A stretch of DNA of 32,625 nt from a virus. Positions 1-32,625 of the stretch are shown here, one piece after another (position 1 is the stretch's first letter; every line of letters starts with the position of its first letter). The notes under the pieces were generated by a model. That model saw only the letters and a program-made list of their open reading frames with translations. It was not told the DNA's origin and did not search any database. The translations under genes and the position numbers were made by a program. Where the stretch lies: IMG/VR virus record IMGVR_UViG_3300042991_001152, positions 1 through 32,625 of that record, one strand, 5' to 3'.

Positions 1-261
1 GCCGTTGCCCGGGAGCAGCCCGACGGCCGCCGCCTGGCAGAGCGCGCCCGCGATCGACAGTGGGTCGCACCGCTGGAGCCCCTCGCTCACGCGGATGACG
101 TTGAGCGCGACGCTCGCCACGTGGCGCGCGTCGAGGCCGCGGACGGCCGCCTCCGAGATGCGCGCGAGCACACTCTCGTGCGTCAGCGTCCCCTGGATGC
201 GCGCGAGCGCCTGGGACTGCGGGACGATCTCTCCGTGGGACGTCGTCGCCGGTGCCGTCAT
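1..261 (-). CDS. recT: RecT-family ssDNA-annealing protein, N-terminal part (cut by window edge)
   Basis: The visible 87 codons encode the N-terminus of a RecT-like single-strand annealing protein, which pairs complementary ssDNA after end resection. The segment reads as a mainly helical lead followed by the RecT-type stretch with RVSEGLQRCDPLSIAGAL and QAAAVGLLPGNG, where members of the family carry a conserved 'Cys-x-Pro-x-Ser-(hydrophobic) ... Ala-(hydrophobic)-Gly-Leu' pattern. The ATG at 261 overlaps the TGA of the upstream exonuclease gene in an ATGA junction, so the two are translationally coupled. An exonuclease plus annealing-protein pair is the standard phage recombination module, which supports the call. 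The catalytic/binding core lies beyond the left edge, so only family membership can be judged. Confidence 0.75.
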   Translation of the reverse strand, partial: MTAPATTSHGEIVPQSQALARIQGTLTHESVLARISEAAVRGLDARHVASVALNVIRVSEGLQRCDPLSIAGALCQAAAVGLLPGNG

Positions 262-1160
262 CGTGCTTCCCTCCTCGTGAGCCGGAACACCCGGTACTCC
301 TCCCTCTCGATCACCGCCGCCGGCACCACGTACCGGCTCGCCCGGTAGCTCGCGCCGCTCGGGAGCACCCCCCCCGCGGCGTCCGCGATCGCGTGCTTCA
401 GGAGGCCGTCGAGTTCGCGCTTGCGTGCCTCGTCGGCCCTGATGCGAACTCGGACCTGCTGGAGATCCGCGTCCCACGCCTCGGCCTCGGGCGGGAGCGC
501 GACGTACTCCTCCCCCTCGGTCGTCGGGTAGAGCGCGGTGAGCGCGTGCGAGGCGCTCTCGGAGTCGTCGGGCGGCGGCGGGTCCTGCTCCCGGAGCCGG
601 CGCTGCATGTCCTCCCCGGCCTCGACGATGCGGGCGACCATGTCGAGGTTCCCCGGGACGCGCGCCCAGAGGAGCCGGAACGCGGGCGACGCGGTGAGGA
701 CGCCGACGATCGCGCGCTCCGCCCCGGTCACCAGCATCTGATGCTGGACCTGGGCCATGTAGTGCGGCGGCACCTCGCCGGCCGTCCAGCGCCGGAGCGC
801 GGCCGTCCCGACCGTCTTGAGCTCGACGGGCTCCCCGGCTGGCGTGCGCCAGTCCGGCGTGCACACCGCCCAGGGGTAGGCCACGCTCTGGAGGAGCAGG
901 CCCCATGGCTCGAGCGGCTTCCCGAGGCGCTCCGCGAGGAGGCGTCCGAGCGGCTCCTCGAGCGCGAGGCCGATCTCGACGTGCTCGACGTCGCCGAGGT
1001 CAGGCCGCTCGACCACACCGAGGAGCCGCGCGTACAGCTCCAGTCTCGAGCACCAGGGTGAGACGCCGAGGAGCGCCGCGGCGTCGGAGGAGCCGACGCG
1101 GCCCTGGTGGAGGTCGCGCCACTGCGGGTCGTCCGTGTGGCACAGCACGCGGTAGGTCAC
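258..1160 (-). CDS. YqaJ-type (lambda Exo-like) phage recombination exonuclease
   Basis: A 300-residue protein of the YqaJ viral recombinase family, a PD-(D/E)xK nuclease that resects dsDNA ends and hands ssDNA to a RecT-type annealer. The family hallmark near the N-terminus is present (residues 23-36, GSSDAAALLGVSPW). The likely active site is formed by E67/E68 (GLALEEPL), D103 (CTPDW), E113-x-K115 (PVELKT) and the Gln-rich helix Q137-Q141 (AQVQHQ). The C-terminal ~100 residues are charged and helical. GTG at 1160 is preferred because it forms a GTGA overlap with the upstream gene and places the motif at the usual distance; an upstream in-frame start at 1214 would overlap that gene further. 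It is followed by recT with an ATGA overlap. Confidence 0.85.
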   Translation of the reverse strand: MTYRVLCHTDDPQWRDLHQGRVGSSDAAALLGVSPWCSRLELYARLLGVVERPDLGDVEHVEIGLALEEPLGRLLAERLGKPLEPWGLLLQSVAYPWAVCTPDWRTPAGEPVELKTVGTAALRRWTAGEVPPHYMAQVQHQMLVTGAERAIVGVLTASPAFRLLWARVPGNLDMVARIVEAGEDMQRRLREQDPPPPDDSESASHALTALYPTTEGEEYVALPPEAEAWDADLQQVRVRIRADEARKRELDGLLKHAIADAAGGVLPSGASYRASRYVVPAAVIEREEYRVFRLTRREAR

Positions 1161-1327
1161 GGGCGCCTCGTCTCCCGCGCCGCCAGCTCGCGCCGCGCCC
1201 GGCAGGGCAGGCACATGCAGTCGAACTCCGGGGAGGGCGGGAGCGCGAGGCCGCAGGGCTCCTCGGCGCGCTCCCGGAGCCTCTCGAGCGGCATCCGGGC
1301 CATCGCGCAGTCGATCGGCGCGCTCAT
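1157..1327 (-). CDS. Small cysteine-containing protein of unknown function
   Basis: A 56-residue ORF starting MSAPIDCAMARM. It contains Cys at 7, 25, 37, 39 and 42, the last three as C-M-C-L-P-C, followed by a basic tail, which may bind a metal. The ATG overlaps the stop of the preceding membrane-protein gene (ATGA) and its own stop overlaps the GTG of the YqaJ gene (GTGA), so it sits inside the recombination operon. No family is recognised. The coding call rests on the coupled start and stop and on the G+C-rich third codon positions. Confidence 0.6.
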   Translation of the reverse strand: MSAPIDCAMARMPLERLRERAEEPCGLALPPSPEFDCMCLPCRARRELAARETRRP

Positions 1328-1503
1328 CGCACCACCCCGCACGCCTTGAGGAGCGCTGCGAGGCCGACGCCGAGGCCGACGCCGAGGAACGACAGCGCCA
1401 TCACGGCGGCGGCGAACGTCGCCCCGGCGCGGACGCGGGCCCCCTCCTTGTCGGAGAGGAGCGGCCCGTCGGCGCGGCTCCCGCCCCGCCTCGGCGCGCT
1501 CAC
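1324..1503 (-). CDS. Small single-span membrane protein
   Basis: A 59-residue protein with a hydrophilic N-terminus (about residues 1-27) and one hydrophobic segment (about 28-52, ATFAAAVMALSFLGVGLG followed by more apolar residues), ending in a short basic tail. The N-terminal half is basic and hydrophilic, so topology is uncertain. GTG at 1503 is chosen because it overlaps the TGA of the ribbon-helix-helix gene (GTGA). No family is recognised. Its place between a DNA-binding protein and the recombination genes gives no direct clue to function. Confidence 0.6.
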   Translation of the reverse strand: MSAPRRGGSRADGPLLSDKEGARVRAGATFAAAVMALSFLGVGLGVGLAALLKACGVVR

Positions 1504-1646
1504 GAGCGCACCGCTTGGCGCAGCAGCCGCTCGACGAGGTCCCGGAGCTGGACCTCCTCCCTCACCGCCCTCACCTTGAGGAGTTTGTGCAGGTCGCGCG
1601 GGATCTTGATCGCGGGCCTGCGGTCCGACTTCGCCGCTGCGCTCAT
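1500..1646 (-). CDS. Ribbon-helix-helix (Arc/CopG-like) protein
   Basis: A 48-residue protein with the size and pattern of a minimal ribbon-helix-helix repressor. After a short basic arm comes a beta-strand (RPAIKIPRDL, residues 10-19), then two helices (HKLLKVRAVREE and LRDLVERLLRQAV). RHH proteins act as dimers whose paired strands enter the DNA major groove. The ATG at 1646 has a GGAGG six bases upstream. It follows two XRE-type genes and probably contributes to control of this early operon; the operator is not known. Confidence 0.65.
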   Translation of the reverse strand: MSAAAKSDRRPAIKIPRDLHKLLKVRAVREEVQLRDLVERLLRQAVRS

Positions 1647-1688
1647 CGCTGGCCTCCATGCCCGGGGAGAGAGAATACATCCTGGGAC

Positions 1689-1976
1689 CTAGGAGTCAAG
1701 GGGATTCTGGGATTTATTCTGCGGGGGGAAGGGGCTCGCGGGTCTTGCGGGCTGAGGCCCGCGAGCCCCCCCGAGCCACCGGGCGAGAGCCTCCGCCACG
1801 AGCCTCGCCCGGGGCTCCGTCCCCAGCTCCCACCGGGCCCACGTCGCCCAGTGGACGCCGACCTGGGCCGCGGCCTCGTGCTGCGTCAGGCCACGCGAGA
1901 CCCGCGTGGACCACACCCGCTGGGCCAGGCTCCCGGGTGCCGGGGGACCGCCCCTCCGGCACCCGAACGTCGTCAC
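1689..1976 (-). CDS. XRE-family helix-turn-helix protein (second of tandem pair)
   Basis: A 95-residue protein with a Cro/C1-type HTH at about residues 28-52: RGLTQHEAAAQVGVHWATW, then ARWELG. The upstream neighbour carries the same core with the same spacing, so the two probably arose by tandem duplication. The C-terminal ~25 residues are Pro/Gly-rich and probably disordered. GTG at 1976 overlaps the stop of that paralogue (GTGA). The spread of XRE helices over only ~50 residues implies a minimal Cro-like DNA-binding protein. Its target is not visible; the palindrome-rich region at 5302-5456 is the best candidate in the window. Confidence 0.7.
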   Translation of the reverse strand: MTTFGCRRGGPPAPGSLAQRVWSTRVSRGLTQHEAAAQVGVHWATWARWELGTEPRARLVAEALARWLGGARGPQPARPASPFPPQNKSQNPLDS

Positions 1977-2164
1977 GGCGCGCCCCCGAGCCAGTTTTCG
2001 ACCGCCACGCGGTAGAGGCCCCGCGGCGGCCGCCCCGCCTCCCACCGGGCCCAGGTGGTGACGTCCACCCCGACCTGGGCCGCGGCTCCCGCCTGCGTGA
2101 GGCCGCGGACCGCCCGCGCCCCACGGAGGCGCTCCGCGAGGCTCCCTGCCGCCGGCGGGGTCAT
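1973..2164 (-). CDS. XRE-family helix-turn-helix protein (first of tandem pair)
   Basis: A 63-residue protein consisting almost only of a Cro/C1-type HTH: SLAERLRGARAVRGLTQAG, then AAAQVGVDVTTWARWEAG. It shares the GLTQ...AAAQVGV..TWARWE core with the next gene. The ATG at 2164 is preceded by GGAGGAG and overlaps the stop of the previous gene (ATGA). The size suits a Cro-like repressor that binds as a dimer. Two adjacent paralogues could recognise related operators or form a heterodimer; this is inference. Confidence 0.72.
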   Translation of the reverse strand: MTPPAAGSLAERLRGARAVRGLTQAGAAAQVGVDVTTWARWEAGRPPRGLYRVAVENWLGGAP

Positions 2165-2400
2165 GACTCCTCCGCGAGGCTCGCCCACGAGTCCCGGAGG
2201 ATCCACTCGGCGCAGGCCGGGTGGACACGGAGCCTCTCCGCCCCGTTGTGGGGCCAGCATCCGGCGTTCCCGCCCGCCCGGTGCGACTCCCGGAGCGCCT
2301 CGGGCATCCACTCCACGAGGACCCTCGCTCCCCCCTCGGGGGCCTCGCACCGGACGCCGGTGATCGTCCCGCACTCACAGATCTTCCTCGCCTGCCTCAT
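2161..2400 (-). CDS. Hypothetical protein with Cys/His residues
   Basis: A 79-residue protein starting MRQARKICECGTITGVRCEA. Cys at 8, 10 and 18 lie near the N-terminus, and further Cys and His residues occur mid-protein (GGNAGCWPH, VHPACAEWIL). This could be a small zinc-binding fold, but no known family was recognised. The start overlaps the TGA of the DUF5131 gene (ATGA), so expression is coupled to it. Confidence 0.6.
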   Translation of the reverse strand: MRQARKICECGTITGVRCEAPEGGARVLVEWMPEALRESHRAGGNAGCWPHNGAERLRVHPACAEWILRDSWASLAEES

Positions 2401-3128
2401 CGCTCGTCCTCCGGGTACTGCGTCCAGCGCCGGCCGTCCAGCACGGCCAGCGCCCCCTCGGCCTTATTCGGATGGCCCCCGATCTGTTTCAGGAACAGGG
2501 CCACGCCCCGCTCCTGGCACACGTCGCGGATCTCCCTGAGCCACGCCGCCTCGCACGGCCGGCAGCGGGGACCGCTCTCCCCGCCGACCACGACCCAGTC
2601 GATCGGCGCTCCCGGCGCGTCGAGCGCGGCCGCGAGCCCGGGCAGCGGCCCGAGGAGCGGCTCGACCGAGAGCCAGCGCACGGTCACGTGCGCGGCGTGC
2701 TCCCGGAGCTGCGCCACGCGGCCGAGGGCCCGCTCGTCCTCCACCGAGGTCCCCGCCCACACGTGCGCGGGGAGGTCCGGCCCGATGCGCTCGGGCCGCT
2801 TCGTGAGGACCTGCCACGTGTGGTCGGTCCTCGCCTCGATCACGCGGTAGGCGGCCGGCCGCCAGGGGTCGGCCGCGGGGTGGTAGAAATCGGACATGGA
2901 GCAGGGGAAAATGCGGGTCGGCGCCCAGGCGAGCGGGGCCAGCATCGTCCGCTCCGGGGCAAGGGCGAGGCGCCCGGTCCAGCGCCCCCGGGCCGCCACC
3001 CCCGCGTAGTGCGGGTGGACGCTCTGGAGGCGGGTGGCCATGCGCGCCGCGTAGCAGTGCGCGCAGCCCGCGGACACGGCCTCGCAGCCGACCCACGGGT
3101 TCCAGCTCTTCCCCGTCCACTCGATCAC
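2397..3128 (-). CDS. DUF5131 family protein (phage Gp37/Gp68-like)
   Basis: A 243-residue member of the DUF5131 / phage Gp37-Gp68 family, often described as radical-SAM-like. The diagnostic N-terminus is intact: IEWTGKSWNPWVGC, then the cluster C15-x6-C22-x2-C25-Y-A. Other family blocks are visible: a Ser-Asp-Phe motif (SMSDFYHP), WQVLTKRPER, WAGTSVED, RWLSVEPLLGP, DWVVVGGESG and the C-terminal LFLKQIGG. The three Cys resemble the ligands of a 4Fe-4S cluster, but spacing differs from the classic CX3CX2C, so the chemistry is inference. The substrate is unknown. GTG at 3128 overlaps the stop of an 18-codon ORF (GTGA), and the start places the EWTGKSWNP block at residues 3-11, as expected for the family. 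Confidence 0.85.
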   Translation of the reverse strand: MIEWTGKSWNPWVGCEAVSAGCAHCYAARMATRLQSVHPHYAGVAARGRWTGRLALAPERTMLAPLAWAPTRIFPCSMSDFYHPAADPWRPAAYRVIEARTDHTWQVLTKRPERIGPDLPAHVWAGTSVEDERALGRVAQLREHAAHVTVRWLSVEPLLGPLPGLAAALDAPGAPIDWVVVGGESGPRCRPCEAAWLREIRDVCQERGVALFLKQIGGHPNKAEGALAVLDGRRWTQYPEDER

Positions 3129-3181
3129 CGCGCGGCCCTCCGGGCCCAGCGCGCGAGCGCCCTGGCCACACGCATCGCCAC
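3125..3181 (-). CDS. Possible 18-residue basic micro-ORF
   Basis: GTG at 3181 follows GGAAAGG and opens an 18-codon frame (VAMRVARALARWARRAAR) whose stop overlaps the GTG of the DUF5131 gene. Its peptide is almost the same as the C-terminus of the 40-residue protein at 5179-5301, and the DNA is repeated too. It may be a remnant of that gene reused as a coupling leader. It is too short for certainty. Confidence 0.35.
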   Translation of the reverse strand: MAMRVARALARWARRAAR

Positions 3182-3183
3182 AT
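3138..3183. repeat. Dispersed repeat, copy 1 (second copy near 5189-5232)
   Basis: The DNA encoding the Arg/Ala-rich helix (ARALARWARR) is duplicated. In both copies the plus strand runs ctccgggcccagcg, then gcgagcgccc and acgcatcgccac, with few substitutions. Each copy lies at the 3' end of a small ORF whose stop overlaps the next start. This points to duplication of a gene end or coupling element rather than chance. Confidence 0.55.
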
Positions 3184-3191
3184 GCCTTTCC

Positions 3192-3207
3192 GGGGGCCTA
3201 AGCCCCC
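3192..3207. other. Inverted repeat around the stop codon of the 101-residue gene
   Basis: GGGGGCCTAAGCCCCC forms a 6-bp stem with a 4-nt loop, and the TAG stop of the gene at 3198-3503 lies in the loop. There is no T run, so it is not a standard intrinsic terminator. It may protect the transcript or tune coupling to the DUF5131 gene. Confidence 0.4.
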
Positions 3208-3503
3208 TGTTCGAGACTACGGCCGATCCAGGGGTCCACCCCCGGGCGCACCCGGGGGTAGACCGTCGGCCACGGCTCCGCCGGGAGGGTCTCCGGCGCG
3301 AGCCGCACCTGGTGGTAGGACCCGCTCCCCGTGCGGGTCCACCCCGACCGGAGGAAGGTCGCGTGTCGGCACGCGACCTCATCCGCCGTCACCCCGGGTC
3401 CGTAGACCTGGGGAGTCTGGCCTGGCTCGGTAGGCCAGGCCAGCCACCGGACCTCGCGCTCGGCGAGGTCCAATTTCCGGCGTGTTCCCCACTCCATGCT
3501 CAT
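3198..3503 (-). CDS. Hypothetical phage protein, 101 aa
   Basis: A 101-residue protein starting MSMEWGTRRKLDLAEREVRW. Composition is normal for a folded soluble protein and it is rich in Trp (WLAWPTEPG, SGWTRTGSGSYH, PWPTVYPRV). ATG at 3503 is ten bases after GGAGG and overlaps the stop of the upstream gene (ATGA); an ATG two codons later (3497) is possible. No family is recognised. Confidence 0.6.
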   Translation of the reverse strand: MSMEWGTRRKLDLAEREVRWLAWPTEPGQTPQVYGPGVTADEVACRHATFLRSGWTRTGSGSYHQVRLAPETLPAEPWPTVYPRVRPGVDPWIGRSLEQGA

Positions 3504-4072
3504 GGTTGCCCCACCTCCTCTGACGTCCGGTGGATGACCCAGGCCGGAGGAGCCTGGTCTCCCGGGGCGGCCACGACGGGGAGGGGCTCGATCACCCACT
3601 CCTCGAGGGCCGCCCTGATGTGTACGCAGACCTCCTCGGGCCATGCGGCGATGGCCCATTGAGTCTTGGGCCACGCGCAGCCCAAGGCCTCCTCCGGGCC
3701 CCAGTCGAAGTCCCCGGGGCCATAGAAGCACCACGTCCTGACCATCCAAGCCGCACGGGCTTGGATGGCTTGGCCGAGGCGGCCCCCCTTGTCCTTGGCC
3801 TGCCGGCGGCAGGACCCGAGCGGGGCGTGCGCTAGCCCCCCTGTGGTGAGGAGCCCCTCGATCTCCTCGCGGAGGGCCGCCGCCCCCTCGATGACGCTCG
3901 CCTGGTCGAGGACCAGGCGTCCGGCGAGCCGGAGAACCTCCGGCTCGGGCCGTCCCCCGAAGCGTACTCGGAGGAGACGGCGCGCTCCCCACTCCGCCGC
4001 CATCCTGGCGACAGCCACCTCTGGGCTCGGGGCCCGGGGTGGGAGAGCAGGATTCGTCCTGTAGATGCTCAT
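3500..4072 (-). CDS. Hypothetical phage protein, 190 aa
   Basis: A 190-residue soluble protein beginning MSIYRTNPALPPRAPSPEVA. A helical first half contains EVLRLAGRLVLDQASVIEGA. The C-terminal half is Trp-rich (WMVRTWCFYGPGDFDWGPEEA and VCVHIRAALEEWVIEPL). ATG at 4072 has GAGGAG five bases upstream and overlaps the stop of a 17-codon ORF (ATGA). It lies in the early-type operon; no family is recognised. Confidence 0.65.
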   Translation of the reverse strand: MSIYRTNPALPPRAPSPEVAVARMAAEWGARRLLRVRFGGRPEPEVLRLAGRLVLDQASVIEGAAALREEIEGLLTTGGLAHAPLGSCRRQAKDKGGRLGQAIQARAAWMVRTWCFYGPGDFDWGPEEALGCAWPKTQWAIAAWPEEVCVHIRAALEEWVIEPLPVVAAPGDQAPPAWVIHRTSEEVGQP

Positions 4073-4122
4073 AGCTGCTCCTCTTCCGACTGGAGGTCAC
4101 ACTTGTGGTGTGCCATGTCCAT
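4069..4122 (-). CDS. 17-residue microprotein / coupling leader
   Basis: AAAGGAGAGCC precedes ATG at 4122, an excellent initiation region for a frame of only 17 codons: MDMAHHKCDLQSEEEQL. Its stop overlaps the ATG of the 190-residue gene (CTATGAGC), and its own GAA-GAG-GAG codons form the SD of that gene. This looks like a translated leader. The initiation region is a near copy of the one in front of the gene at 4327-4719, so the leader may be the remnant of a duplicated gene start. Confidence 0.45.
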   Translation of the reverse strand: MDMAHHKCDLQSEEEQL

Positions 4123-4170
4123 GGCTCTCCTTTCAGCACCTCGACCACGACTCCGACCGCGACATCGACT
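4115..4170. repeat. Duplicated gene-start region, copy B (copy A near 4647-4697)
   Basis: Plus-strand copies A and B share tgtccatgg, ctctccttt, then cctcgaccacgac, ccgaccgcgac. They cover a G-rich hexamer run, the SD (AAAGGAGAGCC on the minus strand) and an ATG-GAC-AT start. Copy B has a 4-nt insertion before the hexamers and lacks the 4-nt atgg duplication. Beyond the start codons the copies diverge. The hexamer run in copy B continues into the Ser-Trp repeat gene. Confidence 0.6.
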
Positions 4171-4315
4171 CGGACACCGACCTCAACATCGACGACTCCG
4201 ACAACGACCACGACCGCGACCACGACCGTGGCCCGGACCACGACCACGACCACGACCGTGGCCTGGACCACGACACCGACACCTCGTAGCCGGCACGGAG
4301 TATGGAGGCCTTCAT
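4133..4315 (-). CDS. Ser/Arg/Trp low-complexity repeat protein, 60 aa
   Basis: ATG at 4315 lies six bases after GGGAGG and opens a 60-codon frame: a short head (MKASILRAGYEVSVSW) followed by SW, RS and SES repeats and ending WSRC. The DNA is built of TCGTGG-type hexamers, and this frame puts G or C at nearly every third position, as in real genes here. The other minus frame would give a Val repeat and the plus strand an Asp-His repeat; neither has an SD. The protein is predicted to be disordered, basic and aromatic. Function is unknown; nucleic-acid binding is only a guess from composition. Confidence 0.5.
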   Translation of the reverse strand: MKASILRAGYEVSVSWSRPRSWSWSWSGPRSWSRSWSLSESSMLRSVSESMSRSESWSRC

Positions 4316-4326
4316 GCCCCACCTCC

Positions 4327-4719
4327 CTACTTCACGTCCTTCGGGAGGGCGCTCGTCCACGGTCGCCCGTCCACGATGGCCCCGAGCCCGACGATCACGC
4401 CGTCGCCCGCGGGCTCCACCTCGCTGAGGTTCTCGGTGCATGTGGCCAGGTGGTACCGCCCCGTGTCCGCGACCCAAGCCGCCTCGTTGAGGACGAGGAA
4501 CTGGCCGACAATGGCGTGGACGCGGCCCGTCCATGTCATCGTCACCGTCCGGATAAGGTACGCCGCCCCGACCCGGAACGGCGCCACGACGTCCGGGTTG
4601 ACGAGCGCGGCGATCTCCCGCGCCTCCCGGATGGTGAGTTCGTTGATGTCCATGGATGGCTCTCCTTTACCTCGACCACGACCCCGACCGCGACCCCGTA
4701 GTGGACCGCGCTTGTGCAC
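4327..4719 (-). CDS. Conserved-looking hypothetical protein with two possible starts (130 or 108 aa)
   Basis: The core protein starts MDINELTIREAREIAALVNP and continues with VGAAYLIRTVTMTWTGRV, VLNEAAWVADTGRYHLA, GDGVIVGLGAIVDGRPW. Its AYLIRTVT...TGR...L.EAAWVADTGR...VIVG.G.I.D pattern looks like a small conserved protein found scattered in bacterial and phage genomes, which I recognise as recurrent but cannot name. ATG at 4653 has its own SD (AAAGGAGAGCC). An in-frame GTG at 4719, five bases after GGGAGG, would add 22 residues with an [10 protein letters not shown] run. Both starts look usable, so two forms may be made. The longer start is given here. Confidence 0.65.
   Translation of the reverse strand: MHKRGPLRGRGRGRGRGKGEPSMDINELTIREAREIAALVNPDVVAPFRVGAAYLIRTVTMTWTGRVHAIVGQFLVLNEAAWVADTGRYHLATCTENLSEVEPAGDGVIVGLGAIVDGRPWTSALPKDVK
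4647..4697. repeat. Duplicated gene-start region, copy A
   Basis: Partner of the repeat at 4115-4170. On the minus strand it reads as four GGTCGN hexamers, then GGTAAAGGAGAGCC and the ATG at 4653. Here the hexamers are read in frame as Arg-Gly; in copy B the same type of hexamer is read as Ser-Trp. Confidence 0.6.
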
Positions 4720-4741
4720 AACGACCTCCCTTCGTGTGACC

Positions 4742-5182
4742 CTATGGCCGCGTCGCAAAGTCTTGCAGCCCCTCGACAACCCGGGCGACGGCGCCCGGGA
4801 GGAACGACCTACGGACGACGGCCCGCACGTCGTCGTCCGTCCTCTCGAGTCGGCGGGGCTCCTCCACCTGGCCGGACTGGGTAACCCGGCGGACCATCGT
4901 GGTCCCCCAGGTCTCCTGCACCTCCCAGTGGCCGATGCCGGCCCCCGGGACTGGGGCCCACTCTGGGCCCGGCACGACCCCGTACTCGGCCACGTGGGCC
5001 CGGAGCGAATCGACCCGCTCCTGAGCCCACGCGTTGAGCACGGCCTTCGCCGCCGAGATGGCCGCCGCGACGGCGGTCATCTCGGCAGTACGGAACCTGG
5101 AGTGGTCGGAGTGACCGCCCCAGGCTATGGCGGCGTCCTGGACCGCCGCCACGCGACCGGCAGACGTGATGAGCGTCATCAT
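4742..5182 (-). CDS. Hypothetical phage protein, 146 aa
   Basis: A 146-residue protein starting MMTLITSAGRVAAVQDA. The N-terminal half is Ala-rich and helical (EMTAVAAAISAAKAVLNAWA). The middle has a beta-like stretch with Trp (EWAPVPGAGIGHWEVQETW), and the end is charged and helical. ATG-ATG at 5182 has GGAGG five bases upstream and overlaps the stop of the preceding 40-residue gene (ATGA). No family is recognised. Confidence 0.6.
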   Translation of the reverse strand: MMTLITSAGRVAAVQDAAIAWGGHSDHSRFRTAEMTAVAAAISAAKAVLNAWAQERVDSLRAHVAEYGVVPGPEWAPVPGAGIGHWEVQETWGTTMVRRVTQSGQVEEPRRLERTDDDVRAVVRRSFLPGAVARVVEGLQDFATRP

Positions 5183-5301
5183 GGCCGCCTCCGGGCCCAG
5201 CGGGCGAGCGCCCGGGCCAGACGCATCGCCACGTAGCGGGGGGCCCGCGGGCACCGCGCCCGCACGGCCTCGCCGGCACGCAGCAGCCTCTGCAGGCTCA
5301 T
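5179..5301 (-). CDS. Small Arg-rich protein, first gene of the leftward early-type operon
   Basis: ATG at 5301 lies seven bases after GGGAGG and encodes 40 residues, MSLQRLLRAGEAVRARCPRA and then an amphipathic Arg/Ala helix (MRLARALARWARR). It is the first ORF downstream of the intergenic region at 5302-5456. The last part is repeated at 3125-3181. It could be a small DNA-binding peptide or a leader; composition (more than a quarter Arg) is the only clue. Confidence 0.5.
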   Translation of the reverse strand: MSLQRLLRAGEAVRARCPRAPRYVAMRLARALARWARRRP

Positions 5302-5456
5302 CGGATCCCTCCCGCCGCGGGGCTCTCCCACGGCACCCTACAGCATAGCATGCGCCATGCCTAGCAGAATCGAGCCTAGCCTATGCCATAGCGTGCGCAT
5401 GGCTTGCGCAGGGGGGTAACGATCCGTTACGGTGCCGCGCACGATACTGTGCGTGG
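5302..5456 (-). promoter_or_regulatory. Palindrome-rich intergenic control region upstream of the early-type operon
   Basis: About 155 bp without a convincing gene, less G+C-rich than its surroundings. It holds several inverted repeats: GTAACG-ATC-CGTTAC (5417-5431), CTATG-C-CATAG near 5381-5391, CGCAC-GATACT-GTGCG near 5438-5453, and nested GCATGCGC/CATGC and CTAGG repeats between 5340 and 5400. These look like operators for dimeric repressors, for which the XRE and RHH proteins downstream are candidates. A weak -10-like TATGCT lies on the minus strand near 5345, but no good -35 pairs with it, so the promoter is inferred from position. Confidence 0.5.
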
Positions 5457-5690
5457 CTAGGTGTGCGCCTGGGTGGCAGCCTCCCACGCGCACCCGCGCC
5501 CGTGCACCTGCTCCGCCCACCGGCGCCGGGTGAGGTCCGCCCACCGGGGCTGCATCTCCGCGCCGCGCCAGCGCAGCCCGCAGCGCTCCGCGGCGAGCAG
5601 GGACGAGCCGCTCCCCGCGCACGGGTCCCACACCACCGCGCCCACGTGGCGGGGTGGACGCCGACCTGCTGGGCGATTATCGAATGTCAA
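5457..5690 (-). pseudogene. C-terminal relic of an amino (N4/N6) DNA methyltransferase
   Basis: The frame from a TTG at 5690 encodes VVWDPCAGSGSSLLAAERCG followed by LRWRGAEMQPRWADLTRRRW, the SAM-binding motif I and following strand that sit at the C-terminal end of beta-class adenine/N4-cytosine methyltransferases (DPCAGSGS; E-x-x-P-x-W/Y-x-x-x-x-x-x-R). The catalytic DPPY-type motif that should lie about 100-200 residues upstream is absent. The 20 codons before motif I are an out-of-frame piece of a different gene. The product would be inactive, so this is a truncated relic. Confidence 0.65.
5633..5677 (-). pseudogene. Scrap of an XRE-type HTH gene
   Basis: In a frame different from the flanking methyltransferase relic the minus strand reads IAQQVGVHPATWARW, nearly identical to AAAQVGVHWATWARW in the XRE gene at 1689-1976. 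Only about 15 codons survive. They are fused directly to the relic at 5457-5690, marking a recombination joint. The base before it is AT-rich (TTGACATTCGATAATC). Confidence 0.55.
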
Positions 5691-5706
5691 GACGAAAACC
5701 GTCGGT

Positions 5707-6171
5707 TCAGGGCCGCAGGACGGAGAGGACCGCCCGGACGACCGCCCGCGCGAGGAAGGGCGGGACGGAGTTCCCGACTTGGCCCCAGCGCTCCCGCGCC
5801 GTCCCGAGGAGCTCGAAGGCGTCCGGGAACGAGGCCACCCGCTTCAGTTCCGGGGTCGTGAGGTGCCGGTCCTCGTCCGGGTGGAGGAGCCCGCCGCCGA
5901 AGTAGTGGCTCGGGCGGCTCCGCAGCCGCGACACCGTGAAGGCGGCCCGGTCCCACCGGCAACGCTGCTGGTTGAACGCGTAGCCCGGGGTGACGGCGTT
6001 CCCGTCCTTGCCGGGGAGGAGCCGTCGCGCGAGCCGCGCGAGCTCGCCCGTGAAAGGCTCCCCCTCCTGCGGCGGGAGCCCGCGGAAGGCGTCCTCGAGC
6101 GTCAGGACGCACGGCGCCCACGGGGCGAAGGCGTCCTCGATCTCCTGCCGTCCCGGGAGCCGAGTGTTCCA
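5707..6171 (-). pseudogene. C-terminal relic of a C5-cytosine DNA methyltransferase
   Basis: A 154-codon open stretch follows the stop of the upstream gene directly. It encodes the end of a Dcm-type enzyme: CVLTLEDAFRGLPPQEGEP, then QQRCRWDRAAFTVSRLRSRP (motif IX region), SHYFGGGLLHPDEDRHLT, ELKRVASFPDAFELLG and WGQVGNSVPPFLARAV (motif X). The SAM-binding motif I, the catalytic Pro-Cys motif IV and ENV motif VI are all missing, and nothing resembling them lies upstream in any frame. There is no ATG in frame; the first start codon is GTG at 5934, inside motif IX. An ATG at 6172 is in another frame. This is a 5'-truncated, presumably inactive gene. Confidence 0.7.
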
Positions 6172-6366
6172 TCAGGCCGCCCCCTTCAGCCGTGCGACGA
6201 GCGTCGCGATCTCCTCCGGGCTCGCGCCGTCCTCGACGACGACGGCGATCCCGCCAGGCTTCACGTCGACGTTGACTGTCTCCAGCCCGAGAGCCTCCCG
6301 CGCGAGGCTCTCGGAGATCACCACGACTGCCCCGTCCCGCACGACGACGTTGACGGTCGTGGTCAC
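6172..6366 (-). CDS. Small Val-rich protein, 64 aa
   Basis: GTG at 6366 overlaps the stop of the upstream frame (GTGA); a second GTG lies two codons earlier (6372). The protein has beta-rich patterning (VTTTVNVVVRDGAVVVISES, VNVDVKPGGIAVVVEDG) and ends in a helix (SPEEIATLVARLKGAA). Alternating hydrophobic residues suggest a small beta-sheet domain. G+C at third positions is high, so it is probably a real gene. No family is recognised. Confidence 0.55.
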   Translation of the reverse strand: MTTTVNVVVRDGAVVVISESLAREALGLETVNVDVKPGGIAVVVEDGASPEEIATLVARLKGAA

Positions 6367-6605
6367 AGCCACGCCTCAGCCGGCACGAGCCACCGCTCCG
6401 ACGGCCGCAAGAACCCCACCGGGGGCTCCGGGCTGGGCGCTGGCGGGCTCGGGGCCGGCTGGACTGTCGTCCCCTCGGTCCCGGTCGCGGTCCCACTGTT
6501 GGGGCTCTGGACCGTCGCGGCGAGCCTCGCGTCCGTGGTCGCGGTTGTGGTCGGGGTCGTGGTCGGGGTCTGCTGCGTGCCGATCTGGAAGATGTTGCCC
6601 TGCTG
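6363..6605 (-). CDS. Thr/Pro-rich protein, C-terminal part (start separated by inversion)
   Basis: From 6605 down to the TGA at 6363 the minus frame encodes 80 residues: QQGNIFQIGTQQTPTTTPTT, a Thr/Ala/Gly stretch, PAPSPPAPSPEPP, then VGFLRPSERWLVPAEAWL. G or C fills most third positions. There is no start codon here: the frame runs upstream to a GTG at 6790, but the added codons have poor third-position G+C and are antisense to a better gene. If the segment 6608-6802 is inverted, this frame joins in phase to MKLASIGITGLA, a short signal-peptide-like start, giving about 92 residues. A secreted or cell-envelope role is inferred. Confidence 0.5.
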   Translation of the reverse strand, partial: QQGNIFQIGTQQTPTTTPTTTATTDARLAATVQSPNSGTATGTEGTTVQPAPSPPAPSPEPPVGFLRPSERWLVPAEAWL

Positions 6606-6769
6606 ATTGGGACAAGGTCGTGCGGGGGACGCTGTCGCTCGGCCTCGTGGCCGTGTCGAGCTACCTCGCGATCGTGGGCCAGGAGGTGCCGGAGTGGCTC
6701 CTCGGGCTGACGGGGCTGGCGGTGGGGCAGTACCTGCCGCGGCCGGGAGAGATCGGAGGTGGGAGATGA
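6605..6769 (+). CDS. Holin-like membrane protein segment on the opposite strand (start missing)
   Basis: The plus strand reads DWDKVVRGTLSLGLVAVSSY, LAIVGQEVPEWLLGLTGLAV, GQYLPRPGEIGGGR and a stop. Two hydrophobic segments (about LSLGLVAVSSYLAIVG and WLLGLTGLAVGQYL) separated by a short polar turn resemble small two-span phage membrane proteins such as holins. Almost every codon ends in G or C, unlike the antisense frame. There is no ATG; GTG at 6620 is the first start codon and lacks a good SD. Its TGA overlaps an ATG (ATGA) that has GGAGGT upstream, exactly the junction style of the minus-strand genes. It therefore looks like a flipped piece of the operon. Confidence 0.5.
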   Translation, partial: DWDKVVRGTLSLGLVAVSSYLAIVGQEVPEWLLGLTGLAVGQYLPRPGEIGGGR

Positions 6770-6802
6770 AGCTCGCATCGATCGGGATCACGGGCCTCGC
6801 GA
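6608..6802. other. Putative 195-bp inverted segment
   Basis: Within this interval the plus strand has coding character, while both flanks are coded on the minus strand. Turning it around rejoins two interrupted genes in frame, restores an ATGA overlap between them, and gives each a normal start and stop. No long inverted repeats flank it, so site-specific inversion is not obvious; TCGCGA lies at the right end. Confidence 0.5.
6766..6801 (+). pseudogene. Flipped 5' end of a signal-peptide-like gene
   Basis: GGAGGTGGGAG precedes ATG at 6766, which encodes MKLASIGITGLA before coding character is lost at about 6802. In the present orientation the frame runs on into the antisense of another gene. 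Re-inverting 6608-6802 places these 12 codons in phase with the Thr/Pro-rich frame ending at 6363. Confidence 0.45.
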
Positions 6803-7054
6803 CTTCCGCGGCGCCTGGTAGGCGCCCTCGTCGGCCACGGCCTTCGCCCCCATCTGGACGAGCGCCGTCCTGTGGGCTGGAGTCAGCCTCCCCCCGAGCC
6901 ACCGGACGCGAAACCATCCCGGCATCTCGCGATGGGCCGCCTGACTGAGCATCTGCGGACAGCCCACGGGGAGGGTGGGGACGACGACCGGCCACCCCTC
7001 GAACTCGGTCGGGTAAGAGATAGCGAGCGGCACGTCCCAGACCTCGTCAGCCAC
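6788..7054 (-). CDS. Hypothetical protein, possibly truncated by inversion
   Basis: GTG at 7054 follows GGAGGAGGGCGACCC and encodes 88 residues: VADEVWDVPLAISYPTEFEG, WPVVVPTLPVGCPQMLSQAA, then a region with MPGWFRVRWLGGRLTP. The last four codons (after APRK) come from the adjacent segment that appears inverted. In the re-inverted arrangement APRK would continue in phase into WDKVVRGTLSLGL, giving a 137-residue protein with two C-terminal membrane spans. No family is recognised for the soluble part. Confidence 0.55.
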   Translation of the reverse strand: MADEVWDVPLAISYPTEFEGWPVVVPTLPVGCPQMLSQAAHREMPGWFRVRWLGGRLTPAHRTALVQMGAKAVADEGAYQAPRKSRGP

Positions 7055-7265
7055 GGGTCGCCCTCCTCCTGGCCCGCTCCCGCGCGACGGGCGGGCACGA
7101 GTCGTCCACCCGCCGCGCGGCCCCGCACCGGAAGCACCGGCACTCGACGCCGGCCACCGTGTCCACCATGTAGAACTGCGCCGTGAACTCCCGGACGCCG
7201 GGGACCCCGGAGCACACGACACACGCCCGCGAGCAGGCGCAAAGCTCCAGGTCCCCGCCGCTCAC
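7047..7265 (-). CDS. Cysteine-rich, putative zinc-binding protein
   Basis: A 72-residue protein whose GTG at 7265 overlaps the stop of the upstream gene (GTGA). Cys residues occur as C-x-C-x3-C-x2-C (residues 9-18, CACSRACVVC) and later as CRCFRC followed by a distant Cys. Two such clusters suggest a small zinc-ribbon fold. It sits between distal tail genes and the putative membrane cassette. The function is unknown. Confidence 0.55.
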   Translation of the reverse strand: MSGGDLELCACSRACVVCSGVPGVREFTAQFYMVDTVAGVECRCFRCGAARRVDDSCPPVARERARRRATRG

Positions 7266-7588
7266 GAGAGATCGTGCTCCGACCCGTCCGCCATGACCGC
7301 CACGACGCGGAGCGACGTCCACGGCGCGCACGGGAATCCCTCCCTGTCAAGGAGCGACACCGTCTGCGCCTCCAGGTCCACCGCCCCGCCCGCCATCGAG
7401 GCGCGCTTGCGGACGTCGCCGGCCACGACCTCCCCCTTCGCGTTCGTCGTGTCCACCGTCACCGTCGTCACGAGGACGGGGTGGCTCGACAGTCGCCGGC
7501 CGACGGTCTTTCCCTCGACCTCCCCGACGCCGTGGACCTCGACGCGGAGGGGGAGTCCCCCGAGGTGCGCGTAGCTGTAAGGTCCCAT
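7262..7588 (-). CDS. Small distal tail-module protein, 108 aa
   Basis: A 108-residue protein starting MGPYSYAHLGGLPLRVEVHG. It is beta-rich, with HPVLVTTVTVDTTNAKGEVV and LDREGFPCAPWTSLRVVAVM. ATG at 7588 is preceded by GGAGGAGTC. Its place directly after two small structural-type genes suggests a virion or virion-assembly role, but no family is recognised. Confidence 0.6.
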   Translation of the reverse strand: MGPYSYAHLGGLPLRVEVHGVGEVEGKTVGRRLSSHPVLVTTVTVDTTNAKGEVVAGDVRKRASMAGGAVDLEAQTVSLLDREGFPCAPWTSLRVVAVMADGSEHDLS

Positions 7589-7597
7589 GACTCCTCC

Positions 7598-8092
7598 TTA
7601 CGACAGGGTGACGGTCAGCGTCAGGACCCAGGTCTCGCCCGAGGCCTTCGTCCCTTTGGCCTCGACCTTCCTGTTGAGGTTCTTGTTGGCCGTCGCGCCG
7701 TTGCGGACGGAGAACTCGTTCCACGCCTGGTTGGCGTCGGAGCTGCCGTAGGTGGACTTGAACGTCACGACCGATCCGGCCACCTGCGGATAGGTGGAGT
7801 CCATGGCCTTCCAGACGGCCGTCCCGAGGAGGTCCGTGTCCGTCGCCTGGGCGGACGTAGCGGACGTTCCGACGCCGAGCTGCGCGTTGGCGTTGCTGTA
7901 GGTGGTCGCGCTCCCTCCGATCAGGAGCGTGAGCAGTTCGTTTATCCCCTCGTTGAGGAGGAGGTTCCCGTCCACGTGCTCCACGAGGTCCGGCGCGCGG
8001 CCGGCGGCGTGGTCCGCGGAGCGGCGCCACTTCTCGACCGTCCAGCGCGTGCGGTAGCCGACTCTCTCGGCCGCTCTCACCGCGACTCCCAT
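7598..8092 (-). CDS. Phage virion-type protein, 164 aa
   Basis: A 164-residue protein starting MGVAVRAAERVGYRTRWTVE. The core NLLLNEGINELLTLLIGGSA, AQLGVGTSATSAQATDTDL, NQAWNEFSVRNGATANKNLN resembles a widely distributed small phage structural protein that usually lies after the tail tip genes; this is recognition from memory, not a search. ATG at 8092 has GAGGAG eight bases upstream. It probably belongs to the distal tail or fibre. Confidence 0.65.
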   Translation of the reverse strand: MGVAVRAAERVGYRTRWTVEKWRRSADHAAGRAPDLVEHVDGNLLLNEGINELLTLLIGGSATTYSNANAQLGVGTSATSAQATDTDLLGTAVWKAMDSTYPQVAGSVVTFKSTYGSSDANQAWNEFSVRNGATANKNLNRKVEAKGTKASGETWVLTLTVTLS

Positions 8093-8104
8093 TGACGTCT
8101 CCTC

Positions 8105-8755
8105 TCAGGTCGCCCGCTCGTAGTAGCCGAGCACGTCGATCCTCAGGTCGCATGTCCCCGCGCCGCTCGCGTCGATCGCGTACTCCATCACCTGGGCCGA
8201 GTCGAGCTCGACCTCGACGATCTGCGAGATCGTCACGCCCGCGGCCTGCGGGTAAACCCGCCGTTCACGAGCGTCCGTCGTCGTGCCGTTCTTGCGGATC
8301 GACGCGAACACCGTCGCCGCCGGAGTCCCCGTGTCCTTGACCGTCACGAGCAGTCGCGCCGCGACGGCCCTCGCCGACGTGCTCGACGTCAGGTCGAGGT
8401 CGGTGTCGGTGACGGTGCTTTGCGCGCTGAGGTCCAGCACGTTGACGTCCGGCTCGAGCGCCGTGTAGGTCCTGCGGTACAGGACGCGCCACCCGTAAGT
8501 GGGCGTCGCGTCGAGCTTGACCCAGACCTTGACGAAGCCGCCGAGGTCGTCGCCGCCGTTGCCGAGTTCGTTGTTCGTGTCGAGCCACTCGGTCCCGATC
8601 TGGTCTACGCCCCATGACGCGCCCGATGACGGGTCCTTGGTCTCCGAGTAGCGAGTGCGGACCGTGTTGACGCCCTCGATGACGTCGGCGAGGATCTCGT
8701 CCACGTCGTCCGTGAGCGCCGGCTCGGGCTCGTCCGTCGTGCCCCACTTCTGCAT
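8105..8755 (-). CDS. Distal tail / fibre-associated protein, 216 aa
   Basis: A 216-residue protein starting MQKWGTTDEPEPALTDDVDE. A helical N-terminal part is followed by beta-rich sequence (FVKVWVKLDATPTYGWRVLY, then SARAVAARLLVTVKDTGTPA) ending in DLRIDVLGYYERAT. This layout suits a small receptor-side or accessory fibre protein. ATG at 8755 has GGAGG a few bases upstream. It lies directly after the J-like tip gene. Confidence 0.6.
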   Translation of the reverse strand: MQKWGTTDEPEPALTDDVDEILADVIEGVNTVRTRYSETKDPSSGASWGVDQIGTEWLDTNNELGNGGDDLGGFVKVWVKLDATPTYGWRVLYRRTYTALEPDVNVLDLSAQSTVTDTDLDLTSSTSARAVAARLLVTVKDTGTPAATVFASIRKNGTTTDARERRVYPQAAGVTISQIVEVELDSAQVMEYAIDASGAGTCDLRIDVLGYYERAT

Positions 8756-8766
8756 CGGGCCCCTCC

Positions 8767-11700
8767 TCAGACGGCGTACCAGTCCAGTCCGTCACTGACG
8801 ACCCTGAGCGCTTGCCACCGAGTGACGAGGGTCGATGTAGCGGCCCCGTCGATGTTGCCGCCTGCGGTGTCGACAGTGACCGTCGTGCCGGCGCTGTCGA
8901 TCTTCTTCACTGCAACTGTCCTGCCGGCGTTCAAGTTCGCGTCGGGGAGGGTGACGGCCGTGGTCCCGGAGGCCAGCACGAGCGACACGCCCGAGGCGAC
9001 CACGTAGTCCACGGCCGTCGTCACCACCGACTCGGAGACCTGGCCAGCGCCGATGGCGAGCGCGCCCTGGTGCTGCGTCACAGCGGCCTCGGGGACGACT
9101 CCCGTGGGGATCGTCGTCTCCGACCACGGCACCCACAGGCGCACGTAGACGCGCGCGGAGTGGACCTGGTGGAGACCGAGGGGGTCGCGGAGCGTGAGGC
9201 GCACCTGGACGTAGCGCCCGACGACGCGCGTCCCGTCCACGTAGGGGAGCCAGTCACCCGTGAGCGGAGAGGACGTCCCCACGCGGTACTCCCAGCTCGT
9301 CCGCCTGAGCGGACGGTCGAGCTTACCGTCGCCCCTGAGGACGCGGCTCGTCCACAGAGGCCCGAACGGCGTGCCGTCGTGGAAGGCGACCGCGCTCCCC
9401 GGCCAACGGCAGAGCGTCCCTGGCCGAGGCCAGGCCGTGGCGCTCTTCCGGCGCGCCTCGTCGTAGCACTCGAGGACCCCCTCGAGCGTCGAGCCGAGGT
9501 CCACCTCGTCGCTGGTGACGAGGCCGCTCGGCAGGTAGTGACACGTGCCGGGGACTCCCACGAGGAGGCCGGCCGCTCCCGTGCCCCAGCCGTTGGCGCC
9601 CGTGGCGTCCTGGCCGGCGGGGAACTCCCGGAGCCTGACGCCGTCCGTCGCGTCGTACTCGTGGGCGTCCGTCGTCGCCGCGGCCGGGAAGTTCGTCCTG
9701 GTGGCGCCTACGACCGAGGCCACGAGCGTCGCCGTGTGGTTCGGGAGGTCGAATGCTGGGACGGTCCGGCTGACCGAGGCTCCCGCCTTGCGACCGTGGA
9801 GGCCGACGGAGCGGACGACGAGCGTCGTGTCCGCGCCCCCGGATCCGCGGCCCGGGAGCATCGGCACGGCGACCGAGGGCGTGCGCTGCCCGTCGTCCCG
9901 CGTGACGCCCTCGCGCGTGAGGTCGAGTTCCGCGACGAGTTGCCCCACGAACTCGTCTGCGCCCCGCACGACCTCTAGCTTGACCGGCGGGTCGGACGAG
10001 GGCGGCGCGTCCACCATGACCCGCGCCGAGACGGAGGAGTCGACCACGGCGACGGCAGCGTTGGCCGGCGTCGCCGGCGTCGTGGTGCGCCGGGTGACGG
10101 TCGTGCTCGCCGTGCCGGCGCTGTCCTCCCAGTCCTCCTCGGTCCCGCCGTGGGAGACGGCCAGCACGCGAACCGTGTACGCCCCCTCGTGGACGTCGCG
10201 GACGAGGTAGGCCCGGTCGTCGGGGTCGCACTCCGCGAGGAGCCTCCCCTTCGGGGCGCCGCTGCCGTCGGAGAGGTAGACGCGCCAGAACCGGAGCGCC
10301 GGGTCCCCCGTGGCCTCCCACCACACGCCGAGGTGAGTCGAGCCCTGGACCTCGGAGAGGCGGACGTTCGTGGCGCCGCGGGGCACCTGGCGCGCTTTCT
10401 TGAGGGCTTCCGAGCGGGTCAGCCAGTCCGACCGCGCGGGCAGCGTGTCGGACGTGTCGGCGTAGGCGTCCGCGTCGTACTCCAGCAGCGTCAACCGGCC
10501 GTGCCCGTGCTGGCCGTAGCTCGCCCGGACGACCTGCCAGAGCGTGCCAGCCCACGTCGGGTAGTCCGCGGAGAGGGCCACGACGTCCGTCGGCAGGAGG
10601 TCCAGGTCCCCGGGGCCGACTCCCACTTCGCACGTCCTCGTCCTGAGGCGAGAGCGCTGGAGGACGTGGCGGCCCTCGCGGACGGCCTGAGTCCCTCGCG
10701 TCACCCCGGCCAGGTAGACCTCCTGTCGGACGAGCGGGTCCCCGTCGCTCCAGTCGGGGTCCACGAGCTCCTCGGTGAGGCGCTTCTCGTGGTCCTCGTC
10801 CCGGTCCTGGTAGCCGACGCGGACGTGGGTGAGGCGCTGGTCCTGGGGGACCTCGCGCTCGACGATGTCGGCCGTGCCGTCCTCGAGCGCGAGCACGGGG
10901 CGGGTGCTCGCCGAGGGGGACTGGCGCGCGTCGAAGGTCCGGTCCGTCGAGGCTGCCACGTCCTGGAGGAGGTAGAGCTTGCCGCCGGCCTCGACGAGGA
11001 GCGCGCGGAACGAGACGAGCATCTGTCGGATGTGCTCGTCGGCGGGCTGGCGCGTGTCCACCGCGTAGTCGAGCTGCCAGTGCGCCTCGGCGTGCTCGCC
11101 CGTCGCCGCCGCCAGCGCGTCGCATCGGTCGCGGACCGTGCGCCACGAGCCGCCCGAGCCGTCGTCGAGGTCGCTCTGCGCGATCCAGTTCCCGAGCCCG
11201 TCGTCCTCGTCGAGGAGCACCGCCTCGAGGAGTTTGCTCGGGTTGCGCGTCCACGCCGCGGAGGAGTCCCCCTGGTTCTGGACCTTCCACCCGCGGATCG
11301 TCGCCGTGATCTTCGGGAGCCCGCCGGAGAGCTGCTCCTGGGCGAGGAGGCGTAGCGCCACGAGAGCGACGCCGGCGTAGGTCCGCGTGTCGCTCTCGAC
11401 CTCCTCGACGCGGAGCACCGTCGGGGACTGGCGGTCCTCCTCGTCGTCGCCCTGGTAGGACCGGACCCGGATCGTCCGGACCTTCTTCGTCGTCCACGTG
11501 ATCTTCATGAGGCCGCGGACGACGGAGAGCGACTTCTGCCACGTGCCCCAGTCGTGCTTGCCCCAGGGTGACTTGACCTTCTTGCCGGCGACGGTGATCG
11601 AGTCGAGCCAGAAGTCGTCCTTCTCCGGAGGGTCCACGCGCACCCACGTGCTCGACCCCTCGTCCTGGTAGTAGACGTCCCCCCACCAGAACGCCTTCTC

Positions 11701-12300
11701 GACCTGCCCGTGCTCGACCTCGTAGAAGCCGCCGAGCCACGCGAGGACGACGCCCACCTCGTCCACGGGGCGCTTCGTGGTCCAGGTCCACGTGTCTCCC
11801 TCGTCGAGCTTGGTCCCGTCCGTCCAGGGCACGGAGACCTTCCCGAACCCCGAGATCACCGTCTGGGACTGGGTCCCGTACCGCTTCTCGACGGTGACCT
11901 TCTTCCAGTGCTCGACGGGCTGGTCGTTGACGCGGAGGTCTTCGATTGACTCGATGCCGTGGTCTCCGCCCTCGCCGGCATAGAGGAGACAGTTGAGGTA
12001 CGTCTTGTTTCCCCGCTGCTCCGTGAACGCCGACAGGTAGTCGAGAGGTCGCCGTCTCTCCCCGAGGACGTACCACCGGGGCGCACCCTCCCACGCGCCG
12101 GAGACGTCGTCCCACCCGTAGGTCGCGCTCCGGTTGAGGCCGCCGTCGCCGCCCGGGCTCGGCGCGAGAGCCGTCGCCACGGCCGTGAAGGCACCGCTGA
12201 TCATCAGCGAGATGCCGATCCCCTGGGCTCCGGGGATGAACGACACGAGCCCCCCCACGACGATCTGGACGGCCCCGACTCCGTATCCGGACACGGCCAT
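8767..12300 (-). CDS. Tail tip / host-specificity protein (lambda gpJ-like)
   Basis: A 1177-residue protein, the largest in the window. The N-terminal ~45 residues are hydrophobic and Gly/Ala-rich, as in gpI/gpJ-type tip proteins. The region from about 60 to 620 matches the general course of a phage tail tip hub: RSATYGWDDVSG, AGEGGDHGIESIEDLRVNDQ, LVALRLLAQEQLSGGLPKIT and the baseplate-like block with VRDRCDALAAATGE. A fibronectin-type-III-like domain follows near 645-740 (RGATNVRLSEVQGSTHLGVW). Beta-rich domains with Asp/Ser/Thr repeats fill the rest, ending in a fibre-tip-like unit (TTAVTLPDANLNAGRTVAVK). The ATG overlaps the stop of the previous gene (TGATG). It probably determines host receptor use. 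Confidence 0.8.
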   Translation of the reverse strand: MAVSGYGVGAVQIVVGGLVSFIPGAQGIGISLMISGAFTAVATALAPSPGGDGGLNRSATYGWDDVSGAWEGAPRWYVLGERRRPLDYLSAFTEQRGNKTYLNCLLYAGEGGDHGIESIEDLRVNDQPVEHWKKVTVEKRYGTQSQTVISGFGKVSVPWTDGTKLDEGDTWTWTTKRPVDEVGVVLAWLGGFYEVEHGQVEKAFWWGDVYYQDEGSSTWVRVDPPEKDDFWLDSITVAGKKVKSPWGKHDWGTWQKSLSVVRGLMKITWTTKKVRTIRVRSYQGDDEEDRQSPTVLRVEEVESDTRTYAGVALVALRLLAQEQLSGGLPKITATIRGWKVQNQGDSSAAWTRNPSKLLEAVLLDEDDGLGNWIAQSDLDDGSGGSWRTVRDRCDALAAATGEHAEAHWQLDYAVDTRQPADEHIRQMLVSFRALLVEAGGKLYLLQDVAASTDRTFDARQSPSASTRPVLALEDGTADIVEREVPQDQRLTHVRVGYQDRDEDHEKRLTEELVDPDWSDGDPLVRQEVYLAGVTRGTQAVREGRHVLQRSRLRTRTCEVGVGPGDLDLLPTDVVALSADYPTWAGTLWQVVRASYGQHGHGRLTLLEYDADAYADTSDTLPARSDWLTRSEALKKARQVPRGATNVRLSEVQGSTHLGVWWEATGDPALRFWRVYLSDGSGAPKGRLLAECDPDDRAYLVRDVHEGAYTVRVLAVSHGGTEEDWEDSAGTASTTVTRRTTTPATPANAAVAVVDSSVSARVMVDAPPSSDPPVKLEVVRGADEFVGQLVAELDLTREGVTRDDGQRTPSVAVPMLPGRGSGGADTTLVVRSVGLHGRKAGASVSRTVPAFDLPNHTATLVASVVGATRTNFPAAATTDAHEYDATDGVRLREFPAGQDATGANGWGTGAAGLLVGVPGTCHYLPSGLVTSDEVDLGSTLEGVLECYDEARRKSATAWPRPGTLCRWPGSAVAFHDGTPFGPLWTSRVLRGDGKLDRPLRRTSWEYRVGTSSPLTGDWLPYVDGTRVVGRYVQVRLTLRDPLGLHQVHSARVYVRLWVPWSETTIPTGVVPEAAVTQHQGALAIGAGQVSESVVTTAVDYVVASGVSLVLASGTTAVTLPDANLNAGRTVAVKKIDSAGTTVTVDTAGGNIDGAATSTLVTRWQALRVVSDGLDWYAV

Positions 12301-12809
12301 CAGGAGAAGGCTCCCTCCGCCGGGATGCCCGGGAAGTCCTCACGCGACATGACGCGCTGGGGGAGGTAGACGCGGGAGAGGATTGCGCCGAGAGGCTCGC
12401 ACGCGAGCTGGACCGTCCGGTCCTTGCGCGCGCGGGCGACCACGCGGAACAGGTCCTTCACGGCCTTCGTCGTCGAGGAGAGAGAGTCACGCTCGACGAG
12501 GTAGCGCCAGAGCTTCCGGTAGCGGAAGTCGGTCGTGAGCAGCCACGTGTCGAGGTCGGCGTCCACGTCCGCGACTTCGACCGTGACACCGGCGCGGTCC
12601 TCGGCGTCCACCGTGACGTCGGAGACCTGGAGCGGGCGCGCCGAGTACGTGTCCCCTCCGCTCGAGGGGAAGACGACGTCCTGCTCGTGGTCCGTCCACC
12701 GGAGCCACGGCGTCGTGACGTTCCCGGTCTCGAGCGCTATCAGGGTGACCGGCTTCGGGTCCACCGACCGGAGTTCCGTCAGCAACCCGCTGTCGGTGCC
12801 GCGCGTCAC
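12300..12809 (-). CDS. Minor tail protein (gpL-like position)
   Basis: A 169-residue protein starting VTRGTDSGLLTELRSVDPKP. The middle, YSARPLQVSDVTVDAEDRAG and VTVEVADVDADLDTWLLTTD, followed by KDLFRVVARARKDRTVQLAC, fits the DUF1833/DUF2163-like minor tail proteins that link the distal tail protein to the tip; that assignment is tentative. GTG at 12809 overlaps the upstream stop (GTGA), and its stop overlaps the start of the J-like gene. Confidence 0.6.
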   Translation of the reverse strand: MTRGTDSGLLTELRSVDPKPVTLIALETGNVTTPWLRWTDHEQDVVFPSSGGDTYSARPLQVSDVTVDAEDRAGVTVEVADVDADLDTWLLTTDFRYRKLWRYLVERDSLSSTTKAVKDLFRVVARARKDRTVQLACEPLGAILSRVYLPQRVMSREDFPGIPAEGAFS

Positions 12810-13375
12810 TGCGCCACCTCCTGGAGCCTGAGCACGGCTTCGAGCCAGTCGGGGCCGAGCGCAGCCCAGGACGGAGGCTCGAGCAGCCGCACGAGACGGT
12901 AGGCCCAGTAGTCGCACGTCATGACGGAGCCCGCGGCCGGAGCCGAGGCGAGCGTGAACGTCCTCGCGTCCGTGCCCACCGCCGAGACCGTGACCGGCGT
13001 CCCGTCGTCGTAGACGACGACGTGCGAGTCGTTCGCCGCGTAGTCGCGCGAGTTCTCCCCGGTCGTGGGGAGAGGGAACACGGTCTGGCTCGTCACGGAG
13101 GTCCCGAGCGAGACGCCCGTCCGCGCATACTGGTGGGGGTCCTCGACATAGAACGCCTCCACGGAGTAGTTCCGGAGTCGGAGGAACTCGTCCACCGTCG
13201 CGCGCTCGGTCTTCGTCCGCCGGAGCGGCCAGGAGTACCGGCGACGCGCGAGCGCCTGGAGAGCGGCCCGTTGCTCGACGCCTCGGCCAGCGTACCGGAA
13301 CACGACCACGGGGAGTTCGTCCTGCGCCTCGTAGCCGTCGATCTCGGGCAGCTCGGAGAACACGGACACGGGCAT
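12806..13375 (-). CDS. Minor / distal tail protein (gpM-like position)
   Basis: A 189-residue protein starting MPVSVFSELPEIDGYEAQDE. It contains ALARRRYSWPLRRTKTERAT, VDEFLRLRNYSVEAFYVEDP and a beta-rich part with VVVYDDGTPVTVSAVG. The pattern 'basic-aromatic strand, then F-L-x(n)-FYV-x-D' is reminiscent of DUF2460-type distal tail proteins. The ATG overlaps the tape-measure stop (TGATG). Position between the tape measure and tip genes supports the call. Confidence 0.6.
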   Translation of the reverse strand: MPVSVFSELPEIDGYEAQDELPVVVFRYAGRGVEQRAALQALARRRYSWPLRRTKTERATVDEFLRLRNYSVEAFYVEDPHQYARTGVSLGTSVTSQTVFPLPTTGENSRDYAANDSHVVVYDDGTPVTVSAVGTDARTFTLASAPAAGSVMTCDYWAYRLVRLLEPPSWAALGPDWLEAVLRLQEVAQ

Positions 13376-15060
13376 CAGAATCCCTCCCGCGCCGTGCGCC
13401 TGACCATGCCGCGGAGCGCCGCCGAGTTTCGGAGCGCGTCCGCCACCCCGGCCGCGACGGCCCTCCGCGCGCCCTCGGCGTCGCCGCCGGCGTTGCCGAC
13501 CACGACGTCGCCGATGTTGACGGTCATGCCGCCGCCGCGGTCGCGGAGCCGCCGGAGCGGGATGATCGCCTCGGGCCCCGCCTCGCCGACGATCGCGAGT
13601 TGGCGCCGCGTGACGATCCCGCCGGCCGCGAACTCGTGGACGCCGGTGTTACCGGAGGGAGCAGCTCCCGCCGTGGGCTGCGCACCGGTCCCGAGCACGG
13701 CACCGAGGATCTGCATGAGGGCTTTCTGCATGAGCATCCGCGACAGGTCCTGCAGGACGGACCGGGCGAACGCCTTGACGGCGTCGGCCGCACTCGCCGA
13801 CCCGTCTACGATCGTGTCGAACAGCGTCCCCCACGCGCTGCTCATGCTGTTCACCGTGGCGAGACCCATGGCCTCGGCCGACGTGGTCTTCTGGAGCTCG
13901 GCCACGCCGCCTGCCATCCCGCCCTCGACCCTCCCCGTCTCCGGGTTCATCTTCCCGTGGACGAAGGAATCGAGGAAGGTGGGGCCCTCAGCTTCCACGA
14001 GCATCTCCGGGCCTGACTCTCTGCCTCCGATCGCGGCGGCGATCTGTTCGGCCTCGGCCCTGACCCGGAGGAAGAAGTCCCTCACGGCCTTTCCCGCCGG
14101 GCCGACCTCGGCCGCCTTCTGGCGCATGAGGTCGGCAGTGCCCTCGGGCACGATCCCCGCCCATTCGCCGGCGCCGGCGAGGAGCCTCGCTGTGGGCTGG
14201 ACGACGTCCTTGCCGAGGGCCCCTCCGACGGAGAGGCCGCGGAGCGCGTCCGCGAGGTCTGCGACCGCGGTCGCCACGAACTCGAACGCGTCCACGATAG
14301 CCTTGCCGAGCCACGTGACGACGCCCTTCACCGCCTTGACGATCTCCTCGCGGCTGTCGCCCATCCACTTGGCCAGCGCGTTGAGGCCAGCCGTGAGGCT
14401 CGGCAAGAACTCTACTGCTACGGCCCGCTTCACCCCCTTCACCGCGGCCGCGAACCTGTCCATGGCGTCAGACGCCTGTTCGCCCAAGACGGCCTCCGCG
14501 GCCGTCAGCGAGAGCCCGAGTCGCTTGGCCTCCTCTCGCATCTCGCGGATACCCTCGGTCCCCGCTCGCAGCAGCGGCAGCATGTCCGTGCCGCTCCTGC
14601 CGAAAAGCTTCTGCGCGAGCGCCACACGCTCCGTCTCCGTCGCAGCCCCGCGGATCGCGTCCGCCGCACGGTCGAACGCGTCCTCGACGGACCCCGCGCC
14701 GGCCGTCGTCCTCGCCGCGTTGCGTAGCGCGAGGACGAGGTTCTCCATCGACGTACCGGAGAGCTTCGCGGCGTGCTCCATCTCCGAGAGCCACGTCACG
14801 GAGACGCCGGCCTTCGACGCCGCTTTCGCGATCGCGTCGATGTCCTTGACCGCTTCCACGGTAACGGACTTGACGGCTCCGACCACGGCGCGCGCGAGAC
14901 CGCGCATCACCCCGAGCGCGATCTGCGCCTTGACGAACCCGGCCGCGATCGACTGGCCAGCGCGATGTCCGACCTGGCCGAGGAGCCCGAGGTCCCGCTT
15001 GGCTCCGAGGTCCTTGACCCGCGTTCGGATGCTCAGGTCGTGGGAGGTCTCACCGGCCAC
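13375..15060 (-). CDS. Tape measure protein
   Basis: A 561-residue, Ala/Val-rich, mostly helical protein. It has the usual order: helical N-terminus with amphipathic stretches (SIAAGFVKAQIALGVMRGLA), a conserved core with VTWLSEMEHAAKLSGTSME and AQKLFGRSGTDMLPLLRAG, a hydrophobic region (VVTWLGKAIVDAFEFVATAV), and a C-terminus with AAGGIVTRRQLAIVGEAGPE and AIIPLRRLRD, a motif common at tape-measure C-termini. GTG at 15060 follows GAGG and overlaps the GT frame by 11 bases. At roughly 0.15 nm per residue its length suggests a tail of about 80 nm. It fills the tail tube and times DNA ejection. Confidence 0.88.
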   Translation of the reverse strand: MAGETSHDLSIRTRVKDLGAKRDLGLLGQVGHRAGQSIAAGFVKAQIALGVMRGLARAVVGAVKSVTVEAVKDIDAIAKAASKAGVSVTWLSEMEHAAKLSGTSMENLVLALRNAARTTAGAGSVEDAFDRAADAIRGAATETERVALAQKLFGRSGTDMLPLLRAGTEGIREMREEAKRLGLSLTAAEAVLGEQASDAMDRFAAAVKGVKRAVAVEFLPSLTAGLNALAKWMGDSREEIVKAVKGVVTWLGKAIVDAFEFVATAVADLADALRGLSVGGALGKDVVQPTARLLAGAGEWAGIVPEGTADLMRQKAAEVGPAGKAVRDFFLRVRAEAEQIAAAIGGRESGPEMLVEAEGPTFLDSFVHGKMNPETGRVEGGMAGGVAELQKTTSAEAMGLATVNSMSSAWGTLFDTIVDGSASAADAVKAFARSVLQDLSRMLMQKALMQILGAVLGTGAQPTAGAAPSGNTGVHEFAAGGIVTRRQLAIVGEAGPEAIIPLRRLRDRGGGMTVNIGDVVVGNAGGDAEGARRAVAAGVADALRNSAALRGMVRRTAREGF

Positions 15061-15765
15061 GGGACCTCGCCCTCTCGACCTCGACGTGCTCGTGATGCCG
15101 GACCAGCGAGTCGACGAGCGACACGGCCGTCAGCCACGCGGCCGGCTGGTCGAGCCACCCCCCGGGCTCGGGAAGGCTGCCGACCTGGTAGTGTCCGTAG
15201 CTCGCGACCACGTCAGCGACCTCCTCGCGGCACCGGGCCGGACATCTCGTCTGGCGGAGGCGTCCTGCCTCGCCCGCGGCGATGCAGACGGGACAGCCAC
15301 GAGGGGACCCACGGCATGCCCAGCAGTCCACCGAGTAGCCGGGGTCGGCGTCCCCGTCGCACCCGAGCGTCCTCCTGATCCTCGCGTCTGTCGGGCATCC
15401 GTGCTCCAGGCATCCCGCCGCGCAGTGGCCGAAGGCCGCTGCTACGGCGACGGCGAGTTTCCCGCGTCGCGCCCCGAGAGGTCGTTGACGTCTCTGCCGG
15501 CCAGCACGAGTCGCGCCCAGACCCCGGGCGGCAGCGTGTCGGGGTCCAGATCCTCCGGGAGGAGAAGACGGAGTGCCTCGTACTCCAGGTCCCCGAGCTC
15601 GCCGAGTCTCGGTTCTCCCGACTCCACGGCCTTCGCGAGCGGCTCCATCCGAACCAGCAGGTCGTGGAGTCGCATGCGCTGGCGCGCCGTGAGCACGCGC
15701 ACCTGGTACTCGTCGCCGTCCACCGTGACCGCGACGGGCCGGCTCGTGTCGATCCGGACCACCAT
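15050..15765 (-). CDS. Tail assembly chaperone GT fusion, made by -1 frameshift; Cys-rich T domain
   Basis: Ribosomes that slip -1 at GGGAAAC (15457-15463) leave the 107-residue G frame four sense codons before its stop and read on to 15050. The fusion has about 238 residues: 103 from G and about 135 from the T frame. The T frame has no good start codon near its 5' end and continues in phase from the slip site, as in the lambda G/GT system. The T part is unusual: its first ~75 residues hold ten Cys (HCAAGCLEHGC, LGC, DCWACRG, GCPVC, RCPARC), which suggests zinc binding. The end is helical and charged. GT proteins bridge tube subunits and the tape measure during tail assembly. Confidence 0.75.
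15422..15463 (-). promoter_or_regulatory. Programmed -1 ribosomal frameshift signal
   Basis: The slippery heptamer G-GGA-AAC is in the zero frame of the G gene at 15463-15457. After a 14-base spacer the minus strand has GCAG-C-GGCC-TTC-GGCC-A-CTGC (15442-15422), a hairpin of two 4-bp stems around one mismatch. The zero-frame TAG is at 15444-15442, immediately in front of the stem. Heptamer, spacer and hairpin match the standard arrangement for bacterial and phage -1 frameshifting. Confidence 0.8.
15442..15765 (-). CDS. Tail assembly chaperone G
   Basis: A 107-residue protein starting MVVRIDTSRPVAVTVDGDEY. A beta-strand start is followed by helical sequence (LTARQRMRLHDLLVRMEPLA, EYEALRLLLP). 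The size and position between tail tube and tape measure match the G component of G/GT chaperones. The ATG overlaps the tail-tube stop (TGATG). Near the 3' end the frame carries a GGGAAAC slip site leading to the GT product. Confidence 0.75.
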   Translation of the reverse strand: MVVRIDTSRPVAVTVDGDEYQVRVLTARQRMRLHDLLVRMEPLAKAVESGEPRLGELGDLEYEALRLLLPEDLDPDTLPPGVWARLVLAGRDVNDLSGRDAGNSPSP

Positions 15766-16922
15766 CACAGGACCCCGATCTGGATCTCGTCGTCGCCGCT
15801 GCTCACGCCCGCCGAGACCAGCTTGCACTCGACCTCCGCCACCAGGATCCGGTTCCGGTCGCCGCGGCCGACCTGGGAGTACTGGATCCGCGGGCAGCCG
15901 ATCACGACCTTCTGCCCCGCCGCAGCGGGGAGCTCGCTGTAGAGCCGCCCCGTCGTGCCCGCGAGGAGCCGCCCGCAGAAGTCGTGCGTGGCGACGAGCT
16001 CCATCTCGGGGTCGATCGTCGCCCGCGGGTTACGCGCGGTGATCTTGACCGAGACGGCGCCCGTCGTCTCGCGCGCACTCTCGCGGTCGGACAGGTCGTT
16101 CCCTACGTCGATCGAGAGCGACCCGAATACCGCAGCGAGTCCTCCGACCGAGCCGGCGACGTTGAGGAACGCCACCGGCACCGTGCTCTCGTACGTGGGC
16201 GCGAGGAGCGCCGTGTCCGTCGTGCCCCCGTAGACGCCCTGGAAGTCGAACAGGAGGAATACGGGCTCGCCGATCCGCGCCTCGAGGCGGACCGTCCCGC
16301 GCGCTCCCTTGACGAGCTGCCTCACCCCGTCCGTGTAGAGACCGACGGTGGCCGAGATGACGGAGCTCGAGGACGGCCTGTACTCGAAGCCCTTGCTGGC
16401 CTGCGGCCCCGCGGAGGCCGTCGCGGTCGCCCCGCTCGTGCCCCCGGTCAGCGTGTCCCCGCTCGCCAGGACCCCCGTCAGGACGACGTACGGGAGGGGC
16501 GTCGTGCCCGTGCGCACCTCGCCGACGACTCGGCCGGTGCCACCGGACGGAGCGCCCGTGACCGTCTCCCCGGGCAGGAACGGCCCGCCCGTGACGGCCC
16601 CGATCGCGATCGTCGAGACCGTCGCGCGCGCGAAGCCGCAGGCGCGGATCGCGTCGTCGAAAGCAGGCACCGTCGCGACGGCCCCCGAGCCCTTGAGCTC
16701 GGTCCGCCATCCGATCCTCGCCAGTTGCTTTCCCACCACGTCCTCGAGAGGCGTCAGCGACGACCGGGCCGGGTCGCGCGCGAACATCGCGACCTCCGGC
16801 GAGAACGTCGGGTCGTAGACGAGCATCCCGGCGTCGGCGTCCACGAGGGTCTCTGCGGTCCCCTCGGCGCCCTCCTCCTCGACGGCGATCTGAGCCTTGC
16901 GCGTCAGCAGTCCCGTTCCCAT
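15765..16922 (-). CDS. Major tail tube protein
   Basis: A 385-residue protein starting MGTGLLTRKAQIAVEEEGAE. It is beta-rich: TLVDADAGMLVYDPTFSPEV, then a Gly/Thr-rich insert (GAPSGGTGRVVGEVRTGTTP, GTSGATATASAG), TVGLYTDGVRQLVKGARGTV, LFDFQGVYGG and VSVKITARNPRATIDPEMEL. The 'start with ATKAQI, strand-rich barrel, LFDFQGVY, conclude with strands' course is that of long-tailed-phage tube proteins. The Gly/Thr insert could be an exposed domain. ATG at 16922 is preceded by GGTGAGGTGACGAC. It is followed directly by the G/GT chaperones. Confidence 0.75.
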   Translation of the reverse strand: MGTGLLTRKAQIAVEEEGAEGTAETLVDADAGMLVYDPTFSPEVAMFARDPARSSLTPLEDVVGKQLARIGWRTELKGSGAVATVPAFDDAIRACGFARATVSTIAIGAVTGGPFLPGETVTGAPSGGTGRVVGEVRTGTTPLPYVVLTGVLASGDTLTGGTSGATATASAGPQASKGFEYRPSSSSVISATVGLYTDGVRQLVKGARGTVRLEARIGEPVFLLFDFQGVYGGTTDTALLAPTYESTVPVAFLNVAGSVGGLAAVFGSLSIDVGNDLSDRESARETTGAVSVKITARNPRATIDPEMELVATHDFCGRLLAGTTGRLYSELPAAAGQKVVIGCPRIQYSQVGRGDRNRILVAEVECKLVSAGVSSGDDEIQIGVL

Positions 16923-16935
16923 GTCGTCACCTCAC
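16918..16935. repeat. 18-bp repeat of a gene-start region (copy at 24298-24315)
   Basis: The minus strand reads GTGAGGTGACGACATGGG at both places. Here it is the SD and start of the tail tube gene. At 24298-24315 it covers the end of the terminase gene and the start of an 11-codon ORF. An exact match of this length at two functional gene starts suggests recombination or a shared origin. Confidence 0.6.
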
Positions 16936-17409
16936 CGAGTCGGGGTCGTCGATCCTGTGCCTGTACCGGACGTCCACGAGGACCACGGTCACCGCGCTCC
17001 CGTCCCCGAGGTAGTCGGGCACGGGAACGACGCGCGTCACCCGGAGGTCGCTCACTCCGTACGTCCTCAGTTCCCCCATCGCCGTCGTGTCGAGCCTCGT
17101 CCGTCCGACGCACCGCTTGACGTCGGCGCCGAGCCGGGAGCAGACGTCCGCGGGGTGTGGGTCTGCGTCGTGCGAGTCCGGCGCCGCGTGGACGGCGTTC
17201 AGCTCGAACGAGAGGACGACCGACTCGAGCGGGTCGGGGCCGTCCTCGACGGTCTCCCCGAGGCAGACGAGGAGGCCGGCCGGCTTCGCCGGCGGGTCAA
17301 TGGGTGCGCGGCCCCGGTACCACGTCCAGTCGTAGTGGTAGCCATCCGCCGTGCGCATCTGCTCCAGGCGCTCGAAGAGGACGCCCTCGATGCCCTCGGC
17401 GAGGCTCAC
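16927..17409 (-). CDS. Tail terminator-like protein
   Basis: A 160-residue protein starting VSLAEGIEGVLFERLEQMRT. The order helix, then strand-rich sequence with PAGLLVCLGETVEDGPDPLE, SVVLSFELNAVHAA, and a C-terminus with AVTVVLVDVRYRHR, resembles tail terminator proteins (gpU/gp17-like) that end tail tube growth. GTG at 17409 overlaps the upstream stop (GTGA). It lies just before the tail tube gene, as expected. Confidence 0.6.
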   Translation of the reverse strand: MSLAEGIEGVLFERLEQMRTADGYHYDWTWYRGRAPIDPPAKPAGLLVCLGETVEDGPDPLESVVLSFELNAVHAAPDSHDADPHPADVCSRLGADVKRCVGRTRLDTTAMGELRTYGVSDLRVTRVVPVPDYLGDGSAVTVVLVDVRYRHRIDDPDSVR

Positions 17410-18038
17410 GCGGCACCTCTGTCCGGCATGGACAGTCCGCCTATGGAGGGCCCGCCCGCGGCCGCCAGCGCCTTGCCGACTGCCGCGTTGACGCCGGCCG
17501 CGAGTTCCCCTCGCATCGCGTCCCACGTCAGTCGGAAGCCGAGCCGCGGCAGGAGCGTCGAGCGCTTCACGAGGAGGAAGAGGGGGACGGCGCCACCTTC
17601 GCGCCGCTGCATCAGGAGCAACCGCTCGCCGGCGATCGGCAGGAAGAACGTGTCCGTCCACGCCCGCGCCGGAGCGCGAGTCTGCCCGCCCGGCGTCTTC
17701 GCCTCGTCGAGCGGGATGGTCAGCCACTGCCGCTGGCGCGGCACGACCGTCCCCCCGAGCTCCTGGATCCGCGCGTAGGGGACTCCGGCCGAGAACGTCC
17801 GCACCTCCAGCGAGTCGAGGTCGTGGCCGGACGTCTCGACGTGGAAGCCGTCCTTGAGGTGGCCGCTCCGCGTCTGGACTCCGGAGCCACCCCTACTCGC
17901 GTGGAACCGCGCTCGCCGGAATTGCGCGTAGTGCCGAGAATGGTGGACGTAGACCGCGCGACGGAGCTCCTGGTAGAGGCGAAGCGGCGCCTTCCGCGTC
18001 GCCTCCTGCAGGGACTTCATGTCCACTGTCGCTTCCAT
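17406..18038 (-). CDS. Head-tail joining / tail completion protein
   Basis: A 210-residue basic protein starting MEATVDMKSLQEATRKAPLR. It contains QTRSGHLKDGFHVETSGHDL, a middle with VPYARIQELGGTVVPRQRQW and a C-terminal helix. The central 'R-x-x-Y-A-R-I-Q-E-x-G-G' block is a hallmark shared by HK97 gp10-type and related tail-completion proteins. The start overlaps the connector stop (TGATG). Confidence 0.7.
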   Translation of the reverse strand: MEATVDMKSLQEATRKAPLRLYQELRRAVYVHHSRHYAQFRRARFHASRGGSGVQTRSGHLKDGFHVETSGHDLDSLEVRTFSAGVPYARIQELGGTVVPRQRQWLTIPLDEAKTPGGQTRAPARAWTDTFFLPIAGERLLLMQRREGGAVPLFLLVKRSTLLPRLGFRLTWDAMRGELAAGVNAAVGKALAAAGGPSIGGLSMPDRGAA

Positions 18039-18631
18039 CAGGCCATCGCGACCCGTCTGTACGACTCGACGATCCTGACGACCTCGGGCGGCAACTCCAG
18101 CGCGCCCGAGAACGACAAGCTCCCGGCGCCCGCGTTGAGGCCGTGCGCTCCGAGGGCCTTCCGGCGCTGGTAGTGCGCCACGACGGCGAGGTCCACCGCG
18201 GCTGCCAGTTCCGGGTAGGCCACGACGAAGGCCGCCGTCGTCGCCGCCATGCCTCCCGTGTAGACGACCTTGAGCACGCCGTCGCCAGGGAGGAGCGGGT
18301 ACTCGACGGTCAGGATCCCCGACGCGAGCTCGCAGTAGTAGTCGTCGGTGTCGAGGAGCGTGGTCGCGTCGAATCCCCTGAGCACGTCGTGGTGTACGGA
18401 CGTGACCGACGTCACGGGGTAGGCCGGTAGCGAGAACCGCGCCTGCCTCGGCAGCACGTCGAGTTGCGTCGTCCGCGCCGTCGTCAGCGCGAGCCGGCCG
18501 AGCCGCGTCTCGACGAGCGCCGAGTAGAGCCCGACGAGCGCCGTGAGGAGCGTCTCCGCGGCGCCGGCGGGAGGGAACGACTCCCCCTCCTCGAGGTGCG
18601 CTTTGACTCGCGTGACCGTCGTCAGGTCCAT
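18038..18631 (-). CDS. Head-tail connector (HK97 gp6-like)
   Basis: A 197-residue protein starting MDLTTVTRVKAHLEEGESFP. The helical start with LLTALVGLYSALVETRLGRL, a beta-rich centre (RFSLPAYPVTSVTSVHHDVL, then GVLKVVYTGGMA) and a C-terminal helix (LAAAVDLAVVAHYQRRKALG) match gp6/gp15-type adaptor proteins that sit under the portal. There is no strong SD before ATG at 18631, and a GC-rich hairpin lies just upstream, so its translation may be weak or regulated. Confidence 0.7.
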   Translation of the reverse strand: MDLTTVTRVKAHLEEGESFPPAGAAETLLTALVGLYSALVETRLGRLALTTARTTQLDVLPRQARFSLPAYPVTSVTSVHHDVLRGFDATTLLDTDDYYCELASGILTVEYPLLPGDGVLKVVYTGGMAATTAAFVVAYPELAAAVDLAVVAHYQRRKALGAHGLNAGAGSLSFSGALELPPEVVRIVESYRRVAMA

Positions 18632-18638
18632 GAGCAGT

Positions 18639-18668
18639 CCGGGCCCCGCCCCGGAGAGCGGGGCCCGG
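18639..18668. terminator. Strong GC-rich hairpin between head and connector genes
   Basis: CCGGGCCCCGC (18639-18649) pairs perfectly with GCGGGGCCCGG (18658-18668) across an 8-base loop. It lies after the stop at 18676 of a capsid-module gene and before the connector ATG at 18631, in one of the few intergenic gaps of the structural operon. No T run follows, so it is a partial terminator or RNA-processing/stability element at best. Confidence 0.5.
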
Positions 18669-18675
18669 TCCCTTG

Positions 18676-19089
18676 TCAGACGTCGAAGCCGACGGTGTTG
18701 GCCTGCGTGACGGGCAGGTTCTTCGGCGAGCCGAGCAGGAACGCCACCCCGGCGATCACCGCGTTGCTGCCGTCGCACGCGAGGACCGCCCGCAGGTAGC
18801 GGGCGTGCTTGGTCAGGTCGATCCGCGCCACGTAGGGCGTGATGTCGCTCGCGGCCGTCTTCTGCGAGAAGACGGCGCTCGTGATGTCCGTGAACGTGGA
18901 GTTGTCGTCGCTCTCCTCGACGTGGACGTCCGCCGTCCCCGTCGAGGCGATCGTGTTGAGATCGAATATCACCAGGGCCTCCTCGAAGCCCTGGCAGTCG
19001 ATCCCCGTCCCGTCCGTCGAGGCCGCGGTACGGCTCGCCGGGACGAGGCTCTGCATGTACTTCAACGCCTGGTGGATCGAGCCCTTCAT
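18676..19089 (-). CDS. Head accessory protein, 137 aa
   Basis: A 137-residue protein starting MKGSIHQALKYMQSLVPASR. It is strand-rich, with QGFEEALVIFDLNTIASTG, ADVHVEESDDNSTFTDITSA and ARYLRAVLACDGSNAVIAG. The 'DVHVEESDDNSTFTDI ... ARYLRAVL' pattern is common in small phage proteins beside the major capsid gene and resembles a beta-sandwich. ATG at 19089 has GAGGAGGA upstream. Decoration or head completion is inferred. Confidence 0.6.
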   Translation of the reverse strand: MKGSIHQALKYMQSLVPASRTAASTDGTGIDCQGFEEALVIFDLNTIASTGTADVHVEESDDNSTFTDITSAVFSQKTAASDITPYVARIDLTKHARYLRAVLACDGSNAVIAGVAFLLGSPKNLPVTQANTVGFDV

Positions 19090-19102
19090 GTCCGAGTCCT
19101 CC

Positions 19103-19912
19103 TCATGCCGCGTTCCGGCTGATCGCCTCGTAGCGCAGGGTGATCGACTTCGCGTTGCCCTCAACCCCGACGTAGGGGATGAGGTCGATTGCGTCGGTGA
19201 GCGCCGTGCTCGTCGCGACGAGCACTCCGTCGATGTAGAACCGCGCGATGCGGCTGGCGTCGATGACGATCGCGAGCCGGTATGCGGTGGAGACCGCGGG
19301 GGTGACTCCGGTGTCGGCCGAGACGTCCGTACCGCCGATCGAGTAGACGGCCTTGATCGTGCCCGTCGACGCGAAGCGGAAGAACGCCTGGTCGTCGTTG
19401 GTCGCCACGACACCCGTATTCGTGAGCTTGAGCCCGGCCCACGTCACGTCGGCGAGCGCCGCGGCCGTCTTGATCGCGCAGGCCCACCAGACCTCCCGGT
19501 CGGTGCCCCACTTGACCGCGGACCACGCGCTCTGGTTCGTCGAGAGGTGTGGGAGGACGATGACCTGCTGACTCGCCGAGGCGTCCGTCTCCAGCAGGAT
19601 CCCGCCCTCCGGGTCGAACGTCACGTCGTCCGCGGAGGCGCCGGTCCCGAGGACCTCGAAGTCCTTGTTCGCGACCATCGCGGCGAGCATCTCGGCGGCG
19701 GCGACAGAGGCCGTGAACGTGTCGAGGGTGTTGTTGACGCCCGGCCGGCGCAGGAACCGCTCGACGAGCGTGATCCTGTCCGCGAGGTTGAGCTGGAAGG
19801 CGATCATCTCCGCCGCGGGGGGCAGCACGGCCCCCCCGGGGAAGAGGTTGAGCACGTCTGCGGGCCGCGCGGCGAGGAGCGTCTTTGCGCTGCCCCAGGT
19901 CATGCCGGACAT
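19103..19912 (-). CDS. Virion protein with C-terminal LamG/concanavalin-like domain
   Basis: A 269-residue protein starting MSGMTWGSAKTLLAARPADV. An N-terminal helical part (to about residue 85) is followed by a jelly-roll-like region: SAWSAVKWGTDREVWWACAI, TDVSADTGVTPAVSTAYRLA, then FYIDGVLVATS. The 'W ... YRLAIVIDASRIARFYIDGVLV' course is typical of LamG/concanavalin-type folds, where the strand carrying F-Y-I-D-G is diagnostic. ATG at 19912 is seven bases after GGAGG. Between capsid and connector genes this is likely a head-surface decoration or fibre protein that may bind glycans. Confidence 0.6.
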   Translation of the reverse strand: MSGMTWGSAKTLLAARPADVLNLFPGGAVLPPAAEMIAFQLNLADRITLVERFLRRPGVNNTLDTFTASVAAAEMLAAMVANKDFEVLGTGASADDVTFDPEGGILLETDASASQQVIVLPHLSTNQSAWSAVKWGTDREVWWACAIKTAAALADVTWAGLKLTNTGVVATNDDQAFFRFASTGTIKAVYSIGGTDVSADTGVTPAVSTAYRLAIVIDASRIARFYIDGVLVATSTALTDAIDLIPYVGVEGNAKSITLRYEAISRNAA

Positions 19913-19924
19913 GGGGTCACCTCC

Positions 19925-21145
19925 TCACGCCGCGACCGTGTTGTCGACCACGAACGAGGAGGGCTGCCGGACCGCGACGTCGTGGAGGAGGGTCGCCAGC
20001 ACGCCGACGAGCCCCTGCTCCCACCACGCGTTGCTCTGGTCGGACATGTCGAAGGACACGCCCCCCCACTCCCCGTCCACGAGGTCGGCCCAGTTGCCGA
20101 AGATGACGCGCCCGCGGTCCGCCGTCGTCCCGAGGGTGATGGGGACCTGCGTCGTGGTGAGGACGGGGTAGCCGTGGAGCATCTTCGGCGTCGAGCCGTC
20201 CGGAGCCCGCGACAGCAGGTACCGGCCGGTCCCGTCCTTCATGGTCCGGAGGTTGCTCCACTCGCGCGGGTTCATCAGCCACGCGAGGGAGCCCTTGTCC
20301 GCGTTGGCGCTCTCGATCGTGTAGACCATCGCCTCGAGGTCGTCGAGGTCGGTGATCGCCGCGTCGATCGCCGAGGAGCCGACTCCGCTCGTGTTGACGA
20401 GCCCGCGCGGCTCGTGGTCGCCGCCGGTCCCCTGGAGGACGGCGAGCTCGCGCCGGAGCGCGATCACCCGCGCCAGGTCGTCCCGGATCATCTGGTCGGC
20501 CGCGGGCGCGGAGAGCTGCAGCATGAGCTTCGAGAGCACGACGAGCCCCGAGAGCTTCCGGGGGTACATCGTCAGCATCCCGACCGTCGGGTTGCTCCCC
20601 GTCGGGGCCGAGCCCTCCGCCGCGTAGTACGCCGTCGCGTTGCCCGTCTTCTTCGGAACGAGGACGGGCGCCCCGACGAGCCCGGGCATCCGGCGGACGC
20701 CGAGTTCGGCGAGCACCGTCCGAGCCCACAGGGAATCGACGAACTCCTGCGGGAGGTACTGCTGCGGCACGACGTAGCCGCCGAGCGAGTCCGTGCCGGC
20801 GACCATCGTCGAGCGGGCGTTCATGACGACCTCCCGCTCGTAGCCCGCGTCCTTCCACGGGTCGCTGTCGAGGTGGCGCCGCTCGTTCACGATGGCGCAG
20901 ACGAGCCGCGCGATGTTGACCGGCCGCTCGCGGTCCACGCCGGGCGTACGGAGGCCCGCGTAGAGCTTCTTCGCGTGCGCCTCGACGTCCTCGACGCGCT
21001 TGGCGATCGCGTCCTGGCCCGTCTTCAGGGCGGCCAGTCCGTCGCGCACCTCGACGAGCGTCGTCTCGACCGGCGCCACCTTGGCCTCGACGCCGGCGAT
21101 CCGCTCGGCCAGCAGTTCCGAGACCTTCCTCACTTCGGGGGCCAT
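19925..21145 (-). CDS. Major capsid protein (HK97 fold)
   Basis: A 406-residue protein starting MAPEVRKVSELLAERIAGVE. Residues 1 to about 70 form a coiled coil like the HK97 delta (scaffolding) domain, removed by the prohead protease. The mature part shows the classical landmarks: AGTDSLGGYVVPQQYLPQEF (N-arm to P-domain), YAAEGSAPTGSNPTVG, LMLQLSAPAADQMIRDDLA (spine helix), GTGGDHEPRGLVNTSG, LAWLMNPREWSNLRTMKD and HGYPVLTTTQVP. ATG at 21145 has GAGGAGG upstream. It directly follows the protease gene. Confidence 0.9.
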   Translation of the reverse strand: MAPEVRKVSELLAERIAGVEAKVAPVETTLVEVRDGLAALKTGQDAIAKRVEDVEAHAKKLYAGLRTPGVDRERPVNIARLVCAIVNERRHLDSDPWKDAGYEREVVMNARSTMVAGTDSLGGYVVPQQYLPQEFVDSLWARTVLAELGVRRMPGLVGAPVLVPKKTGNATAYYAAEGSAPTGSNPTVGMLTMYPRKLSGLVVLSKLMLQLSAPAADQMIRDDLARVIALRRELAVLQGTGGDHEPRGLVNTSGVGSSAIDAAITDLDDLEAMVYTIESANADKGSLAWLMNPREWSNLRTMKDGTGRYLLSRAPDGSTPKMLHGYPVLTTTQVPITLGTTADRGRVIFGNWADLVDGEWGGVSFDMSDQSNAWWEQGLVGVLATLLHDVAVRQPSSFVVDNTVAA

Positions 21146-21157
21146 CAGGCCCTCCTC

Positions 21158-21973
21158 TCAGTCTACGTCGTCGATGACCGTGCCCACGTCCGACATCAGG
21201 TCGTCGTACAGGTCGCCCCCGGAGCGGACCACGCCCACAGAGCGCGTAGCGAGGCGGCGGCTCGGGCGTGAGGCTCGGACGGCCTTTCCGGCGCGGAGCT
21301 CCCCACGGAGCCCCTGGAGTTCCGTCATGAGGTCGTCGAGGGACGTCTGCCCCTCGACGCCTCGGAGCACCTTGTCCAGGTCGATCCTGTCCGACTCGGT
21401 CAGCGCCCGGCGGATGGACAGGAGGTCGTCCTTCACGGACCGCGGAACCGAGCCGTCCTTGAGCAAGGCCTTCGGGTCGGCGCCTACCGCACAGCACGAC
21501 AGCTCGAGGAGCTGCGACTCGGTGATCACGACTCCCCAGGGCCCGAGCCCCATGCTCGCGCGGTCCTCGTCGCTCGGCTTCTCCCACGCCTTCACGACGA
21601 AGCCGACCGACACCGCCCGGAGGAAACCGGACAAATAGGCTCGGTAAGCCTTCGGCCCGATCTCGTTCACGTCCTCGGGGCAGAACTCGACGTCCATCTC
21701 GAGCCGCGGCTCGTCGTCGTCGAGGACGACTCGCTGCTCCGTGGAGCGTCCGATCGGCAGGTCCCACGCGTTGTGACACCACAGGACGACGGGGTTCGTC
21801 CGGTAGAGGTCGAGCCCGTCCTCCCACGCGCTCGCCCTGACGACGTCCCCGTCCCAGGCCACGACCTCGGTCGAGGCGACGAAGGTGAGGGTGCGCTCGG
21901 CGCCCTCGACGACGCGCACGCGGCAGGGAAGCGCCCTGTCGAGTCGGTCGCCCACCTTCAGGTCTCGCGCCAC
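21158..21973 (-). CDS. Prohead protease (HK97 family, peptidase U35)
   Basis: A 271-residue protein. The typical opening after the first strand is FVASTEVVAWDGDVVRASAW, then NPVVLWCHNAWDLPIGRS with the probable catalytic His, and GFLRAVSVGFVV with the probable catalytic Ser. The C-terminal ~100 residues are charged and helical and may act as a scaffold-like extension. GTG at 21973 has GGAGGTGTGAC upstream. It lies between portal and capsid genes, the usual place. Confidence 0.88.
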   Translation of the reverse strand: MARDLKVGDRLDRALPCRVRVVEGAERTLTFVASTEVVAWDGDVVRASAWEDGLDLYRTNPVVLWCHNAWDLPIGRSTEQRVVLDDDEPRLEMDVEFCPEDVNEIGPKAYRAYLSGFLRAVSVGFVVKAWEKPSDEDRASMGLGPWGVVITESQLLELSCCAVGADPKALLKDGSVPRSVKDDLLSIRRALTESDRIDLDKVLRGVEGQTSLDDLMTELQGLRGELRAGKAVRASRPSRRLATRSVGVVRSGGDLYDDLMSDVGTVIDDVD

Positions 21974-21974
21974 G

Positions 21975-24140
21975 TCACACCTCCGGCAGCGCTTCGCAGC
22001 GGCAGTTGATGACGTTCCCCGGCTCTCCGTCAGGGTCGTGGGGCCTCAGGAGCCCGTTGGAGAACCTCGTCCCGATGTCCACGATCTCGTCGTCGATCCC
22101 GTGGTCGAAGCCTCCGTCGGCCGCCGTGCGGACCTCGTCGTCGCCTGCCGACAGCCACGAGTGCTTCGTGATCCCCTCGGCCTTCATCGCCTCGCTCTTC
22201 ACGGCGTTCGCCGCCGCGGCCGTCTCCGTCCGCGCGATCGTCAGCGCCCGGGACGAGGCCACGTTGAACGCCAGGCGGATCCGCTCCTGGAGGGCGGTCA
22301 GGTTCTCGTTCGCCGACAACCCCTCCATCAGGGTCCGCTTGACCCCGTCCTGGACGGTCGCGACGACCTTGACCTTCCGGGCGCCCTGCTCCTCGAGCAC
22401 CTGGAGCACGGCGGGGTGCTCCATGCTCACGACGTCGAGGCCGCCGAGCTGACTGTTGAGCCGGTCGATCACTGACTTCGCGGCCGTCTTCTCGGCTGGC
22501 GCGGTGCGACTCACGAGCAGCTCGTGCCAGCGCTGGCGCTGCTCGGCGAGCCAGCCCGTCACCGTCTCGTCCGACAGGACGCGCACGGACCGTCCGACTC
22601 CCTCGTCCTCGATGAACCGGAGCACCTCGCGGCGGACGCGCCGCATCCAGCCACGGACGAGCGGCGTCATGCGTCGTTCCCCCGGCCGGACGACGGTCGA
22701 GACGAACGAACGCCACACGGCCTCGCGCTCGGCGGCGCGCCGGACCACGAGGAGCGTAGGAACCGCACGGGCCTCCTCGTCCTCCATGTCCTCGGCGGGC
22801 TCCTCCTCCGGCTCCTCGTCCTCCATGTCGTCAACGGGCGCTTTGGCGGGCGGAGCCTCGGGTTCCTCCTCGTCGAGCCCCTCCGCCACGGCCAACGGCT
22901 GGAGAGAGAACGGCACGAGCGGCACGTCCCCGAGCCCGTCCGTCCCGAGGTCGAAGCCCAACTCGTACCGGCGGTTCAGCTCGTTGCGCGGAACCCCGAG
23001 GTCCCGTGCGCGAGCGGCGTTCGCGAGCCGGTCCGCCTGCTCCTCCTGGAGCGCCTCGACGGACGACAGGTCGTGCCGACACCACAGGCCCGCACGACCG
23101 AAGAGCCTCGACGTGAGTACGTCGGCCACGAGGAGGAGCTGGGGGATCAGCGTCCCCTGCCACGCCTGCTTGGCCACCGTCCTGGCCGACTCCTTGGAAT
23201 GCAGAGTCTCCGTGTCCCCGAGCCACATCATCGGGACCCCGAAGACCGCGGCGATCTCGTCCTTGGACCACCTTCGTTGCTCCAGGTAGCCCATGTCCTT
23301 CGGGGAGAGGGACGCGGCCTCCCACTTCGCGCCCTTGCCGAGGACGGCCGGCCCGCCCGCCTTGTCCGGGCCACCGTAGCGGTCGACCCAGAGCTTGCGG
23401 ATCGCGTTGGCCTGGTCGGGCGTGATCTCCTCGGCGACCGAGACCACGCCTCCGGGGGTCGCGTCGTTGTCGAGGAGCCCCTCGTTCCATCGGGCGCTCT
23501 TGTCGTCCGTCCTGACGGCGCGGCCCGCCGGGTCCAGGAGCGACAGCCCGCGGTTGGGCCGGTCCGGGTCCACGCGCCTCACGTCCACGACCTGCCACGT
23601 CTCGAGGTCCGTGTACTGGCCCGTGCGGAGCCGGAGCCTCCAGCCTAGGAGACGGCCCTCGGTGTCCTCCCTCGGCTCGACGCACCGCGCCGGCCACGGC
23701 AGTATCTCGACCGGGACGCTCGTCGGCGAGGCCAGCGGCCCCACGCGGTCGTGGAGCACGCAGTAGGCCCCGCCGAGGTGGTACCAGTGCCAGACCAGAG
23801 ACCACCACTGGCGGCGCGTGAGGTGCTCCGCTGGCCTCTCCATCAGCGTCGCCCATGGCCCGCTCTCCACGGGGCGAGGGTCCGCGAGCGGCCCGGTGAA
23901 GAGCCTGAGGGGGACCGAGGCGAGCTGGTCGGTGAGGGCCGTCAGCGCGCGGAACACCCACGGGTGCTCGCGGTAGGGGTCCTGGAGGCCCCCGCCGAGC
24001 GCGGCCCGCAGGCGCGAGGAGAGGAAGAACGTCTCGTCACGAGGCGGGGAGGCGCGCGTCTGGGCGCCCCTGAACGGGAGTCCGAGCACCCGGCGGCGCC
24101 GGCGGCGGCGGTTGCTCATCTGAGCGGTGGGGACGGTCAC
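21975..24140 (-). CDS. Portal protein fused to a MuF-like domain
   Basis: A 721-residue protein. Residues ~40-440 match HK97-type portals: EHPWVFRALTALTDQLASVP, WHWYHLGGAYCVL, DPAGRAVRTDDKSARWNEGL, GYLEQRRWSKDEIAAVFGVP. A highly acidic linker (near 465-500, PVDDMEDEEPEEEPAEDMED) leads to a second half with the SPP1 gp7/MuF signature: SRALTIARTETAAAANAVKS and, at the end, GNVINCRCEAL. In many phages these are two genes. The start is uncertain: GTG at 24140 and ATG at 24119 both lack an SD, unusual here, and the region upstream looks rearranged. Confidence 0.85.
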   Translation of the reverse strand: MTVPTAQMSNRRRRRRRVLGLPFRGAQTRASPPRDETFFLSSRLRAALGGGLQDPYREHPWVFRALTALTDQLASVPLRLFTGPLADPRPVESGPWATLMERPAEHLTRRQWWSLVWHWYHLGGAYCVLHDRVGPLASPTSVPVEILPWPARCVEPREDTEGRLLGWRLRLRTGQYTDLETWQVVDVRRVDPDRPNRGLSLLDPAGRAVRTDDKSARWNEGLLDNDATPGGVVSVAEEITPDQANAIRKLWVDRYGGPDKAGGPAVLGKGAKWEAASLSPKDMGYLEQRRWSKDEIAAVFGVPMMWLGDTETLHSKESARTVAKQAWQGTLIPQLLLVADVLTSRLFGRAGLWCRHDLSSVEALQEEQADRLANAARARDLGVPRNELNRRYELGFDLGTDGLGDVPLVPFSLQPLAVAEGLDEEEPEAPPAKAPVDDMEDEEPEEEPAEDMEDEEARAVPTLLVVRRAAEREAVWRSFVSTVVRPGERRMTPLVRGWMRRVRREVLRFIEDEGVGRSVRVLSDETVTGWLAEQRQRWHELLVSRTAPAEKTAAKSVIDRLNSQLGGLDVVSMEHPAVLQVLEEQGARKVKVVATVQDGVKRTLMEGLSANENLTALQERIRLAFNVASSRALTIARTETAAAANAVKSEAMKAEGITKHSWLSAGDDEVRTAADGGFDHGIDDEIVDIGTRFSNGLLRPHDPDGEPGNVINCRCEALPEV

Positions 24141-24311
24141 GTGCGGAAGCGCGAACCAGCAAACGCCCTACCACACGGGCTGGACGGAAGCGAACCCTCA
24201 GTGTGGAGGTGTCCCGATGAGACTGCTCGCCGCCTGCCTGATCGCCCTCCTCGCCGCCGGTGGTAGTCACTCCGGTATCCCGGCGAATAACACTCTGCCC
24301 ATGTCGTCACC
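24141..24311. other. Anomalous intergenic segment between terminase and portal
   Basis: This 171-bp gap is the longest in the structural operon and includes an AT-richer stretch near 24267-24297. The minus strand shows only a terminal 11-codon ORF (MGRVLFAGIPE) with the duplicated tail-tube SD, followed by a GTGA-coupled frame of poor codon quality. The plus strand shows a better start (see 24217). Missing SD sites in front of portal add to the impression of a rearrangement. Confidence 0.45.
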
Positions 24312-24360
24312 TCACAGGAACACCTGCGGTTCAGTCCGTCCTGACTCCTGCGCCGCGTAG
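24217..24360 (+). CDS. Possible small secreted/lipoprotein-like peptide on the plus strand
   Basis: GGAGGTGTCCCG precedes ATG at 24217 on the plus strand. The 47-residue frame starts MRLLAACLIALLAAGG, like a signal peptide; LLAAC resembles a lipobox but lies too near the N-terminus to be standard. Codons are G+C-rich at third positions only for the first 14 or so, after which quality falls and the 3' end is antisense to the terminase gene. An upstream plus frame ends in TGA overlapping this ATG (CGATGAG). It may be the 5' end of a gene carried in on a flipped or foreign fragment. Confidence 0.3.
   Translation: MRLLAACLIALLAAGGSHSGIPANNTLPMSSPHRNTCGSVRPDSCAA
24298..24315. repeat. 18-bp repeat of the tail-tube start region
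   Basis: Partner of 16918-16935. On the minus strand it runs from the TGA of terL through GAGGTGACGAC to an ATG-GG that opens the 11-codon ORF MGRVLFAGIPE. Confidence 0.6.
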
Positions 24361-25754
24361 GAGACGGTGTCGACCACGTCGTCGTGCGCCCCCGTCGGGA
24401 ACGAGAGCAGTTCCCCCTCGAGCACGTCGAGCCACGGCGCTCCCGACCGGTGGTAGACCATCCCGTTCTCGTACAGGACGGCCGCCGCGAGGGCTCGCTG
24501 GACCTTGCCCCGGTCCCCCGGCTCCAGCGCCCTCATCGGCTTCCCGGCGCGCATGGCCGCCTGGATGAGGCCGTGACCAGATGCCCGCCGCTCGACTCCC
24601 TGCCACGCCAGAGCCGGCCAGCGCGACCGCTGCGCCAGGAGGAACGGCAACTGGTCCGGCACCTCGAGACGCACCCGCGGCCACGGCTGGACGTCGAGCA
24701 CGAGGAGCTCGTGTCCGGGCGTCGCGGCGAACGTCGAGCAGACGGTGAAGTCGCTCGTGGTCTTGTCCTCGAGCGCCGTGTCCGCGGTCTGGAAGACGAC
24801 GCACCTCGCACGGGGGACGCGTCGCGTCGAGCCGTCCGGCTGCGAGAGCTCGTAGGCGTCCTCGTGCTCGCGGAAGTACCGGAAGAGGCGGCGCTTGAAG
24901 ACGGCGCCTCCGGCTGGGCTCGGCCGCTGCTGATATTGCGACGCCCAGTTGTACGAGCCGAGACTCCGCCTCAGGACGTCGAGCGCCTCGACGTCGTAAC
25001 GCTCCGGCCAGAGCGCCTCTCCCTGGGCACGGCCGAGGACGTCCCCTTCCTCGGCGACCGCCGGCATGTTCACCAGCTCCCACGGCTCGCCGCTGTCCTC
25101 GGAGAGGAGACGCCCCACGAGGTCGTCCTCACGCCAGCGCTGCATGACGACGACGACGGAACCTCGCGGCTCGAGGCGTGTCCGCGCCGTCGAGCGCCAC
25201 CACTCCCAGAGCCTCGCCCGGAACGCCTCGCTCTCGGCCTCGTCGCGGTCCTTGTGCGGGTCGTCCACGACGAGGAGGTCCGCGCCGCGTCCGGTGAACG
25301 GCCCCTCGACGCCCACGGCGAGCATGCCTCCCCCGGCGGTCGTGTCCCACCGGTGGGCCGCGGACGAGTCGGAGCGGACACGGAGCCCCGGCAGCACGGA
25401 GGAGTGCTCCTCGACGACGTTGCGCACCTTGCGTCCCCACGAGGCGGCGAAGTCGCCGCTGTGCCCCACGAGGGCCACGCGCGACCACGCCCGGAGCGCC
25501 AGTAGCCACACGGGCAGGAACACGGACACCAACTCGGACTTGCCATGTCGCGGAGGCATGCAGACTATGAGCCTCCCGTTTCCCGCGAGAACCCGCTCAC
25601 GGAGCAGACGGGACACGAACAGGAGATGCCGCGCCGGCCTCCAGCGGCCCCGGGAGAGCGCGAGCGCCGTCGCCGCGGGGCCCGGGTAGCAGAGCGCGAG
25701 CGGCTCGCTCCGCGTGAGCTCTCTCGAGCGCTTCGGCGATGTCCGGGTTTTCAC
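24312..25754 (-). CDS. terL: Terminase large subunit
   Basis: A 480-residue packaging motor. The ATPase half has the Walker A-like PPRHGKSE (residues 67-74), a Walker B with LLVVDDP (D164/D165) and a coupling motif near VVVMQRWREDD. The C-terminal nuclease half has D325 in VVFQTADTA, the strand LLVLDVQPW, and HDDVVD (D458, D459, D462). GTG at 25754 has GGAG seven bases upstream and overlaps terS by 158 bases. A later GTG at 25616 would shorten the overlap but cut into the conserved lead (W-R-P-A-R-H-L). It translocates DNA into proheads and cuts concatemers. Confidence 0.9.
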   Translation of the reverse strand: MKTRTSPKRSRELTRSEPLALCYPGPAATALALSRGRWRPARHLLFVSRLLRERVLAGNGRLIVCMPPRHGKSELVSVFLPVWLLALRAWSRVALVGHSGDFAASWGRKVRNVVEEHSSVLPGLRVRSDSSAAHRWDTTAGGGMLAVGVEGPFTGRGADLLVVDDPHKDRDEAESEAFRARLWEWWRSTARTRLEPRGSVVVVMQRWREDDLVGRLLSEDSGEPWELVNMPAVAEEGDVLGRAQGEALWPERYDVEALDVLRRSLGSYNWASQYQQRPSPAGGAVFKRRLFRYFREHEDAYELSQPDGSTRRVPRARCVVFQTADTALEDKTTSDFTVCSTFAATPGHELLVLDVQPWPRVRLEVPDQLPFLLAQRSRWPALAWQGVERRASGHGLIQAAMRAGKPMRALEPGDRGKVQRALAAAVLYENGMVYHRSGAPWLDVLEGELLSFPTGAHDDVVDTVSYAAQESGRTEPQVFL

Positions 25755-26151
25755 GCAGCAGCTCCGCAGCCGAGTCGTCCATCACCACGAGGGCCTGGAC
25801 CGACACGGACACCGAGGGGGGGGCGATCATGCCGTTGACTCTGGCGAGGAGGCCGAGGGCTTGGATGGCCTCGCCGCGCTTGCCTGCGGCCTCGGCTTGA
25901 CGCGCGAGGCGCTCTAGATTGCGTCGGACTCGCGCCCGGGCCCGCTCGCTGTGCCGCGAGTCCTCCACCTGCCAGAGCCGGTAGATCCGGGCGACGTCCG
26001 AGTAGACCGTACGAGCCGAGACGTCGAAGGTCTTGCGGACTTCTCGGGCCACACTGACGACGCCCATTCCTCTCAGGACGAGCCGCTCGACGAGGGCCCG
26101 ACGCTCCCTCCGGAGGGCGGCCGGGACATGCTTGAAGCCTGGTGAAGTCAC
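25597..26151 (-). CDS. terS: Probable terminase small subunit
   Basis: A 184-residue protein with an N-terminal HTH (LVLRGMGVVSVAREVRKTF, DVSARTVYSDVARIYRLW), a charged central helical region (RRNLERLARQAEAAGKRGEA, IQALGLLARVNGMI) for oligomerisation, and a Pro-rich tail. DNA recognition plus helical oligomerisation and the position in front of terL fit TerS; sequence identity to a named family is not claimed. GTG at 26151 overlaps the upstream stop (GTGA). Its last 50 codons also encode the N-terminus of TerL in another frame. Confidence 0.65.
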   Translation of the reverse strand: MTSPGFKHVPAALRRERRALVERLVLRGMGVVSVAREVRKTFDVSARTVYSDVARIYRLWQVEDSRHSERARARVRRNLERLARQAEAAGKRGEAIQALGLLARVNGMIAPPSVSVSVQALVVMDDSAAELLRENPDIAEALERAHAERAARALLPGPRGDGARALPGPLEAGAASPVRVPSAP

Positions 26152-26483
26152 GCCGTCTCCGTCCCGCAACGGTCCTGCCCGGTGAGGAGTCGCGCATGGC
26201 CGTCCACGGTCGCCTGGAGCGAGCGGACCCACGTGGCGAGGCCGTGGAGGGAGGGGTCCCCGGAGGCGCCGGCGAGGGCCCGGACGACCTGCTCCAGGCG
26301 CTCGACCCGGGCGAGGAGGCCGGGGGACGGTGCGGGTGTCGCGACGACACAGGCCACGACCTCGCCTCGCTTCCTCCGCCATTGCGGGTAGGGGGTCCCC
26401 TGTCGACACCGTTGGCACCGCTTGGCCCTGGCGTGCTCGCCCTCCATGGGGGAGCCGCAGGCGACGCAGGGGGCCCGCGTCAC
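26148..26483 (-). CDS. Zinc-ribbon plus helical protein, 111 aa
   Basis: The protein starts VTRAPCVACGSPMEGEHARA with C6-x2-C9 and continues to C23-x2-C26 (KRCQRCRQG), a four-Cys zinc ribbon. The C-terminal half is helical (LLARVERLEQVVRALAGASG). A GTG doublet occurs at 26486/26483; the second overlaps the previous stop. It precedes terS. A DNA-binding or packaging-linked role is possible but unsupported beyond position. Confidence 0.55.
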   Translation of the reverse strand: MTRAPCVACGSPMEGEHARAKRCQRCRQGTPYPQWRRKRGEVVACVVATPAPSPGLLARVERLEQVVRALAGASGDPSLHGLATWVRSLQATVDGHARLLTGQDRCGTETA

Positions 26484-26701
26484 CACCGCTGGGGCTCCCG
26501 TCCCACGAGGCGGTCGGCCGCTCGGGCGAGCCGGTCCTCGGTCGCCTCGAGGGCCTCGCGGACGTCTGCGGGCTCGAGCTGCGTCTCGGGGTCGAGGGCG
26601 ACCTGTCCCCGGAGCCATGCGTCGGCGGCGGCGACGAGGGAGCAGACGTGGCGGCCGGGGAGGGCGACGCGCCAGGGGAGGGGACGCGGGAGGTCTCTCA
26701 C
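26480..26701 (-). CDS. Hypothetical helical protein, 73 aa
   Basis: A 73-residue protein starting VRDLPRPLPWRVALPGRHVC. The C-terminal half is a charged helix (PADVREALEATEDRLARAAD). GTG at 26701 overlaps the stop of the DnaB-N/RecA gene (GTGA). No family is recognised. Confidence 0.55.
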   Translation of the reverse strand: MRDLPRPLPWRVALPGRHVCSLVAAADAWLRGQVALDPETQLEPADVREALEATEDRLARAADRLVGREPQRW

Positions 26702-28764
26702 GGGGTCTCCTTCTCGGGCGCGGTCAATGCGCAGGGGGCGCAGAGGTAGGCGAGCGAGTCGTCGGGGAGCACGCGGGTGCAGCGACGGCAGAGCCGTTGG
26801 GGGGTCCCTGCCGGCTGGGTGGTCCCGTCGCCGGGACCCTGAAACTGCCCGGCGAGGCTTTTCAGGGGGGTCCGGCGGACTCCTCCCGTAAGGGGGGGTC
26901 CGGACCCCCCGTCAGCCTCGCCCCGTCCGGACCCCCCTCCGGACCCCCCGGGACCCCCCTGTGACTCGGATGTGTGGTAGAGGTAGGGGTTACCGGCGAC
27001 GCCGAGCCCCGTCCGGACGACCTTCGCTTGGGTGACGAGACGGGGCACGAGGTTGCGGACGTCGCGGGTGCGCTTGCCCACGCCGTCGGCGATCTCGTCT
27101 CGGCGATGGGGTCCTGGGTTGGCGTCGAGCCAGGCGAGGACGGCCTCCTCGACGTCCTTACGCTCGACGACGCCGGCGTCGCCGACGAGGTCGAAGCGGT
27201 CGGGCTCGTGGTAGGCGTCGCGGTCGACCAGTTCGACGAGGAAGTCCTTGACGCCGGCGAAGCGAGATTCCATGTGGACGAGGCGGCGGTTCTCCGGGGA
27301 GTCGGGCTGGCGACGGAGCTCGAGGGTGGCCTCGACGGTGCCGGCGAAGGCGGAGGAACCTCGGGCGAGCATGCCGCCCTCGACGTCGGTGCGCTTGGAG
27401 GGGTGGTGGACGAGGACGACGGCGAGGCCGGCGTCGGCGGCGGCCTGGAGGGGGCGGAGCTTCTGGACGACGCAGGCGGCGTCGTTCTCCTCCTGGGCCT
27501 CGAGGTCGGCCCAGAAGCCGAAGGTGTCCACGAGGAGGATCCTGGCGCTCTGCTCCTTGGCGCGTCGGACGGCCTCGCGCGTGAGCGCGGCGAGGTCCGG
27601 AGGGCCCCTGAGGGCACTCCTGGGGACGATGCAGGGGACGGCGCCGTCGAGGCGAAAGCGCGCGAGACGGTCCGCGAGGTCGTGGTCTCCGTCCTCGGCG
27701 AGGACCAGGGCGCGTGTCTTCGGGACACAGTGGCCGAGGAACATGGAGCCGTGGTGGGCGGCGGCGAGGAGTCCCCAGGCGAAGGTGGACTTCCCCGCCT
27801 TTTTCGCGGTCCCGATGAGGAGGACGAGGGACGCGAAGGGGACGACGCCGGGGACGAGCCACTCGCGGGGGTCGCGTTCGGATGCGTCGGCCATGACGGT
27901 GAAGCTCCTCCAGAGGGACGTACGCGTGCCTGACGAGTCGCCGAGTGAGACGAGACGGGTGACGGCGTCCTCGGCCCAGTCGTCGGCGTGGCCGGGGTCG
28001 GTCTCGACGGCGTGGACGAGCTCGAGGCCGACGGCTCTCGTCTGCCGCCTGCGCCAGGCGCGGACGACGGCCTCGGCGTAGAGGCGGGCGTTGACGGGGC
28101 TCGGGGCGTAGGCGACGAGCGCGGGGAGGTCGGGGACGCGCTGGAGGTCGCCTCGCTCGGCGAGGCGGCGTCCGACGAGGACGGGGTCGGATGTGCCGGT
28201 GTCCTCGAGGACGTCGAGGATCGCGCGGTAGACGAGGGCGTGGCCGGTTGAGGCGAACATCTCGGTGGTGAGGACGTCGAGGACGTCCCGGACGGCCTGC
28301 TCGGACCGGAGGCAGGAGGAGAGTACGGCCTGCTCGGGGTCGAGGAGGGGCTCGGGCTCCGGGACGGCCTTGCCGTTGCCGCCGGGAGGGGCCTCCTGAG
28401 GCGCTACGGCCTCTCCCGGCGCCTCGGGCTCCCCGGGAGGCTCCTCGGCCACGGGAGGAGGGGAGGACGCGCTGGCGGCCCACGGGGAGGCCGCGGCGAC
28501 GACTTCCCGGAGTCGCTCCACGGGGCGGTCCTGTCCGGCGAGCCACGCCGGGACGGGCGCCGGGAGGAGGACGACGGAGCGCTCGGCGGCGCTGGAGAGC
28601 ACGCCGGCGAGGGCGTCGGCCCAGGGGCCGTCGTCCGGCCCCCCGAGGAGGGTGACCCGGCAGCCGGAGGCGACGACGGGGGGGACGGTGGCCTGGAGGC
28701 CGACGGAGGCGAGGGCCTCCTGGTCCTCGGTGCGGGGGACGACGAGGAGGAAGGGGGCGCTCAC
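26698..28764 (-). CDS. Replicative helicase-like protein: DnaB-N-like plus RecA-fold ATPase
   Basis: A 688-residue protein with several regions. Residues 1-90 form an alpha/beta segment (SGCRVTLLGGPDDGPWADAL) that could be Toprim-like; 90-138 are Pro/Glu-rich linker. Residues ~141-240 match the DnaB N-terminal helical domain (LDPEQAVLSSCLRSEQAVRD, HALVYRAILDVLEDTG). The RecA-fold has Walker A GTAKKAGKST (318-327), Walker B ILLVDT (409-414) and HHPSK (453-457), a style seen in RepA/AAA_25 ATPases. A winged-helix-like part follows, then a Gly-rich linker and a four-Cys zinc finger (C659, C662, C675, C678). It probably unwinds DNA and may recruit a primase or origin. GTG at 28764 overlaps the upstream stop. 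Confidence 0.75.
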   Translation of the reverse strand: MSAPFLLVVPRTEDQEALASVGLQATVPPVVASGCRVTLLGGPDDGPWADALAGVLSSAAERSVVLLPAPVPAWLAGQDRPVERLREVVAAASPWAASASSPPPVAEEPPGEPEAPGEAVAPQEAPPGGNGKAVPEPEPLLDPEQAVLSSCLRSEQAVRDVLDVLTTEMFASTGHALVYRAILDVLEDTGTSDPVLVGRRLAERGDLQRVPDLPALVAYAPSPVNARLYAEAVVRAWRRRQTRAVGLELVHAVETDPGHADDWAEDAVTRLVSLGDSSGTRTSLWRSFTVMADASERDPREWLVPGVVPFASLVLLIGTAKKAGKSTFAWGLLAAAHHGSMFLGHCVPKTRALVLAEDGDHDLADRLARFRLDGAVPCIVPRSALRGPPDLAALTREAVRRAKEQSARILLVDTFGFWADLEAQEENDAACVVQKLRPLQAAADAGLAVVLVHHPSKRTDVEGGMLARGSSAFAGTVEATLELRRQPDSPENRRLVHMESRFAGVKDFLVELVDRDAYHEPDRFDLVGDAGVVERKDVEEAVLAWLDANPGPHRRDEIADGVGKRTRDVRNLVPRLVTQAKVVRTGLGVAGNPYLYHTSESQGGPGGSGGGSGRGEADGGSGPPLTGGVRRTPLKSLAGQFQGPGDGTTQPAGTPQRLCRRCTRVLPDDSLAYLCAPCALTAPEKETP
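26865..26960. repeat. Cluster of GGGGGGTCCGGA repeats with an 18-bp palindrome
   Basis: The 11-mer GGGGGGTCCGG occurs at 26865 and 26893, and its complement at 26900-26910, 26927-26937 and 26939-26949, with a variant at 26950-26959. The copies at 26893-26910 form the perfect palindrome GGGGGGTCCGGACCCCCC. The DNA codes for the Gly-rich linker of the helicase-like gene, which alone would not demand such symmetry. An iteron-like origin or a protein-binding site inside the gene is a possible reading. Confidence 0.55.
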
Positions 28765-28967
28765 GCGCGCTCGAAGAGTCTCCCCTGCCCGGTGGCGGCG
28801 TCACGGACGAGCTGGCGGAGCAGGACGGTGACGCGCGCCTGCTCCTTCCGCACGTCCTTGGCCTGCTCCTTGAGCCCGGCCATGCGCTCGTCGAGCTTGG
28901 CGAGTTCGGTCTCCAGTGCGGCGGCCTCGCTGAGGACTGCGCTCGCGTCGATCTCCTCGGGGGTCAC
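28761..28967 (-). CDS. Small coiled-coil protein, 68 aa
   Basis: A 68-residue protein starting VTPEEIDASAVLSEAAALET, then LAKLDERMAGLKEQAKDVRK, with heptad-like spacing over about 45 residues. GTG at 28967 overlaps the upstream stop (GTGA) and its stop overlaps the helicase-like gene. No family is recognised; it may be a partner of its neighbour. Confidence 0.55.
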   Translation of the reverse strand: MTPEEIDASAVLSEAAALETELAKLDERMAGLKEQAKDVRKEQARVTVLLRQLVRDAATGQGRLFERA

Positions 28968-29371
28968 GCGCCACCTCCGAGGAGCTTCCGGGCCTCGGCG
29001 GCCCTCTCTCGCGCAAGGTCCCACCAACACTTGTCCAGGAGATCCGCGACCTCCTTCAGTGCCTTGCGCAGCGCGTCCCGCTCGGTCAGTACGCGCCGGA
29101 GCACCTCTAGCTTGGTCAGTTCCTCGTCGTGGCGGGCGGAGTCCCGCTCCTGGTCCCGCTCCGCCAGCGCCGCCCGGAGGGCCATGTATACCGCCTCTTC
29201 GTGGTCATCATGCAGCAGATGCCAGCATGGACGGCCTGCCACGTCAGGGCTCTCCTCGTAGGTGTCGAGGCCGTGGCACCCGACCGAGCGGACCAACATC
29301 CGTCGCTCGCTGCCGGTGGGCTCGCTCGGCCGGACCGCACTGAACTCGTACACGAACACGATGTCGCTCAC
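28964..29371 (-). CDS. Hypothetical protein with C-terminal coiled coil, 135 aa
   Basis: The N-terminal half (VSDIVFVYEFSAVRPSEPTG, SERRMLVRSVGCHGLDTYEE) is folded-looking; the second half is a long charged helix (ALAERDQERDSARHDEELTK, LEVLRRVLTERDALRKALKE). GTG at 29371 has GGAGG upstream and overlaps the previous stop (GTGA). No family is recognised. Confidence 0.55.
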   Translation of the reverse strand: MSDIVFVYEFSAVRPSEPTGSERRMLVRSVGCHGLDTYEESPDVAGRPCWHLLHDDHEEAVYMALRAALAERDQERDSARHDEELTKLEVLRRVLTERDALRKALKEVADLLDKCWWDLARERAAEARKLLGGGA

Positions 29372-29631
29372 GCGCCACCTCCCTCCTCCAGCACCTCGCG
29401 GATCATCCGCGTCAGGTCGTCCCGCCACAGAAGGGTCTCTGTCCCTGCTGCGACATCGTGGCGGTACAGGCTCCTGGCGCCCCTGAGCATCCGGTCCGCG
29501 ATCCGCTCCGCGAGCCGCTCCGCGTCGGATGGCTCGCGCGCCCCCATCCACCGGACGAGGGCGTCGATGCGCTCTTCGTGGACCGCAACCTTCGCCTCGA
29601 GCCCCAGGAGTCGGGCCTCGATCTTCGTCAC
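29368..29631 (-). CDS. Helical protein, 87 aa
   Basis: A charged helical protein starting VTKIEARLLGLEAKVAVHEE and ending REVLEEGGGA. GTG at 29631 overlaps the stop of the 30-codon ORF upstream (GTGA). The frame is open further upstream, to a TTG at 29703, and adds a basic lead (WRKWRER); the coupling evidence favours the shorter form. No family is recognised. Confidence 0.5.
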   Translation of the reverse strand: MTKIEARLLGLEAKVAVHEERIDALVRWMGAREPSDAERLAERIADRMLRGARSLYRHDVAAGTETLLWRDDLTRMIREVLEEGGGA

Positions 29632-29720
29632 GCGCTCACGCCACTTCCTCCATCTCGCCCTCCCTTCGCACCGCGTCCCAGCGCCGCGACGCAGCGCCGG
29701 CAAGACGTCCTCGGAGTCAC
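29628..29720 (-). CDS. Possible 30-residue micro-ORF
   Basis: GTG at 29720 overlaps the stop of the RuvC-like gene and opens 30 codons (VTPRTSCRRCVAALGRGAKG, then Gly-rich) whose stop overlaps the next GTG. A C-x2-C pair and basic residues are the only features. It may be just a coupling spacer. Confidence 0.35.
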   Translation of the reverse strand: MTPRTSCRRCVAALGRGAKGGRDGGSGVSA

Positions 29721-30186
29721 GGCTCCCTCCCGTCGCCGCACTCGTCGAGCGCCCACGCGAGCACGCACAGCGCGTCCGCCTCGTCCTCCGTCGGCACCGT
29801 GCCGAGGCCCCAGCGCGTGATCGCCGCCCGCTGCATCGACGGCTTGTCGGCCACGCCCCTCCCTGTCGCGTGCTTCTTCAGTCGGGAACTGTGCACCGGC
29901 ACGTGCTCCAGTCCCCTCTCAGCACAGAGTTCTTGAACCCGCGTGGAGAAGCCCGCGGCGATCTCGGTGGCGGCGCCTCCGCGCATGTGCGTCTGCTCGT
30001 AGGCCACAACCGTCGGCTGCCAGAGTCCGAGCATCTCGGATAACCAGCGCCGGAAGCGGAGGTAGCGCATCCCGGGAGACTCGCCACGGAGGAGGGCGAA
30101 GGTCTGGACGCCGGACTCGACGCCGGAGCCGTGCGCTCCGCAGGCAGCCCATCCGGTGTGGGTCCCGAGGTCGAGCGCGAGGATCC

Positions 30187-30190
<4 letters not shown>
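29717..30190 (-). CDS. RuvC-like Holliday junction resolvase
   Basis: A 157-residue protein with an RNase-H-type resolvase fold. The first strand carries the catalytic Asp (VRILALDLGTHTGWA, D7), the second acid is in VVAYEQ (E65), and the last two in EDEADAL (D136, D139), the four-acid layout of RuvC. The length is normal for the family. GTG at 30190 overlaps the upstream stop (GTGA). It should cut four-way or branched DNA before packaging, in line with the recombination genes in the window. Confidence 0.82.
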
Positions 30191-31449
<1,259 letters not shown>

Positions 31450-31476
31450 GAGTCCCTCCGTGTACAGCACTCGAAA

Positions 31477-31490
31477 CGAGCCCCGGCTCG
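31477..31490. other. Short inverted repeat in a 60-bp gap
   Basis: CGAGCCCCGGCTCG can form a 5-bp stem with a 4-base loop; on the minus strand TTTC follows it. It lies in one of the few gaps of this operon, between a 7-codon ORF (MTRDEIL at 31510-31533, coupled ATGA to the gene upstream) and the DUF6948-like gene. It could be a weak terminator or attenuator. Confidence 0.3.
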
Positions 31491-31529
31491 ACCGACACGG
31501 CCGAGCGGATCACAGGATCTCGTCCCGCG

Positions 31530-31721
31530 TCATCGCGCCGCCAGCCCCTCGACGCGGGAGACGGCGTGGACGCCCGGCCCCTGCGCGTCCGGAACGTCCG
31601 TGAGTCGGACGATCCGATAGGCCAGGTGCTCGCCCGTCGACGACTCCAGCGCCTCGGTGAGGAGGGTGTCCCCCTCCGCCGTTTGCTCCTCGCAGAGCGT
31701 GACCCACGCGTAGCGGCTCAC
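31530..31721 (-). CDS. Small hypothetical protein, 63 aa
   Basis: A 63-residue protein starting VSRYAWVTLCEEQTAEGDTL and continuing TGEHLAYRIVRLTDVPDAQG. It has the look of a small beta-rich fold. GTG at 31721 overlaps the stop of the SbcC-like gene (GTGA). No family is recognised. Confidence 0.55.
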   Translation of the reverse strand: MSRYAWVTLCEEQTAEGDTLLTEALESSTGEHLAYRIVRLTDVPDAQGPGVHAVSRVEGLAAR

Positions 31722-32625
31722 GGCGCCACCTCCTCCCCCACCGGCTCCACCGCCCCTCCGGAGACGCGGTACACCCGCGCCCCGGAGCCCTCCGGGGCCT
31801 GCCTCGGCTCCCGCTCCCCGAGGACGGCGAGCACGATCACCTGGTCGTAGTCGCTCGAGACGCTCATGAGCATCTCGACGAGAGCCGTCCGGTTGCCTGC
31901 GTCGAGGAGCGACACCTCGTCGAGCGCCAGGAATCTGAGCCCCGAGAGCTGCGCGAGCGCGTCCGCGAGCGCCACGCTCACGCGCCAGCGCTCCGAGCCC
32001 GAGAGCCGCATCGGGTGGCCGTCCCGCGTCACCACGACCTCGCATTCGTCGGTGAGCGCGACGTGGAGCCCGCCGAGGAGCGGGGCCCAGCGCTCGAGGC
32101 GCAGGCGGACCGGCCCGAGGGCCGGGAGGAGGAGCCGCGCCGGGAGGCCGGAGGGCCGGCAGGCGTGCTCCATGGCCTCGTACGCGGAGGCCTCCCCGCG
32201 GAGGCGCTCCCGCTTGCCCACGGCGGCCCGGGCGGCCGCTACCGCCGCGTGGTAGGCCTCGACGGCGCGGAGAGCCTCGCGTGCCCTGGAGAGGCTCCCA
32301 CGGGTCTCCGCGAACCTCGCCTCAACGGCCTCCCGCGACTCCCCCGCGGGGGCGGAGGCGCGGCTCCGGAGCTGGCCGAGCGCGTCCTCGGCCGCACGGA
32401 GCGCCGTCTGCGCCGCCAGCACCGCCTTGCGCCGCTCCTGGAGCGCGCGCTGCTGCTCCCGGAGCGTGGCGAGCCGAGCGTCGTGACGGGCGAGCGCCTC
32501 CTCCCCCTGGGCGACGAGCCCCTCCTGACGCGTCGTCTCGGGTCCGGCGGCCTCGACGGAGGCTCGGAGCGCGGCGAGCTTCTCCTCCGGCACGGCGCCG
32601 TCGTGCTCCACGTGGCACAGGGGGC
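31718..32625 (-). CDS. SbcC/Rad50-like ATPase, C-terminal half (cut by window edge)
   Basis: The C-terminal coiled-coil arm and ATPase lobe of an SMC-like protein. The first complete codons at the window edge read P-L-C-H after a codon ending in GC, which would complete a CPLC zinc hook. About 150 residues of coiled coil follow (for example LATLREQQRALQERRKAVLA), then the lobe with the signature LSGSERWRVSVALADAL, Walker B LRFLALDEVSLLD and the closing strand DQVIVLAVLGERE. The Walker A half lies off the window. In phages such proteins (gp46/SbcC) work with an SbcD-like nuclease in end resection and recombination-dependent replication. Confidence 0.78.
   Translation of the reverse strand, partial: PLCHVEHDGAVPEEKLAALRASVEAAGPETTRQEGLVAQGEEALARHDARLATLREQQRALQERRKAVLAAQTALRAAEDALGQLRSRASAPAGESREAVEARFAETRGSLSRAREALRAVEAYHAAVAAARAAVGKRERLRGEASAYEAMEHACRPSGLPARLLLPALGPVRLRLERWAPLLGGLHVALTDECEVVVTRDGHPMRLSGSERWRVSVALADALAQLSGLRFLALDEVSLLDAGNRTALVEMLMSVSSDYDQVIVLAVLGEREPRQAPEGSGARVYRVSGGAVEPVGEEVAP

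Follow-up and report, generated by a model that had tools for sequence, protein, structure and literature searches.

A plus-strand segment in a minus-strand virus record

In a virus record that codes almost entirely on one strand, what is to be made of a short segment that reads as coding only on the other? The window analysed here is the whole of that record, which was obtained by assembly of environmental DNA and belongs to an uncultured phage. It spans 32,625 bases at 72% GC; a codon-usage profile places nearly all of its coding on the minus strand, and it carries genes for a terminase large subunit, a portal, a head-tail adaptor, a tape measure, a tail assembly protein and a central tail fibre J. 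The segment in question, a putatively inverted stretch of 195 bp (65 codons) at 6608-6802, has its sole good coding frame on the plus strand, and its re-inversion joins the flanking frames in phase.

Elsewhere in the record, positions 1-5400 hold a RecE-like exonuclease (258-1214) and a helix-turn-helix regulator, both on the minus strand, and coding is ambiguous in several stretches of this region (approximately 1550-1850 and 5250-5650). A small Cys-rich protein encoded at 7047-7331 (minus) contains several CxxC-like pairs and may be a zinc ribbon; no family match was found for it. The 164-aa protein encoded at 7598-8092 (minus) corresponds to phrog_23653, a family of unknown function, and its relatives belong to distant phages, Bacillus phage SP-15 and Listeria phage LIS04 among them. 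A long repetitive protein comes after it in two related contigs, L005 and L007. Among the viral contigs, close relatives of the tail fibre, the portal and a 216-aa gene were absent.

Coding character of the segment and its flanks

The plus-strand frame at 6608-6769 translates as WDKVVRGTLSLGLVAVSSYLAIVGQEVPEWLLGLTGLAVGQYLPRPGEIGGGR followed by a stop codon (53 codons and the stop), with a GC3 of 0.92 and a codon score of +0.28 per codon. It is the only frame of this interval to score above zero, the values being -0.58 and -0.22 for the remaining plus frames and -0.11 to -0.47 across the three on the minus strand, in agreement with the original prediction that 6608-6802 has coding character on the plus strand. 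Judging from its translation, hydropathy and codon score, this frame would represent the displaced 3' end of a gene, hereafter gene 1, encoding a hydrophobic C-terminus. A two-span membrane segment within a lysis cassette had also been proposed. The first span is indeed clear (Kyte-Doolittle 2.1 over 15 residues), whereas the second is weak (approximately 0.9). The lysis cassette remains a putative label: searches beside the segment brought up no endolysin domain, and the C-terminus, examined as a holin-like candidate, gave no match in Pfam or PHROGs.

The end of the hydrophobic frame coincides with a gene joint on the same strand. A Shine-Dalgarno (SD) sequence, GGAGGT, at 6755-6760 (plus) precedes an ATGA at 6766-6769, which supplies both the start codon (ATG) of MKLASIGITGLA and the stop codon (TGA) of the hydrophobic frame; the SD and the overlap both lie within the segment, as the prediction had stated. 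SD-led ATGA overlaps of this kind are the usual style of gene joint in the contig, and this is the only SD-[AG]TGA joint on the plus strand with coding upstream of it. Based on the sequence and the rebuilt frame described below, 6766-6802 (plus) would constitute the displaced 5' end of a second gene, gene 2.

Both flanks, by comparison, score best or nearly best on the minus strand, as had been claimed. The interval 6803-7054 (minus; P0002), comprising 84 codons from a GTG start with a codon score of +0.19 and a GC3 of 0.88, would form the 5' part of gene 1, cut at APRK; in its present orientation the gene continues through four foreign codons (SRGP) and stops at 6788. The interval 6363-6607 (minus), Thr/Pro-rich in translation and with a GC3 of 0.94, would form the 3' part of gene 2, and has no start of its own. 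Over 6366-6605 the minus-strand frame (GC3 0.94) scores +0.07 per codon, with one antisense frame slightly higher at +0.09 because the stretch is Thr/Pro-rich. The coded part of the left-hand frame has no start codon upstream of 6419, the nearest in-frame minus-strand start being a GTG at 6791, within the antisense stretch. The earlier description of the two fragments as wanting a proper start or stop is therefore accurate: gene 1 runs into SRGP and a stop, and the gene 2 part is startless. The next gene of the chain (6172-6372, minus; 64-66 aa in the list of open reading frames, codon score +0.43) begins at a GTG that overlaps the gene 2 stop.

When 6608-6802 is re-inverted, two uninterrupted frames of 137 aa and 93 aa result, which share an ATGA overlap, and the stop of the 93-aa frame overlaps, within a GTGA, the start of the 64-aa gene that follows; the segment is a multiple of three in length and both flanks are joined in phase, as predicted. 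We infer that, in the undisturbed order, gene 1 (approximately 137 aa, with the hydrophobic C-terminus) would have led through the ATGA overlap into gene 2 (approximately 93 aa, Thr/Pro-rich), which would in turn have met the 64-aa gene at the GTGA, and that reversal of the 195-bp stretch would have split two genes of a unidirectional phage operon. The putative breakpoints, 6608 and 6802, were set by frame and codon score only, and several nearby pairs score nearly equally.

Inversion weighed against chance and a native gene

At 72% GC, long open frames arise easily. Every inversion of 30-450 bp in the contig was therefore scored by dynamic programming using codon likelihood. Flipping 6608-6802 yields a gain of 9.4 nats and is the best pair among the lengths of 120-259 bp tried around the site. 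Other places in the contig gain 8-12.7 nats in the same scan, several of them more than the flip, which counts against the inversion and means that codon usage by itself does not settle the matter. Stronger evidence for the flip comes from the gene joints. An SD followed by [AG]TGA is found 8 times among the 279 TGA of the plus strand and 25 times on the minus strand; when a well-scoring frame ending at such a site was required together with a poorly scoring opposite strand, one plus-strand joint (6766) and five minus-strand joints passed. Taken together with the in-phase joints, the stop that gene 1 soon runs into and the lack of a start in gene 2, the joint at 6766 makes an inversion, whatever its cause, the simplest reading of the sequence, and we consider this reading probably correct.

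Two simpler accounts were considered and rejected. Plain sequence bias in a GC-rich contig explains the many open frames and the similar gains elsewhere, but not an SD/ATGA joint accompanied by coding on the plus strand. A foreign insertion in place of an inversion was rejected because removal of the segment leaves the flanking frames out of phase (worked by hand), whereas inversion joins them.

The segment might instead carry a native small gene on the plus strand of a minus-strand operon, encoding a hydrophobic protein of 49 aa from a GTG at 6620, in which case gene 1 would end at 6788 and the Thr/Pro-rich frame would start at GTG 6791. Consistent with such an arrangement, the present frames are formally open, the GTG at 6620 has a weak AAGG upstream, the minus-strand GTG at 6791 exists, and a flip gains just 9.4 nats in the codon model. 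However, the segment would then have to be read on the minus strand in the gene 2 frame, where it is poor (GC3 0.56, -0.38 per codon), and the strongest SD nearby (GGAGGT, ahead of ATG 6766) would lead into gene 1 antisense. Furthermore, the four codons ahead of GTG 6620 (WDKV) also look coding, and the phase agreement at both joints would be a coincidence of approximately 1 in 9. On this balance a native plus-strand gene appears unlikely.

Breakpoints and possible causes of the flip

The ends of the segment bear no sign of an inverted repeat. The in-register inverted-repeat score at the breakpoints is 5, compared with a mean of 6.6 (sd 1.6) for random pairs 195 bp apart, 96% of which score at least 5; a repeat search of the segment ends found no inverted-repeat pair, and the sequence common to the two breakpoints amounts to 1 bp only. 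Resolvase/invertase (PF00239) and tyrosine-recombinase (PF00589) domains were absent from the 32.6-kb record, with controls positive, in a record that may be incomplete and for which a host enzyme is possible.

We consider it likely that the flip is a one-off, non-site-specific microinversion, arisen either in vivo or as a library or assembly chimera: a single event with breakpoints that lack an inverted repeat and have 1 bp in common at most. In vivo, it might have been a rare microinversion produced by a double template switch or by end joining during phage replication. Alternatively, it may be a chimera from library preparation, amplification or assembly, and we lean slightly toward such an artefact over an in vivo origin. 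Short-read de Bruijn assemblers seldom invent junctions that are missing from the reads, so that we favour a rearranged molecule, of cellular or in vitro origin, over a pure assembly error. In favour of an artefact, the chimeras that arise during MDA amplification are mainly inverted ones (PMC1855051), and the segment resembles them in being a local inverted join of closely placed segments that needs no long repeat. Conversely, MDA chimeras typically consist of one junction with a deletion, the intervening sequence usually being lost (PMC1855051), whereas the segment has two junctions and no visible loss. Frame is kept at both joints, an observation to which losses in multiples of three would be invisible.

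A more specific in vivo route would be template switching by the replication machinery from one short inverted-repeat arm to the other. In yeast this process flips the spacer between the arms in living cells, giving small inversions that, like the present segment, lie within coding sequence; it requires arms of >9 bp, however, and affects spacers of a few bases (PMC8604942). The segment measures 195 bp and is devoid of arms, which makes this route very unlikely.

The original prediction had offered a phase switch, a rare rearrangement and an assembly error as causes, of which the first finds no support here. A programmed invertible segment that toggles the two proteins would suit a length divisible by three, in that re-inversion would restore both genes, and, as for invertons, a short reversed piece would change gene expression upon flipping. 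Invertons are nevertheless defined by flanking inverted repeats of 10-40 nt acted upon by a nearby invertase or tyrosine recombinase (PMC11892184). Since the segment ends carry no such repeats and neither recombinase domain was found within the record, a programmed switch is not supported and seems extremely improbable. We know of no host enzyme that inverts DNA without repeats, and a repeat-less inversion in vivo, in which some novel enzyme would toggle the expression of two structural or membrane genes, is likewise extremely improbable.

Truncated methyltransferase genes beside the segment

The 1.4 kb next to the flip contain at least two further truncations. At 5707-6171 (minus), a C-5 cytosine methyltransferase is represented by its C-terminal half, which matches positions 242-322 only of the 324 of the PF00145 profile; it has neither the catalytic N-terminal half nor a start of its own, and follows the stop codon of the 64-aa gene directly, in the same frame. 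At 5457-5690 (minus), the C-terminal end of an N6/N4-type methyltransferase-like protein (DPCAGSGSSLLAAERCGLRWRGAEMQPRW) matches PF01555 positions 181-218, under the curated cut-off. The missing halves of both genes were not found elsewhere in the record. The truncation of two adjacent methyltransferase genes points to more than one rearrangement, with junctions clustered here, a pattern compatible both with a recombinogenic region in a genuine phage genome and with chimeric sequence. The 5457-5690 fragment begins at a patch of lower GC at approximately 5650-5700.

Searches for relatives of the rebuilt proteins

Relatives of the rebuilt gene 1 protein were absent from the viral contigs, bacterial genomes, phage records, PHROGs and Pfam libraries searched. 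For rebuilt gene 2 none was found in the phage records, and matches in PHROGs and Pfam, the other collections searched with it, were insignificant. Intact versions of the two proteins in relatives, proposed earlier as a check of the inversion, were thus not encountered in these collections; the flip is left without a confirming intact version and the rebuilt genes are argued from internal evidence, which counts against the microinversion or chimera favoured here. As the searches may omit near-identical records, the absence of relatives is not strong evidence. Searches with the terminase and the 164-aa gene recovered distant phages. Rebuilt gene 1 was absent from the searched records of phages sharing either of these genes, and the tail fibre was absent from the searched subset of those records.

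Motif scans with the hydrophobic piece returned one weak candidate, L028, which at 8179-8382 encodes a 67-aa hydrophobic protein with GQAVPEWLIALIG, directly upstream of an amidase-like gene (amidase read by eye from the translation). This protein resembles gene 1 in having a hydrophobic stretch followed by the motif GQ.VPEWL..L.G, and in overlapping the frame after it by ATGA, while beyond the searched motif identity is near background; the match was selected by the motif itself, so that no homology is shown. The L028 source record aligns weakly with rebuilt gene 1 (E 0.011), with three stops in the aligned stretch. A motif scan of bacterial genomes found no phage-like small membrane protein.

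Implications for phage contigs

If the flip is an ordinary microinversion or chimera, it is chiefly a matter of data quality, in that automated gene calling would yield erroneous small proteins at this site, and reads should be checked before the contig is cited in support of these genes. This locus suggests that, where a phage contig is coded in one direction, an SD/ATGA joint on the opposite strand can serve as a marker of flips of this kind. A repeat-less inversion switch, on the other hand, would be new, if reads showed both orientations.
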